Shown here in pieces: positions 1 to 64,000 of a stretch of DNA of 64,000 nucleotides; position 1 is the stretch's first letter; each line of letters begins with the position of its first letter. Source of the stretch: Ochromonas danica (taxonomy: Eukaryota; Sar; Chrysophyceae; Chromulinales; Chromulinaceae). The translations under genes and the position numbers were made by a program. The stretch spans positions 186,001 through 250,000 of the forward strand of contig VKHL01000007.1 of the NCBI GenBank assembly GCA_015146655.1. The letters are read 5' to 3'. The notes under the pieces are model-generated. The model was given only the letters and a program-made list of their open reading frames with translations, had not been told where the DNA came from and did no database searches.

Positions 1-1171
1 TGTATGGCAAGATTTTAATCGTATCAAAAAAAAGGCGGGGTGGGGGCGCTGCACTCGCTTCATAGCCTGATAGATCGACCCAATAGATAACCTAATAGAA
101 AGATACGTGCAAGATAACCCCATTTTATCCGTTTTAGAATAAACTATATCCTTCTAGATTCTAAATAAATATATACATATAATTTAGTAGTAAAAGTAGT
201 AGTAGTAAAAGTAGTAGTAGTAGTTAGTAAAAACCTTATATTTTGTCATAATATTATTTGTCGGAAGATATATATCAAAGCATATCTAAAATTTTCAAGT
301 TGATAAGCATTTGACCAAGTAATATGGAGATCATCCCTGCAATAGGCGGTGCCCTCTTTCAAACTTCGATGAAATGCTCCCTCGCATCTTCCATTGCTCA
401 ATGTCGGAGCCGTCCAACTGTTTGTTTTCCAACAGTTGTAAGTAAGTTTGTTTTCCACTGTTTCAAAAAATGGCCATAATTCTGACATTGATTGCCACGA
501 CTCGATGCATGAGAGGTAACTAACAATAGGACCTTCCATTGATCCTTCCAGCGAGGGAATGGTAGTGCCACCACGCCTCTCTGCCATTCTCCCACAAATA
601 TCTTAAGATCGTTACATCAAATAGGCGTTCGAACAGACTCAGGATGGTGATTGGCAACAACTTGAACACAATGCCAGTATGGTGCACCCCTGTCGGAGCC
701 ATTTCACAAGTTTTCCTCCTCGGGTGAACAATCCACCGCAGCTCTGCAATCAAGGCCTCTCCTTTCGATATCTTGGGTTGCTTAGTTTGCCAGAATTCCT
801 GTTGCTGGGAGTGCATGGACCAGCGATGACATTAATGGAAAAGACTGCTTTTCAATCGCCACGGCCAGTCTTATCTTTCCGTCCTGTGCTCCTCAGACGC
901 TTCTAATCTAACCAAATCCATTTCAATTCGAAGATTTGACAATAGCGCTAGCTATCTTCGATTTGGGACAAGTGGCATGAATTGGTTGATCGTCCCCAAG
1001 CACAGACAAAAACAATAAAAGATGAGTTTAAAACCATCAATTTCGAGGTTTGCTTCTGGAAATCTGGAGCTGGTCCCAGGAATTCTTCGGAATTCTGTGC
1101 CCGCAGCTGTGAGCGAGAGCAACACAACAGGCCATCTTGCTTGCATTGGCATCTTGCACTCATCCATCACA
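1..1171. other. Region without a firm gene
   Basis: AT-rich, with an agt-trinucleotide stretch near 187-232. On the minus strand two overlapping open frames (816-520 and 587-246) read rather protein-like, rich in Trp and aromatic residues, but they lie in different frames, I found no intron that joins them, and I recognise no family. This may be a decayed gene. About 950-1171 is 5' flank and leader of the first SOD gene. Confidence 0.4.
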
Positions 1172-1946
1172 ATGCAACAAATGCTGTCGATCTTCTTTCT
1201 CCTTACTTTTGCCTCCGCATTGGCCTTCAGCCCCATTCGTGCATCGACGATCATTAATGCTCGCGGTGAAGCCACGACTTTGAAGGTGCTAGATTATTCT
1301 TCTTTCTGTCCCAGCAATGCTGAAACTCACCATCTGCTTGAATGTTATTCAGGGCGTTGTTCTGGAGGATCTGCCCTATCCCTATGACTCTTTGGAGCCT
1401 CACATCGGTCAGAAGACTCTCCACATCCACCACGACAAGCACCATGCTCGTTACGTCACCACTGCCAATGATCTGATCAAGGGTACTGAGCTGGAAAATG
1501 ACGATGTGGTGACTCTCATCCGCAAGGCTCATCAGGCGAAGAATACAGCATTGTTCAACAACGCTGGTCAGTCCTTCAACCACGACTTCTACTGGAAGTC
1601 GATGAAGCCTAAGGGTGGTGGAAAGCCCACTGGCAAGCTGGCTGAGCTGATTGAGAAGGACTTGGGTGGTTATGACAAGTTCCGCCAGGAGTTCGTGAAG
1701 GCTGCCACGACCGCATTCGGATCTGGTTGGGCCTGGTTGGTGTGGACTCCCAAGGGTTTGAAGGTGACTCAGACCATTGGTGCCGGCAATCCTTGGACTG
1801 AGGAAGGTCAAGTGCCATTGTTGACCATCGATGTTTGGGAGCATGCATACTATTTGGATTATCAGAACCTCCGTCCCAACTACATTGACACCTTTTTGGA
1901 CCACTTGGTCAACTGGGATGCAGTGGCTTCCCGCCTCCCAAAATAA
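1172..1946 (+). CDS. Fe superoxide dismutase, plastid-targeted (copy 1)
   Basis: Dismutes superoxide to O2 and H2O2. Two exons, 1172-1285 and 1353-1946 (phase 0), give 235 aa. Exon 1 encodes a hydrophobic signal peptide ending ...ASALA, then FSPIRAS: Phe after the predicted cleavage site, as in bipartite plastid addresses of secondary red-lineage algae. Exon 2 encodes the whole enzyme: first ligand in HHDKHHARYV, second in FNHDFYW, and the last two in DVWEHAYYLDY. The Gln in NNAGQSFNH sits where Fe-type rather than Mn-type enzymes carry their outer-sphere Gln. The final exon and its 3' flank (1359-2015) look identical to copy 2 (2451-3107). Family assignment is very secure; plastid location is inferred from the leader. 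Confidence 0.93.
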
Positions 1947-3107
1947 GCTGTTTTGTGTAGTGTGAGCATGACAGTCATTAAACTTTAATCATCATCATCA
2001 GTGCGCTTATCATGTAATATGATATTTTAATCACTTTGTTCTCGTAGTTGATGGTATTAAAGATGTTTTTTTCGCATAATTCCATGGAATGGTCCCGTAG
2101 CCCAGAATGCAGATCCCAGACATCTGGAAGTCTGGATGGATGCAGAATTCGGAATTCCTGAAGAAGGTTCTGCTCTGCGTTGCGGGCGGTGGGCCTTCCG
2201 CCGTGCAGCTGCAAACAGAACAACAAAGACGACAACATTGACATTCAACGATCATATCCCATCCTGAAGAAGAAAGATGCTAGCTCGATCTCTTGCCAAG
2301 ACTGTTACCAGATCAGTCAGACCTGCTTTGTATTCCACCTCTAGCATTAGCCAGGTAAAGAGAAGTTTCCTAGTTGGTTGATTGATGTTCTCTAGCAGTG
2401 AAAGATTCTCACCTTCTTTTCCGTTTTGATGGATGATGATATAGGCTGTAGTTCTGGAGGATCTGCCCTATCCCTATGACTCTTTGGAGCCTCACATCGG
2501 TCAGAAGACTCTCCACATCCACCACGACAAGCACCATGCTCGTTACGTCACCACTGCCAATGATCTGATCAAGGGTACTGAGCTGGAAAATGACGATGTG
2601 GTGACTCTCATCCGCAAGGCTCATCAGGCGAAGAATACAGCATTGTTCAACAACGCTGGTCAGTCCTTCAACCACGACTTCTACTGGAAGTCGATGAAGC
2701 CTAAGGGTGGTGGAAAGCCCACTGGCAAGCTGGCTGAGCTGATTGAGAAGGACTTGGGTGGTTATGACAAGTTCCGCCAGGAGTTCGTGAAGGCTGCCAC
2801 GACCGCATTCGGATCTGGTTGGGCCTGGTTGGTGTGGACTCCCAAGGGTTTGAAGGTGACTCAGACCATTGGTGCCGGCAATCCTTGGACTGAGGAAGGT
2901 CAAGTGCCATTGTTGACCATCGATGTTTGGGAGCATGCATACTATTTGGATTATCAGAACCTCCGTCCCAACTACATTGACACCTTTTTGGACCACTTGG
3001 TCAACTGGGATGCAGTGGCTTCCCGCCTCCCAAAATAAGCTGTTTTGTGTAGTGTGAGCATGACAGTCATTAAACTTTAATCATCATCATCAGTGCGCTT
3101 ATCATGT
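1359..3107 (+). repeat. Tandem 657-bp duplication of SOD exon 2 and 3' flank
   Basis: Positions 1359-2015 recur at 2451-3107 (offset 1092). The plus-frame protein and two different antisense open frames are identical in both copies, so silent sites match too, and the 3' UTR matches down to the last catgt. Identity starts seven codon positions into exon 2 and stops abruptly about 69 bases after the stop codon. This indicates very recent duplication or ongoing gene conversion confined to the catalytic exon. Confidence 0.93.
2277..3038 (+). CDS. Fe superoxide dismutase, mitochondrial-type leader (copy 2)
   Basis: Second SOD gene directly downstream of copy 1 on the same strand. Exons 2277-2354 and 2445-3038 (phase 0) give 223 aa. 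Exon 1 encodes MLARSLAKTVTRSVRPALYS plus TSSISQ: Arg/Ser-rich, free of acidic residues and amphipathic, a typical mitochondrial presequence. Exon 2 starts AVVLED where copy 1 has GVVLED and is otherwise identical, with the same four metal ligands. Introns and first exons of the two copies are unrelated in sequence. The pair therefore appears to send one catalytic domain to two organelles. Mitochondrial location is inferred from the leader alone. Confidence 0.92.
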
Positions 3108-3193
3108 GACATGGAACTTTGCACCGGAGAATGCGATAAAACGACTATTATGGCTTTGAAACAGATTGAATGCAAAGGAAGGATAGAACTCTG

Positions 3194-4450
3194 TTATGCT
3201 TTGTGCTGGGCAAGGCGTCTTTCAATCTCTTCAATATCACCTTTAGATCCCAGTAAAGTAGAGACATGATCATGCAAAGCTTCGATTTTCTCATCAAGGA
3301 TTCTTCCGCTTCCTGTACTGGCTTTGCCGCCAGCCTGCTCTACCAAGAAAGCCATTGGCGCCACCTCTGGCAAATAGCGCAGTTTCCCTTTGGGGGCACT
3401 CTTGCTATCACCAGGATATCCAAATACTCCACCATATAGCAATGTTCTGTGTACGTCGCCTACCATGCTTCCAATATAGCGAGAGGTATAAGTCCGCCCC
3501 GTCTCACCTTTGCCTGTCTTAATATCTTGGACATAGTCTGCAAGACCTGGCGGCCACCACGGGGCACGAGCTTCATTCAAAGAATAGATTTGACCTCGTT
3601 CTGGAATCTTTACATTGGGGTGCGTGAGGATAAACTCTCCAATAAAGGGATCAAGTGTAAAGCCATGCACACCCTCGCCTAATGACAGCATGAGAACTGT
3701 GCTGGAGGAGTACATGCAATAGCCTGCACCTATCATATGCTTACTAGGTTGAAGATTACGAACAAGCTTGGCTTGACTTTCTGTACTAACTTTCTCTCCA
3801 TAGTCCACCAAACACTCTTCTTCCTCTCGGAAGATGCCAAAGATAGTTCCCGTGACAATCCCCACGTCAATATTTAATGCCCCATCTAAAGGATCAAAGA
3901 CTGATATGTACTTGCTATTCCAAGCCTCGTCAATGAGAATAGGATTTGGCTCATTTTCAAAGGGAACAATTCCTACTTTGCCTGTGAAGCGCAATGAATT
4001 CTTGAGAACCTTCATGGCCACATTGTACATCGCATTGGATGGTTTGTCGCGGAATGCTTCTTCAAAGTCTTCTTGATAACCAGTAAGATCAGACATACCG
4101 GAGCGTGATAACATATTCGCAATCGTCTTGCAAGCTATCTGGATACTCTCTATCAATGACTCAAGGTCAGCATGGTCTGGGTCATGCCGTGTTGCCTCGA
4201 TCATGAAGCGTGAGAGGGTCATGACATCTTCATTGGAGACAGAAGAGGAGGATAAGGAGGTAGAATGAAGCACATGAGCTCTCTCCGGGCGAATGCTTCC
4301 TCTGCCCTCACTGCCCACTGTGACCCTCGTAGTAGCACTGGAGGGCAACAAGCTGCATGGTTGAAGGTGAGTAAAAGGTCGAAAAGAATATCCTATAGTT
4401 CCTAGGACTTCTAGCAGTAGAAATCCAAAAGTAACAAGAAAATAATTCAT
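3194..4450 (-). CDS. Fructose-1,6-bisphosphatase, plastid-type leader
   Basis: Hydrolyses fructose 1,6-bisphosphate to fructose 6-phosphate (Calvin cycle or gluconeogenesis). Intronless, 418 aa from the ATG at 4450; the frame stays open upstream, but starting here gives a clean signal peptide, MNYFLVTFGFLLLEVLGTIG then YS, followed by FRPF, so Phe again follows the predicted cleavage site. The family signature appears as FDPLDGALNIDVG (usual FDPLDGSSNID), followed by GTIFGIF; the C-terminal part has YIGSMVGDVHRTLLYGG, GKLRYLPEVAPMAFL and EQAGG. The Ala-Leu replacement of the Ser-Ser in the signature is noteworthy. Paired regulatory cysteines of the land-plant redox loop are not obvious; single Cys residues occur in EEEECLV and GAGYCMY. 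Tail-to-tail with SOD copy 2. Confidence 0.92.
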   Translation of the reverse strand: MNYFLVTFGFLLLEVLGTIGYSFRPFTHLQPCSLLPSSATTRVTVGSEGRGSIRPERAHVLHSTSLSSSSVSNEDVMTLSRFMIEATRHDPDHADLESLIESIQIACKTIANMLSRSGMSDLTGYQEDFEEAFRDKPSNAMYNVAMKVLKNSLRFTGKVGIVPFENEPNPILIDEAWNSKYISVFDPLDGALNIDVGIVTGTIFGIFREEEECLVDYGEKVSTESQAKLVRNLQPSKHMIGAGYCMYSSSTVLMLSLGEGVHGFTLDPFIGEFILTHPNVKIPERGQIYSLNEARAPWWPPGLADYVQDIKTGKGETGRTYTSRYIGSMVGDVHRTLLYGGVFGYPGDSKSAPKGKLRYLPEVAPMAFLVEQAGGKASTGSGRILDEKIEALHDHVSTLLGSKGDIEEIERRLAQHKA

Positions 4451-4666
4451 ACCCTTTAACTGATGAGATGGTGAAGCTCTAACCACTTCAGCACAGCAAA
4501 CAGGATCTCCTTCACCTTCTCTGTTAGTTTCACCAGGGGGAACCACCACGCAAAACAATAATAATTCATATTCTGTGTGAGAATTGGTTTTGGTTTGATG
4601 AAATTGGTTTGATGCAGACCGGAGAGCATTCTAACAGGTCCTCTGCCTAAGCCTGAAGAAGATTAG

Positions 4667-5011
4667 TTTGTCATCTATCGTCCTCCTTTACTATCCCATT
4701 GCTTAGAGACTCGCTTTTTTCAAGAGAAGGATGGAGTATGGAGATCTTCTTATTTCTATCACAAGCTGGAGACCATCCAGTCACAACTCGCACCCACTGA
4801 GCGATATCGTGCAGAACTTGCCACTTCTGGAAAACAGATTCGACTCATCCAAAGACTCGAGTTGCGCATCCATCGAGTTGGCTGCGAAAATGCTCGAGGA
4901 GCATTTATTAGACGTGTGACCCTTGCCCGAACAAATGTTGAAATTGCAGGGCTTGCTGACCTCTCAGCAACTCTTAGGACAGTCGTCTTCCCCCACGCCT
5001 TTCAAGCCATT
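4667..5011 (+). pseudogene. Open frame without start, partly inside hairpin 1
   Basis: A frame of about 114 codons without stop or ATG enters the left arm of hairpin 1. It reads like real protein (for example SSYFYHKLETIQSQLAPTER and RVTLARTNVEIAGLADLSAT). It may be an orphan exon or a gene fragment carried by the inverted repeat. The family is not recognised, and the opposite reading direction cannot be excluded. Confidence 0.3.
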
Positions 5012-5300
5012 TAAGGCAATATTTCCACCCTCGCCCAAGCCTTTGATTCCAAAGCATATAAGCTTGTAAGGCAATATTTCGGTGCTTATATGCTTTGGAA
5101 TAATCAAAGGCTTGGGCGAGGGTGGAAATATTGCCTTAAATGTCTTGAAAGGCGTGGGGAAGACGACTGTCCTAAGAGTTGCTGAGAGGTCAGCAAGCCC
5201 TGCAATTTCAACATTTGTTAGGGTCAGCAGTTTTGCTAACTCAGTCGTTGTACATCGTACCACGTCTAATAAATGCTGCTCGAACATTTTCGCAGCCAAC
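4877..5300. repeat. Long inverted repeat (hairpin 1)
   Basis: Left arm 4877-5063 and right arm 5084-5300 are reverse complements around a 20-nt loop. Similarity is high throughout, with a few substitutions, 1-3 nt indels and one extra segment of about 30 nt in the right arm (around 5225-5257). The left arm continues an open plus frame without ATG (4667-5011). The right arm reads GVGKTTVL, an incomplete Walker-A look-alike. No neighbouring gene shares this sequence. Possible sources are a fold-back element or an inverted duplication of a gene fragment; the transcript would fold into a rod of about 190 bp. Confidence 0.85.
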
Positions 5301-5450
5301 AAATAGATTGAGGTAAGTAGCTATAGAAAAGGATAAAAGCCAGGGTTAAGGAGATTAGGGTTAGGAGTCAGAGTTTTAGTTAGGTTATGAAGTTCCATAC
5401 CTTTAGGTTAACGTAGTGTTTGGTAACTGTTATGCCGGGAAGAGCACACT

Positions 5451-5509
5451 TTAACTTAAGGAGTAAATATGAGCTGCATTTCTCCTTTTTGCACTTCTCC
5501 TTAAGTTAA
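5451..5509. promoter_or_regulatory. Inverted TTAACTTAA pair upstream of the 2OG oxygenase
   Basis: ttaacttaaggag (5451-5463) is repeated in reverse complement as ctccttaagttaa (5497-5509), with 33 nt between the arms and 64 nt before the ATG at 5574. The same 9-mer occurs in four other intergenic places in this window, mostly as pairs, which suggests a transcription-factor site or core-promoter element. Confidence 0.45.
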
Positions 5510-5573
5510 CGCTGAACTGCAAAAGCCAAGCAAAAAAGAGAGGAGGTTGAGGTCTGGGAAAAGCTGAAAGAGA

Positions 5574-6852
5574 ATGAAAAGATACGAAGATGAAGAGGAA
5601 ACTTCAACATTTCCTATGAGAAAGTCGTCATCATCTTCTACTGCAGCTGCACTTGTTGCTTCTTCAGCATGGGAAGTGCTGGACATTATCATGGCCGGTC
5701 TCGTGGGCTTTGTTGTCGTTATGCTGATGATCAGTCTCGCACTGGATAACATGCCTTTCAATCACACCAGTGCTGTACATATTTATGATCGTTATCTCTC
5801 TCCTGAAGTCTGCCATCAGATTATTCATGCAGCCGAGAATCATGGCAAAGAGAAAGGGTGGCAGACAAAGAGACATCGTAACTACCCTACTACTGACTTT
5901 CCCCTTTATGAGCTACGACATAATATTACTTTACCTGCTGGTTTCCAAGGGCTTGCTCATGATCAAGAGATTGATTTTGTAACTTGGCTCAATCACTCAG
6001 TGATTGACAAAACTATTTTTCCTCTTCTTCGTCATCACTACAACATCATACCTGTGGACACGGAGAGTCCGACTCATTTCTTCTCACGTTTAACTCCTAT
6101 TGTAGCCCATTTAGAAATGAGAGACCTCTTTTTAGTTAAGTATGATGCTTTCCACGAGTTTACCCAGCGACATTTGGAAATGCATGTAGACTCGTCCTTG
6201 CTCAGCTTTGTGATAACTTTGAGCCAACCACTAGATAATGCCAACTATGCGAAAACCACATGGAAAGAGGGTGAAATAACTGCTTTTCGTGGAGGTGGTA
6301 CACGCTTTTACTATTCATCTGAGGTAGTTTCGCCTCCACCTGGTGGAATTGCATTTTTCCCTGCCAGGCTGTATCATGAAGGACTACCAGTGACAGAGGG
6401 TATACGCTACATTATTGTGGGCTTTGTTAATGTCTTCCTTGACAGACCAGGTGGAGAATTTCTGTATCGATTTGGTAGGCTGGGGAGATGCGTCGAAATG
6501 ATGCATCATTCCTCGCCACTTTCCATGCCGTTCGATGTCCAAGATGAAAGCGATCGTCTTGCTCTAAAAGTCAAACATTGCATATCCGCTTGGAATATAT
6601 ATGGGTACGAGGTGGAGAGGGTTTTGACTGATTTGCTGTTTATACAACCCAACGAAAGCATTGATACTGTTTGGATCAAGTAAGTTCATAGTCTTTTCCC
6701 GCTTGCAAAATTGCTTACAGTCATTTGTTTGTAGACGACTTCTTCAATTGATGGTAGGAATAGCGTTTGGTATGGTGGTAGCTGGGCTGGCTCTGGTGCT
6801 GCGGGAAGTATATTTGTCTTTTGCTGCGCCAAAGAAAGGGAAAACCTATTAG
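5574..6852 (+). CDS. Membrane prolyl 4-hydroxylase-like 2OG-Fe(II) oxygenase
   Basis: Two exons, 5574-6679 and 6735-6852, 407 aa. An N-terminal transmembrane segment (about residues 38-58, VGFVVVMLMISLAL) precedes an oxygenase domain. The iron-binding HxD is HVD in LEMHVDSSLLSFVI; the distal His is in ARLYHEGLPV and the 2-oxoglutarate Arg follows in EGIRYIIVGFVN. The second exon adds another hydrophobic helix and a basic tail, KKGKTY, so the protein is probably anchored at both ends in the secretory pathway. The family hydroxylates proline or lysine of secreted proteins; the substrate here is unknown. Exon 2 is accepted because the spliced frame encodes a clean transmembrane helix and then stops. 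Confidence 0.85.
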
Positions 6853-7119
6853 ACTAATGGAGCTTCCTATTTCTGTGTGCGAAAGAGAAATGATATTATT
6901 CTCTCTGCCGCGATGAATAAAGTCGTTCTAACATAGCTTGATATGGGCTAGTTTTGTTCAGTAGAACATTGTGATTCGAACTGCTAGATAGAGAAGATGA
7001 TTTAGAAATTGATTGAGTAAGCTGTGGTCATCAAGTTGAAGAAAAACAGAAGAGACCTTTCTTACAAAGAGGTACAATTGATGAAAGTTAATAAGATCGA
7101 AATTGTCGTAGTGTGTGAC

Positions 7120-9219
7120 CTATTCTTCACCTACTCTCTTCCTCTTGCTGGATGGCTCATCCAGTGAGGATGGCTGGTCAACTGCTCGCTTTCCTGTCTC
7201 ACCTTCAATGGACTCAACAAGGATAATATCGTCTTCTTCCACAACACTTTCCTGGTTGGCTGGTTTATTTTCAGCAGTATCAGGAGCTGCAGTATCTTCA
7301 GACTTCTGCTGCACGATTGGCTCGCCACCAAGTCGAAACAGATCAACTGCCGTACTTTCCTCTTTGGCCAATTCTTCCTCTTCCACATGTTGAACAAGAA
7401 GCTTAACCTCCAGTTTCTGCGAAAAGTCCTCAATTGTAAGCAATGTTTGATCACGAATACCTCCAGCGGGACAGTCCACAAGCAATAGAGGCAAGTTGTC
7501 CTTGAGGTCTTCATCGCAATCATCGCCTTCTTCATAGAGGATAGTGGCCTCAGTAAGGATATTTGGTTCATTAAAACCCAACCTGCCCTTGATCACCTTC
7601 GTCAACAAGGTCTCTAAAGTGGTTTTCTTGGTATCAATCTGCAGTGTTTGTTGTGCAGTGTGGCAAACATAGCAACTGCTTTGAGGATCATCAGCATCAG
7701 AAGGTTCCAGGAGATGTCCTCGACGAGTAGCAACGCGCAGACAATAGGTGTGGGGAGCAAGACGACGAATCAAACGTTGCAGTTCCTTTTTTCGTTCTGG
7801 TTGAGTCGCATCCGGAGCAAACAAGACCGTCTTTGGTAGCTCCAACAATAAGCGAACTGCAGCGTTGGTTTGAACCGCCGCGATAATTGCATTCGTAGTA
7901 GCAATGGCAGGGATAATGTTGCCAGCGACTCCTTTCGCGTTATGGAATGAGAGAAGAGGAATATGGAAGATGTGGCTGCGTAGGTTTGATGCAGCAGTCA
8001 CAAAGCGCATGGCCCACAAATCATCTTTGTCAAAGCCCAGATGACCAATTTCTGCCCTCTGCTGACTATGCCACATCGCCTCGAGCAAGCACACTATAAA
8101 TTCATAGACGCTCTCTTCAGGGGACCAAACTTGGTGGTCCCACTCCGCACGAGCTAGGAGAGAAGATTGTTTAGCGACAGGCTCATCGACTGACAAAGAT
8201 GCATAATCCTCTCGAAATTTTTGAATACCCCCTGCAATAACCTCCAATGATAGAGGCTCAGGAGTGATCTTAGCTGTTTTGTACACTTCCATATCTATGC
8301 GCTTCTGTGTTTCTTCTCGAAATAGACCTTTGACTAGTAGTTCCGCATAGACCACAAAGGAATCCAATGTAAGCGAGCCATCATTACCAGCAGGTAGAGG
8401 AGAGAGAAGATGCATGTAAGCACTCTTTTCCCCAGTGGATGCTTCATCTTCAAATAACATGGACTCTGTGACAGGTCCAAACAACAGCTTGAAGCACTCC
8501 TTCGCCCAGACGATACAATGAACTGGTTTGTCTGGAGTGCTGCGAATGGTACAGATAGGATAGACCTTCTGAGTAGGCTTGGGATAGCATTCATAGCAAG
8601 CAGTGATGCCCTTGATAATTGCCGTCACCTGTCCAAGATAGCCAGTCGTGCCGGAGTCAATGAGTGGCACAGAGGCAGCCAAGCAAAGACGATTGACATG
8701 TCTTCTAGCATCAACGTTGTCTAATGCATTGAGTACTAGATCGAATTGTTGAAAGTAGTTCACATTGAACCTAGGATTCTTAATATTGTCATGAAAGCTA
8801 TTGATTTTCAAATCTGGATTAAAAGCCAGAGCAGCTTTGGCTGCCACTAACGCCTTGGACTGTCCAACATGCTCAGATCGGAAAAGGAACTGTCTATTGA
8901 GGTTGGAGACATCGATGGTATCCAAGTCAATGAGATCAAGCTGCACAATGCCACTGAAAGCAAGGTTCTTTAAGATCTGTCAGCATACCAAGACAACGAC
9001 ATGGAAGTTACAGTGAGAAAGGAAAGGAAGAAGGATATGGAAAATTCAGTTGTCAATGAAAGATACGATGAAGAATACTGAAATAGGGGATTAAAGCAGT
9101 GTGTTCTTCACCTCACACCCAATGCCTCCAGCCCCCACAATGAGAAGACGAGCAGCGGAGAGCTTGGCCAGGCCCTCTTCGCCATAGAGCAAGCGAATAT
9201 GATGATATCTATCTGCCAT
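7120..9219 (-). CDS. UBA2: SUMO-activating enzyme subunit 2 (UBA2)
   Basis: Catalytic subunit of the nuclear SUMO E1, which adenylates SUMO and takes it as a thioester. Exons 9219-9112 and 8976-7120 join as GAGGIGCE/ILKNLAFSG, the conserved nucleotide-binding loop, giving 654 aa. Next come the adenylation region (DLDTIDVSNLNRQFLFR), a zinc Cys pair in CYECYPKP with its partner pair in CYVCHTA, and the active-site Cys in YPICTIRSTP followed by HCIVWAKE. A ubiquitin-like fold domain and an acidic tail ending KRKRVGEE (likely nuclear signal) close the protein. The start MADRYHH at 9219 is preferred to the upstream ATG at 9321 because homologues begin just before the Rossmann loop. Confidence 0.95.
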
Positions 9220-9749
9220 CCTCTCTATCAAGGCTATCTGAAGTCTTCCTTGTTTTCTTTCTCGCGATTGTTGAAATGGTCGATGCGGATTGGTGAGTGG
9301 GGAGGAAATATCGGAATCCACGGTGGTTCCATGGAATACTCAAATCTGTAAGTTTGAAATGGCGATGAATTAGACTAGAGTAGAACCACCATGTGAGGAC
9401 TCCCATAGGCTACAAGAGCAAATGAGGCTTATTGTTTCTTTCCTAAGCGGGTTTCCTTTTCAAAGGCTCGAGTGCACGCACATCTATATGGGGTAGACTT
9501 GAGAGTTAGACGATCTCAGCTAGACAATGCAGGGGAGCTCTGCAAAGGAGGAGGTTATTGTACAAGTGTTGGTCTATACGATATTGGCTGGTTTGTCTGG
9601 TTAAGTCAGAACCAGTCTGAAGGCAAAGAGATGGACAGGAATGGTAGACACGAGGAATGGGGCTGTTGACAACTTTACAACTTACGAGTAGTGAGTCTAC
9701 ATGAGATTAAAGGCCACATTATCATGCCAATACTCATCCTTCCTTAATT
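9220..9749. other. Intergenic region upstream of UBA2
   Basis: Promoter and leader of UBA2 (minus strand), then the 3' flank of the RidA gene. A plus-strand frame at 9472-9669 shows no family resemblance and is taken as chance. No repeat or RNA gene seen. Confidence 0.5.
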
Positions 9750-10250
9750 TCATTTCCTAATTCTAATAATGGCTTCAATCTCCACGGGCACTCCGAGGGG
9801 CAGCACATTGACACCCACAGCGGAGCGTGCATGTCTGCCCACATCGTGGCCGAAGACTTCCCCAATTAGATCCGAGCAACCATTCATCACCAAAGGCTGA
9901 GAAGTGAAGTCCTTTGTGCTATTGACGAAGCCAGTGAGCTTGATCACCTTCTCGACTTTGTCCAGATCTCCTCCACAAGCAGTCTGGAGAGACGCCAAAA
10001 GCTGCAGGGCAGCGAGTCGAGCAGCATATTGACCTTCCTCGATAGTCAACTCTTCGCCTAGACGACCCTTAATCAAGGTGCCGTCAATGAGCTGAGGAAG
10101 ATGCCCCGAGAGATAGACCAGGTTGCCATCCATGACGAAATTGGTATAATTTCCCTTTGGGGATGGCGCTTGTTGAGGAAGAGCATAACCAAGTTCTTTC
10201 ACTCTCGCCTCCACATGAATAGCACGACGAATGATCTGAAAAGATCGCAT
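9750..10250 (-). CDS. RidA/YjgF/UK114-family protein
   Basis: Intronless, 166 aa. RidA proteins hydrolyse reactive enamine/imine intermediates released by PLP enzymes. After an N-terminal extension of about 25 residues, possibly organellar (MRSFQIIRRAIHVEA, Arg-containing and free of acids at first), it shows the family pattern: LGYALPQQAPSPKGNYTNFV, YLSGHLP, and the C-terminal RSAVGVNVLPLGVPVEIEAI with the Arg that canonical members use to bind the carboxylate. The subgroup resembles the longer RidA-like clade rather than E. coli RidA itself. Head-to-head with the serum amyloid A-like gene, ATG to ATG 276 bp. Confidence 0.9.
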   Translation of the reverse strand: MRSFQIIRRAIHVEARVKELGYALPQQAPSPKGNYTNFVMDGNLVYLSGHLPQLIDGTLIKGRLGEELTIEEGQYAARLAALQLLASLQTACGGDLDKVEKVIKLTGFVNSTKDFTSQPLVMNGCSDLIGEVFGHDVGRHARSAVGVNVLPLGVPVEIEAIIRIRK

Positions 10251-10526
10251 GGTCAGTTCAACTTGATGGGCTTTGGATCAACCGAGTTGGGGTTCTTGGG
10301 GTTCTTGTTGGTCCTGAGAAAGATTCTCCACGCAACACAACAATAATAGCTTTTCGTTTTCGTAAACGAAATCGAAAACCTTTCCCAGAACCTTCTTCTG
10401 GAAGGCTGGGAGAAATCCCCTCAACTCTCAAAGTTCTGATTCCATCATTCTCAGTCATCATTAAGCTCACCATAATTATATTATTACAATCTCTTGAAGT
10501 TTTCCTGTCATTATTTCATTGTAAAC

Positions 10527-10892
10527 ATGTTCTTTATGTTAATCTTCCTCATCATGCTCCACCTCGTAACTTGTCAGGAGAAGAATAAACAAGGTCCATG
10601 GGATCAAGTTTCCGGTGCAGCTGGAGATTTTCTTAGAAATTACAAGGATATGCATGAAGCAAATACTATTGGAGCTGATAAATATTTTCATGCAAAGGCC
10701 AATTATGAAGCTGCGCAACGTGGAGGGTTTGGGAAATTCACTGCCCAAGTATTTAGTTATGGAAGAGAAGCAACTGATGTTTTGCGTGGCAAATCAAGTG
10801 ATTGGAAAGAAGATATGAGAGCAAATAGTCATGGATGGAATGGAGGTGATCCTAATGTCTATCGTCCCAGAGGACTACCAGATAGATATTGA
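10527..10892 (+). CDS. Serum amyloid A family protein (secreted)
   Basis: Intronless, 121 aa from the ATG at 10527, almost exactly the length of vertebrate SAA precursors (122 aa). It starts with a signal peptide (MFFMLIFLIMLHLVTC) and continues with an SAA domain over its whole remaining length: EANTIGADKYFHAKANYEAA corresponds to human [20 protein letters not shown], and the end DPNVYRPRGLPDRY to DPNHFRPAGLPEKY. The family signature around the NY[ED]A..RG segment is kept. SAA in animals is a secreted, lipid- and retinol-binding four-helix acute-phase protein; its role in a unicellular alga is unknown. The gene is AT-richer than its neighbours and lacks introns. Homology is secure from sequence; origin by transfer is only a possibility. 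Confidence 0.92.
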   Translation: MFFMLIFLIMLHLVTCQEKNKQGPWDQVSGAAGDFLRNYKDMHEANTIGADKYFHAKANYEAAQRGGFGKFTAQVFSYGREATDVLRGKSSDWKEDMRANSHGWNGGDPNVYRPRGLPDRY

Positions 10893-11080
10893 AAACATAC
10901 ACTAATCATTATATACATATATCACACATCACACATCACGAATCAATTTGATTTTAGAATCACACTACCCCTTCACCCACTCACTCGCTAAAACTCTGTG
11001 ATATGATGTAAATTAATTTATTTAACTATATCAACCTATACAACCATCCCATAGCTATTTTTCATTCTCAGGAGAACATT

Positions 11081-11236
11081 TCATTTTCGTTTTGGGTGAC
11101 TTGATTCATTGAAAGAGTTGTTCCAGTCTCTAGATAGCGTTGCAATATCATGTCCTAACCTCATAGTAAAGTAGCGGTCCTCCAAGAGGCTAATCATCAA
11201 CATTGACCATGCCAAGTAAAACAGGGAAGTTCCCAT
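11081..11236 (-). CDS. Possible 51-aa single-span membrane microprotein
   Basis: The frame MGTSLFYLAWSMLMISLLED continues for 31 residues to a Lys/Arg-rich end, SSHPKRK. It has one hydrophobic helix and a soluble tail, resembling small organellar membrane subunits, though I recognise no family. A possible splice acceptor (atatag at about 11243) just upstream would allow a longer protein with an exon I could not find. It lies between the 3' ends of the SAA-like gene and GCP3. Support is only the protein-like composition. Confidence 0.3.
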   Translation of the reverse strand: MGTSLFYLAWSMLMISLLEDRYFTMRLGHDIATLSRDWNNSFNESSHPKRK

Positions 11237-11306
11237 AACCAAGTTGCTATATTATGTCAGTTAATAGAAATAGAAGAAGTCGAACTATACAATGCCTTGA
11301 AAGTGG

Positions 11307-14300
11307 CTAACTCAAAGATAACCGAGTGGGCTGCATGTCCATATTGTTCGCAGACCAAGCCCTATCAACCCCACCACCACTACCACCATTGTTCTTAAAA
11401 CCCTCCGACTCTTGGAGGTTTCTCGGAGTGGAGGTAATACCCACACCAGCACCCTTCGCCTTCTGCAGTGTATGATAATCGTTGAAGTCCAGGCGGAAGG
11501 TGAGGTAGCGCAGGATCTCACCCGACTTCTCTCCTTCCTCCTTCAACATTGTCATCAACACATCAAATTGAGCACTGTACTCCTTGACTGTCTCGTCAAT
11601 ACGACTGACAAGATGCAAGGGAATAGTCTCTTGCTGAATTGTCAGAGCCAGTTCTCGCTGACGATTAGTCTGTCCCTGCGCGGCTGAGTTGCCAGCAAAG
11701 GCTCCAGACGCCAACTTCTTCCTGGCAATAGCCGCGAGGGTGTCAGCCACGAGGCTCTCTTCCAGGCTACAGAAACGTAGAATAAGTTGCATAACTTGCT
11801 GAATTTGCAACTGCAAGGCTTCATGAGTAGGAGAGAGCAAGGCCTTGTCGAGAATCTCGTCAAGATATCTGTCATGCGCAAGGATGAGATCATCAATACT
11901 GCGAGACTTGTCCAGGTCTTCTTTCAATCGTACCCAAGCCGTCTCCAAGACTTCAAACATGAGGAATTCTGAGAGATTAATGATGACATGCATCATACAG
12001 GATCGATTGAGATTGCATCGATGTAAGACTCGCTTGACATCGTTGACATGACTTCTGGGCAAGAGACTTTGTGAGGAATGAGACTCTCTGTCGATCATAT
12101 GAGACAAGTTGACCAGATCTTTCCATGCATTTGAGAGAGACCACTCTACTCGCTTCAATCTCCACAGCATATGGAAAGCAATGCGATACTTGGCCATGGC
12201 TTGAGGGTGCACAATAGAATTCAAAGGAATGGCGATCTGATAGTCTAAGGAGAAGATCTCCCACCCAGTGTCACCAACATTGGCCTCGAGAAGACGAATA
12301 TTCACATGATGTAAGATCCATTCTTCCTCGTATTGTGCATTGCTCGCTCGCAGTGAGGCTTCCAAGATGGAGAGCAGGTTATGCTTGAAGAGCACATTGC
12401 TGCGCTTCTTCAGCTCTGGGCCGATATTATCAATCAAGCAATTGATAAAGTCTCCCTGACCCAGCAACATGAACTTCTTCAGTGCTTCAAGATGGTTATA
12501 GAGATGGAAATCCTCTCTCAAAAGCTGTAGAAGCTGTTGATCGATATGTTGGGACAAGACGAGGATATGCTGGGAGAGTGTGAGTGCCTGATGGTGTCGA
12601 AGGTTGTGCAGAGCTTCTTCAATTTGCTGAGAGGTGACTGTGGTGAAGATGTTGGCAAACACATCCTCTTCTGGAGTACTTGGTGATGAGGACTGACCGT
12701 TGTTGGGTACAGCCACTGCTGTGGTATTGTTGTTATTGTTGTTGTTAATATCTTCGGTGACATTATCTGAGGGAGGAGAAGGTCCTTTATTCTCTTCCGA
12801 GGCAGAGGAGAAGACCTTGACATCCTCGTCATCAATCACTTGACCATAGAGGCCGAGGTGCTTGCCCTTGTTGATCATACGGTAGCTCTTCCTCATTCCT
12901 CCAGTCGTGAAGTTACGATTTCCTTTAGTCAAATGCTTCTGTCCTGGTGGCAGACGAGATAAGCAAAGCTTGATAAAGTTAATGCTCTTCCCAATCTTGA
13001 GAATCTTCTCTGCCAGGTCACTGGGAAGGAAGGAAGGAATATGAGTGGATCTTAAGCGATAGGTTTCCTTCCACATATTCGACATATTTGATGCTGAGTT
13101 GTTAAGCAAGATAAAGAATTCTTGTTGAGGATCAGACAACTCGCCTTCTAGCATCCATCTGCTGAGGTAGGTATAGAGAGGTACACAGACATTGTCCATG
13201 ACTCTCTGCACTACCTTGGCCACCTGGTGATCTCCATGTCGGCAGTGTGCATAGATACGTGAGATTAATGCTCCTCCTGTGAGACCAATAGCGCCGTCTA
13301 CTAGGCGAGCCAGTACAATCATCCGCTCTGTTGGCTCAGCCAGCCAAGCCTTGAGGCGGAGTAAGGTGAGTCCATAGTTACCATCCGTGGAGGCTTCGTG
13401 TGCTCCATCAGATTGAGTTTCCTTAGCTTCAAAATCTTCATCATAAGTGAGTTTACGCATCTCCTGGGCGAGATTCTCTTGTTGTCCAGAGAAAGTGGGG
13501 TATCGTCCCAATTCCTGTTCGATCACCGCGACTAGACGATAGTAATCATGCAGCTCCTCCTAACAGACCACATGCTCTCTGTTAAGTCAATCGTTAGGAA
13601 CAAACAGAACAGCGGAGGAGGAAGAGCAACCTGTAAAGCGAAGCCAAAGGCTTGAACAATCAAGCCTTTGCTATCAGGCCCACCGCCTTGGAAGACTGTC
13701 TTGAGATAGGCTGAGACCTTATTGTACAGCCAGCCAAGCTCACAGATACAGAGTACAATATCTCTAGCTGGTAGAGGCAACTGGAGCATGGGGTCGACCA
13801 CGTAGCTCTCTGTGCGACTGTCATACTTGATATGCTTGCCTGTCACTCCCTGCTCACCATAGAGAACACAAATGAGATATCTCATACAAGAAGAAGAAGA
13901 ACACAGAACACAGAATACGTCACCTGGAGCACATAGACGATATCCAAGAGCAGCTTGCGCTCCACCTCGACACTAATCCACAAGTCGTTGACAGAGAGAA
14001 CAGGAGGAGCAGGTGATTCTTCTAACTTCTTCTCTGGAGGGATGGAGATCTCTTTCTTAGCTAATGGTAATCCAAAGGCTGTGGCAGTGGCAGTGGCAGG
14101 AGGGGCGGAACTAGTGGTGGTGGGGGGTGGAGGGACTGGCCCCCCACAAACTGAAGAAGACTGAAAGATCTTCTTCTTCACGGGCTCCTTCACTTCAAGT
14201 GAAGGAATGCTCTGAGAGAGTTCTCTCTCCGCCTGGACCAGGTTCTGGAAGACAGGTCTTGTCTTCTCATAGAAGCTGATGGGCATGAGAAAGGTCAAGA

Positions 14301-14640
14301 AAGGTGCGACCAGGCGCCAATTCAATCGACGAAGATTCTCACAACTACCATCAAAGCGAGACAAGAGAATAGGCCCTTCACTACCTGTACTAGGATGATT
14401 TAAAATCTTCTGACGTAGTCGAAGTCGAGCAGCATTTCCATGGTCCCCTGCACTACTGCGTGCAGGACGAAGCAAGCGCAGATATTTCTCAATTTCAGCG
14501 AAGCTCAGAATAGCCTCTTCTTCACCTCCGCCTCCACCACCACCACCACCACCTTCATGATCACTTTTAGAAGGGTTTAATAAGATCCGACCGAGCTCTT
14601 GGACTCGATCAAAGATGAACTTGCTCTTACCCAGGTTCAT
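11307..14640 (-). CDS. GCP3: Gamma-tubulin complex component 3 (GCP3/Spc98)
   Basis: Part of the gamma-tubulin small complex that nucleates microtubules. Three exons: 14640-13924, 13849-13631 and 13559-11307, all phase 0, 1062 aa. The joins restore family sequence: DIVYVLQ/GVTGKHIKYD and GFALQ/EELHDYYRLVAVIEQ. GCP3-specific blocks follow: ELGWLYNKVSAYL, HIPSFLPSDLAEKILKIGKS with INF, LGQGDFINCLIDNIGPELKK, NAQYEEEWILHHVNIRLLE, GDTGWEIFSLDYQI, and the C-terminal LTFRLDFNDYH. Residues 30-42 hold a Gly10-Glu3 run. The N-terminal region between there and exon 1's end has Ser/Pro/Ala-rich loops. It is longer than human GCP3 (907 aa) through N-terminal and loop insertions. GCP2 is excluded because the IGKSINF block is diagnostic of GCP3. 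Confidence 0.95.
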
Positions 14641-15104
14641 CTTTTCGTTTGAATGCTGCCGGCCCCAACCCTAACCCCGCCAGATTGCCAAATGTTCAGA
14701 TTCTAGCAGTTGATCTGCTCAGTTGTAGCGATGTTCCTGTTAGTGTTGGATGACTGCAGGTGACCGTTGTTCCTGTTGAAACAGGAAGCTGCGGATGTGT
14801 ACACTACTCAGAGAAGGGGATGGTGAGCATAAGAGAGAAGAGCACGTCAAGGTTGGCAATAGGGAGTACTTCCCAATTACTTGTACACCATAAGCAAAAG
14901 AGATGTCTGGACGTGATGACGGGATATAAAAATGTTCAAGTCATGTTAGAGTTAATAATAGTACAGTATCGTAATTGGAGTAGAGACAGTGACTGACACA
15001 GACTGCAGACACCACTCACTCACTCCCAACACACTCACAAGTCATTAACGTACACCACATCAGGGTTAGAGAAGAGGGAATGAACTTAAGCAGCAGAAGC
15101 TTAT
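14641..15104. other. Intergenic region upstream of GCP3
   Basis: Contains the GCP3 5' flank and the 3' flank of the next minus-strand gene. A short perfect palindrome (tgttcctgttgaaacaggaa, about 14766-14785) and one AACCCTAACCCC stretch (about 14668) are present. No gene or RNA seen. Confidence 0.45.
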
Positions 15105-16263
15105 CTATAGCACGAAAGACACTAGTCGTCTGCAAAGAGCTATGACTAACGCTATTAGAAGTGCTTGGATGCCAAGGTTGCCATCTTGGAAGGTGACCAA
15201 AGTGATGGAGAGGAGGACGACAAGACGAACCATCATCTCAAAGGAGGAAGACTCGCTCTCTTTTACTTCAGGGACCACTTGAAGGTTTTCCTCTGTGGTC
15301 TTGCTCTCTGACACTACTTCTTCTACTTCTTCTTTGACTACTTCTGAGGCACTACTGGTTACCTCTGTTTCCTGCTGACTATCACCCTCTACCGCAGATA
15401 CAATCTTATCCTCTGAAGCTTCTTTCACAGGGCTATCTTCACGATGGGCGACCACAGCGGGCGATGGTGATGGTGACGAGGTGGCGGCGGCGGCAGTCTT
15501 GAGTGGTGAAGCGATCTTGACTGGAGAGGTAGCAGCTGGCACCTGGTGTTGTTCAACCTGCTCTTCTTGGACAACTTTCTCAGTAGTCTCAGTCGAAGTA
15601 TTGGCAGCCTTGCTTCTGGTAGTTCGAACTGCAGCGATGGTACCCGCCAAGGCAGTGGATAGACTGCAGCAGAACCAGATACACTGTGGTCAGAGAGAGA
15701 AGAGAAGCTGGGTGAAGGCAAACAGAGACCTACCTGAGTCTTTTTCGAGGAGTCTTGTTGATTGACTTGACAGCTGTCGTTTCTTCGTCTCCTTCCTCAG
15801 CGAGGGAAGAGTTGGGGTTATTAGAGGAGTTGATGCTGGTGTCGTCGTTCTCCTTGTCCTCAACCTCGCCCTCGCCTTCGTCCTCCACTGGCCTAGACTC
15901 CTCTTTAACAGCACCGCGTCTTGTGCGAGTGCGTGGTTTGAGGACTTCCTCAGTATCCACTTTCTCCTCCTTCACTGCCTTGGCGGTGCGTCCCCGTGTC
16001 GATCTCTTGACAGGGGCAGGGGCCTTAGCCTTGACCTCCTCCTGCTCTTCAGCCTTTTCACTGAGCTTCTGAGACTGTAGGAACTTTTCCTTCCACTCTA
16101 ATGCTCTTCTGCGCTGTTCCATGACATCGACATCAACACCAGCAGCAGAAAGACTCTTCCTGCCTTTGGAGACCTTGGGGCTGTCATGAGATTCAGCAAT
16201 GGACAGCTCATCGTCAGGTAAGCTTCCAGCTAGTGAGGCGCGTCGTCTAGTGGTGGTGGGCAT
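15105..16263 (-). CDS. Charged low-complexity protein with C-terminal membrane anchor
   Basis: Exons 16263-15734 and 15663-15105 (phase 2) give 362 aa. The start is the first in-frame ATG (MPTTTRRRASLAGS). The body is rich in Lys, Glu, Ser, Thr and Pro, with basic clusters (KRSTRGRTAKA, KPRTRTRRG, KTPRKRL) that look like nuclear or chromatin-binding signals, a short coiled-coil-prone stretch (RRRALEWKEKFLQSQKLSEK) and many SP/TP sites. The last about 45 residues form two hydrophobic segments (MMVRLVVLLSITLVTF and IQALLIALVIALC). The plan, basic/acidic N-domain plus terminal membrane segments, recalls inner nuclear membrane proteins, but no domain is recognisable. A further upstream exon cannot be excluded. 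Confidence 0.65.
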
Positions 16264-16640
16264 GGCTTTGCTAGCACAGGATGCTGGAAAGGTTGCTTGT
16301 TGATTGTGATGTCTGCTTGCATTGTCATCCACTGCTGACGGCTGACAATCACAACGGCTACACAAAAAACAGTGTTTCGATAAACTGACTTTTTAAACTT
16401 GCCATTAACTTAAATAGTTCTTCAGTGTCTTTGGCTAATAACACCTTTCCTAGAATAACTGGACTTGAGCATGTCCACATGCTGTAATTTCACTAAAAAA
16501 TGACTATTAAGGACAATTGCTGTATCTAGACAAACCAGGCCAAGTCAATCAACATGTGAATAGTGGCTAAACTTTATCATCACAATTGTTAACAGTCGTG
16601 TATATACATTTCCTCCCACCCCCAACGATACCATCAAACA
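16264..16640. other. Intergenic region with one TTAACTTAA motif
   Basis: Upstream flank of the charged protein gene (minus) and 3' flank of the PPPDE gene. The 9-mer ttaacttaa lies at 16405-16413, 142 nt upstream of the 16263 ATG, and matches the paired motif of other promoters here. Otherwise AT-rich and featureless. Confidence 0.45.
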
Positions 16641-17679
16641 TTAGAGAGCGAAAGAGGACGAACTCGAAGAAGAAAATCTTTTAGTCGCTGCAGCTCTCAT
16701 TTTCTCGCGACGATCCTTTGACAACATGGAAACTAATAAGAGGTAGAAGGGAAATTGGAAGCACAAAGTATGGACTAACCTCCATGAGGATTTCAGATAC
16801 TGTGTTGACTTCACTGCCACTGGATCCTCCTCCACCACTATCACCTAGCAATAGCAAACACCAAACAACACACAAAGAGCATGAGACAACAACACTGGCA
16901 GTAGCATGATTATGAAGTGTCACTGCCCACCTAGCTTTCTCCCAACAGAAGACGTGTTGACATAAGGATTTGACTTGTTGATCTCAGCTCGGCCACCTCT
17001 TGTGTAGAAAGAAGTGGTGGAGGAGTCCGATGAAGATGCATTGACAGGGGCATCTGTAGCAGACTGCTCGGGCAGCAGGCAGGAGAAGTAGCTGCCGATC
17101 GAAGCCATTCGATTCACCCATCCAGGAATCTCTTGACCAGTCAAGCGTTGCACAAACTCATTGGCAAAGCAGTTGCAGTTATTGTTGAGCAGGTGGTAGT
17201 CGTTGCCTCCGAACTTGGACCTGAGGGACTGCACGATAGCCTCCAGGTCACGACTTGTGCCTTTGAAGACGCCCAAGGGAATGGACTCCCGGAACTTTGC
17301 TGGAGGTGGCGCACCCTGTGTAGAGGGAGATAACAGACCAGTGAGTCACAGTGACAGCAAGGGATGAAATGTCATGATGGGTTGGCTGGTGGGAATACCT
17401 TTGGCTCATGACTGAATATTCCTGCTTGACCAGCTAATAGTGGAGCACAGGGGAGGAGAAGAGAAGAGAGAAGAGAAGTGTGTGTGGTGAGAGGGACTAA
17501 GGCAGGTGGTATGCAGTGGAGACTCACTCACCAAAGGTGTACTCCTCACGGCCCACTTGAACACCAGAATGATAAAATCCTAGACCCCATGGATAAAGAA
17601 TAGCATTATTATCATCTAGATCATAGACATTCAGATAGATTTCTGATCCATTCACACCAAATCCTCCTATTCTTGCCAT
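16641..17679 (-). CDS. PPPDE (DeSI/DUF862) cysteine peptidase
   Basis: Papain-like fold isopeptidase; animal DeSI members remove SUMO or ubiquitin. Five exons, 17679-17532, 17433-17399, 17315-16931, 16844-16780 and 16715-16641, give 235 aa with consistent phases. Exon 1 carries the catalytic His in LGFYHSGVQVGREEYTF; exons 2-3 join as AGQAGIFSHEPK/GAPPPAKFRESIPLGVF; the catalytic Cys lies in YHLLNNNCNCFANEFVQRL, followed by IPGWVNRMASIG. The C-terminal tail is Ser-rich, with DRREKMRAAATKRF near the end. Exon 5's acceptor was chosen at 16716 because the alternative ends in a short unrelated tail. UBA2, the SUMO E1, lies 7.5 kb away, but no functional linkage is implied. Head-to-head with the DHHC gene (210 bp between ATGs). 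Confidence 0.88.
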
Positions 17680-17888
17680 GTCATCAAACTTCTCTGCTGT
17701 GTTGTTGTTCTTCTGTTGGGCATGTTGCTGCGGTGTGTGAGAGGGAGAGAGGTAACTTGTTATTGTAATGCGCGGGCCTTCCCCGTCTAAATGTGTATAT
17801 ATTATTGTAGTGCGCGGGCCTTTACCCTTTTACCCCAGTCACTGTGACAATTGAATACGAAAGCCTTCTTGTGATCGAAAGAAGAAAG

Positions 17889-18437
17889 ATGGAAGTGGAA
17901 TCTTATGCTAGTAAGATGCCCTTCAAAGAGAGTGATCCTCTGACTGTGGGTCATCTCTATTCCTTCCGTCCTACAAGCAATCTTCCCAAGCTTCTCATCT
18001 ATCGCAGCCCTCTCCCCAACTGTACCAATGCTTTCGTCATTCGCAGGGAATCCATCCTAATCGTCCTAGGGAAGACACGGGATTACTTTAAGATTGCTTG
18101 TTCTGGTTGTGAAGGGTGGATTAACTTAAGTCGTGAGCTGCTGAGTGACGTGAAGGTCTTCAAGCCAATCGATCACTACCGCCTCTATGAGGACTGGCGT
18201 GGTAACAACTACTTCCTCTTTGAAGGCAGGTTGATGCTAGGAAGTCATGCTGCCTTCTTCGGTGTGGCTCTCTTATATATTTTGATCTTTTCGGCTATTT
18301 TCTTTCTCTATGTGGGCAAGAAGTTGCAACATCACACTAATCTCATCATACTGGTTAGTAGACTACTGTAGTCAATATAGTAGTAGATGAGGGACAGTGA
18401 GAAAGGCAGAGGAATGATGATTGAACTAACTGTGTAT

Positions 18438-18521
<84 letters not shown>

Positions 18522-20022
18522 CTACGATGAGTGCTATAGATTGTTAGCTTTGTGTTATTGGTCTATTCGACTTATAACATTGTTTTAGTGGCTTTTACTG
18601 AGCCAGGCATCTTGCCGCGCAATCCTGCCAATGCTCAGGTACTACATCACATTACATTATACTACATGGCACAGGACCACCTCACTGTGACTATTATAAT
18701 GTAACTAGGCTATTCTTCCTCCTGGTGCCACCACTAATCCCCAGTCCCTCTTATGTTGGAAGTATTGTCGTACTTGCAATATCTATCGACCTCCTCGTGC
18801 CAAACACTGTTCGTCTTGTCAAAACTGTGTCTTGGAATTTGATCATCACTGTCCCTTTACAAGTAATTGTATTGGATTACGCAATCGCCGGTACTTCCTA
18901 CGCTTCATCTACTCCGCTTGTAGTAAGTACATATTTTCAGTTGTTAAGTTACCCCGCTTCTTTTTCTAACGAGGCCTATGCTGTGGATGTATTATGATGT
19001 GGACGGACAGTCTATACTGTCATAGTCTTCGCGTGTAGCTTATGGGTGTTGATTGTACAGCTGGAAGAAGCCCGCCTACATCATACTTCTGATGTAATTA
19101 GAATACCATTTCTTCCTCCTCGCTGTCTACATTATTTGCTAGATCACTAACTTGTGTATGCGTGTGTGTGTATTAGATGCTGCTTAACAATCTACTTGGC
19201 AGCATTGAGTTGATAATTAGCGCCACTGTCCTGGTATTACTGTGTCCTTTTTGTTGGTAAGCAGACTCTCTCGCAATGAATCATTCCCTCTGCCCACCTG
19301 CCTACCTGTCTATCTGTCTGGGTTACTGTAGACCTATGCTAGCTTGACTGTCTGACACACTGACTAACTGACGTTTTGCTCCTTTATGCAGGTATCATGT
19401 CAAGATAACAAGTATCGGACAAACCACCAGTGAATATCAAAACAAAGTATTCCACTCAGTCCCCAACCCTTTTCATAAAGGATGTTGGAGTAATCATACG
19501 GACCTTTGCTGTACATCTCTACCTCCCTCTCAACTAGAAGATCTGCACTCTCTATGCGATGCACAAGACTATTTGAATCTTAACGTTGATCGCATTCAAC
19601 TCGCAGAGTTAGTACATGGATATAAACTACCTTCTTATGAGGCAATGGAAGAATTGTCACCCAGTCGCAAACTCTTCTCTCCGGCATCTCTAAACCACCA
19701 CAGTGGGTTCCTGGGTGCTTATCAAATGTCAGAAGATTCCTTCGAAACGATGGGTAACAGTGCTTTGACTAACATTGGCAGTGGCTGTGCGATGGATGAA
19801 GTCATGGTCAATGGAAGTGTGAGAAGTGTGGAGCAACATCATGTGATGGGGGAGAGAAGGTTCGTGAGTGGTGATCCATTCTATTTGATAACAGCAGGCA
19901 GCAGGGATGAGTCAGCAGAGTCAATAGAGAGTGGTTCTGAGGGAAGAAGCGATCAATTAAAGGCATGGAAGCAGCAGACCAGTGGTAGTGGTGGTGATGG
20001 TAGTGGTGGTAGTGGTGTATAG
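17889..20022 (+). CDS. DHHC palmitoyltransferase with N-terminal SH3-like region
   Basis: S-acylates cysteines of membrane proteins. Six exons: 17889-18353, 18540-18638, 18709-18922, 19011-19093, 19177-19256 and 19392-20022; 523 aa with consistent phases. The core is unmistakable: [20 protein letters not shown], then [13 protein letters not shown], four transmembrane segments, DPG-like [10 protein letters not shown] before the CRD and the TTxE motif as [10 protein letters not shown]. The order of [17 protein letters not shown] and TTSE matches the Erf2/ZDHHC9-14-18 group. The first about 110 residues are an extra domain with SH3-like features ([20 protein letters not shown], then [17 protein letters not shown]), unusual before a DHHC core. 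Intron 1 holds a long (TG)n array. The C-terminal 140 residues are Ser/Gly-rich and probably disordered. Confidence 0.93.
18430..18519 (+). repeat. (TG)n microsatellite in DHHC intron 1
   Basis: About 40 uninterrupted TG dinucleotides after a short degenerate start, ending about 20 nt before the exon 2 acceptor at 18539. A length-polymorphic array so near an acceptor could influence splicing, but nothing in the sequence proves it. Confidence 0.95.
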
Positions 20023-20119
20023 AGTGTACAGCAGTAATAGTGATTATGTCAATCTCTACAGTTTATAGTCTACAGTAGATCTAGTTCTTGGTGTGCATAA
20101 TAAATCAACTGTTGTGGTG

Positions 20120-20470
20120 GTGATGCACTACTAGTCATAGTCTACTAGTCATAGTCTACTAGTCATAGTCTACTAGTCATAGTCTACTAGTGAAGTCTAG
20201 TCATAGTCTACTAGTCATAGTGTAGTCATAGTGTACTAGTCATAGTCTAGTCATAGTGTAGCAGTCATAGTCTACTGGTGATAGTCTAGTCGTAGTCTAG
20301 CTGATACTCTACTAGTGATAGTCTTCTAGTCACAGTGTAGTAGTCATAGTCTACTAGTGAAGTCTAGTCATAGTCTAGGTCATAGTCTACTAGTGATAGT
20401 CTACTAGTCATAGTCTAGTCATAATGTAGTAGTCATAGTCTACTGATGATAGTCTACTGGCTAGTTGCAG
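20120..20470. repeat. Minisatellite of ctactagtcatagt units
   Basis: About 25 imperfect copies of a 14-base unit, with frequent shortened variants (tagtcatagtc, tagtgaagtc), fill the gap between the DHHC and YebC genes, which converge here. Units abut with no spacers, so this is not a CRISPR array. It is rich in the palindrome ctag, as are smaller arrays at 22.57-22.64 kb. Confidence 0.9.
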
Positions 20471-20502
20471 AAGAGTATTGCATTATTTGATTTACAGTCC
20501 TT

Positions 20503-21552
20503 CTACTCTAAGCGCATGTTATGGTAGACAGCGTCCACATCGTCAAGCTCTTCAAAGTCCTCAATCAACCAAATGTTCTTCTCCATATCCTCTGCACTCA
20601 CTTTGACCAGTTCAGTGGGTAGATAAGCCAAAGAGGTGGAGCCAGAGAGCTGACTGTGAGAGACAAGGTCTTGTAGGAGACCCAACTCGTCAGCATTGGC
20701 TACGATCAGCTCAGGTGGTGGTGATGTCTTGTCATCATCATTGCTATCGTTATGGATGGTATTCTGAGGAGTGAACTGCACATCACTAATCTCTACATTA
20801 AGTGCTTGTTCTAAGATAGCATCTTTATCAAAGCTTTGCTGAGGGACAAACACTGCCTATAATAACAATGACAATGACAATGGCCTGCTGTCAGTCATCA
20901 TACTACTAGTATAATACTACTAGACTAGTGGTAGTAGAGGTAGGAGGAGGAGGAGGAGGAGTGGTAGACTATACCTTTTGTTCAAATTGGAAGAGAACTG
21001 ATCCTGCACTAGCAATCTTGACATCAGACTTCCTTGCTAAGGCTTTGATTTCCTTCACAGCTCTATTGGGACTGTCTGTTAACGTGGTAACGACTAGTCC
21101 TACCCCTCCGTAGCCAAAGACTTCATAGAGACCCACCGAGTAGCTCTCTAAGCTAGTGTCACTGGCTTTGGTCAGAGCACGCTCGATGTTGTCTTTGGGT
21201 AGTTTAATAGATTGTGCTTCTTTTAAAACACGTGCTAATTCAGAGTTCTTGGAAGGATCAGTTCCTCCTGCTTTAGCAGCCTAGAGAGAAGGAGGAGGAG
21301 GAGGAGGAGAGAGGGTTAGACAATAGACTATAACAGGCAGTATAGCACAGTGACATGATGTCTTACCATGAGAATCTTGACTCCCAGTCGAGTGTATAGT
21401 TTATTCTTTAAAGCATCTGAACGATTCTTTGTTAAAGCAACTTTCTTACTATGTCTACCTGTTACAGCAAAGCTTCTTGATGGAAAGAAAGTTGTTCGTA
21501 GAAGAGGAGAGAAGCAGTTGAAGCCTCGCATCTGTTGCATCATCATCATCAT
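20503..21552 (-). CDS. YebC/TACO1-family organellar translation factor
   Basis: Bacterial YebC and mitochondrial TACO1 assist translation of particular peptide stretches (and were long annotated as transcription regulators). Exons 21552-21367, 21280-20975 and 20856-20503 give 281 aa, all phase 0. The N-terminus is an organellar presequence (MRGFNCFSPLLRTTFFPSRS), followed by the family start SFAVTGRHSKK (bacterial AGHSKW), then AAKAGGTDPSKNSELARVLK, YEVFGYGGVGLVVTTLTDSP and a C-terminal region with FVPQQSFDKDAILEQAL. The His-Ser-Lys and tyrosine/glycine blocks are kept. Whether mitochondrion or plastid is served cannot be told. The first exon begins with five Met codons; any could start. Confidence 0.9.
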
Positions 21553-21709
21553 CAGTTGTCGCTCATAGTCCAGTATGACATTTAGGGAAAGAGCTTTTAC
21601 ACTATTCCATGGAATTCCATGGAAACACTCTACAGCACTGGGTACTGTAGTACATGCCGCAATGTGTCCGTTAGTATTTGCAAAGTTACTGCTAAACTAA
21701 AGGTTATGT

Positions 21710-23579
21710 CTAGTAGAAAGGACCAAGAGTCTCGTCTTTCGTCACAGGGTTGATGACTTTCTTAGTCTGGTACTTGCTTCCCTCAATGATGGGAGGAGAG
21801 AGATCCTTCGGCTGGGGGGGCAAGGAGTCGCTCACCTTCTTGGCCTGCACGAGGCCATAGAAGTCCAAGCGAGGAGAAGGGAAGAAGGTGTCTTTCACCT
21901 TGCCTACGATATTCATCTCTGGTAAGGTGAGGTCATAGGCTTGTGGTTTGTCAAATCCATTGGCATAGTGGAAGAATGACCCAGCAGCTAGCACATCCTG
22001 TAGAACAATATATCAATATATCAATATATCAATATACCATATCAATAAGAATCAAGTGTCAACTATCATCCTCCTCCTCACCTCGAGATAGTTCGTCTCT
22101 ACGTAGTAACGACCTTGTTTCCATCCCAGAACACCCCACATAGCCCTACAATAGAGACACAGCAGAGATAGTATTAGATTAGAACAGAGAAGATGACTGT
22201 AACACTGCCTGCACTGTAGCACTGTAACAAAGTGAAGACTTACAACTTGACTCCAATGAAAGCCATTCCTCCTGGCTTGAGAACTCGATTGATCTCTTGA
22301 AACATCTCTTTGGGTCTTTGCAATAGCTATGACAACAAACAACATCACTTGTCACTACACCACTACTACTACTACTAGAGAGAGAGAGAGAGAGAGAGAG
22401 AGTAGTCTACCTGAAACATAGCAGGCATGACCACAATGTCGAAATATCCATCAGCTAGAGGAAGATAAGGATCCACAGTGAGGTCTTGCTCGATGAAGTC
22501 ATCCTGTCATTCACCAAGAAATGAGAAGAGACAGACAATGACATTGAGAATGAGAGGCAATGAGAGACAATGAGAGAGAACTAGTACACGTCTAGTCTAG
22601 TACACGTCAAGTCTAGTCTAGTCATCATACCAAAGCAGCATTACTCTTCATCTCCTCTCCATACCATCCCACCCTAATCCACACCAAACAAACACAAGCA
22701 CAAACACAGGTCAGTAGACAAGTTAGTCATATGGTACACTACACTACACTACACTACACTACACTACACTACACTACTATGGTACAGTACAGTACAAGTA
22801 CAGGAGTCACTTACCCTACAACTGGACCTAGCTTGCCAGGTGGAAGAATAGACTCATAGCAAGAGAAGAGCTCCAGCACCTTGGCCCCAGGGAAAGAGTA
22901 TTGTTGAAGATGCTCAGCCAAGGAGAACTTGTCCTTCGGCATGACGAAATGTCTTCGAATAGGGAGGCGCAAGATACCAGGAATGATTGTGGCATGATCA
23001 GCCATGATCAAGCTGTGTTGTCATATCATATCATATCAGTACATGGTATATGGAGCATAAGATTAGGTGGAAGTGTGATGGAATACGATGGAATATGTAT
23101 GGAATGTGCATGGAACAGAGAGACAGAGTGTGAGTGTGTGTGTGTGTGATAGTGTGTGTGTGTGTGTGTCTATTATACCTCTGGGTGTATTGATAACGTG
23201 GTCCAGTATTGATAACATCATCACGGGTGTAATCCAGAGGTCGGAAGTCTTCGAATCCATAGGGCCAGGCAGCAGGCCAAGTGGGGTTGGCCAAGACCTC
23301 CTCCACCTCTATTGCCAGACCTCCAGTATACATCTTACGCTCACGTAAGTGAACAGGAGGACTCTGTGCAGTGCGGAAGTCTTCAAAGCCCACCATGCCT
23401 CCCTGGCGATAAGGCAGGTAGTCCAGGTAGTGGCTGTAGTCCAACATACTGAAAGCTTGCACACATTGCACACTACCTCCTCCTCCTCCTCCTGCTCGAG
23501 AATAGGGATAGATAGGTTTAACAACCAATAAAGATAAAATAGACAAAATGAACCAATTTATTATTCGTATGATTGTCAT
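21710..23579 (-). CDS. SAM-dependent methyltransferase, probable plastid protein
   Basis: Seven exons: 23579-23179, 23012-22815, 22673-22631, 22503-22411, 22326-22244, 22145-22082 and 21997-21710; 389 aa with consistent phases. Motif I is AKVLELFSCYESILP (E/D-x-F variant), post-I VGVGWYGEEM, motif II YFDIVVMPAMF, and LKPGGMAFIGVKL is the type-11 methyltransferase signature. The N-terminus (MTIIRIINWFILSILSLLVV) is a signal peptide, and a later QAFSMLDYS could be the Phe site of a bipartite plastid address. Two FEDFR repeats (MVGFEDFRTAQ and PYGFEDFRPLD) precede the catalytic domain. Substrate unknown. Upstream ATG 23648 is also in frame. Head-to-head with MsrA (278 bp), with two TTAASTTAA motifs between. 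Confidence 0.82.
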
Positions 23580-23626
23580 GATAGACCACGAGGGAAGTGT
23601 CAAGCAACTTGCAAGACCGATTCCTA

Positions 23627-23664
23627 TTAAGTTAATAACGGGCCACACAGACTTGTTAAGTTAA
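23627..23664. promoter_or_regulatory. TTAAGTTAA pair between methyltransferase and MsrA genes
   Basis: ttaagttaa occurs at 23627-23635 and 23656-23664, 29 bp apart in the same orientation, followed by a related agttaaggttaac. The pair lies in the divergent intergenic region, upstream of MsrA (though inside the extended methyltransferase frame if that starts at 23648). Confidence 0.45.
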
Positions 23665-23856
23665 CGACAGTTAAGGTTAACTATTACTGTAGTGCGTGGG
23701 GTTTGCTCAACGGAATCAGTCCCACCTGACGCCTTGACAGCCCAGCAGCCTCAACAACAACGACAACCAACACCAGACTACAGAAAGAAGTTGTTGAGTC
23801 AGAACTGAACTGATCGACAGAAACCCTTTAGGAGTAAAAAGAAATCAATTAATAAA

Positions 23857-24639
23857 ATGGGATGTGTAGCTTCGAAGGAAATTCCTTCTATCAAGCCTGT
23901 GCTAGTGCCAGCAGGAGCAGTCAAGAACAATGCCAACCCTCTCCCAGCAGCAGGACAAACAGTGGCAGTGCCAGTGTCAGTGCCAGTCGTCAAGCCTTTC
24001 GCCATGCGTGATGAGGTCACTCAACCCACAGAGTCTAGAGCTAAGAGGAGTTATGTTCCCTCCTCTGTGTGGGGCGGTAACAAGGTGCAGAGAGTGTGCT
24101 TTGGTGCGGGATGTTACTGGGGCACTGAGAAGTTCTTCCGCGGAGAGTTCATTCGGAAATACGGTCATTTAGGAGTCATCACTGCCGCTGCTGCTGTAGG
24201 GTTTATGGGTCCCCCTGGAGCCTCTGAGAAGCCCACCTACATGGAAGTGTGCAAGGGTAGCTCTGGTCATGTGGAGGTCTTCCATGTGGAGTACCAGGGA
24301 GGCATGCCTTTCTTCGAGGCGATGGTACGCTTCTTCTTCCAATTCCATGACCCAACTACTAGGAATGCTCAAGGAAATGATCGTGGTAGTCAGTATGCTA
24401 GTGTGATCTACTGTGAGACAGAGGAGCAGAAGGCGGTAGCTCTGCGTGTCAAGCAAGACTTACAGAGACTGATCCAAGACAGAACTATCACAGTCTTTCA
24501 AGAGCACACTGTGGAGACGATAGTGACTGGCTATACTGTCTTCTATCCTGCTCTAGAAGAGCATCAGAACTACTTGCAGAAGAATCCTAACGGATACTGT
24601 AACCATCGCATACGATTTGTGGACTGGCCCAAAGTATGA
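23857..24639 (+). CDS. msrA: Peptide methionine sulfoxide reductase A with acylation signal
   Basis: Reduces methionine-S-sulfoxide in proteins. Intronless, 260 aa. The catalytic loop is FGAGCYWGTEKFF (usual GCFWG), followed by PTYMEVCKGSSGHVEVFHVE, FFFQFHDPTTRNAQGNDRGS and YASVIY; resolving-type cysteines may be those in CETEEQ and NGYCNHR. The N-terminal 75 residues precede the enzyme and are Val/Pro-rich. They start MGCVASKE: Gly2 for myristoylation and Cys3 for palmitoylation, as in Src-like and calcium-kinase proteins. The reductase would then sit on a membrane face, an unusual address for MsrA. Lipidation is predicted, not shown. Upstream in-frame Met is absent, so the start is firm. 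Confidence 0.92.
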   Translation: MGCVASKEIPSIKPVLVPAGAVKNNANPLPAAGQTVAVPVSVPVVKPFAMRDEVTQPTESRAKRSYVPSSVWGGNKVQRVCFGAGCYWGTEKFFRGEFIRKYGHLGVITAAAAVGFMGPPGASEKPTYMEVCKGSSGHVEVFHVEYQGGMPFFEAMVRFFFQFHDPTTRNAQGNDRGSQYASVIYCETEEQKAVALRVKQDLQRLIQDRTITVFQEHTVETIVTGYTVFYPALEEHQNYLQKNPNGYCNHRIRFVDWPKV

Positions 24640-25401
24640 GCTAGTCTACTCTACTTTACTGCAGTAGTGTTATTATCCGGTGCTATCCTAGTCTATTGAA
24701 TCTTTCAGTCCATCCCCTGTGAAGAGTTATTATTACTGAGGGGGAACGTCGTTTTTGTGTTATACTCTGGTATTAGTATTATTAGTATTAGCAGTGGTGG
24801 TATTAGTAGTAGACTATTGCTGCAGTTATTATTGTTGAGTTAGGTGCTCTACTGTGCTCTTCTGTGCTACTACTGTACAACTCACTTTGGTTGGTCTTCT
24901 GCAGTTCTCAGTATGGAAGTCAAGTTACCGTTGTGTTGACGATCACAGTGTATCCTTCTCTACCACGCACGCCCTCTTTGTGGTGGTAGTTTAGTAGGAA
25001 GTGTCAAGCAGCGTCTGCTACATCTGGTCTGATAGTAGTGTCTGTGTGCTATTTCTCCTTATGACGACCTTCTTGGGTCATCCTTTACCTTTGATATGTA
25101 TAGAATCATTCTTGGACCGGAATTTGTTTATTATCCTTTATATTATATTATATTGCAAATGATGCTGTGTGTCATGATCATGTCATGTTTACTTAACTTA
25201 AGAAGATAGCTTAACTTAAGAAGATACGAAGAAAGGTTGATGTTGTTCATTTCATTTCTCTGCTGATTGTGAAAGATTGTGAAAGCTTCCCTCCCTGTAC
25301 CCCCTACTGCTGACTTTCTGTGACTGTCACTGTGTGTGTCATCTATTCAGTCTCTGCTACTGTACAGTGTTGAAGTGTTGACGTGTGGCTACTCTCTCTC
25401 T
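24640..25401. other. Intergenic region with a duplicated TTAACTTAA element
   Basis: 3' flank of MsrA and promoter of the kinase-phosphatase gene. At 25192-25227 an 18-base unit (cttaacttaagaagatag/c) stands twice in tandem, so the TTAACTTAA 9-mer occurs at 25193 and 25211. Simple att/agt repeats lie near 24770-24810. The open frame of the next gene runs back to 25336 without ATG. Confidence 0.5.
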
Positions 25402-28400
25402 ATGAGAAGAATGATGACATCATGGAGGATGACAGGACGAGGAAGTAGTACAACCTTCTCCTTCTTATTCTTATTCTGTGTGATCTTCTTCTTCTTCTCT
25501 CGCTCATCCAATAGAGTGGTGAGGTGTTCTTCTGAGAGGAAGAATCACGAAGAAGAAGAAGAAGAAGAAGAAGACAGTCTCACTAGTCTCTCCTCTTTGA
25601 TAACACCTTCCTATCAAGTGGGAGACATTATTCAACACTATCAACTAGCAGAGCATATCCAGACTCTAGGAGAGGAAGCCTTCTATGAGATGCAGTACTA
25701 CTGGACAACGCATCGTGTCCAACTGCTTCCTAATGGAAAGGATTCCTCCTCCTCCCCCTCCTCCTCTACCCACAGTAGTGATGGCAGTGCAGAAGAAGAG
25801 CTAGTTCTGCAACAAGACGGTCATCATCGTGATGGTGATGGTCCCTGCTTTGGAGGAGAATTCTGTCTGGATGAGAACTTCTTCCATGGAGGCCATGGCG
25901 ATGTTTGGAGAGCTCATAAGATGGCCGAGAAGACCTCTGCAGGAGGAGGAGGTACAAACACTTTCATCTTGAAGCGCATGAAGACAAAACATCGCCCTGA
26001 TATCAAACGCTGTGCTCTAAGAGAAATCTATTTTGGCCAGCTGCTGAGAGGGCAGTCGAATTACCCGCAATTCATCACTCACTTTATAAAGGATGAAGAC
26101 TATTGGCTGGTCTTCAAAGACGAAGGGACTTGTTTGCAGGCCTTCCTCTATGCCTATCATGAAGGTCTTCTCAGACCTTCCTCATTCTGGCATAGAATGA
26201 GAACTACTCCACGAGGAGCGATCTCTATGAAAGGGATTATCTATCAAGTCATTCAGAATGTAGCTGATCTACATCGTCAAAATGTCATTCATCGAGATAT
26301 CAAGCCATCGAATATCCTCATCAATGGAGAAGGTGTGACTCCTCGTGTTATTCTTGCTGACTTCTCTTCAGCTATTCATAGTAATGTTGACCTCAAGGAA
26401 CATTATGGCGATAGAGGACCTACTGTAGATGAAGCGACCTTTCTGTATGCTCCCCCAGAGGTACTCTTGACTATTGATGAATCCTACTTCACAGAAGACG
26501 AACCACCCACTTCATCTGCACCTTACTTTGCAATGAGACCTCAGTCATATGACATTTGGAGTATTGGTGTACTCTTCTTAGAGCTTATTCTAGGCACAGC
26601 AGATGTATTTTCAGTGGATCAACGAACATCGGCTATGATTACACAGCGGCTAGGCAGAAATGACCTCAAGAGACGAGCTTTGTTCATGGCCTCTCTTGCT
26701 GACTACTGTATCTACAAACGACCATTGCTTTCCTCTGAAGATGCTAGTGGGAAAGCAGGGACGAGTGCTAAGAATCGCAAGCGTAGCGAGGAATTATCTT
26801 CCTTGGGGTCAGACCTCATTGGGATGGCATTTCCTCTCCAGTCAGACAACCAAAGAGATGTCAATGCTTTTGATAGCCTGCTGCAGAGTCCTGTCAAACT
26901 CAAAACTTGTTCTGTGAATGAATTTGGTCAGGCTATTCTTCGAAGAGATCCTCTTGGCAAGGGCTTCAATGATAAATGCGGATTAGATTTACTTTATAGA
27001 CTTCTTCACTTCGATCCCATGAAGCGAATTAACCTCTCTGAAGCATTGATGCACCCCTATTTCAGAGGACCTTATCAGAACGCTCGCGATTGTTCTGACC
27101 ATGCAACAATACCCGAGAGAAGAGAACCACACGACGAGCCCGTTCCACCTCTTGTACAAACTCCTAGCACTGTCATCGATTTAGTAGAGGTGAAGGATCT
27201 GTATCCATTGTATCTATTCTCTCATCACTTCAATAAGACAGCAGAACCAGCAGGACGTGGTCTTGAGAGGATTGACGAGGAGGCAAGCAGCTCAACCAGT
27301 AAAATAGATGAACTTATCCAAGGCATTGATTTCATGTGTCCCAAATGCAAGAGGAAGTTTTCAGGTGATTGGTTTGCTTGCCAAAGACATTTGAAGAGTC
27401 GCCAACATGGCAATTATTGTCTCTATCTCCTTCATAACCAACCCAATGGTCTCTCCCTTTCGGCATCTCAGATAGGCTATACTAGTATGGGAGAAGAGTC
27501 CGATAAAGCTGTCAGTAAGCTACATCGTCGTGGTACATGCAAGCGAGTGGCTGATAAACATCATCTCGACATGATGAGAGTCAGCCAGAATCGGTTACTC
27601 CTGGAGTCTCTTCTTCCTTCCTGTTTGTCTGAGCACTCTTTGCTGTTTAATGACGATCGAATAGGCTGGTGTGATTTGAAAGGAAGAAGAGCCTATGTTG
27701 AGGATATGCATGCTCTATACTTTGGAGACAGCTACATCTTCACAGGTGTATTTGATGGTCATTTTGGAAGCCTTGCTGCTCGCTACAGTGCGGAGAATAT
27801 TTATGCAAACTTTCTTGAGATTCTCTCTAATCGACTTTACAATCTATCTACATCCACAATAGAGCAGTTTGATTTGGGGACATCCAGTCAAGCCAGTTTA
27901 GATCAACAAATCGAAATTCTGCGGGATGCTAATGGAGGAGACGGAATGGAGTGGCTACCTCATCTTCTCGCATCACCAAATCAAGCCTTTTTATCGTTGT
28001 CCGTTTGCCCAGAAGCTAATAGCACAGAGCCGCCTTTGTTCAACAATGACTGGGACATCATGAATTGCTTTTCTATTGATTCTATTAACTCTGAGAAATC
28101 CCGCATTCAACAGAATCTATCGGCTGAAGATCTGCTGGATTCTATTCGTGGTGCATTTCTCTTAACGAATCAGCAACTGCAGAAACGATATAGTGAAAGC
28201 AGTGCTGACTCTACGCTGGCATACATGAGTGGCAGTACAGCTTCCATAGCTTTGCTCCTCCCTGATAACCTTCTGCTTCTGGCCAGTGTGGGAGATTCAA
28301 GAATGGTCACCTGCTGCTATTTCTCTTTTGACAGCACAAAATGGAGTTATTCTGCGGCTCAACTCAGTATTGATCACACTCCCAAACAAATCAAAGAGTA

Positions 28401-28935
28401 TAACCGAGTTGTTGAACGCGGAGGATTTATCGAAGGCGATCCTCCAAGAGTTAATGGTAAATTGGCTGTTACTCGCTCATTGGGCGATCCCCTTTGGGCT
28501 GACATGCTATCTGCTGAGCCAGATGTCCTTTTGTTGTCTTCAAATGTCTCGTATTTGAGTGAAGAATATGTTTCCCTTTCTAACGCGGTGGCCGATGGCC
28601 CTTGTTCTGAGTATTTCCTTCTGCTTCAGCAGCTGTCTGGCGTAGAGAATGTTAGTGTGAATGTACTCCATCCATTGTTCCTTGTCATCGGATCAGACGG
28701 TTTATGGGATGTATTCGCTAATGATGAGCTAGTAGATCTTGTTTGTCTGGATCTCATCAACGCTCTGTGTATGACAGACAAGGATGAAGAGAGCCATGGC
28801 TCGAGATCTCCGCCTTATCCAAGTGATATTTATCAACTTGTTTCGAGACATCTAGCGCAAGAGGCTCTGCTACGAGGAAGTTCTGACAACATTGGCGTCT
28901 CTGTTCTAAATCTTCGATCTACTGCACCACCTTGA
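25402..28935 (+). CDS. Protein kinase - zinc finger - PP2C phosphatase fusion
   Basis: One exon, 1177 aa from the first ATG. Residues about 17-32 are a hydrophobic segment (FSFLFLFCVIFFFF), probably a signal anchor. An acidic linker leads to a kinase domain (about 160-555): G-loop HGGHGDVWRAH, Lys in FILKRM, catalytic VIHRDIKPSNILI, DFS in place of DFG (ILADFSSAI) and APPEVLL. At about 646-672 a C2H2-type finger (CPKCKRKF...CQRHLKSRQH) links to a PP2C domain (about 755-1175) with all metal aspartates visible: YVEDMHA, VFDGHFG, SVGDSR, IGSDGLWD and SSDNIG. Kinase plus PP2C in one chain is known from plants; a zinc finger between them is not one I recall. Opposing activities in one chain suggest a self-limiting switch. 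Both domains look catalytically competent apart from DFS. Confidence 0.92.
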   Translation: MRRMMTSWRMTGRGSSTTFSFLFLFCVIFFFFSRSSNRVVRCSSERKNHEEEEEEEEDSLTSLSSLITPSYQVGDIIQHYQLAEHIQTLGEEAFYEMQYYWTTHRVQLLPNGKDSSSSPSSSTHSSDGSAEEELVLQQDGHHRDGDGPCFGGEFCLDENFFHGGHGDVWRAHKMAEKTSAGGGGTNTFILKRMKTKHRPDIKRCALREIYFGQLLRGQSNYPQFITHFIKDEDYWLVFKDEGTCLQAFLYAYHEGLLRPSSFWHRMRTTPRGAISMKGIIYQVIQNVADLHRQNVIHRDIKPSNILINGEGVTPRVILADFSSAIHSNVDLKEHYGDRGPTVDEATFLYAPPEVLLTIDESYFTEDEPPTSSAPYFAMRPQSYDIWSIGVLFLELILGTADVFSVDQRTSAMITQRLGRNDLKRRALFMASLADYCIYKRPLLSSEDASGKAGTSAKNRKRSEELSSLGSDLIGMAFPLQSDNQRDVNAFDSLLQSPVKLKTCSVNEFGQAILRRDPLGKGFNDKCGLDLLYRLLHFDPMKRINLSEALMHPYFRGPYQNARDCSDHATIPERREPHDEPVPPLVQTPSTVIDLVEVKDLYPLYLFSHHFNKTAEPAGRGLERIDEEASSSTSKIDELIQGIDFMCPKCKRKFSGDWFACQRHLKSRQHGNYCLYLLHNQPNGLSLSASQIGYTSMGEESDKAVSKLHRRGTCKRVADKHHLDMMRVSQNRLLLESLLPSCLSEHSLLFNDDRIGWCDLKGRRAYVEDMHALYFGDSYIFTGVFDGHFGSLAARYSAENIYANFLEILSNRLYNLSTSTIEQFDLGTSSQASLDQQIEILRDANGGDGMEWLPHLLASPNQAFLSLSVCPEANSTEPPLFNNDWDIMNCFSIDSINSEKSRIQQNLSAEDLLDSIRGAFLLTNQQLQKRYSESSADSTLAYMSGSTASIALLLPDNLLLLASVGDSRMVTCCYFSFDSTKWSYSAAQLSIDHTPKQIKEYNRVVERGGFIEGDPPRVNGKLAVTRSLGDPLWADMLSAEPDVLLLSSNVSYLSEEYVSLSNAVADGPCSEYFLLLQQLSGVENVSVNVLHPLFLVIGSDGLWDVFANDELVDLVCLDLINALCMTDKDEESHGSRSPPYPSDIYQLVSRHLAQEALLRGSSDNIGVSVLNLRSTAPP

Positions 28936-28974
28936 ATAACGAAATAATAAGACTTGATTAATATTAGACTGCTA

Positions 28975-29841
28975 TTACTGACTACTACAGATCAATGACA
29001 GAGAGGTGGCAACCAATCCAAAAGCAAATCCCTGCAGATGTGCGCTATGTCCAGTGATCGTCCTGGCAGACCACAAGTAGTAGAGCCAGCGCTCCTGCTG
29101 TTGGTGCTGAGCCTCTACCCCAATGATCTCAGCTTGGAGGACAGAGACACAGCCCAAGAGATAGATGGAGTTGTTGAGAATTCTTGCCAGGGCTTCGTTG
29201 GAAGATTTCTTTTCCTTGTTGGCCTTGCGAAGAGACCAAATATCCTGCCCCAGCTGCTTAACAACCAGCACCATATTGCATCCATACAATGCGAAGATTC
29301 CACCAGAGCTGCCGCATGCTAAGAGCTTCGGTTTGATCTGAACAGATTCCAGCACGCTCTGCACGACATTGACAGCAGACCCAAGCAGCTGGTTGATAGC
29401 AGGAGGACCAGAAGGCAATGCTCTACTCGTCGTCGCAACACTCTTGAAATACTGCTCATAGACGTTGGCAGATCCACAAATCCCTCCCACAAGAACCATG
29501 AAGTAAACGCCAACGCCTCCGAACTGCTTGAACACTGGCCAGCCTAGAAGAACGAGTTGACTGAGATTGCCCAGCAAGTGGCTATATGAGGAGTGGACGA
29601 ATAGATGAGTCAATAGAGTGATATTGATGCTCTTGTCGTCCTTGTCTAGCATGAGGGACTGGACAAAGCGTCCATCCAGCAGCTGTGGTGGCAACTGCCT
29701 GTAGAGGAAGTGAAAGAACTCCATGAGATCCACTGGTGGTGCCTCAGCTACAAACTGAAAGCAGGAAAGTGGAGGGACACATAGATGACCTGCTACTAAA
29801 GGGAGTATCGAAAAGGCATAATCGACTAAATCACTCATCAT
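28975..29841 (-). CDS. Rhomboid-family intramembrane serine protease
   Basis: Intronless, 288 aa, about six transmembrane segments. Active-site Ser lies in ACGSSGGIFALYG and the partner His in GHSAHLQGFAFG; the N-terminal HLFVHSSYSHLLGNL matches the first conserved helix (His and Asn of the oxyanion site). All catalytic elements are present, so an active protease rather than an iRhom or derlin is expected. A long loop (about residues 130-160) separates two helices. Substrate and compartment are unknown. Converges on the kinase-PP2C gene (39 bp between stops) and diverges from the next gene. Confidence 0.9.
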   Translation of the reverse strand: MMSDLVDYAFSILPLVAGHLCVPPLSCFQFVAEAPPVDLMEFFHFLYRQLPPQLLDGRFVQSLMLDKDDKSINITLLTHLFVHSSYSHLLGNLSQLVLLGWPVFKQFGGVGVYFMVLVGGICGSANVYEQYFKSVATTSRALPSGPPAINQLLGSAVNVVQSVLESVQIKPKLLACGSSGGIFALYGCNMVLVVKQLGQDIWSLRKANKEKKSSNEALARILNNSIYLLGCVSVLQAEIIGVEAQHQQQERWLYYLWSARTITGHSAHLQGFAFGLVATSLSLICSSQ

Positions 29842-29892
29842 TCTCTACTGTACCATCATCATCTCATCATGGGGGCTGTCTCGACTTCCCTC

Positions 29893-29912
29893 TTAACTTA
29901 ACGTTAACTTAA
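29893..29912. promoter_or_regulatory. TTAACTTAA pair between rhomboid and Tudor-like genes
   Basis: ttaacttaa at 29893-29901 and 29904-29912, 11 bases apart, in the 213-bp divergent intergenic region. The spacing equals about one helical turn. Confidence 0.45.
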
Positions 29913-30054
29913 TATGATGTTATTGGCTGTTGCTGCTGGGGGTTGGGGGTGGTGCAAAGGTGGCAAAATCAAGTAGAATTCAATTTGGAATTGCATTTCT
30001 AAGACTTGATTTTATCTTCTAGTTACATTGTTCTCTTTTCACTTTCTTTTCAAG

Positions 30055-31282
30055 ATGGAGGCAGTTGAGCACGGAGTCTTTCTTCTCTCAGTGGCAGTGA
30101 AGGCCATCGCCTTGGACTGGACACATCTACTGCGACACTCTGTATCACTGAACCCTTCCCAACTATTGGATACCACTAGAAGCTATCTGGAAAACTATCC
30201 TACGTATTTCATAGCCAACATTGGTAAACTGAGATCAATGCTGGAGATGGCTTGGCATGGTCGTAACTTGGACTTCTTGTGGGATACTGAGGCTATGCGA
30301 TATTGTTCCTCCATTTTGATTTTCTTGATTGCTGTCGTAGTTGTGACAGCATCTTTCAATATAGATCCTTCTCTCTTGCACTCTAATCCATCTCCCGAAG
30401 TCTCTGTACCACTCTCTGTGGTGACTGACCTTCCACTAAGCAACAACGGCTCTGCTGCCCAGTTACCTGCTACTTCTACTACTACTAGTGATGCTGCAAA
30501 GGCTATCTTCAGCTCTCCAATGAATGAGAAGATCCGCCGCAACAGTACTCTGGGGAAGTTTCAGCAGGCTGTCAAACTGGCGAATGCAATGAACAGTCCC
30601 GCCAAGCCTGCACAAGATGCAGACAATCAGGTTAGCGAGTGACCATTGTTTGTTATTTGACTCTACGACATGCTTTGATCTGTTCTAAACGGTTGTATCA
30701 TTACAGACAACAGCAGCTCTCAAGATAGCTTCATCTGATCTTCCCCCGAGACCTCCCAAGAACGGCTTTAGCACACCTCCACGTCCAGCAGCTAATAGAC
30801 AAGTGGCAGGCACGCCAAATGGCAGAGCCTCGGCAGCCAGCATCCTCTTTTCGCCCGTCTCTCCGCTAACCCCTGACACGAGTCTGAATGAGATCATGGC
30901 TGGTCAGGATGGAAATGGTGACAGTCTGGTAGAGTTTTCGGAGGCGGAAGGAAGTGCGAGTGAGTCGGAAGAGAGCAGTTGGGCTGGAAATCATAGTGAA
31001 GGTTCTGCTCAATCTTCTTTGACTGTCTCTGATATGAGCTTACATGATCAACCCTTTCAATCGGTCTTACAACAGTCCGTAAATGATCCTAATGTATTGA
31101 TTGGTTGGAGAGTTCTGATCCGTGGTCAAGGAGCAGGTGTCATATTATCCATGAAGCGCAAGAAGTTTACGACTACCCGCTTTGTTGTACAGTTTGAAAA
31201 TGGACGCGTCGAGGCTTTGCCTCTTAGACGGAGCAAGAAGAAGGGTACAGTTGCTTTCACATTATTGTCCAAGCTGTCCTAG
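30055..31282 (+). CDS. Membrane protein with C-terminal Tudor-like domain
   Basis: Exons 30055-30630 and 30707-31282, 383 aa. One clear transmembrane helix near residues 85-103 (SSILIFLIAVVVVTASF) follows an amphipathic N-terminus. A long Ser/Pro/Thr-rich acidic linker contains SPAK and SPVSPLTP phospho-type sites. The last about 60 residues form a compact beta-rich module (IGWRVLIRGQGAGVILSMKR, VVQFENGRVEALPLRRSKKK) that resembles Tudor-like domains seen at the ends of many stramenopile proteins. The function is not known. Confidence 0.75.
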
Positions 31283-31532
31283 TCGCATCATTCATTCCAG
31301 TAGCATATTCATGTTTTGTATATCGATGCTGTACCTTTGATGTGCTTTTTCTAATCATCAATTTTTGTTTTCAAAGTGTATCTAATGTAACTCGAGGGTA
31401 TGGCGATTGTGGTGATAGAGTTGAGTTGGTCACTTCGTGGTAAAGATGTAAGTTTACCAAAGTGGCAATAAAGTTTGGAGAATAATGTTTTCCCTCGATT
31501 ATTATCTCAACGTGTAGAGTTTTCATATCAAA

Positions 31533-33679
31533 CTAAGTGGAAGCATATAGAGACTCTATGAGATCCGCGTATTTCTGAAGAACAGCAGTGCGCTTGATTT
31601 TTAATGTGGGAGTGATCTCGCCATGTCTCTCGCTGAGATCTTCGGGTAGCCACGCCCAGCGTCGAATATACTGGGCAGTTGATGGAGCTCTCTTATTCGC
31701 TCTTTCGATCCCATCATCTATATACTTTCTCCATGCAGGATCTTCTCTCACCTGGCTGTAACTCTCAGCAATGCTACCCAATATCTTTGATCTATTGATG
31801 GAATCTTTGGATAGAACGTATTCAGTCTTCCCGCCACTCTTTTCAATTTCTACGCGAAGAGTTAGTAAGGCCGACAAGAACTTACGCTTATCTCCAACTA
31901 CGAGGCAATGCGACAGCTCCGGCACTTCTTCCATCATGTTGCTTTCCAATAGAGTGGGAGCTACATTTTCCCCACCAGCAGTAACTATCAGATCTTTGAT
32001 TCGTCCAATGATATAAACGAAGCCGTCATCGTCTATGTGGGCGATATCTCCACTATGAAGGAATCCCAAACTATCAAACGACTGTGTTGTATCTGGTTCG
32101 TTGTACATGTAGCCCATGAAGATGTGTCTGCCGCGGTAGCAAAGTTCTTTTGTTATTGGCTCTATTCTGGTCGATGTTCCTGCAAGAGGGCGACCACACG
32201 AACCAATCTTCCAGCTTTTACCAAAGGAGACTGTATGAGGTCCAGTGCATTCAGATTGACCGAACACTTCAAACACGGGAATATCCAAAGAAGCGAAGTA
32301 CCACAGTGTCTCAGGAGCAATTGGAGCAGCAGCAGTGAAGCAACCCTTGAATTGATCGAGACCAAGTGCCTCCTTTATCCTGTGAAAAACTAAGATGTTA
32401 GCACAGGTGAAGCACCATGGCAGCTGTCCATCACCGGTAAATTGTTGTCGATCAGCCTTTCGTCTTCCAATCATCTGAGCATATTTGAGGGCTAGTCTCT
32501 GGAAGCAATTCTGCTGTTTATATCGTCTTTCCATGCTCTCTTTAATTTTCTCCCAAACGCGAGGAACGCCAAAAAGAAAGGTTGGCCGAACCTCCTTCAT
32601 TGTCTTTGCCAACGATCCCTTCAACGCGTCAGGCTGAGCAAACCAAACCGAGCCTCCAATCAAAAGGCAGCAGTGAATATCAATCAATTGTGCAGCAACA
32701 TGTGATAAAGGCAGAAATGAAACCACTCGATCTTCTGCTCCAAGTATCATATATCCATCGCACACATTTCTAGCTGTCCAAGTAATGTTATCATGAGAGA
32801 TCATCACAGCTTTGGGATGGCCAGTTGTACCGGAAGTATAAATCAAGGTGCAGCAGTTGCCAGGTCGAATATTTGCCCAACGAGCATCCACATCACGATC
32901 AGGCAGAGAGATTGCAGATTGCAGGAAAGCCTCCCAAGTCACCACAGGTACAGGACATCTCGCGACGATAGCTGCATCGGGAGCTTCTCCCCAGATCACG
33001 ATGGTCTTGAGATGAGGCAAGGTCGCTGACATCTTGGTGTATTTGTCGAGCTGCTTGTTGCCATCTACCACCACTATCTTGGCTCGACTGTGGTTGGAGA
33101 TGTAGTGGCATGCATCAGGACCATTGGTGGTGTAGATGCCTGCAGCAATGGCACCTGCCAGGATAGCTCCGTTGTTGGCAATGAACCACTCGTGCTATAC
33201 CAACATATGATCATCATCACCATCAACACCATCGTAACAGTAATTAGCACCATCATTTGTACTATACTAGTACATCATCTTGCATGCTTACCGAGTTGAA
33301 GCCTAAGATGTTGACGATATCAAAGCACTGCACATCAAGCTTGATGAGGGCCTTGGCAAAGAGCATGCAAGCATGCCAGTACTCGCGGTAGGTTAGCTTG
33401 GTGTATTCCTCAGGTAGTGTTCCCTGTGATAATTGTTAGGTGAGAGAGGGAGTGTGTACATAAATAGTCAATTCCTCTGAGATTATTGGGAAGAGTTCTT
33501 ACGTTAAGAGGTCTCTTATAACAGAGAGCCAAATGATCAGGAAATCTCTCCACTGTGTTTTGGAAGACTTCTATCACAGTCTTCGCAGGCCAAGTAGCTG
33601 GTCCATCATCATCATCCTCATAGAGGATGTCTTGGTAGTCACTTGGATGGCTACAGGGAGGATGGGCAGTATCTTGCAT
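31533..33679 (-). CDS. Long-chain acyl-CoA synthetase, bubblegum type
   Basis: Activates long-chain fatty acids to acyl-CoA with ATP. Exons 33679-33503, 33423-33292 and 33194-31533, 656 aa, all phase 0. The AMP-binding motif is IYTSGTTGHPKAVMISHDN, followed by FLPLSHVAAQ, FLFGVPRVWEKIKESM (typical of the ACSBG clade), FGQSECTGPHTVS and the hinge motif FVYIIGRIKDLIVTAGGEN. Exon joins run through YKRPLN/GTLPEEYTKLTYREYW and GFNS/HEWFIANNGA, all matching the family. No transmembrane leader or peroxisomal SKL end is visible, so cytosolic or ER-surface. Diverges from ZNHIT1. Confidence 0.94.
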
Positions 33680-33900
33680 CTTCTTCTTCTTCCTCTTCTC
33701 AAGTCATTCAATTATGATCTTCCTATTCCACGAAGACAGAGGGATTACCTTGCTTGTGTGGAAGATAAACGGCTTCCGTTGAGAAACACCATGTATCAGC
33801 AGAAACACTTTGTTCTTAACATAACTCTCAAAAACGGGCTTTTTAGCGGTTGGCGGTGTTTCTGACAGGTGTTTCTCATCTCACCCACTCGACCAAGACA

Positions 33901-33930
33901 ATGCCAGCAGAGGTTAGACAGACAGGATGA
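33901..33930 (+). promoter_or_regulatory. Short upstream ORF before ZNHIT1
   Basis: ATG at 33901 opens a nine-codon frame (MPAEVRQTG) whose TGA (33928-33930) overlaps the ZNHIT1 ATG at 33927 as ATGA. If the leader contains it, translation of ZNHIT1 would depend on leaky scanning or reinitiation. Confidence 0.35.
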
Positions 33931-34596
33931 AGCAAAGGACTTCCACTCGACAAGTCAAGGTCAGTAAAGCCTTCCAAGTTGTGGATGAAGACACTCGAAG
34001 ATCCAATATCGAGCAGCGACTACTTGCCTTGGAGTCAGATAACTACAACGAGCGAGAGACTTTGGGTATGGGCAATGCAGACGACGAGGCCTATGAGAGC
34101 GAGGTGAGCCTCTACTGCTTCTCTTCACTCATGCATGTTTACCTATTCATACTCTACTACAGGAGGAAGAAGGCAATGGCAGGAGGAAAAAGAGAGCGAA
34201 GACTGCCCCCAAAAACAAAGACATTCGCTCTAAATGGTCAGTCAACGCTCCTCACCACTTGGCCTCACTCTCCTTGCCTCACTCTACTACATGCACTACA
34301 CTAGGACTAATCGACCTGTAAAGCCGTTAGAACGACTTCTCCTAGACAATGGCATCAGTCCTGACGCTGTGGGGCAGCAGCACGACCAACAACAACAACA
34401 ACAACAACAACAACAGCAGATCATCAATTATTACACAATCGCTGCAGCACCTCCTCGTATCCGCACTACTCATCCTTTCTGCTCAGTATGTGGTTATCTA
34501 GGTCACTATAACTGTACAAGATGTGGGTCACGTTATTGTTCCATCAAGTGCAATGAAAGTCATATGGAGACACGATGCCTCAAGTTCTCCATCTAA
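33927..34596 (+). CDS. HIT zinc-finger protein ZNHIT1/Vps71 (SWR1 complex)
   Basis: Subunit of the SWR1/SRCAP remodeller that deposits histone H2A.Z. Exons 33927-34103, 34163-34236 and 34305-34596, 180 aa. Joins: AYESE/EEEGNGRRKKRAKTA and IRSKW/TNRPVKPLERLLLDN. The C-terminus is the zf-HIT domain: PFCSVCGYLGHYNCTRCGSR, then YCSIKCNESHMETRCLKFSI, with the full Cys/His set and the METRCLK end characteristic of ZNHIT1. The N-terminus has the family's RRSNIEQRLLALESDNYNE. A run of 11 Gln just before the finger is lineage-specific. Confidence 0.93.
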
Positions 34597-34732
34597 ACTA
34601 GTCCAGACTAGACTAGTTGATGTAGCTAGTGATAACTGTTAGGGGAGGTGTGAGTGTGTGTGTGTGTGTTCATAAAAACTTGTAAATAGCTTATCTCATA
34701 CTACATGACTAGGCGAACATGACTATCTCATA

Positions 34733-36112
34733 CTAGGCGACCTCTTCTTCACTGTTGTTGTTACCCTCTTCTCCTGAACAACTCACAGCATCTTCCTCTG
34801 CCTTGTTCTTCTCTACCACATCCTCTCTTACCTCCTTCTTGATCAATGAGGAGGATGACGAGAAGGCTTTCCTCACTGATTCTATCTGATCTTGAGACAA
34901 ACCATTCAGTCGCACATCGACCTCAATAGGCGATTGCCGCGGGTTGAGTCGTTTAAATGCAGAGGCAAAGCGATCATCCAGTCCAGTCTTGGCTAGACCC
35001 AAGAAAGTCATCTGAGAGGGTAGCTGCAGCAGAGAGACTGCCAACCTCTCAGCGACTCCTGCCACAGCCTTGACCTTCTTCTTCTTGACTATCCTTCCCT
35101 CACTACCATTCTCCTCTCCTTGCTTCACTGTCTTCTTCTTCTTCAATCGTTTGTTGTTGTTTTGCTTGACTGTTGTTAACACAGATGATGTCTCCTTCTC
35201 CTTCTCCTTCGTCTTGGATGTCGAGAAAGCTCTCAAGGCAGAAGAGAGAAGTGTCTTACGAGTTGATTGCTTCTGATCTTTCCCTCCAGCTATTAGGCAA
35301 TTGCCAGCAATATCCACACCACACAGAGGAGACTTGCTGCCTGGCAGTTGCAGTGCCTGGAAGAAGTCCAGCCAAGCCTTGCTGCCTTTCGTGGCGATCT
35401 GTCGCAGGTAGAGATAGCGAAGGTTAGGGAGACCTCCGCGTGCCAATGTTCTGGCCAAGCAACGCACGACTCCATCCCCTAGCGGGTTGTAGGAGAGATC
35501 GAGGAGTCGAAGCTGCTGGCCCAGGGACTGTTCGAGAAGTTTCTCTAGGCTAGGCAGACTATCAGCTGTGAGGTGATTACAGCTGAGATCACAATGTGTC
35601 AGGGTAGGTTGAGCCTTGCTGAGGAAGGCCAGGCAGTCTAATGCGCCATCACGCAGTTGGCAGGCAGTGAGTGAGAGGAAGCGCAGGCTGGGCAGTCTTC
35701 GCAGACTATAGCAGAGCAGGCGGAGATCGTCTAGAGAGAGTGCACATCCATCAAGAAGCAGGGAGTGCAGACGAGACATCTTGGGTAACTTGCTGGCAAG
35801 GAGGTGTAGTTGAGAGGAGGTGAGGTCGCTGTGGGAGAGGTCCAGCACTTCAATAGAGGCCAAGCGAGAGGGAGAGAAGAGTTCTCCCCACCTTTCCTCC
35901 TCCTCCTTCTCCTCCTCCTGCTGCTGCTCACTCTGATAGGTTTGGTGTGACAGCTGTAGAATGTGTGGAGGGTGAGGGTCAGTGGCACTGCTGCCTGTGG
36001 ATATCTCATCTTGTAATTGAAGAAGGACAGAGTGCTTGTCAAAGGTAAACTTAGCAATAGCTTCAAACCAGCATAGTAAGATCAAGGCAATACTTAGCCA
36101 ATAATGATGCAT
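34733..36112 (-). CDS. Secreted leucine-rich-repeat protein
   Basis: Intronless; start MHHYWLSIALILLCWFEAIA at 36112 gives a signal peptide and 459 aa (an in-frame ATG 18 codons upstream also exists). Residues about 80-230 hold LRRs of the RNase-inhibitor type, for example VLDLSHSDLTSSQLHLLASK, HCDLSCNHLTADSLPSLEKL and LLDLSYNPLGDGVVRCLART. A low-complexity Lys-rich insert (about 310-345, NNNKRLKKKKTVKQ) interrupts them, then a last repeat and an acidic tail follow. The Lys-rich stretch looks nuclear and conflicts with a secreted fate; no other domain helps. Role unknown. Confidence 0.78.
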   Translation of the reverse strand: MHHYWLSIALILLCWFEAIAKFTFDKHSVLLQLQDEISTGSSATDPHPPHILQLSHQTYQSEQQQEEEKEEEERWGELFSPSRLASIEVLDLSHSDLTSSQLHLLASKLPKMSRLHSLLLDGCALSLDDLRLLCYSLRRLPSLRFLSLTACQLRDGALDCLAFLSKAQPTLTHCDLSCNHLTADSLPSLEKLLEQSLGQQLRLLDLSYNPLGDGVVRCLARTLARGGLPNLRYLYLRQIATKGSKAWLDFFQALQLPGSKSPLCGVDIAGNCLIAGGKDQKQSTRKTLLSSALRAFSTSKTKEKEKETSSVLTTVKQNNNKRLKKKKTVKQGEENGSEGRIVKKKKVKAVAGVAERLAVSLLQLPSQMTFLGLAKTGLDDRFASAFKRLNPRQSPIEVDVRLNGLSQDQIESVRKAFSSSSSLIKKEVREDVVEKNKAEEDAVSCSGEEGNNNSEEEVA

Positions 36113-36388
36113 GGTAGGTATGCTTGATAAATCAACGCTTGCACCCAATAGTCTACACCAAAACAAGGCAGCAACACCTTCGAATTACGAAAATACATAA
36201 AGTAGATTATGTAATTTCTCTGGCCTCTCCAAAGCAGAAAAACCTTCCCCAGAAACGCGTTGTGCGGATCTTTCTGAGATCTTGACCTGCTGGCTCCTCC
36301 TCTTCCAGCAGTCAGCCAGTCAAACAAAACTATTCATGCCGTACTGTAGATAGTCTACTACAGCAAGATATATCACACGATAATTAAC

Positions 36389-39331
36389 ATGATGAAGAGG
36401 AAGAAAAGTGGTGGTTGTAGCTGCGGTCCTTCGTGGTCGTTGTCGTCTTTCTATTTTATTATCCTATTATTTCTTTGTTTTCTCTCGACTACCCAAGCTA
36501 CAGAAGGAGACGATGATGATAATAATGATAGTATTGAATCAACTAATGTCATCTTATTTCTCTTCTTTGGCATGGGCTTGGGTATTCTGATCATGCAGAT
36601 CTTGTCCTACTATGGTGAACCCATCCCGTACACTGTTGTTGTCTTTCTATTGGGTGCTGTCTTCTCTCTCACAGATAGTAAGCATGGTAAGCCCAAGCTA
36701 TCCTTTCCCCTCTCTCTTACTTGGTGTTGCTCAATCAGATTTGATTTTTTTTGGTTTGTAGGAACTTTCGGTAAATCAGTCCACGAATGGGTTGGCATTA
36801 ATGCAGATCTGATGTTGTTTGTCTTCCTTCCTCCTCTCATCTTTGGCGAAGCCATGTATCTTAATTGGTATCATGTCAAAGGTGGTTTGATTCAGTCCAT
36901 TATCCTAGCAGGGCCTGGTGTTCTTATTGGTGCAGCTTTAATGGGAGTATTTGCAAAGTTTATTCTCCCCTATAATTGGGCATGGAATTTCGCTATGATG
37001 TTTGGATCGATTCTATCTGCTACCGATCCTGTTGCCGTCGTGGCGTTGCTGAAATCTGTGGGAGCTTCCCCTAAATTGACTATCCTCATTGTTGGTGAAT
37101 CTTTGCTGAATGATGGATCGGCCATGGTCCTCTTTACAATCTTCTATAACTCCGTGAATGGACGCTTTTATAACGTAGGATCAGTCTTTGGCTTTATGTT
37201 CGCTGCTGCGTTGGGTAGTGTAGCACTGGGAGTAGTGATAGGTTTGCTTGCTGTGCGGTGGCTGCGCAGTGCTAATAGACCTTTGGTCGAGACTGACGTC
37301 ACCATTCAGATAGCAGTGACGATCTGTTGTGCTTATCTGACTTTCTTCCTGGCTCAGAACGTTCTTGAGATTTCCGGTGTCTTGGCATGCTGTGGAGCAG
37401 GAGCCATGCTTGCTTGGCTTGCTCCACCCATTATATTAAACCATGAATCGATGCACAATGTGTGGGGCATGATAGAGTGGTGTCTAAATACAGTCATATT
37501 CCTTTTAGCTGGACTAATTATTGGCAATCGTATTCTGGTCAAAGTTAATCCCATGGATTGGGCTTATCTGTGAGTGCTTTCTCTTGCGATGCCATCATTT
37601 TCCTTTTGTTAGTGATTAACAATCTTTTGTCTTTGTCTCTTTGATGATAGAATCGCCTTCTACGCGGCTCTTATGGTTATTCGTTTCATAACTGTATTTA
37701 TGCTCTTCCCCTCAATCAGTACGATTGGTCATCGTTGTACTGTGAAGGAGGCTGTCTTCATGTCGTGGGCAGGCCTTCGAGGTGCTCTGGGGATGGCTTT
37801 GGCGCTCATTGTGGAAAACACCTTGCCTAATGATATCAAAGATGAGACATCTCGCCTTTTCTTTTTCGTTGGAGGAATTGCTGCTTTGACGCTGCTTCTC
37901 AATGCGACAACTGCAAAGGGGTTGTTGGTTCACTTGGGCTTGTTGAACACCGACTCCCCTGAAAAAGCCCTTGTAACAGCTCAGATCAAACGCAAGTTGC
38001 AGCGGAAAACCGATAAATTTATCCAAGAGATGTCCAAGGATTTTCAATTTGCAAACGTGGATGTTGAAGAAGTTCGCATGTCGTGTACTCTCCTCAATGA
38101 CATGAACATTCCAGGCCTCATGCGGGAGACGGAGTGTGCCACAGACCTCCTCGCAGCTGCCATGATAATATCTCCGCAATCATCTGGACAAGCATCAGTG
38201 CCTAATCCTCTCATTAAAGGTGCTGAAGAGCAACTGAAAGGATCGTTCAGCTTCGGTAGTCGTAGAAGGGCATCGATGGGATCGCGAGATCAAAGTCATC
38301 GTTCCAATCGATTCTCATCTAGCATGGCTGCAGCTCAGAAGATGAACAGACTGCTGAGCCAGAGTCGTGCCCCCAACTCTTTAATTATGGTTGACTTGCT
38401 CCATTATGTCCGTTCCATCTTTTTGGAGATTGTCCGCGTCAAGTATTGGCAGTTCATCGAATCTGGAAAACTCCCTCGTCAGTCATTTTCTGCACAATTT
38501 CTGCTCTATACAATAGATGTTGGCTTGGATGAAATCCAGTTGGAGGGTGGTGCCCGAGATTGGGTATGCTTGGAGAAGGATCTAGATAGTGAGTCTTTCA
38601 TGACTCGTGCATTGAAGTGGTACCAGAATTCTATGCCTGCGAGCATGACCGTTTGGTCCTCTAATATGCTTGGTTTTCAACATTCTCGAGATGAAAAGCG
38701 TGAAGTTTATATGCTTTCTGCTTTTATTGAAGCACATGAGCATGCGCAGAGAAAGGTGCATTCCTTCCTTGGTCTTGGAGGAGGCAGGACTCTTGAAGAG
38801 GGATCCCAGACTTCCGCTCATAGTCATGACGATGATGACGATGCGAACCGCAATAGTGGCGGAGATCTCCCATGTCCTGAGGAACTAAAAGTGGTGGCTG
38901 AGTCTAGGAGAGCTGTTGAGGCAGCTAAAGATCGCTTGAGCAATATGAATCCTTCCACAATCGCTGCCATCCGGTCAAAGCAAGCTGCTCGTTTAGTTTT
39001 GGCGAAGCAAGCTGAGTTGGTCAAGAATATGGTTAATGAAGGATTATTGACCACTCAACATGCTGAGATCTTTCTGGAAGAAATCTCGGAGGATACTCAA
39101 CGTATTGAGAAGGAACGAAATCGTATGTATAAGCAACAAATGGCTTTGAGAGCACAGCAGATGCAGTCGGAAAAAGAAGAACGCGAATCTGCATTGTCGC
39201 AACCTCGCCCTTCTTTATTGTCTTTTATTTTAGGTGAGCGCACGCCGAAGAAAAAGCGAATGGAGTCACTGTCCATCACCAAGGAAGATGAATCAAAGCT
39301 GGACACGGTAACAGACCATGTCGAGCATTGA
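36389..39331 (+). CDS. Na+/H+ exchanger (CPA1 family)
   Basis: Exchanges Na+ (or K+) for H+ across a membrane. Exons 36389-36686, 36762-37569 and 37651-39331, 928 aa. The N-terminus is a signal peptide. The transporter has about 12 hydrophobic segments with the ion-site motif SATDPVAVVALLKSVGAS and GESLLNDGSAMVLFTIFYN. FLPPLIFGEAM is the amiloride-region equivalent. Joins: DSKH/GTFGKSVHEWVG and WAYL/IAFYAALMVIR. The about 500-residue cytosolic tail is predicted helical, with coiled-coil stretches (RIEKERNRMYKQQMALRAQQ) and a Ser/Arg-rich segment, resembling the long regulatory tails of SOS1/NHE8-like exchangers. No cyclic-nucleotide-binding domain is evident. Confidence 0.92.
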
Positions 39332-39559
39332 ACTAATGATATTAGTCAACCAATCAAGAAGTACTTCCATAACAGGTACTTGTTTTGATCAGCTTAAGAT
39401 ATATTGATATGAGCATTTAAAGTGCCTAAAATAGGATGTTGACACAATAAAGTTTCAGCGTCTTTTATGTTATTGAAGTGTTCTGTAGGGAAAATTGTAA
39501 TGTTTCAACAAATATTTTTTGCTCGTGTTGTAAAATAAAAAACAAGTATCAAGGGCAAA

Positions 39560-40744
39560 TTATCGCTGAGCCAGTAGGCCATTGACTTCCAACACTAGCT
39601 TTCCAACGACATGACCTTCTTCTTGGATTGTATGTGCTAGTGGTGCTTCTGCCAACAAGAAGCGACGTTGCACAGTTGGTTGTATCTTACCTTCTCGAAG
39701 GTGAGAAGCAGTTTCTTCAAGTGCTGCCCGATCAGGTGTTACAAGAACAAAATAATATTGTACATCAGCATTGAACAAGCTGCTGTGCCAGAACTGCTTC
39801 ACAAATCCTGACAACATACGATCCAGTCTAGCCTCAGGCACAGCAAGTCCCAAAGGATCCGGAGCTAAAGCCTGCCCTGAAGAAGAAAATGGAGATGATG
39901 CGATGCGAATGTAGACGCTAGGAGGCTCCGTAGAAGTTTTCCTTTTACGCAACATTCGGCTTTGCTTTCCCCAGACATCATTCTCATTGAGATAACCCAT
40001 GGAATCGAAAAAAACATCCACATCTTGAACACGGTCTTTGAGATGTTCTGTGCGATAATCAACAATCTCTGCAGCTCCTAAAGATTCTACGAATGCTTTA
40101 TTAGTCGAAGAGCAAGAAGCAATCACATGCATTTCCAAGACTTTAGAACAATATTGCACAGCAAAGGATCCTAATCCACCACTCCCCGCAGAGATGAAAC
40201 AACGCAAACCCTTTGTTACACCTTTGAATGTAGATATAACAGAACGAAAGGCTTGAATTACAGTACAAGAGACCAAAGGAATGGTTGCAAGGTCGACCAA
40301 GTCAAATCCCGCAGGTGCATGAGCCAAAATGTTCTCTTCAACAACACACTGCGATGCATAGCCACCATACTGAGTGCCTAAGAGAGGAAGCATTGAATAG
40401 ACACGATCTCCAGGTTTAAAAATAGAATCTTCTGGTGCTTTTTCCACAATTCCAGAGATATCAAGTCCACTGATTTTTGGTTTGGGATAGAGAAAGTTGG
40501 CGATTGGCCCTTTACGCATTTTACAATCGAGAGGATTAATTCCAGCACCACAAACATTCACCAAGACTTGTCTGCTATTGGGCTTCAAAGTGGGAGCAGG
40601 AAAGTTATCCACTAGATGGAGGACATCTGGAGGGCCATGTTGATCCATGATAACACAAGTCATCACTCGTTGTGGATCTGGCAGGGCAGGAGAAGGGAAT
40701 CTTCCTGGAGCTACCAGGTTTCCTAATGAACGAAAGATCTCCAT
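39560..40744 (-). CDS. Zinc-independent MDR oxidoreductase (quinone reductase-like)
   Basis: Intronless, 394 aa from MEIFRSLGNLV. GroES-like N-domain (VLVNVCGAGINPLDCKMRKG, GLDISGIVEKAPEDS, FKPGDRVY) followed by a Rossmann domain with NADPH loop AGSGGLGSFAVQYCSK and VESLGAAEIVDYRTEHLKDR. Structural-zinc cysteines are absent, as in zeta-crystallin and RTN4IP1-like reductases. A basic loop (RMLRKRKTSTEPPS) interrupts the Rossmann fold after residue about 255. The substrate cannot be named; an organellar leader is not evident. Confidence 0.9.
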   Translation of the reverse strand: MEIFRSLGNLVAPGRFPSPALPDPQRVMTCVIMDQHGPPDVLHLVDNFPAPTLKPNSRQVLVNVCGAGINPLDCKMRKGPIANFLYPKPKISGLDISGIVEKAPEDSIFKPGDRVYSMLPLLGTQYGGYASQCVVEENILAHAPAGFDLVDLATIPLVSCTVIQAFRSVISTFKGVTKGLRCFISAGSGGLGSFAVQYCSKVLEMHVIASCSSTNKAFVESLGAAEIVDYRTEHLKDRVQDVDVFFDSMGYLNENDVWGKQSRMLRKRKTSTEPPSVYIRIASSPFSSSGQALAPDPLGLAVPEARLDRMLSGFVKQFWHSSLFNADVQYYFVLVTPDRAALEETASHLREGKIQPTVQRRFLLAEAPLAHTIQEEGHVVGKLVLEVNGLLAQR

Positions 40745-41534
40745 CACTGAGGACCAGATTAGCTATGGTTCCTAACAATGACTTGTTGACTATTGACAGC
40801 TTGTCTAGACTAAGTGATGAGCTGAGTGCTCTTAGGAACTCTTCAAGATCGCAACAAAGAACTGAAAAACGAAGAAAAGCTTGGAGTGCTCTTTAAGGAA
40901 TTACATAAATCTTTAAGGAATTCCTTTTTATTGCTTATTTATAAATTTATACCAACCCACACACCCCAGAAATGTGATCCCATTTTAAGATGAATTGGCA
41001 TTGGAAAGACTACTCTTCTATCAACCTTCTTTGTATTGGTGTCGGTGCTCAATACCCACATGTTGCCTGTCTACTAGTCCAATGACCGAAAGAGTGGAGA
41101 TGATGACGATCCTTTGAGTAGTCCAGAGGGTAGGATCGTCATCATCTCCACCCTTTCGGTCATTGGACTAGTAGACGGGCAACACATGGGTATTGAGCAC
41201 CGACACCAATACAAAGAAGGTTGATAGAAGAGTAGTCTTTCCAATGCCATTCGGACCTTCTCACAAAAGGATAAAGTACTTCTTTTCATAGTACCACCTC
41301 TCTTAATAAAGACAGGTTTGATCAAGGTAGTCCTTTATCAACAACTAAACACAAATGGGATCACATATCTCGGGGTGGCGAGTTGATAGGGGAGTATTTC
41401 ATGTTGTGTCTAATAAGTAACAGCAGGCAATAGCGCCGAATAGGCAATATTTATGTTATAAATAAAAACTTGACAACTTAGTCAACAGTGTACAATAGTC
41501 TAGCTTCAGATAGATAATATAGTGTATAAGATAA
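40745..41534. other. Intergenic region carrying hairpin 2
   Basis: Upstream flank of the MDR gene, hairpin 2 (40962-41377) and 3' flank of the FMN reductase gene. No protein gene is supported; the frames present are segments of the hairpin. Confidence 0.6.
40962..41377. repeat. Near-perfect inverted repeat (hairpin 2)
   Basis: Core arms 40997-41113 and 41132-41248 are 117 nt each, complementary without indels and with only about four mismatches, around an 18-nt loop. Outer arms (40962-40984 and 41353-41377, caccccagaaatgtgatcccattt and its complement) are separated from the core by 12 nt on the left and about 104 nt on the right. The core encodes GIGKTTLLSTFF on the left. Read outward from the right arm on the minus strand it is preceded by EGPN, giving a full Walker A (GPNGIGKTT) after YEKKYFILL, so the arms are an inverted fragment of a P-loop NTPase gene that is no longer open. 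Shared outer ends suggest a single fold-back unit. Confidence 0.92.
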
Positions 41535-42137
41535 TTAAGACAAGCTTTGCAGTAGTTGTTGAATAGCACGATCTAAAGAAGACTTCGCCTCTCTCAAGCA
41601 AGAAGGCCAACTTTCCTCATCTTGTCCAATGAATTCAAGACGAGCTGTAGTCTGAATCACTTCCCTTGGTAAAGTAATTTCAACCTTCTCTTCGATCACC
41701 TTCATGTGCAGACCTTCCAAGACTTGCTTCAACTGCTCTGCGCATTTGCCTCCACCATGACCTCCATAGGTGATGACAAGGACAGGCTTTCCTTTCCACT
41801 CGTGATAGAGATGATCCAAGGCAGTCTTCAAATCACCTGGATAGCCCCAATTATACTGCGGAGTGATGATGACTAGAGCATGACATGATTTGATCAACTG
41901 ACTCCATTGCTCCACTTTGGGGTTAGCATAGCCACCCTCCGATCCGACCAAAGCAGGAATGACCTCATCCGTGAGTGGTCCTAGAGGATGCATGGGGGCG
42001 TCTGGATAGACATTGACAACCTCATATTCCGCAGAACTTCCCTCAAGACAGTGTTGGAACCATTTCTCCAAGGAACGACCATTACCATGAACCCGTGCAC
42101 TGCCTAAAAGAATGCCTATTCTCTGCTTTGTGCTCAT
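41535..42137 (-). CDS. NAD(P)H-dependent FMN reductase
   Basis: Flavodoxin-fold reductase that transfers hydride from NAD(P)H to FMN or quinones. Intronless, 200 aa. FMN phosphate loop LLGSARVHGNGRS (family GSxRxxS), flavin-contact PQYNWGYPGDLKTALDHLY, and YGGHGGGKCAEQLKQVL. Related to yeast Lot6 and bacterial chromate/azo reductases; probably a cytosolic homodimer in redox defence. No targeting signal. Confidence 0.93.
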   Translation of the reverse strand: MSTKQRIGILLGSARVHGNGRSLEKWFQHCLEGSSAEYEVVNVYPDAPMHPLGPLTDEVIPALVGSEGGYANPKVEQWSQLIKSCHALVIITPQYNWGYPGDLKTALDHLYHEWKGKPVLVITYGGHGGGKCAEQLKQVLEGLHMKVIEEKVEITLPREVIQTTARLEFIGQDEESWPSCLREAKSSLDRAIQQLLQSLS

Positions 42138-42325
42138 GATGTCTTTCTTGATTGAGATCGATTGTGGGATACCATGGCCTTGTCAACCTTGTAACGTGAC
42201 CAAATCCAAACAAGGCAGTGCTGCTCCTACATCTTCAAAACTCCTATTTTATCTATATCAAAATAATAAAACATGAGTTTCAAACCCCACGAGTTTTCAA
42301 CAGCTCTCACCAAACATAACAAACC

Positions 42326-43510
42326 ATGAATTGTCGGCGGATTAGCACGCATGGCCTATGGTTGTCAATAACTAACAGAGGACGATGTTATCGTTTTCTG
42401 TCAACTAAGGTCACATCTGATCTTAATGATAGAGATCGTATGAGTGGGTTACGAAAGGAAGTGTTGAAGAAGATTCATCCTGACCTCTATGCCACCCAGA
42501 AGGAAATGCAGCAAGCCAACACAGCATGTCTCAGTGAGCTACAAGACCTCTGGGCAGTTCTCACTGTCTTACTAAGTGTTTCTAATTTGAAGAGCGGACA
42601 GTCTGCCCCAGAGTTTCATCTTCCTTCAGTTCGAGCCAGCTATGGGCTGAAGTGTTTCCTTCGTCAACAACAGCCAATAGAGAAGAGAGAAGGCATTGAA
42701 GAGGAAGAAGAACAAGAGAAGGTTGGATGTGAAGAGGTTATCCAAGAAGTTGTCCATACCATCACTTTGCCTAAGGATGTCTTACAACGCCTCTCTCAAC
42801 GAAACAACTTGACGGAGGATTTCATCAGAAAGACAACACAACATCTTCTGAGACAGCAAGCGGTAGGTTATCCCTGTCTCCCCCTCCCCCTGCCCTGCCC
42901 TGCTCTTTCTCCTTCTTAGTGTGTGTACTGTACTATACTGTATTGTAATGCATATCAGATGTTTCTGAAGACGTTGGGAGTGGCTGACCCATGGACTACC
43001 TTGAAAGAGGAAGATGAAGAAGAAGAGGAGAGATCAAGTTTAACAGATGAGATCATTCCTCTCATTGATCAGATGGTTTATGATCGATCCATTATCAGGA
43101 AACATCGTAAACAACAAACTCATCGTCTTCAGCCTCAATTCTCTTTGCATCGTGCTAACAGGCCGTTGAGCAAGGGTAGACGACAATGGGTGGAGGAACA
43201 AGCAGTTGCTTACCTCGATAGTGAACATGTGCATGTTCGTGCTCTAGATTCAGAACAAGAGATGAAAGCTATGGAACGACTGGCTGCTTTTCTTGTTGAA
43301 AACGCGCAGTTTATTAAGTTTGGTAGCGTCATCTGGCAGAGAATTGTCATAGTTTTGGATGGTGAGCGGAAGGATTTTGAAGTGCAGCGAGAAGATGGCG
43401 AAGTGTTTGTCCTCTATCTGCCTCGAAAGTTTAAACATGCCCATCTCATTGACTTCCTACACGACCAGATCACAGAGACTTGTCCCTTAGATATGGAGTT
43501 TATCCAGTAG
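42326..43510 (+). CDS. DUF4460/DUF4461 mitochondrial protein (TCAIM-like)
   Basis: Exons 42326-42862 and 42959-43510, phase 0, 362 aa. The N-terminus (MNCRRISTHGLWLSITNRGR) is a mitochondrial presequence. The J-domain-like DUF4460 block is LRKEVLKKIHPDLYATQKEM followed by NTACLSELQDLWAVL; the C-terminal DUF4461-like block includes FIKFGSVIWQRIVIVLDGER and RKFKHAHLIDFLHD. The same pair occurs in the vertebrate mitochondrial protein TCAIM, of which little is known biochemically. An acidic linker separates the domains. Domain calls are by eye; the HPD inside the first block is the best anchor. Confidence 0.75.
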
Positions 43511-43580
43511 AATGAATGTGATGAACTAGAGTATGGTTTGTGAAGTGTAAATAAGAAGGAAATCCTCAGGAGAGCAATTA

Positions 43581-43826
43581 TTACCTAACAGTATGCCACC
43601 ATGCTAGCGACTCTCCTCGCATTAGCAAGAAAACCAACCCAGGTGTGCACACAAGGAAAAGGAAGAAAGAGTGAAGTAGCAATGTCGTCCATGGTTTCAC
43701 GACGAATCGCATAATAGCTGCACGAATAACACAAAGACTGATGACAAGGCAGCTCACATCTCCATTCCATTCAAGCAGATTGTAATAAACGTTAAAGACA
43801 CTCATCCTATGAGGTCCCTGCCACAT
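43581..43826 (-). CDS. Small membrane protein overlapping the CASC3 stop
   Basis: An 81-codon frame (ATG at 43826, or 74 codons from 43805) begins inside the last codons of the CASC3-like gene; the second ATG follows that gene's stop after one base (TAGGATG). It encodes NVYYNLLEWNGDVSCLVISL and then two hydrophobic helices with a basic interhelix segment. The frame has few rare residues and looks conserved-like, but I recognise no family. It could be translated from the CASC3 mRNA by reinitiation, or be an independent short gene. Confidence 0.4.
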   Translation of the reverse strand: MWQGPHRMSVFNVYYNLLEWNGDVSCLVISLCVIRAAIMRFVVKPWTTLLLHSFFLFLVCTPGLVFLLMRGESLAWWHTVR

Positions 43827-45535
43827 CTGCTTGGTTAAAAGGAGTGGGATAGTCAGGCATCAAGGGATTGACAGGAGGACCACGTCCATTTCTACCACCC
43901 CGTCCTCGTCCTCCTCGTCCCCAACGACCACCTCCACCAACATGATAAGGTTGCTGATGTGGAGGCTGTTGTTGTTGCATAGACAACATGGTTGGTGGGA
44001 CAGAGTAGTAGACTTGATCAGGCAGGAAGACAGGCTCTGTTCCAGGCGAATACCACGCCATGGTGCTTTGCGGGTCATATACTGCATAAGCCATACCAGT
44101 GCCATCAAACATACCAAGATTAGGACCACTGACAGCATAGGAGTCATAGACTGCACTCTCTGGGATTGGTGAGACTTGACCTCCTAACTCTCTATCATGC
44201 ACATCTTCTTCCACTGCTGATAAAGGGTCCATGATCGGATACAGTCCTGGAGTTTGGGCAGTGAGTGGCGGAGAAGCCGATGGTTGGAACTCCCTAGCAG
44301 AAGGGTTGAGAGGTGGCAGACCAGGAGGAGGTCTAATCATCATCATTGGCTCACTAACATTCATCACAGCTGCTGGTTGTGGCGGTCTCAAGTTGAAGGG
44401 TTCTGTTGAATTCGACTGAGCATGGGATGGTGGGATGGGAGCAGATGAAGTTGTCCCGCTATTTATTGCTGTCTGTGTAACGCGAGGTTTCCTTTCTTTT
44501 CCTCCTGAGCCTTTCACCATTTGACTGGAAGGACCAACAGGACCAGGGCTTAGAGCTGCTGGGGGACCTCTGCCTCGTTGTTTTTGTCTGCCGCCATGAG
44601 GGCGTCGATCTCCTCCGCGTGTGTCTTGCTGATCATCCTGCTCTCTCATTAACTCTTCAAACTTGTCATGCTTCCATTCCATGTCATCAAAACCTCCACT
44701 TTGTTGTGAAGATGGATTGCGACTTTCTCTATTACGTCGATTATTAGGGAAATCTCGTCTAGTTAGACATCAAAACAATAACAACAACAAACTGTCAGTA
44801 TAGAAAGAGATGAAACAATAGGACAGGATAGCATAGAGTAGAATACCTATTATTGCTATTGTTGTTGTTATTATTACTATTATTGATGTTATTATTATTG
44901 CTGCCTCTGCCACGGTCATCATGTAAGAAGAACTGTCCTCTGCGAGGGACTAAGGCAGGATCTTTCTTCTTCTCTTCTCTCAGAGGCTGAGGCTGAGCAG
45001 GTATCTTATTAGCAGAGTGAATCTTATCTTTATCACTTGTCTTCTCATGAGAAAGGTCTTCTTGAGAGATAGAAGAAGAGGATGTCTTTCGAGTATATCC
45101 TTCTCCTCCTGTAGAAGTGACTGAGGAAGCAGAGGAACCGTGTGTTTGTGTTGTTTTCTTGTTCTTATTCCGATTCCTTCCCTGCCGCCCCTGTACAGCC
45201 TCTAGAGAAGGACTATCCTCTCTATAATGAGTATTCCTCTCTATCTGAGGATCCTGTGAGGTAGGAGGTGGGAGGGTGTCAGTAGTAGAGGCAGGAGTAG
45301 ACAGGTGGATTTCTCCAATATTATGTTCTGCTTCTGCTTCACTATCTTCATCTATCTCACTCTGAGAACTTTCTTCTGACTCTTCTTCTAACTCTTCTTC
45401 ATCTTCACTATCACCTTCTCGTGGCTGATTACGACGACGACGACTCATTTTTCTGAGGAAGATTGGATCGTTTGGGTCAGACCGTCGCGTGCTTTCGTCC
45501 TCCTCGATGTCATCCACCTGCCGCCAACCCGCCAT
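43807..45535 (-). CDS. CASC3/Barentsz-like exon-junction complex protein
   Basis: Core EJC factor that contacts eIF4A3 and mRNA through the SELOR domain. Exons 45535-44847 and 44758-43807, 546 aa. The split SELOR motif is complete after splicing: DPALVPRRGQFFLHDDRGRG in exon 1 and DDMEWKHDKFEELMREQDDQ in exon 2, with the Phe-His-Asp and Trp-HDKF elements used to bind eIF4A3/RNA. The N-terminal half is acidic (EDEEELEEESEESSQSEID); between the halves is an Asn run, and the C-terminus is Pro/Gly-rich with RGRGG (GGRWGRGGRGRGGRNGRG). Start at MAGWRQVDD; the frame upstream lacks ATG. Head-to-head with the coilin-like gene (127 bp). Confidence 0.85.
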
Positions 45536-45662
45536 TCCATGGAATTCCACCCAATTCCAGTAATTTCAACGGTAGAATATTCCTTATCAAAATCTTGAGG
45601 AATTACATAAAACCTTGAGGATTGATTGATTGATTGGAAGGTGATGAATGAAAAGTGTGAAA

Positions 45663-47335
45663 ATGGAGATAAGATTGAAGATTACCTTAACTGTCAATAC
45701 TTTTAATAGTGATATTAGCTCATTAGATTCCATTATAGAGCGAAAGGTACTAGTTGAAGTGCAACCAGCTCGCTATGATAAAGGTATTGTACTAATCCCT
45801 CCACACTTTCACTGCCAATGAAGAAGTGAGCACTCACAAGTGTGTGTTGTGTGCATTTTTCAGTTTCCGATCTTCTTCATCATATACTAGGACTGTATGA
45901 TATCTGCTCTGAGTCTATTGTGACAGCTTCTATCACATTAGGAGGGTTTGAAATCTCTCTCGAACAGGTTAGACTGAGTCATTGAATACTTCTAGTGAAT
46001 CCTCATGTTAATCTTAACGTCATCTGGTCTATTTAGAATAGCTCTATCTTTAGAGACAATGATGAGTTGGTTATTCAAGTCCTTCGCAAGAAGACAAAGC
46101 CAAGCGAGACCTCATCATCATCATTCACTGCTGCTAGTCCCTCCCCTACTAAGTCACCATCTGTCACCAAAGCTATCGATCGAAGCAAATTAGATGACAT
46201 AGAGAAGACAAAGAAACAGAAGAAGAAGAGGAAAGACAAGAAAGAGCAGCAGTCATCCATGCAAGAAGAAGATCCTCAACTACCCCAACAGCAGCAGCAG
46301 CAGCAGCAGTCCAGCCATTCCGACCATACTGGGACACAGCCTGCTGTCCAGAAGAAACACAAGAAGAAGCAGAACAAACGACAAGAAGGCAAAGAGGAAG
46401 AAAGCTCCAATCGCAAGGAAAAGCAAGACAAGGAGGTTGCTACAGTGTCTTCTTCCTCGTCTTCTTCTTCAACAGTGCCTGTGGCTCAGAAAGCTGGAGA
46501 GAGTCAACGAGCAGATGTGAGGCGCAAAGAAGCAGAAAAGTCTAAGAAACAGCCACCTCCAGTAGCTACTACTAATGCAGCAGCGGTTGGAGCAGCAGCA
46601 GGAGGAGGAGCGGGTGGCGCGGTGGATGTTCGTTCTCTGTGGGCATTCATGCGCCAACAACAACAAGAACAACAGCAACAACAACAGCGTGGCCAATCCT
46701 CTTCCAACAAACAGCCCAAACATCGTAAATTTTCCACTGAGGACGACAGTCAAGTTGATGTTCACGCAGATAATGAAGAGGAAGAAGATTATCAAGAGGA
46801 AGAGAATGAGGAAGAGGGATGGGGAGAAGAAGAGGAAGAAGAAGAGGCGAGAGTGCCCGAGTCTAGCCAGAAAGTTGACTCAGCAGCTCTGGCTCTCATA
46901 TCTCCTATTTCACCCCGTCCGCCAGAACAGCTTGTCACTGTGAGTGACATCCACACACTCCGTCGTGGAGATCATGTGGTGTTTCAGCTCGTCACTTTAG
47001 ATGAAGTCAACCGTGCCCCTACATTAAAAGGTCCTTTCCAAGGAACCGTAGATGGCATTCATGGAGACAAAGTTCATCTTTATGCTGATATTGGTGAAGG
47101 AGATGTCTATTGGTATGCTTGGAAAGCTGGTGAGTTGCATCAACTTCAAGTCTACCTCTCCGGTGAGAGCACATCCACCAACCAGTCGGAAGATAGCACC
47201 TTTCCCTCGGAGATAGAACAGGAAGGAAAAGAAGAAAATGATGAAGACGAAGATGGAGATCATAAAGGAGACTGTTCTTTACTAACAGAAGATATAGCAG
47301 AGATGCTTCGGTTGAAGAGGCAGAAGCTGTTGTGA
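45663..47335 (+). CDS. Coilin-like Cajal-body protein
   Basis: Exons 45663-45783, 45864-45967 and 46037-47335, 507 aa. Exons 1-3 encode an N-terminal ubiquitin-like fold (MEIRLKITLTVNTFNSDI ... YDKVSDLLHHILGLY ... TLGGFEISLEQNSSIFRDND) ending DELVIQVLRKK, the pattern of the coilin self-association domain. A long Ser/Lys/Gln/Glu low-complexity region with nuclear signals follows. The C-terminus has a Tudor-like domain (LRRGDHVVFQLVTLDE, GPFQGTVDGIHGDKVHLYAD). Coilin organises snRNP maturation in Cajal bodies and is poorly conserved, so the call rests on domain order and the RDND signature. Exon 1 and 2 are too short to be noticed on their own. Confidence 0.68.
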
Positions 47336-47375
47336 AACAATCAACTGCCAGCATCATCATGTGTTAGTCTAGTAG

Positions 47376-48524
47376 CTAAAAGTACATAACAACAACAGTG
47401 GTGTCATCATGACGGCTTCTTCGCTGTCTTCCTTGAGGCAAATTTAACAGTTCTTCAAAAGTCATGCCACTTTCCGCGCTTGCGATTTGGAGAGCTCGCT
47501 CTACCAGTAGCTGCGCAGCCTGATTCTCAGTCAGTCCTGATCGCTGAGCTTGGAAGACTAAACGCACAGCTTCATCTTGTGACAAATAATCCCAAACTCC
47601 ATCAGAGCCAAGAATCACGAAGCGATCTTCAGATGTTAAGCGTATGTGATGGACTTCGGGTACATGGGATAGATAGGGAGGAGTGTAAGGTTCTGCCAAG
47701 TGACGACCAACAGGACGGTTAGGGTCACCAGATCCGTTAAATTCACGATACTTGAGGTAAGCATCACCCAACGAGCGAGTAAGCTGTAAGCGACCTTTGA
47801 CATAGCAGGCACGTGATGACTTGCAAACCACCAGATTCTGCTCATTGGGATGTTTCTCCCGCAATAGAGCCTGTTCCAAAGGAACTCTACAATTATGATC
47901 ACGATTTATGGTTGCTGCATGATGAGGAGTTGAACCCAAGACTGCGCGGCAGTCACCACAGTTGGCAATGACCAGTCGATCGTGTTGATGGAAAGCCAAG
48001 AGGACACAACTTCCAACCTTTGCTACATCTCCAAACCCTAACTCAAAAGCAGGACGAATAGAAGTCACAATCTCTTTCTCCATCTCTTCAAAAGATTGAG
48101 TGAGTGCTTTTTCAATCTTGATCTCATCAATTTCTTTGAGTGAAGTAGATGTGAAATGTTTTGCCACCAGATGAATTAGACGCTTTGAGGAAAGATCTGA
48201 AACTTGCCATCCACCATGACCATCAAATACACCACAATATTTCCAGCTTCCAAATTGACCATAGATATGACGATCTTCACTGGGGTTATTAGCAGGATAG
48301 GTAAAGGAACCAAATGATGTCTTGCTTGGACTCTTTATATTATTATCACAATGTGCTTCATTCTGTAATAATAGAGTTGTATGAAGTAACACTCCACTTG
48401 TTATGGTAGGTAATAAGATCAACCGAGGAATACGATGGGATACCATGACAACGATGACAACAACAACAATTCGATGATTTGATGATTTGATGATTTGTCG
48501 ACGCAAAAGCACCGTCCAACTCAT
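47376..48524 (-). CDS. PP2C-family phosphatase, PDP-like, organellar leader
   Basis: Intronless, 382 aa. N-terminus (MSWTVLLRRQIIKSSNHRI) and a hydrophobic stretch (VVVVIVVMVSH) suggest a mitochondrial import signal with an anchor. Catalytic motifs: GVFDGHGGWQVSD, VIANCGDCRAVLG, LQLTRSLGDAYLKYREFN, LGSDGVWDYLSQDEAV and RHDDTTVVVMYF; all metal aspartates are present. The LGDAYLKY and PPYLSHVPEV blocks are typical of pyruvate dehydrogenase phosphatases. Dephosphorylation of PDH E1 is the likely role but is inferred. Diverges from the next gene (116 bp). Confidence 0.87.
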   Translation of the reverse strand: MSWTVLLRRQIIKSSNHRIVVVVIVVMVSHRIPRLILLPTITSGVLLHTTLLLQNEAHCDNNIKSPSKTSFGSFTYPANNPSEDRHIYGQFGSWKYCGVFDGHGGWQVSDLSSKRLIHLVAKHFTSTSLKEIDEIKIEKALTQSFEEMEKEIVTSIRPAFELGFGDVAKVGSCVLLAFHQHDRLVIANCGDCRAVLGSTPHHAATINRDHNCRVPLEQALLREKHPNEQNLVVCKSSRACYVKGRLQLTRSLGDAYLKYREFNGSGDPNRPVGRHLAEPYTPPYLSHVPEVHHIRLTSEDRFVILGSDGVWDYLSQDEAVRLVFQAQRSGLTENQAAQLLVERALQIASAESGMTFEELLNLPQGRQRRSRHDDTTVVVMYF

Positions 48525-48640
48525 AAATTTAGAGTTATAACCCTGTTTTCGTTGTTGGGAAACGGTTCATCTGTTGGTCTGGCTGGTCTTGCTGTTGTTG
48601 ACAGAAAACAACTTCACCATTGACAACGAAACAGAGCAGG

Positions 48641-49333
48641 ATGAAGACAAAGAAATCAACAACAAAGTTAGATCCTTATAATATTTCCTGTCTTGATAAT
48701 GAGATTCTACGTCCATGGACTGTTAATCCGAATGCTGAAAAAGCATTAGAAAAAGAAATGTCAGCATTAGAGGATACCATCACTTTTACCTCTCCACAGA
48801 AATATGCAGGGAAAAGAGGAATATCTATTCTTGATAATAAAACTCCTGAAATTGTAGCCTTTGAAAAGACGGTTAAAGATCGTGCACGTATGAGTGGTTA
48901 TCATACTCGCTATGATCCAACTTCCGCAGAGAGACAATTTTTCATGAATAACTCCTCGCGTAGCTCTCTTTCTACTACAGCCAATACCAATGAGACTGCT
49001 TTAACCAGTTTACAAAATTCGCGTAGTAATAGTAGAGGTGGAATGATGGATTCATTGGATAAGATTGCATTACCTGAAATTTCCCCCGTACGCAAGAGTT
49101 CTTTCAAAGAGGACCCTGATATTCAATATATCACAGCCGTAAAAAAGAAGATCTATGATGATGCACGTCATTTACGATCAGGATGTCAGCCAAGAACATG
49201 TCTTTCACCTGTTCGTTTTCATGCTAGACCTCAACCTGGACTAATTGCCACCAAAACACGTCTACGTATGAGTCTCTCACCTTCAAGAGATATGCCTTGT
49301 AGTCCAACCTATGGTAGAATGGTGAATAAGTAA
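48641..49333 (+). CDS. Unknown basic Ser-rich protein
   Basis: Intronless, 230 aa from the first ATG. Short motifs recur: LSPVRFHARP and LSPSRDMPCSPTYGR at the end, and PEISPVRKS in the middle, all SP-type. The N-terminus reads KTKKSTTKLDPYNISCLDNE. No transmembrane or known domain. The pattern of short conserved SPxR motifs is like cytoskeletal or flagellar associated proteins, but I cannot assign it. Confidence 0.65.
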   Translation: MKTKKSTTKLDPYNISCLDNEILRPWTVNPNAEKALEKEMSALEDTITFTSPQKYAGKRGISILDNKTPEIVAFEKTVKDRARMSGYHTRYDPTSAERQFFMNNSSRSSLSTTANTNETALTSLQNSRSNSRGGMMDSLDKIALPEISPVRKSSFKEDPDIQYITAVKKKIYDDARHLRSGCQPRTCLSPVRFHARPQPGLIATKTRLRMSLSPSRDMPCSPTYGRMVNK

Positions 49334-50254
49334 ATGTTTTTGTTTTCTGGCAAGATGCCTGTATGTTGTTTATGTTTGATTTTGCAATGGAGTTGATGAA
49401 CAGTTCTAACCTCGACCTGTGGGTGTGTGGGTGATGATAATTATAGTGATAATAGTAGTGGTGTACTTGCTGATGTTTGTTTTGTTGATGTCGAAAGTTC
49501 ATTTGATTGTCGTTTGCTAGTATAGAATTGAATACTATTTGCCATCGCAATAGGAATTCTATTATATTACAAAATGACATTGTCTGTATGTAATATTGAA
49601 GCAATAGTATTCATGTGGTCCTCGTCAAAGCCGCTCACCATGTGTTTGGTCATGATTTGAAGAGATATTGCTGTTCTGTAGATAGTTTCAACAAACAAAA
49701 ACAAGATCGCATTTCTAGATTTCCATAATATCATGCCTTAGCAGTTGAGGGCTGTGTTTAGCTGTGTAGAATCACTGTAAACCCTAACTCTTCCCCTAAC
49801 TCTGAAGTCGCTTAGGCACAATCTATTGACACGGGACCAGAAATTATTGTGTGGAAATGGAATTCATGTTGTAGTCTATGGTAAAAATTCTATTCAAACC
49901 CTCAACAATGTTGTCAATTCCAAATTATAACGAAAGCGATGATGAAAGTCAATCAGACAAAGAGGAAAAGTTAGAAAATGTTATCAAAAACAATTTCCCT
50001 CTGTCTCATGGTGGTTGTGGAACAAGCTTTGACAAGAACAGAAACAAAGAGAGAAGGAGAAGAGAAGAGACGATATGCTAAGAAGCCGTGGGTTTTCGAT
50101 TCACTATTCTTCTGTGTGCATTAATGCTATGGAATAGTAGTAGTGGCTTTTGTTGATATCTGCCAGACATCATTGTAGCAAAACTCTATTATATTGGTTA
50201 TCACATGACATCATCATCCAAAATTTACACACTTTATTGTCAAAGTTAGCAAAA
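49334..50254. other. Mostly empty intergenic region
   Basis: A plus-strand frame at 49878-50081 (67 aa, Asp/Glu/Lys-rich end) has an ATG but no family; it may be chance. The rest is 3' flank of both neighbours. No repeat or RNA gene seen. Confidence 0.4.
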
Positions 50255-51466
50255 CTAGTGCATAGCCAAGTTACACAAGCCAACGACCATCTCTCCCGCA
50301 ATTAACGCAATGATGATCCATTCCAACTTGGTTGACTTCTGATTGTGAAGGACTTCCAAGAAGAATCTATTAGCAACAACCAAACAAACAGCCAAACAGT
50401 ACTTCAGACAGAGCGTTCAACCACAAACTAGCTAGAGTCATCTCACCTGGAGTCATCCTTGATAATATCCAACTTCATAGAGAGGTCTTTGAAACGATAG
50501 TCGATCTCGAAGTCTTTTCTCAAAGCTATCCATCCAGCACAAGTCAAGGAAGCAGTATCAACAACAACAATAACAATATGTCATTCCATATCACAGCGTA
50601 TACAGTAGATAATAGAGCTAACCTTCCCAGGTATAGTAGTAATCAGCATTTTCCCAAGCAGCATCTGATCCTTCAAAGATTCCCAACTATAACATATCAC
50701 ATGATTCACAATATTAGCAACCTTATCTGACCTAACCATCTACAAGATACTTAAGCCTTCTTACCTTAGACAAGACATTGGTCATCACTACATTATTAGA
50801 CGCAACCATCTTATGAAGATTCTTCGCACTGAGTTCTTCCACACTGCCTGTAGTTTGAATCTTCTGATTCATCAAGACAAAGTGTTCTAACATACGATCC
50901 ACACTCACAGCATAGAAGTCTAAGGCTACAGACTGAGCCATCACAGTTCCAATGATAACAACATTATTCATATCTAATGCTCGTACATTGACATGCTCAG
51001 CTTTGATTACAGATGGTTTGTCGAGGTTATCATGAATGATGACCTTGTAAGTCTCTGTATGCTCTAACTCATCTGTAGACACTACTGAAGCAGCTTTACG
51101 AATAGCTTTAATATGCTCTAAATGCTGATCTTCAGGGATATTGAACATGACGACACTACCAAACTTGAAAACAGATATGTATTGGTTACCCTCAGCATTC
51201 AATGTCAAGGTGACAGATTTGGACTGCAGCTCTTTACGACCAGAGCTGATGTAAGCATCAGATTGGATTTTGTGTAGGTCAATTTGTCGGCCAATATAGT
51301 AGGCTTTGACTCCAACAGGGATTCCTTTGGAAGGTTCGGGCACATCAACAGTTGATTGTTGTTGCTTGGCAGTAGTGGTGGAAGTAGATTGCCATCTACG
51401 AAGTGACAAAGGAGATGGACCTCGTAAAGAAGGTCTAATCGTGCTTACTATATGACGAAGAGACAT
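50255..51466 (-). CDS. RMND1/DUF155 mitochondrial protein
   Basis: Family of inner-membrane proteins needed for mitochondrial translation (RMND1) or meiotic division (yeast Rmd1/Rmd8/Sif family). Exons 51466-50765, 50686-50623, 50525-50447 and 50366-50255, 318 aa. The presequence is MSLRHIVSTIRPSLRGPSPL followed by RRWQST. Family blocks: YISVFKFGSVVMFNIPEDQH, NNVVIIGTVMAQSVALDFY, then after splicing LGIFEGSDAAWENADYYYTW, ALRKDFEIDYRFKDLSMKLD and FFLEVLHNQKSTKLEWIIIA with the terminal transmembrane helix IIIALIAGEMVVGL. The last three exons together are 255 nt and are visible only through the family pattern. Confidence 0.9.
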
Positions 51467-51887
51467 TAGAACACTATGTAGAACTTTCTTTTGACTGACT
51501 ATGTAAGACAGCAGAGGTGGTCTTTGACTTGAGACCAACGCTGCGGGCAGGAGAAGAGCAGAATGAGGTGCAAAGAGTGGAATTACACCATCAACTAAGC
51601 AATTACACAATATAGAAACGCGTTGTTTGTGGGGGGTGGTGTTTGCTCCAACCAAGTGGTGGTGAGTGTCATTGTTCTGTTGTTGATGCGCGGGGTGAGG
51701 ATTCTGTCTGTCTGTGTGTGCCCACTCTGCCCACTCAGTGCGGCAGTGCTGGGGGCTGTGCTGTGGGGGCTGCAGCTGATGAGAAAGGTTGTTGCCTCTC
51801 GTCTCGTCTCGTCTCATCACAGAGTCTCTTTTCTCTCTCTCTGTATCACACACACGGAAAAAAAATTCTCATTTTTGGTGAAGAAAG
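51467..51887. other. Divergent promoter region
   Basis: Shared upstream of RMND1 (minus) and the mitochondrial protein at 51888 (plus); both are nuclear genes for mitochondrial proteins. A gtctc repeat (51799-51812) and tg/ca-rich blocks occur. An open frame continues upstream of RMND1 without an initiator ATG before 51817. Confidence 0.45.
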
Positions 51888-52464
51888 ATGTTTGCTGTTC
51901 GTCGTTTAACCACAGTTTCTAAGTTTGCTAGAGCTTTCAGCACTGAATCCCCTAAGGCTACTATTGCTAAGAATGCCTATCTGATGGAGAAAATCTTTGA
52001 AGCCAAGAGCACCGCTGAATTGGAGAAGATCGCTGTTCCTAAAATTGATATTCATAACCTTCCTCCTGAAATTGCTCATCTCGGTGAATATTTCAAGTTG
52101 GGTGCCGTCGCTGGCACTGACAAGTACATTCCTGATCCTACTGCCTGGCAGAACATGGGCTGGTGGGACTACTCTCTCCATGAATTAAAGAGAACTGAGA
52201 CCTTCCCTACCGCTATTGGCTTCATGTAGGTTTCTTCTTTCCTTTATCATCTTTCTTATGATTGTTTTTCTAATTTTTGTATTTGTTTTGGATGATGACG
52301 ACGATGTTGATGATAATAATAATAGCCTGATGAACATTATTGTGCTTGTCTTGGTTGCTACCCAATCTGATGAGGCCAGACTGAAGTCTCCTTACATTCA
52401 ACTGTTGGAGAGCCGCAAGCATGGCGGTGAGCATGCTCATGAGGAGGAGAAGCATCACCATTAA
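51888..52464 (+). CDS. Unknown small mitochondrial protein
   Basis: Exons 51888-52225 and 52380-52464, 140 aa. Presequence MFAVRRLTTVSKFARAFSTE is a good mitochondrial address. The mature part is Trp/Tyr-rich (YFKLGAVAGTDKYIPDPTAW, QNMGWWDYSLHELKRT) and ends in a His/Glu tail (GGEHAHEEEKHHH). No transmembrane segment. This resembles peripheral subunits of respiratory complexes, but no family is recognised. Exon 2 was chosen because the acceptor at 52379 keeps the frame and gives GFILKSPYIQLLES. Confidence 0.75.
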
Positions 52465-52634
52465 ATGATGATTTCACTTCTTGATGATGACTATCATAAG
52501 CATGGGAATGGATTTCATCGAAACTTTGAAAGATGTTCTTCTCTTTCTCTGTTGTTTGTAAGGAAATAAGAGTGTAAATCTAAAGTACATTCTTGGAAAG
52601 ACAGCTGTCTTGCAGATTTGACGGCTTACTTAGA

Positions 52635-54109
52635 CTATTTTACATTAGTAGTTATCTGGTGTCTATAGTGATTATAACACTGTCTGGCCGTTCTTCCAGG
52701 GAAATAGGAAGAAATCTCCAGCCAATTCTTTCTACCTTCATAATGAAGTGTTAGATCTTTTAGTAACTTGCTCTCCTCATCAGTCCATGGTTGCCACTTG
52801 TGGATTGGTACATTGAGTTCTTGACAGCGAGCATACACCGCGTCTTTGTTTCTTGTGGGTAAAGCACTGACAAGATCTAACCATGAACTATCACGTTTTG
52901 AACGCATACTTAACAGGATGCGATCTTCGTCAGCAGTCCAGGGGCTTTCATTCATCCGTGGTAGAAGGACACTAGTCCATCTAGCATTACATCATGCACA
53001 ATGAGTGACTTGTGATATAGTACGATATTTCAATTTCAGCTAACCTTTTTCGACACTCTCTAGCAGTGCGACCACCCACACCTGCTGCTACCTTCGTCCA
53101 CTTATCACTTCCGTAGGTATTAACCGCATTTAACAACAACTCGTCCTCCTAATAAAACCAACACAACACACTCAGAACATGACCTGACTGGCACACAGAC
53201 AACTACCTCTTACCTCTGGTGTCCATGAATGACTTTCGTTACTCGCCTTCTCTAATAATCTCCATCGATGCATACATTGTTTGACTGTACTGCCAGGGAT
53301 CTCCCGACTTGTTCTCTGCCAATCTCTTTCACCATTCCTCCTCACAGCCTCTCGTAACATCTCATCTTCATTAGCTTTCCAATATCTATCTAGACGTTTT
53401 CTTCCTGTCTTGAAAAGTGTACTATATCGATCACGAATATCAATAGCTGATCGATGAGGTAGTATAGTAGTGAGATCTTTCCATCTGGTTTTTGACTCTG
53501 CCTGGTAATACTGTCTTAATAGATCATCTTCTTCAGTAGTCCAATTGCCTCTCTTAAGAGAAGGTTTTAAGACATTAATCCATCGAAAACGACAAATGAT
53601 AGAAGTTCTACCATCCATCTTATCACTAATAGCTTTCCATTTCCCTTCACCATATTGATCTACTAGTTCACGTAGACGACTATCTTCCTGCAGGAGAGAA
53701 AATCAGAGAGTAAAGGAGAGTAAAGAGTGAGTGATCTTACCTGAGCAGTCCACGGTCCAATGCGAATGTCAGGGCTGAGGGTGTAGATCCAGCGGCTGCG
53801 GCACTGCTTGGCTGTGCGACTTGGCACGAAGTTCTCCGCTATGGACTTCCAATGCCCACAACCTATTGCTTCTATTCCCTTACGTAATAGCTCATCTTCA
53901 TGTACTGTCCAGCGATTCACAGTGTTCTTTGATTTGATGGTTGGAAGAAGGTTATTGTTATTATCATTGTTGTCGATGCTATTGTAATGAGGGAAGAAAG
54001 TTGAGAATAGACGATGTGGAAGAGGTGGTCCTATGAAAGAGACAACCTTGTCATGACAGAAGATGAGCAAGAGTAAAGAAAGAGTAAGTGCATAATGTCT
54101 ATTACTCAT
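52635..54109 (-). CDS. Seven-repeat MYB protein with plastid-type leader
   Basis: Exons 54109-53741, 53687-53214, 53148-53045 and 52980-52635, 430 aa, phases consistent. The leader MSNRHYALTLSLLLLIFCHD is a signal peptide; KVVS/FIGPPLPHRLFSTFF follows with Phe at the predicted cut, then Ser/Thr/Arg, as in bipartite plastid addresses. Seven SANT/MYB repeats then cover about residues 67-425; each has the spaced Trp pattern, e.g. NRWTVHEDELLRKGIEA, GPWTAQEDSRLREL, GNWTTEEDDLLRQY, RYWKANEDEMLREA, HSWTPEEDELLLNA, SPWTADEDRILLS, QPWTDEESKLLKDL. MYB proteins normally bind nuclear DNA. The repeat number recalls SNAPC4, but the leader does not. A plastid DNA-binding role is inferred. Confidence 0.88.
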
Positions 54110-54498
54110 CCTCCTTCTAAATACAATCAGTGAAAAAGACCTCCTTCCATCCTTCTTTCATGGATTCCACACACATTCCATCGCTAGTCCATGAACCATC
54201 ATCACCAGTTGCTTTTTATGGATGAATTGTTTTATAAACATCATTCGCGTAGTCCAATAAAAGTGTTAACGTCTTTAAGTGTGGAGATGATATTACCTAC
54301 TTCCATCGGTAGGTCTTAATGGCGGCCAGTTGCTGTCTGACTACTTGAGGACCACTTTGTGTGAAGAAGTCTATTAGTGTAATTACCTAGACCAGGATGA
54401 ATGGACAGTTACCCTGACCACACGATATACTGGAGAATCTAGTAGGAACTAGTCCAGGGATTGTCAAGAAGAAAACTATTAACTATCTTACAACTGCC
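54110..54498. other. Intergenic region upstream of the MYB gene
   Basis: Promoter side of the MYB gene and 3' flank of the two-RRM gene. Short ctag/actag words and AT-rich blocks; no gene, repeat array or RNA gene seen. Confidence 0.4.
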
Positions 54499-55556
54499 TC
54501 TAATCTGTCCAATCCAAACGAATCTTACGACCTAACAGCTCTTGTCCATCTTTCAACATTGCCTTATCTGCCTCCTCGGTAGTGCTAAATTCAATGTAAG
54601 CGCAACCCTGGCCACCCAAACAAACATGAGTTACCAAAGGCACAGTCAAGAAGCTGAAGCAATGAATGAATACAACTCACCCGAAACTCGTTCGTCCCTT
54701 GTCTCGTCAACCACCGCAACCCTGTCATAGTACCGCACTCCTTGAAGAAGTCCACGATGGCATCATCATCGATCTCATAAGCCAGATTGCCAGCGAAAAG
54801 CTTGCGTCCTCCCTCAGGCTTGGGAGTCTTGGGTCGACCATCAGCACCATTGGCAGCACCATTCTCACCTCCAGCAATGCGGGGCTTTTTGTGAGATGAT
54901 TGATCCAAAGGTGGCCAGGTATCACCAGGACGAGGAGGGCAATAATAGATCTTGAGAGGACGACCCATGAACTTCTCTCGATCTCTCGAGACTGCCATAG
55001 CAGCTGCTTCAGGATCCTTCATCTCAATAAAGGATGATCCATAGAACTCTCCAGTATTCTTATCCGTAATCCATTTAATAAAGACAATACCAGGAAGACA
55101 GTTATGAAGGTCATCTTCCGTGACCTTCTTATTGAGATTGCCACAGAAGAGGCGAGTGACACGATCAGGATTGAGGCGAAGGTATTCAGCATCGAAAAGA
55201 TTTTCACGCCAAAAGCGCTCGCCATTTTTCCATAATTCGGGATAATTCCATTTTTTGCTTTCAGTCGCTGAGACTGAAGAAGACTCTGGAGGGACTAAGC
55301 CAATAGGACCCTCCTCTTCTTCTTCATCTTCACGCTTTCTCTTTTTCACAACCACTTTGTTTAGTGAGTAAGTACTATCTTTATTAATAACTTGATGCTT
55401 TGTGATCAACTTCTGCACACTATCTTGGAAAATACGTAAATTATGTTCTTTATTGCCATCAATACAGTCTGAGCATTTATTGACAAACTTCTTGAAGAGT
55501 TCTTTCTCTTTCAAGTTTCCTTTACGATCTAATATATCCAAAATAACGTCCTCCAT
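54499..55556 (-). CDS. Two-RRM RNA-binding protein
   Basis: Exons 55556-54681 and 54607-54500 (phase 0), 327 aa. N-terminal about 70 residues form a helical basic region (MEDVILDILDRKGNLKEKEL), followed by a Lys-rich acidic linker (KKRKREDEEEEEG). RRM1: RLFCGNLNKKVTEDDLHNC (RNP2) with YGSSFIEMKDPEAA (RNP1). RRM2: KLFAGNLAYEIDDDAIVDFF, completed by exon 2, GCAYIEFSTTEEADKAM. The RRM pair resembles nucleolin-type proteins, suggesting rRNA or mRNA processing in the nucleus. Diverges from the coiled-coil gene (220 bp). Confidence 0.88.
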
Positions 55557-55776
55557 TCGAACTAGTGCTAAATAACTTCTATCTGTTGATGACTTGCCTT
55601 TTCACAAGTGAATTAAGACGATTGGTTACAAACAGCGATGGTTATTATTGCGTGCGAAGACAGCCAGATGCACAAATTTAGGTTTCTGGTTGGGGAAAGA
55701 TCTCACAGTCCAATTTCATTTTCATTCTGCTTTTCAGTTTCAGTGTGTGAAATATAGTTCTCGTCGAGTATCTTTC

Positions 55777-56711
55777 ATGGACACTCCTCCAGCTGGCGAT
55801 CTCCCTCGTGTGATTGCCCTTGAAAGAGAAGTTCATGAGCTAAGGCAGCAGTTGATTCGAAAAGAGGCGGAGCTGGTAGGGGAATCCGCCTTTAACCTTC
55901 TCTTCTCTCTCCTCCTCTGAGAAGCATATGCATGACTTGAATAAATTAGAATCGAAGAGAAAGTGGACAAAGTAAGAAGTTGAAGTTGCAGAATGAACTG
56001 AACGAAGTGAATAAGACGATTGAAACTACCTCTCAGGAGATCACAGCCTTGCACCAAGAAATCCATGTAAATCACCTTTCCTCACTCTGCTCTGTTCCTA
56101 TCACACTGATAAGACTCACTTCACTTCTCTATCTTATCTCTAGGACTATCAGATGAAGCTCTTCACGGACCAGTCGCCATCACCACAGAGGACCTTGTCA
56201 TCCTCTGACATGACCGACCACGCTGTTGGGAAGGAGAGCAAGACGGAAAGAGAAATACGCCTGGAGGAAATGGTAAAGTCTCTCTCTAGTGTCACTCTTC
56301 GTCTCTTCTATACCAGCAACAATAGCAATAACAATAACACACCTGCTGCTGCTGCTGCTGTCTCTGTTCTGTGTGTTGATACTGTAGGTTGACAATGCCG
56401 CACGATCAAAGAAGAGTGCTTTGCGTATTGTCTTACGATTACTTCGCGATGATATCCTGGAAGTCATTCGAAGCTGTCGGGAAGATGACCCTACAGTGGA
56501 TTTGGTCGACTTGGTGGAATATGCTCTGCACCACCCCGGGAACAACAAGGAAGGTGTGCTGATCTCTCCCACCAGACAACCTTTGCCTTCTCATCGTCAT
56601 CATGCTGCAGTAGCATCTGGCTTAATGTCTTCCCCAACCCATCTAAAGAAGGAAAAGAAGGTGGTGAGAACGTTAACATTTGCTGACAGTACCATTATCT
56701 CTAAGAGATAA
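55777..56711 (+). CDS. Unknown coiled-coil protein
   Basis: Exons 55777-55875, 55950-56066, 56144-56272 and 56388-56711, all phase 0, 222 aa. Exon 1 starts MDTPPAGDLPRVIALEREVH and begins a coiled coil continued in exon 2 (LQNELNEVNKTIETTSQEIT). The last exon has helix-forming SALRIVLRLLRDDILEVIRS and a Ser/Thr/Pro-rich tail. No enzymatic motif. Exons 1-3 are 99-129 nt; their borders are inferred from GT-AG and phase. Confidence 0.7.
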
Positions 56712-57110
56712 TCGCTCCTCTCCGTGCTGTTTCTGTGACATACCAGATGGAGGAATATACCCTCTCTGTAGTAGTTTATGTATATAAATCGCCTTATTCA
56801 ATGAAAGTGGTAGTTCAAGGAAGAAGAAGAAATGTAATCTAGAGCTGTTTATCCTTGAAAGAACAGTCTAAAAGAGAACGATTATTATGGTTTGACATAG
56901 TGAAATTATTGTGTTGCGATTCAATAGATTTCACCGTTTTGTTTACGATATATATATATATATATATAAAGAGAGAGAGAGCCATTGAACCACACTAATA
57001 CAACATCATTCTCACAGTGTAAGTCGGAAGTGGAGCACTAACTCTCACGCCTCACAACAATAATTGACACTCCAACAACTGGTGAAGCATTTCACAAAGT
57101 TGATAAAGGA
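56712..57110. other. Intergenic region with (TA)n and (GA)n
   Basis: (at)10 at about 56949-56968 followed by (ga)7; 3' flank of the coiled-coil gene and promoter of the UBX gene. No gene visible. Confidence 0.5.
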
Positions 57111-58822
57111 ATGGCAACTGTGGAGGACTTCATGGCCATCACTGGCATCTCATCCGAAGAAGAGGCCATCCGTTGGCTGTCCATGTGTGACATGCGACTA
57201 GACGAGGCAGTCTCTCTCTACCTGACCTCCAAGGACCTCTCCCACCCCACCTCTTCCTCTTCTTCCTCCTCCTCCTCCTCCCACCTCACCAACCAAGCAG
57301 AGCGGAGAAGGTCATGGGAGGAAGTAGAAGAAGTGTTTGAGCAGGAGGAGGAAGAAGTGCGACGCCCTGACCCTGTCAAGCGACAGCGTCTGCTCCTCCA
57401 GCAGGAAGACTTCGGTGAGCACCCTTTACCTTAACTTACCCTCCACCTCCTCTATCACCTCCTTGCTCACTCCCTCTGTAGTGCTTCCTAGCTGGAAGAA
57501 GAGAACTCCTGTAGCTTTCAGTTCTGGTAGTGGCTTCATACCATCGAACACCTCCGAGGAGGTGCTACAGTCTCTCTACCGTGCCCCACTGGAGATCATG
57601 ACCAACGGTCCCTTTGATGAGGTATGACTAAGACTACCTCCTCCTCCTCCTCCTCCTGCATCTCCTCCATCTCCTCCTGCTGACTCTGACTCTAACTCTG
57701 ACCTGTGTCTCTCCTAGGCTAAAGAGGTAGCAGCCATAGCAGACAAGTGGCTGTTAGTCAACATTCAGAACGAGGAAGAGTTCGCTTGTCATGTCTTGAA
57801 TCGTGACTTCTGGCGCACTGAAGAAGTCCGCGATCTTGTCACTTGTTCCTTCACCTTCTGGCAGCAGTTGAATATCTCCCCACAGGGCAAGCGTTTCATA
57901 GAGAGGTACCGCGTCAAGACCTTCCCCTTCGTGGCTGTCCTTGACCCTCACACTGGGGCACTGCTGTGGAAGAGAGAAGGACGAGACAAGGTCGACCCTC
58001 ACTCTCTCGCTGTCAGATGTAAGCCATCACTACCTCTACCACTACCTCTATCACTACCTCCTCATGGCTAATAGCTTGTTGTGGTGGGTATACATAGTGC
58101 AAGACTTCTTAGGTCAATATGAAACTCCTTCCAAGCGATTAGCTTCTCTCTCACAAGGAAATGGTAACGGGGCAAGTAGTAGTAGCAGTGGTGGTGGTGG
58201 TGGAGGAGGAGGAGGAGGAGGTAGTGGTGTTCAGGTAGTAGACCTGCAGACTGGCGATGACGAAGAAGACCTTCAGAAAGCTCTCGCCCTCTCTTTAGCT
58301 CAATCAGACCTCCCTCCTCCTCCTCCTCCTGCTACTACTACCACCACAGCTCCTTCTTCAGTGACGGGTAGTGCAGGTAGTCTTCTGCCTGGATTCTCGG
58401 TGAAGGACATCCTCTCATCTCATACCACTCCCTCCTCCTCCTCCTCCTCCTCCTCCTCTGGTGCTAGTGAGAAGATGATCCAGCTGCGGGTGCGTCTGCC
58501 TGCTGGAGGAAGTCTTCAGACTCAATTAGCAGTAGACCGCCCCGTGAAGCAACTCTTGACCTTCGTGGCCACACACATTGGTAGACAACAAGAAGAGGGA
58601 GGAGGAGGAGGGGGAGGAGGAGAGAGACGCTTCGACCTCTTCTGGGGACATCCCGTGGAGGCACTCAGTGACCGCTTGAAGACTACCCGCCAACAATCAC
58701 AAGCACCAGACAGAGAAGAGCAGCAGCAGCAGGAGGAGGAGGTGGAGGAGGATGTGTTGGGTAGATCTCTAGAGTCCTTGGGACTCACAGGCAACACTGT
58801 TATTGTGCTGCGCTACCTCTGA
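57111..58822 (+). CDS. UBXD7-like UBA-UAS-UIM-UBX adaptor of p97/Cdc48
   Basis: Exons 57111-57414, 57482-57621, 57718-58018 and 58104-58822, 487 aa. UBA-like domain MATVEDFMAITGISSEEEAI, then an acidic basic mix; the UAS (thioredoxin-like) domain reads GKRFIERYRVKTFPFVAVLD and YFLGQYETPSKRL at its end. A UIM (DDEEDLQKALALSLAQSDL) follows a Gly-rich linker. The UBX domain (about 400-487) starts MIQLRVRLPAGGSLQTQLAV and ends SLGLTGNTVIVLRYL. The same order is found in UBXN7, which couples ubiquitinated substrates to p97 and cullin ligases. Long Gly and Ser runs are lineage-specific expansions. Confidence 0.9.
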
Positions 58823-59414
58823 ACTAACTCACACTACTTGACACTTCACACGTGACACAGTCTAGTCTGCTAGTCTATTGCTCTGCTAGGGTTGTAGTGT
58901 ATAGCGTGTATATGTAGTGTGTGTAGAGTGTAGTGTAGAGTGTAGTGTAGTGTGTGTATAGTGTGTGTGTTAAAGTTAGTGTTTAGTGTAGTTAGTGTCT
59001 CTATGGCGAGGAGAGAGATAAGACCTACTAGTCTTCTCTTATTAACTGTATTATTACTACTATTACTACTACCACAGGGTGTACTATACTAGACTACACT
59101 ATAGTACTGTACAGGCTGATCCGGCCAACGGTCACAGAAAACGCTTTTTTGCACTTTTCCCCCCCAAATCGTTGTCGATTGAAAACTCTAAATACACCAT
59201 TAGAAAGCCCTTTTTCGCGCTTCAAGAATCTATAGACTTCGATGGGATCCGAATCCTCGACGTTCCCTTCTGCAGACTACATCCCCGAAGGCTTCCTTGA
59301 AGAGAAATGATGCAAAATCCATTTTTGAACTTTATAAAAAACCCTTTTTCTCAACAACCAGAAGGTGTTAGGGAAGCGAGCGCCTATTTTTAGATTCCTT
59401 GTTAAATAAGGAAT
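58823..59414. other. Repeat-rich flank and left end of the transposon
   Basis: gtgtagtgtag-type arrays at about 58895-58970. From about 59129 sequence belongs to the DDE element: a degenerate terminal inverted repeat and an untranslated leader up to the ATG at 59415. Confidence 0.5.
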
Positions 59415-61653
59415 ATGGATGTTAACTTAGGTTTGCAGGAAACCATGCCTACGGGGTGGATAAATGGAAATGAGTCTTCCCCGCCTGGTGGTAATGGGGA
59501 CATCCCATCAAATACTCACGACAAAGTCGTCCATGCACAAGTTCTGCTCATGAAAAGGAGTAGAAGAAGCAACAAAACTGATTGGGGTATACGCGTTAGC
59601 TTCTACCTGCGAGGCAACAAGAAGAAGAAAGAGAGGCAGGTAGTCACTACCAGTGGTTATGCTACTGAGGAGGCTGCAAAAGCCGACCTAAACGCCTTCG
59701 TCAGCCTAGTGGATCGATTTGGTCATGGATATAAGGCAAAATGGAAGAAGTATCGAGTGTCAAGGGACTCATCAAGTATAAGTGCACCTCCACCAGTGGC
59801 TCCTCCTCCTCCTCCTCCTCCTCCACCCATCAATACTGGTGGGCAGCTTGACCCACCAGTGCCGAAGAAGCGACTATTGAACGCTTCGCAGCTTAAGCAA
59901 TGCAAAAGACTTCGGCGAACTCTGGCTGCTGTTGATAAGGAAAGGTTGAGTCGGCTTGAGTATATAGAGTTATTCGTATCGAGGTCGAATGTTGATGATA
60001 ATAGCGAGAGATTGGCAAGACTACGAAACAGTCTGCAGGAGATTACCCATGCAGCAATATCTAAGTTGAATAAGCTCACGGCTAATAAGTCGCTGCTTCA
60101 TTTCCAGATCAAGATAAGAAGTAGACTGCGAGATGTGTATGCAAAGCTGACAGAGATAGATAGTGCGGTAACTTCAATGACCCTGTCAATGCAAAAGAGC
60201 GAAATTAAAGGCTATCTGTTTGTATCTGACAAATCTTGTGGTGACAAAGAGTACGAACTCAGTGAAGCGCCAAAGCCAAAGTATTGCAGACACTCCTCCG
60301 ATGTGTGCAAGTGCAATAGCATTGCGTATTTTATCGGCCAGGATGAAGCATGTTTCAAGGAACACGCTTCTTCTAAAAATGCCTGGAGAGTTGACACAAA
60401 ACAACAGCTGAGGCCAAAATCAGATGGAAGAACGGAAATGATAAGCGCTTTTCAAGACGCTTACCGAGGATTTGGCTTCGCTATGACGGAGGAGGAACTA
60501 AGTGTGGTAAACCAGTTTCGAGCTAAAAAAGCAGTTGAAAGTGGCACACCAGCGCCACCGAGCTTACAGACATCACCTGGTCTCGTGTTCTTTACTCCAG
60601 GCACCAACAACGACGGCTGGTGGGACTACCAGCTGTTCGCCAATCAGGTCCACGATCTTATGGACTGTTTCGACTGCTTGTATCCTGACAAGCAAATGGT
60701 CCTGTTTGTGGATCACAGTTCAGGTCAGTTTACTACTAATATTAGAAAGATGACGACCATTGAATAAGACTACTTACCTTTCTGCAATAGGACATCTAAA
60801 AAAGAAGGACAACGGCCTGGATGTTAGCGCCATGAACATGTTTTACGGCGGGAAGCAGCGGAGCACAATGTGCCCGAGTACCATCGTCGCAGGCTGCCTT
60901 GGTAATAACAACCCAATTCTGCGCGAAGGAGATGTGCAGAACATGACCTTCCAGCCCGGTGAAAAGATCCTTGTCTGGAAAGGAATGGAAAACGGGGCGA
61001 GGGAGCCTCCTGAGAAAGACCTAGTGGATAGCAATAATAAGGTCGTCGTAGAGGGATATATGGGAAAGCCCAAAGGAATATACCAAGTTCTTGCTGAGCG
61101 AGGTCTTTTCATAAAGGGCATGCGAGGAGGCAATGCACGCGCCGCTCTTGACAGATGCACGGACTTTGCGACAGAGGTGACTGCATTAGAAGAACTCGTC
61201 AACAGCAGGGGTCATCTGTTGCTAATTTCGCCGAAATGTCATCCAGAACTCGCGGGCTGCGGGATTGAATATTCGTGGGGGAAGGCCAAGATGTTCTATC
61301 GGCGGGATAACTCTTCCACAGCAAGGAAAGAGTTCAGAACAAAGATAGAGAAAGCTTTGAAGATCGAGAAACAGACTGATCCGCTCCATATAACTCGAGT
61401 TTGGAAGTTTGAGCGGAGGACGAGAGACTATTGTAGGGCGTACAAGTCTTTGGAAGAGTCTGTACAAGGCAAGACAGTCATAGGGGAGGAAATCACTTAT
61501 GATATATTAGAAAACCAGAGGAAAAAATATAAAACTCACCGCAATATGCAATATAGGTGAGATTGAGAATAAATTCATCAATTTGTGTGACTAAGCAAAA
61601 ATAATTGTTTTGCGAAACGGTGGTGGGTCCCGGAAAAGGTGTTTTGGGCACTG
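59129..61653 (+). mobile_element. DNA transposon with DDE transposase
   Basis: Ends are tentative: 59129-59148 (cggtcacagaaaacgctttt) is about 65% complementary to 61634-61653 (aaaaggtgttttgggcactg), a weak terminal inverted repeat. Between them lies one transposase gene and little else (about 2.5 kb in total). A target-site duplication could not be identified. Superfamily unassigned; the transposase has an IS630/Tc1-mariner-like layout. Confidence 0.6.
59415..61560 (+). CDS. DDE transposase, apparently whole, one intron
   Basis: Exons 59415-60723 and 60791-61560, joined as DHSSG/HLKKKDNGLD to give 692 aa. The N-terminal half has a basic AP2-like or zinc-type DNA-binding region (MKRSRRSNKTDWGIRVSFYL) and a helical Lys/Arg-rich middle with a Pro8 run. 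The catalytic part has VLFVDHSSG (second Asp), MNMFYGGKQ, GKPKGIYQVLAERGLF and CHPELAGCGIEYSWGKAK with the terminal Glu, the plan of IS630/Tc1-like transposases; the first Asp may lie in NNDGWWDYQL. No premature stop is needed, so the element could be young. The intron GT-AG assignment makes the two frames continuous. Confidence 0.85.
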
Positions 61654-62120
61654 TTGTGTACCTTCACTATAGTGTTATGTTATGTTAAGGTATGTTATGT
61701 TAAGGTATGTTATGTTAAGGTATGTTATGTTAAGGTATAGTTATACTGTAGTGTAGTTATGGTATAGTTATGGTATGTACAGTATGAATAGAGGGTAGAG
61801 GGTAGAGGGTAGGCTAGACACCAAGTCAAAGTGATTGTAACAGTCACAGTCATAGCCACCACCACAGCACCAATATAATAGATCTAGACTATATTAGATA
61901 CTGTAGTCTACATCATTTACTGTAGACTTGTTGATAGAGTGAGTCACTCCTCCATGTCCTCCTCACAGTTCCAGATTCTGGAGATTTAGCCCATTATATC
62001 TACAGTAGTCACAGTGGTAGCTGCAGTACTACTACTAGCTACCACTACTACTAGCTACCACTACTACTAGCTACCACTACTAGTTAGTCATATCTCATGA
62101 TGGTACTGTATGATAATGTC
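61561..62120. repeat. Short tandem arrays
   Basis: Four copies of a 15-base unit (atgttatgttaaggt) at about 61673-61736, three of tagagggt (61789-61812) and four of a ctagctaccactacta unit (62035-62083). No gene. Confidence 0.75.
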
Positions 62121-63979
62121 TTATTGTTCCTGGAGGAGTCGATGGCGTAGTGATCTCATTTGATTGAGATAGACTCGCTTCTCCACTGTGTCCCTAGGGA
62201 GACTACCCGCCAACCCTCCTCCTCCTCCACCACCACTACCACCCCTAGCAGCCATAGGAGGAGGAGGAGGAGATCGTATCTGAGCTATCATGTCCTGACT
62301 CAGTGGAGGAGCAGAGGCCTCGGGTATCATCTCTCGGGTAGTGGAAGGGTAACGATGAGTGAGTGACGCCTCGGAGTAGACGATGGCATCTCTTCGCACA
62401 TCATACAAAGGTTCACGCAGCCATGGAGAGGTAGTCCCAACCATATTATCGTTAGTAGTAGTAGCAGGAGGAGGAGCGCTACTAGCTCCTCTGCTACCCA
62501 TGAGTCCCAGGCTGGAGGCATCTTGAGAGGGTAGGAATTGTCGAAAGCGATCTCTGCGCAGTGCATCTGTGCCCACATAGACCCACCCACTACCACTACC
62601 AGCGTTACCTCCTCCTCCTCCTCCTCCTTCGCTACCCAAGACAGTGTCCACGAAGTCGATGTCTTGCTTGTAGTTGAGAGCTGAGATGAATCCACGCTTC
62701 TTATACCCAGCGAGGACAGAAGGCAAGCGCTGCGGTTGTTCTGGTTCTGCCTGGAAGATTGACACCTTCGCCTCCTCACTACCTCCTCCTCCTCCTCCTC
62801 CCCCTCCACCTCCACCACCACCACCATTGCTACCATTACTATTACTATTACTACTATTATTACTACCTGCAGCACTAGCCTTGGCTTGCATCATCTGAGA
62901 AAGACGACTGAGAGGTTTGTCATTGCTAGTGCTCTGCAGAGACTTCAACTCCACAGACCCTGCTCCTCCTCCTCCTCCCATATTCATCGCAGCAGCGGTG
63001 GTAGCAGCTGCTAGCTTAGCAGAGGTAGAGGCAGAGGCAGTCCCCGCAGCCTTCTCCTCCGCTGTAGCTCCCTCCTCACAGCCACTGGAGCTCTTCAACC
63101 CGCCCAGCTTGGCTGACCCCGTAGAGGCTGTTACCGCCGCCACTGCTGTAGCCGCTGCCTGGGCAGTAGTCGTGCCAGTAGCAGAGGAGGAGGAGGAGGA
63201 GCCATCAGATGAAGCACGCCGTGCAGCCAATAGAGAAGCTAACCCTCCTCCTCCTCCTGCTACCCCTCTCTCAGGTAGACGCTGTTGAAGTGCTTCCATA
63301 GCAGCATTGAGTTGACTTTCAATGACTTTGGTTGTGTTGGAAATACATTTATGAACCACAGGGTCGGGTAGCAACACATCTACCCCTCCTCCTCCTCCTG
63401 CTACACTACCCAGGGCTTCCCAGGGAAAGCGATCCTCCTCACCATCACCACTACCACTACCATTACCTCCACCCCTGCCATTGGCATGAGCAGCAGGTGG
63501 TACAGTTCCATTGTAGATGGCCTCGACTAGTCGCAGTCGCCCTTCCTCTCGCCTGCGCACATCTGCTACCCGACGAAGAGACTCTTCATACGTCAACAAG
63601 CCATTGTCAACAGCTCGCTGCAGGGCGGGGAGGGGTGGGAAGACTGTCCGCCTCTGCACCTCCTCGGAGAAGAGGTACCCTCCTCCTCCTCCACCTCCTG
63701 CTGATGCTACATTTCCTTCTAGTACAGGCAGGTCATTTAATCCTTCCAAAAGCTTTCGCTCTCGTTCTTGTCTTCTTCCTTCTTCTCTCATGGTTTCATC
63801 TCGACTAGCTCTCTCTTTCTCTGCCATTGCCTCGGCTGTGATCGCCTCGTCTAGTCTAGCCTTCATCTCTAACATGTCCTGCACTACCTTGTTAGCTATC
63901 TGAGGAATGGTCTCTTCCACTCCTTCAGGCAGGTAGGACGGTCTCTCTGGCGGGGGGTAGTCAGCCTGCAGGGACTGCA
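62121..63979 (-). CDS. Gly-rich protein, 5' part outside the window
   Basis: The exon begins with an acceptor (ctctcttgcag) at about 63980, so further exons lie beyond 64000. The visible 619 residues have a coiled-coil-like start (ANKVVQDMLEMKARLDEAIT) and many Gly, Ser and Ala runs encoded by repeated GGA/AGC codons. Sections between runs look ordered: YKKRGFISALNYKQDIDFVD, WVYVGTDALRRDRFRQFLPS and PLYDVRRDAIVYSEASLTHR. The protein ends EKRVYLNQMRSLRHRLLQEQ. No known domain is recognised. Confidence 0.65.
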
Positions 63980-64000
63980 AGAGAGAGGCTAGCCGCTGCT

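Follow-up and report, generated by a model that had tools for sequence, protein, structure and literature searches.

A complete, intronless open reading frame in the 64-kb window (the whole stretch of DNA that was analysed) encodes a protein of the serum amyloid A (SAA) family. The frame begins with an ATG, runs for 121 codons and is preceded by an in-frame stop at 10473. It lies between a RidA/YjgF family gene and a gene for a component of the gamma-tubulin complex (Table 1).

Table 1. Features of the SAA locus and of the encoded protein, by position in the window
Feature	Position	Strand	Basis and remarks
RidA/YjgF family gene	9750..10250	-	Pfam; context
Divergent intergenic region, RidA/SAA	10251..10526	.	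GC 0.399; probable promoter region, inferred
SAA gene	10527..10892	+	121 aa, intronless, stop included; Pfam, PDB, model
Putative signal peptide MFFMLIFLIMLHLVTC	10527..10574	+	Hydropathy; cleavage site by eye
H55, predicted catalytic His, helix 2 (DKYFH)	10689..10691	+	Invariant in the structure alignment (A2); position from the available part of PMC12419801, mapped here
E81, predicted catalytic Glu, helix 3 (GRE)	10767..10769	+	Invariant in A2; mapped here
D96, predicted catalytic Asp, helix 4 (EDMRANSHG)	10812..10814	+	At least 90% conserved in A2; mapped here
7-residue loop NGGDPNV, helix 4 to YRPRGL	10839..10859	+	Length as in mammalian SAA
Gamma-tubulin complex component, GCP type, C-terminal exon	11307..13526	-	Pfam GCP_N + GCP_C; context

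The locus and its host

The RidA gene stands head to head with the SAA gene across 276 bp, as the initial annotation of this DNA had described, and the GCP exon is convergent with the SAA gene. The same annotation called the second neighbour GCP3; a gene of the GCP type does adjoin, while the name is that annotation's own and Pfam gives the domains GCP_N and GCP_C. The contig is eukaryotic, and a UBA2-like gene on it (Pfam ThiF, UAE_UbL and UBA_E1_SCCH) is interrupted on the minus strand, from 9111 to 8977, by a 135-bp intron of the GT-AG type. The host is probably an alga, as the initial annotation had supposed, with a secondary plastid, and is likely to be photosynthetic, since the FBPase encoded at 3197-4630 (minus strand) is of the plastid type and has a signal-like presequence. 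This FBPase matches the PDB chains 5iz1, 1spi, 1d9q and 1dbz at 308-319 bits, with the next match at 231, and we take these four chains to be plant plastid FBPases (from moss, spinach and pea). Its N-terminus appears to consist of a signal-peptide-like stretch followed by FRP, which presumably resembles the targeting motif of secondary red plastids.

A self-match search of the 64-kb window found no second SAA copy, the only significant match being the SAA gene itself. No tRNA genes or Rfam families were detected in the window, and a search of 9600-11500 for an insertion scar returned a single inverted pair, 19 nt long and imperfect, with no direct repeats. Other features of the window include two tandem Fe-superoxide dismutase genes (1353-2015 and 2444-3107) that are 99.7% identical over 664 bp and represent either a recent duplication or an assembly duplicate. 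Near-perfect palindromes at 4926-5223 (about 300 bp) and 40992-41252 (about 260 bp) are approximately 91% self-complementary and MITE-like. A single open reading frame of 1203 aa occupies 25324-28935; in its product a PP2C phosphatase domain comes after a protein kinase domain, a fusion that was judged to be unusual. Two overlapping open reading frames at 59406-61560 had no Pfam match at 0.001 and may, as a guess, be the parts of a single mobile-element gene that a frameshift has divided.

Family assignment and predicted fold

SAA is among the best-known markers of inflammation in mammals, and its original function is debated. The SAA homologue reported in the initial annotation is confirmed by Pfam, by PDB sequence matches and by the modelled fold. 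In the profile search that the annotation had proposed, PF00277 (SAA) matched the protein at 101.4 bits, well above the cut-off of 30.8 (E 4.1e-29), with algal residues 28-121 aligned to positions 7-102 of the 102 in the profile. An E value of this size rules out a chance reading frame. Eight PDB sequences matched at E values up to 1; every one carries the name serum amyloid A or amyloid protein A, and the top chain has an E value of 1.4e-22. The two family motifs quoted in the annotation, EANTIGADKYFHAKANYEAA and DPNVYRPRGLPDRY, are both present, and the gene is intronless as described, consisting of one uninterrupted frame. The hydrophobic N-terminus, MFFMLIFLIMLHLVTC (GRAVY 2.57), looks like a signal peptide when judged by eye, and the mature part of the protein contains no cysteine.

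The AlphaFold2 model of the protein was built with alignment A2, which holds 46 sequences (the algal protein and 45 of the 61 bacterial and viral loci described below), and has a pLDDT of 88.5 and a pTM of 0.79. Confidence is lower for the N-terminal helix (residues 2-13), and block means of pLDDT are 86-97 from residue 31 onward. The remaining helices are modelled at residues 24-45, 50-63, 67-86, 93-104 and 109-112. The protein is thus predicted to adopt the four-helix fold of SAA with its C-terminal tail, and helix 109-112 would be the short fifth helix seen in SAA of the Lipocone SAW clade. The model overlays crystal structures of SAA at 0.9-2.3 A. Seven of 30 Foldseek matches in the PDB had E values below 0.001, and all seven are mouse SAA3 or human SAA1 (TM to target 0.85-0.92), with mouse SAA3 bound to retinol among the top matches.

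In the available part of PMC12419801 (2025), SAA is assigned to the Lipocone superfamily, whose members are predicted to be enzymes acting on lipid head groups, with an inferred His/Glu/Asp site. The set characteristic of the SAW clade, a His in H2, a Glu in H3 and an Asp in H4, is kept in the algal protein as H55, E81 and D96. The sNxxGR motif of H4 is not matched; the algal ANSHGW retains the N and the G, and the R is replaced by W104. Tryptophan occupies this position in two bacterial relatives as well (L034 and L040), both of which are placed in SAA by Pfam or tblastn, and the available part of PMC12419801 terms conservation of the motif 'pronounced', which is to say not absolute. The change from the usual R to W104 speaks mildly against an unchanged active site.

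Bacterial and viral relatives and the origin of the algal gene

The statement in the initial annotation that SAA is known mainly from vertebrates and echinoderms did not hold, as a scan of genome contigs from 84,980 bacterial and archaeal species found at least 56 bacterial SAA loci, a lower bound since the scan used two strict peptide patterns. Bacterial SAA has also appeared in print. The available part of PMC12419801 derives animal SAA from bacterial SAA, dates the acquisition before the split of Cnidaria and places eukaryotic SAA in Metazoa; the words 'stramenopile' and 'algae' have no occurrence in its main text. The tree of Zamocky and Ferianc (2023), as it is cited in the available part of PMC13163884, contains clades of bacteria and of animals and none of algae. 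A paper on algal chloroplast expression (PMC9025058) mentions SAA once in the part available. No report of a native SAA from an alga or stramenopile was found among the titles and abstract openings listed, which included few subscription papers, and an algal SAA may possibly have been deposited.

The 56 prokaryotic loci and five viral loci from a first scan of IMG/VR make up a set of 61 (L001 and onward). Among the 286 genomes of one order (that of genome G001, inferred to be Gastranaerophilales), 64 gave a PF00277 match at E 0.001, and 56 were above the curated cut-off. The corresponding counts for five other groups, each of which includes the genome that defined the group, were 3/387 (one over the cut-off), 1/68, 2/321, 2/345 and 2/345 (one over the cut-off). 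When the 61 loci were sorted by rough pattern, near-identical copies included, 19 were RHS-like, 13 had the phage head protein motif HPNCxC and the other 29 had neither. In a Pfam test of proteins from ten relatives, L035 consisted of 11 RHS repeats and SAA, L018 and L046 were also of the RHS type, and PG_binding_1 was fused to SAA in L014 and L059 just above the cut-off. The SAA domain follows a peptidoglycan-binding domain in L014, L058 (by eye) and L059, which are on alphaproteobacterial or viral contigs.

Five of nine bacterial or viral SAA proteins (L003, L004, L021, L025 and L042) match head-and-packaging families in PHROGs, with E values reaching 4e-11, and a Phage_Mu_F match of L007 in Pfam fell below the cut-off. 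The protein of the viral contig L057 is identical to that of L003. In these cases SAA forms the C-terminal end of proteins resembling phage minor head or head morphogenesis proteins, mostly in Gastranaerophilales-type bacteria and in one viral contig, and it is possible that SAA serves as an effector tip borne by the phage head.

Mobile elements were also considered as sources of the algal gene. Two scans of IMG/VR gave six contigs with SAA in total (L097, L099 and L100 being the contigs of L057, L059 and L060), with a long loop wherever it was measured. No match was returned by the IMG/VR scan with the algal protein alone as query or by a DNA pattern for the short C-terminal tail. A plasmid or phage source was rejected, as neither the plasmid records (72,556) nor the phage records (50,697) gave a tblastn match at E 0.1. 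A virus as carrier was likewise rejected, given that a viral fold search with the algal protein had no match at E 0.001 and that IMG/VR copies are long-looped where measured.

Residue identity and gap pattern conflict with regard to the origin of the algal gene. The highest identity is to the bacterial copies L001 and L002 (57%), with mammalian SAA at 49-53%. The algal protein and three mammalian SAAs have exactly seven residues between sNxxG(R/W) and (Y/F)RPxGLP, with DPN in common, and the corresponding loop has at least 14 residues in all 63 measurable copies among 68 from bacteria and viruses. The loop count comprised 72 rows (the alga, three mammals and 68 bacterial or viral copies after removal of identical ones); lengths were obtained by script for 61 of the 68, L014 (17) and L094 (17, by eye) were added, and L011, L012, L040, L047 and L056 have no measurable loop. 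The short loop as a criterion for animal-type SAA is that of the present analysis rather than of PMC12419801, and it represents animals by three mammalian PDB sequences.

A tree had been proposed in the initial annotation, and those constructed here with bacterial relatives and three mammals leave the algal copy unplaced, so that gene transfer and an ancient origin are both viable as that annotation had held. The larger tree contained 50 of the 61 loci, omitting L011, L012, L022-L024, L040, L047, L050, L051, L056 and L057 (duplicates, fragments or frame trouble), and the smaller tree contained 36 after removal of 14 further long, near-duplicate or odd rows. The alga fell beside a group of four that includes L034 in the larger tree (support 69/88) and beside L034 alone in the smaller tree (77/88). 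In AU tests covering about 95 residues and three mammals only, a grouping of the alga with mammals had p values of 0.343 (larger tree) and 0.338 (smaller tree), the constraint costing 2.7 and 3.8 log units, respectively. Grouping of the alga with the Gastranaerophilales-type group (p 0.305) or with both mammals and the L034 group (p 0.211) was, like the grouping with mammals, not rejected.

That the gene was transferred directly from a bacterium carrying a toxin-type SAA, in an event distinct from the one that gave rise to animal SAA, has nearly an even chance of being correct. Both trees place the alga near L034, an RHS-like SAA tip from a Verrucomicrobia MAG that shares EDM(R/K)ANxHGW and YRPRGL with the alga, and the algal gene has no intron. 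However, tree support is under the starred level, identity between the alga and L034 is 44% overall, the cysteines of L034 are absent from the algal copy, and direct transfer implies that the loop was shortened to seven residues twice. Alternatively, alga and animal SAA could form one group, through transfer between eukaryotes or a single SAA ancestor shared among eukaryotes, a possibility that we hold at well short of even odds. The seven-residue loop with GxDPNx(Y/F)RPxGLP, shared by the alga and mammals and set against at least 14 residues in bacterial and viral copies, argues for such a group, and the AU tests do not reject it, but the free trees favor L034 as the neighbor, identity is higher to L001 and L002, the algal gene is intronless, and the animals are represented by only three mammals.

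The SAA gene is AT-richer than its surroundings, as had been remarked, with a GC of 0.402 and a GC3 of 0.273. Of the 85 chunks of host genes used for comparison (about 120 codons each, from 14 host stretches, one of which held one stop codon), one has a GC3 as low. Its flanks are likewise AT-rich (GC 0.399 and 0.353), and its codon choice, scored with host codon frequencies, is at or above that of 89% of the host chunks. The composition reads as that of a resident gene and is weak evidence either way. An assembly artefact or contamination, in which animal or bacterial DNA was joined to the contig, is very improbable: a GC3 at the lower end of the host range, and a trimer composition that puts the 1-kb SAA unit among the outer 8% of the window, would fit it, but eukaryotic genes lie within 0.3-0.5 kb on both sides, the window has no N runs, and the gene combines host-like codon preference with the lack of an RHS shell and of an intron. 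The flanking eukaryotic genes and the codon preference make contamination unlikely, in line with the argument from context in the initial annotation.

Proposed function and comparison with known systems

The reading preferred here, with a probability of about 0.5, is that algal SAA is a secreted, lipid-active and probably antibacterial effector, with secretion, catalysis and target all inferred. A nuclear SAA gene would give rise to a protein with a signal peptide that is secreted or routed to the phagosome or vacuole. The protein would fold into the four-helix cone of SAA and other Lipocone proteins with a short fifth helix and an intact His-Glu-Asp set, and this set would act on phosphate-linked lipid head groups, as the available part of PMC12419801 predicts. 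Algal SAA might then bind lipids of bacterial membranes or isoprenoid carrier lipids, whose head groups would be cut or sequestered, and its role could be in defence or in the killing of prey. The gene would have arrived by transfer, either directly or via another eukaryote, with a toxin-type SAA of bacteria as its ultimate source.

Conservation in the 46 aligned sequences of the three residues of the set is consistent with such an effector, as are the toxin-like settings of the bacterial relatives (RHS shells, PG_binding_1 fusions and phage-head-like proteins). Mammalian SAA is antibacterial according to the available part of PMC11817213, and sea cucumber SAA is induced by LPS according to that of PMC4264123, which cites earlier work. 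Against the effector stand the replacement of R by W104, the 29 of 61 relatives' loci that lack a clear toxin pattern, the status of SAA catalysis as a prediction of PMC12419801 in the part available, and the possibility that the role is lipid binding alone.

The main rival is a carrier, secreted or vesicular, that transports hydrophobic small molecules (a retinoid, carotenoid or lipid) and performs no catalysis; we consider this reading unlikely. Algae are rich in carotenoids, which counts for a carrier, and retinol-bound mouse SAA3 is among the best structural matches of the algal model. In the available part of PMC4129439, retinol binding is put at 145-259 nM for the mouse and human proteins, and a hydrophobic pocket is described in mouse SAA3. 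However, the retinol pocket belongs to an oligomer, and a pure carrier would have no need of the H/E/D set that is kept in the alga, an argument that is weak because mammalian SAA keeps the set yet binds retinol. The probabilities attached to function and to origin answer separate questions and do not sum to 1.

Combining the effector with the question of origin, we suggest tentatively, at somewhat less than even odds, that defence of the SAA type was also acquired outside animals. Either a bacterial SAA of toxin type was domesticated by the alga on its own and became a secreted antibacterial protein, or animal and algal SAA share a eukaryotic ancestor with a seven-residue loop. If so, a picture confined to Metazoa would understate the age of SAA or its mobility among eukaryotes. 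With algal SAA, the lineages that have taken immune parts from bacterial toxins would include a eukaryote that is not an animal. A stand-alone, signal-bearing SAA whose predicted catalytic residues are intact, in a single-celled phototroph, could serve as a simple test system, without blood, lipoproteins or cytokines, for a lipid-active antibacterial root of SAA.

Algal SAA resembles members of the Lipocone SAW clade (Wnt, Min-Wnt and SAA) in the predicted four-helix core, the short fifth helix and the polar set on H2, H3 and H4, and differs from them in the loss of the R of sNxxGR. With animal SAA (human SAA1 and mouse SAA3; PF00277, Met-SAA) it shares a full-length domain, a signal-peptide-like start, a predicted fold within 0.9-2.3 A, the seven-residue C-terminal loop, the H/E/D set and, in the mature part as in three mammalian domain sequences, the absence of cysteine. 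It departs from animal SAA in having KAN for RGN after DKYFHA, DFLRNY for DMWRAY and W for R in sNxxGR, as well as in its intronless gene and non-animal host. With bacterial SAA (prok-SAA of PMC12419801) it has in common the signature ANTIGADKYFHxKAN, the H/E/D set and an identity of up to 57% (L001 and L002). Unlike the algal protein, which stands alone with its own putative signal peptide, many bacterial copies are the C-terminal ends of RHS-like (19/61) or phage-head-like (13/61) proteins, and they often have cysteines and a loop of at least 14 residues. What is new, then, is SAA in an unexpected host, likely an alga; the family itself is already known, including from bacteria.
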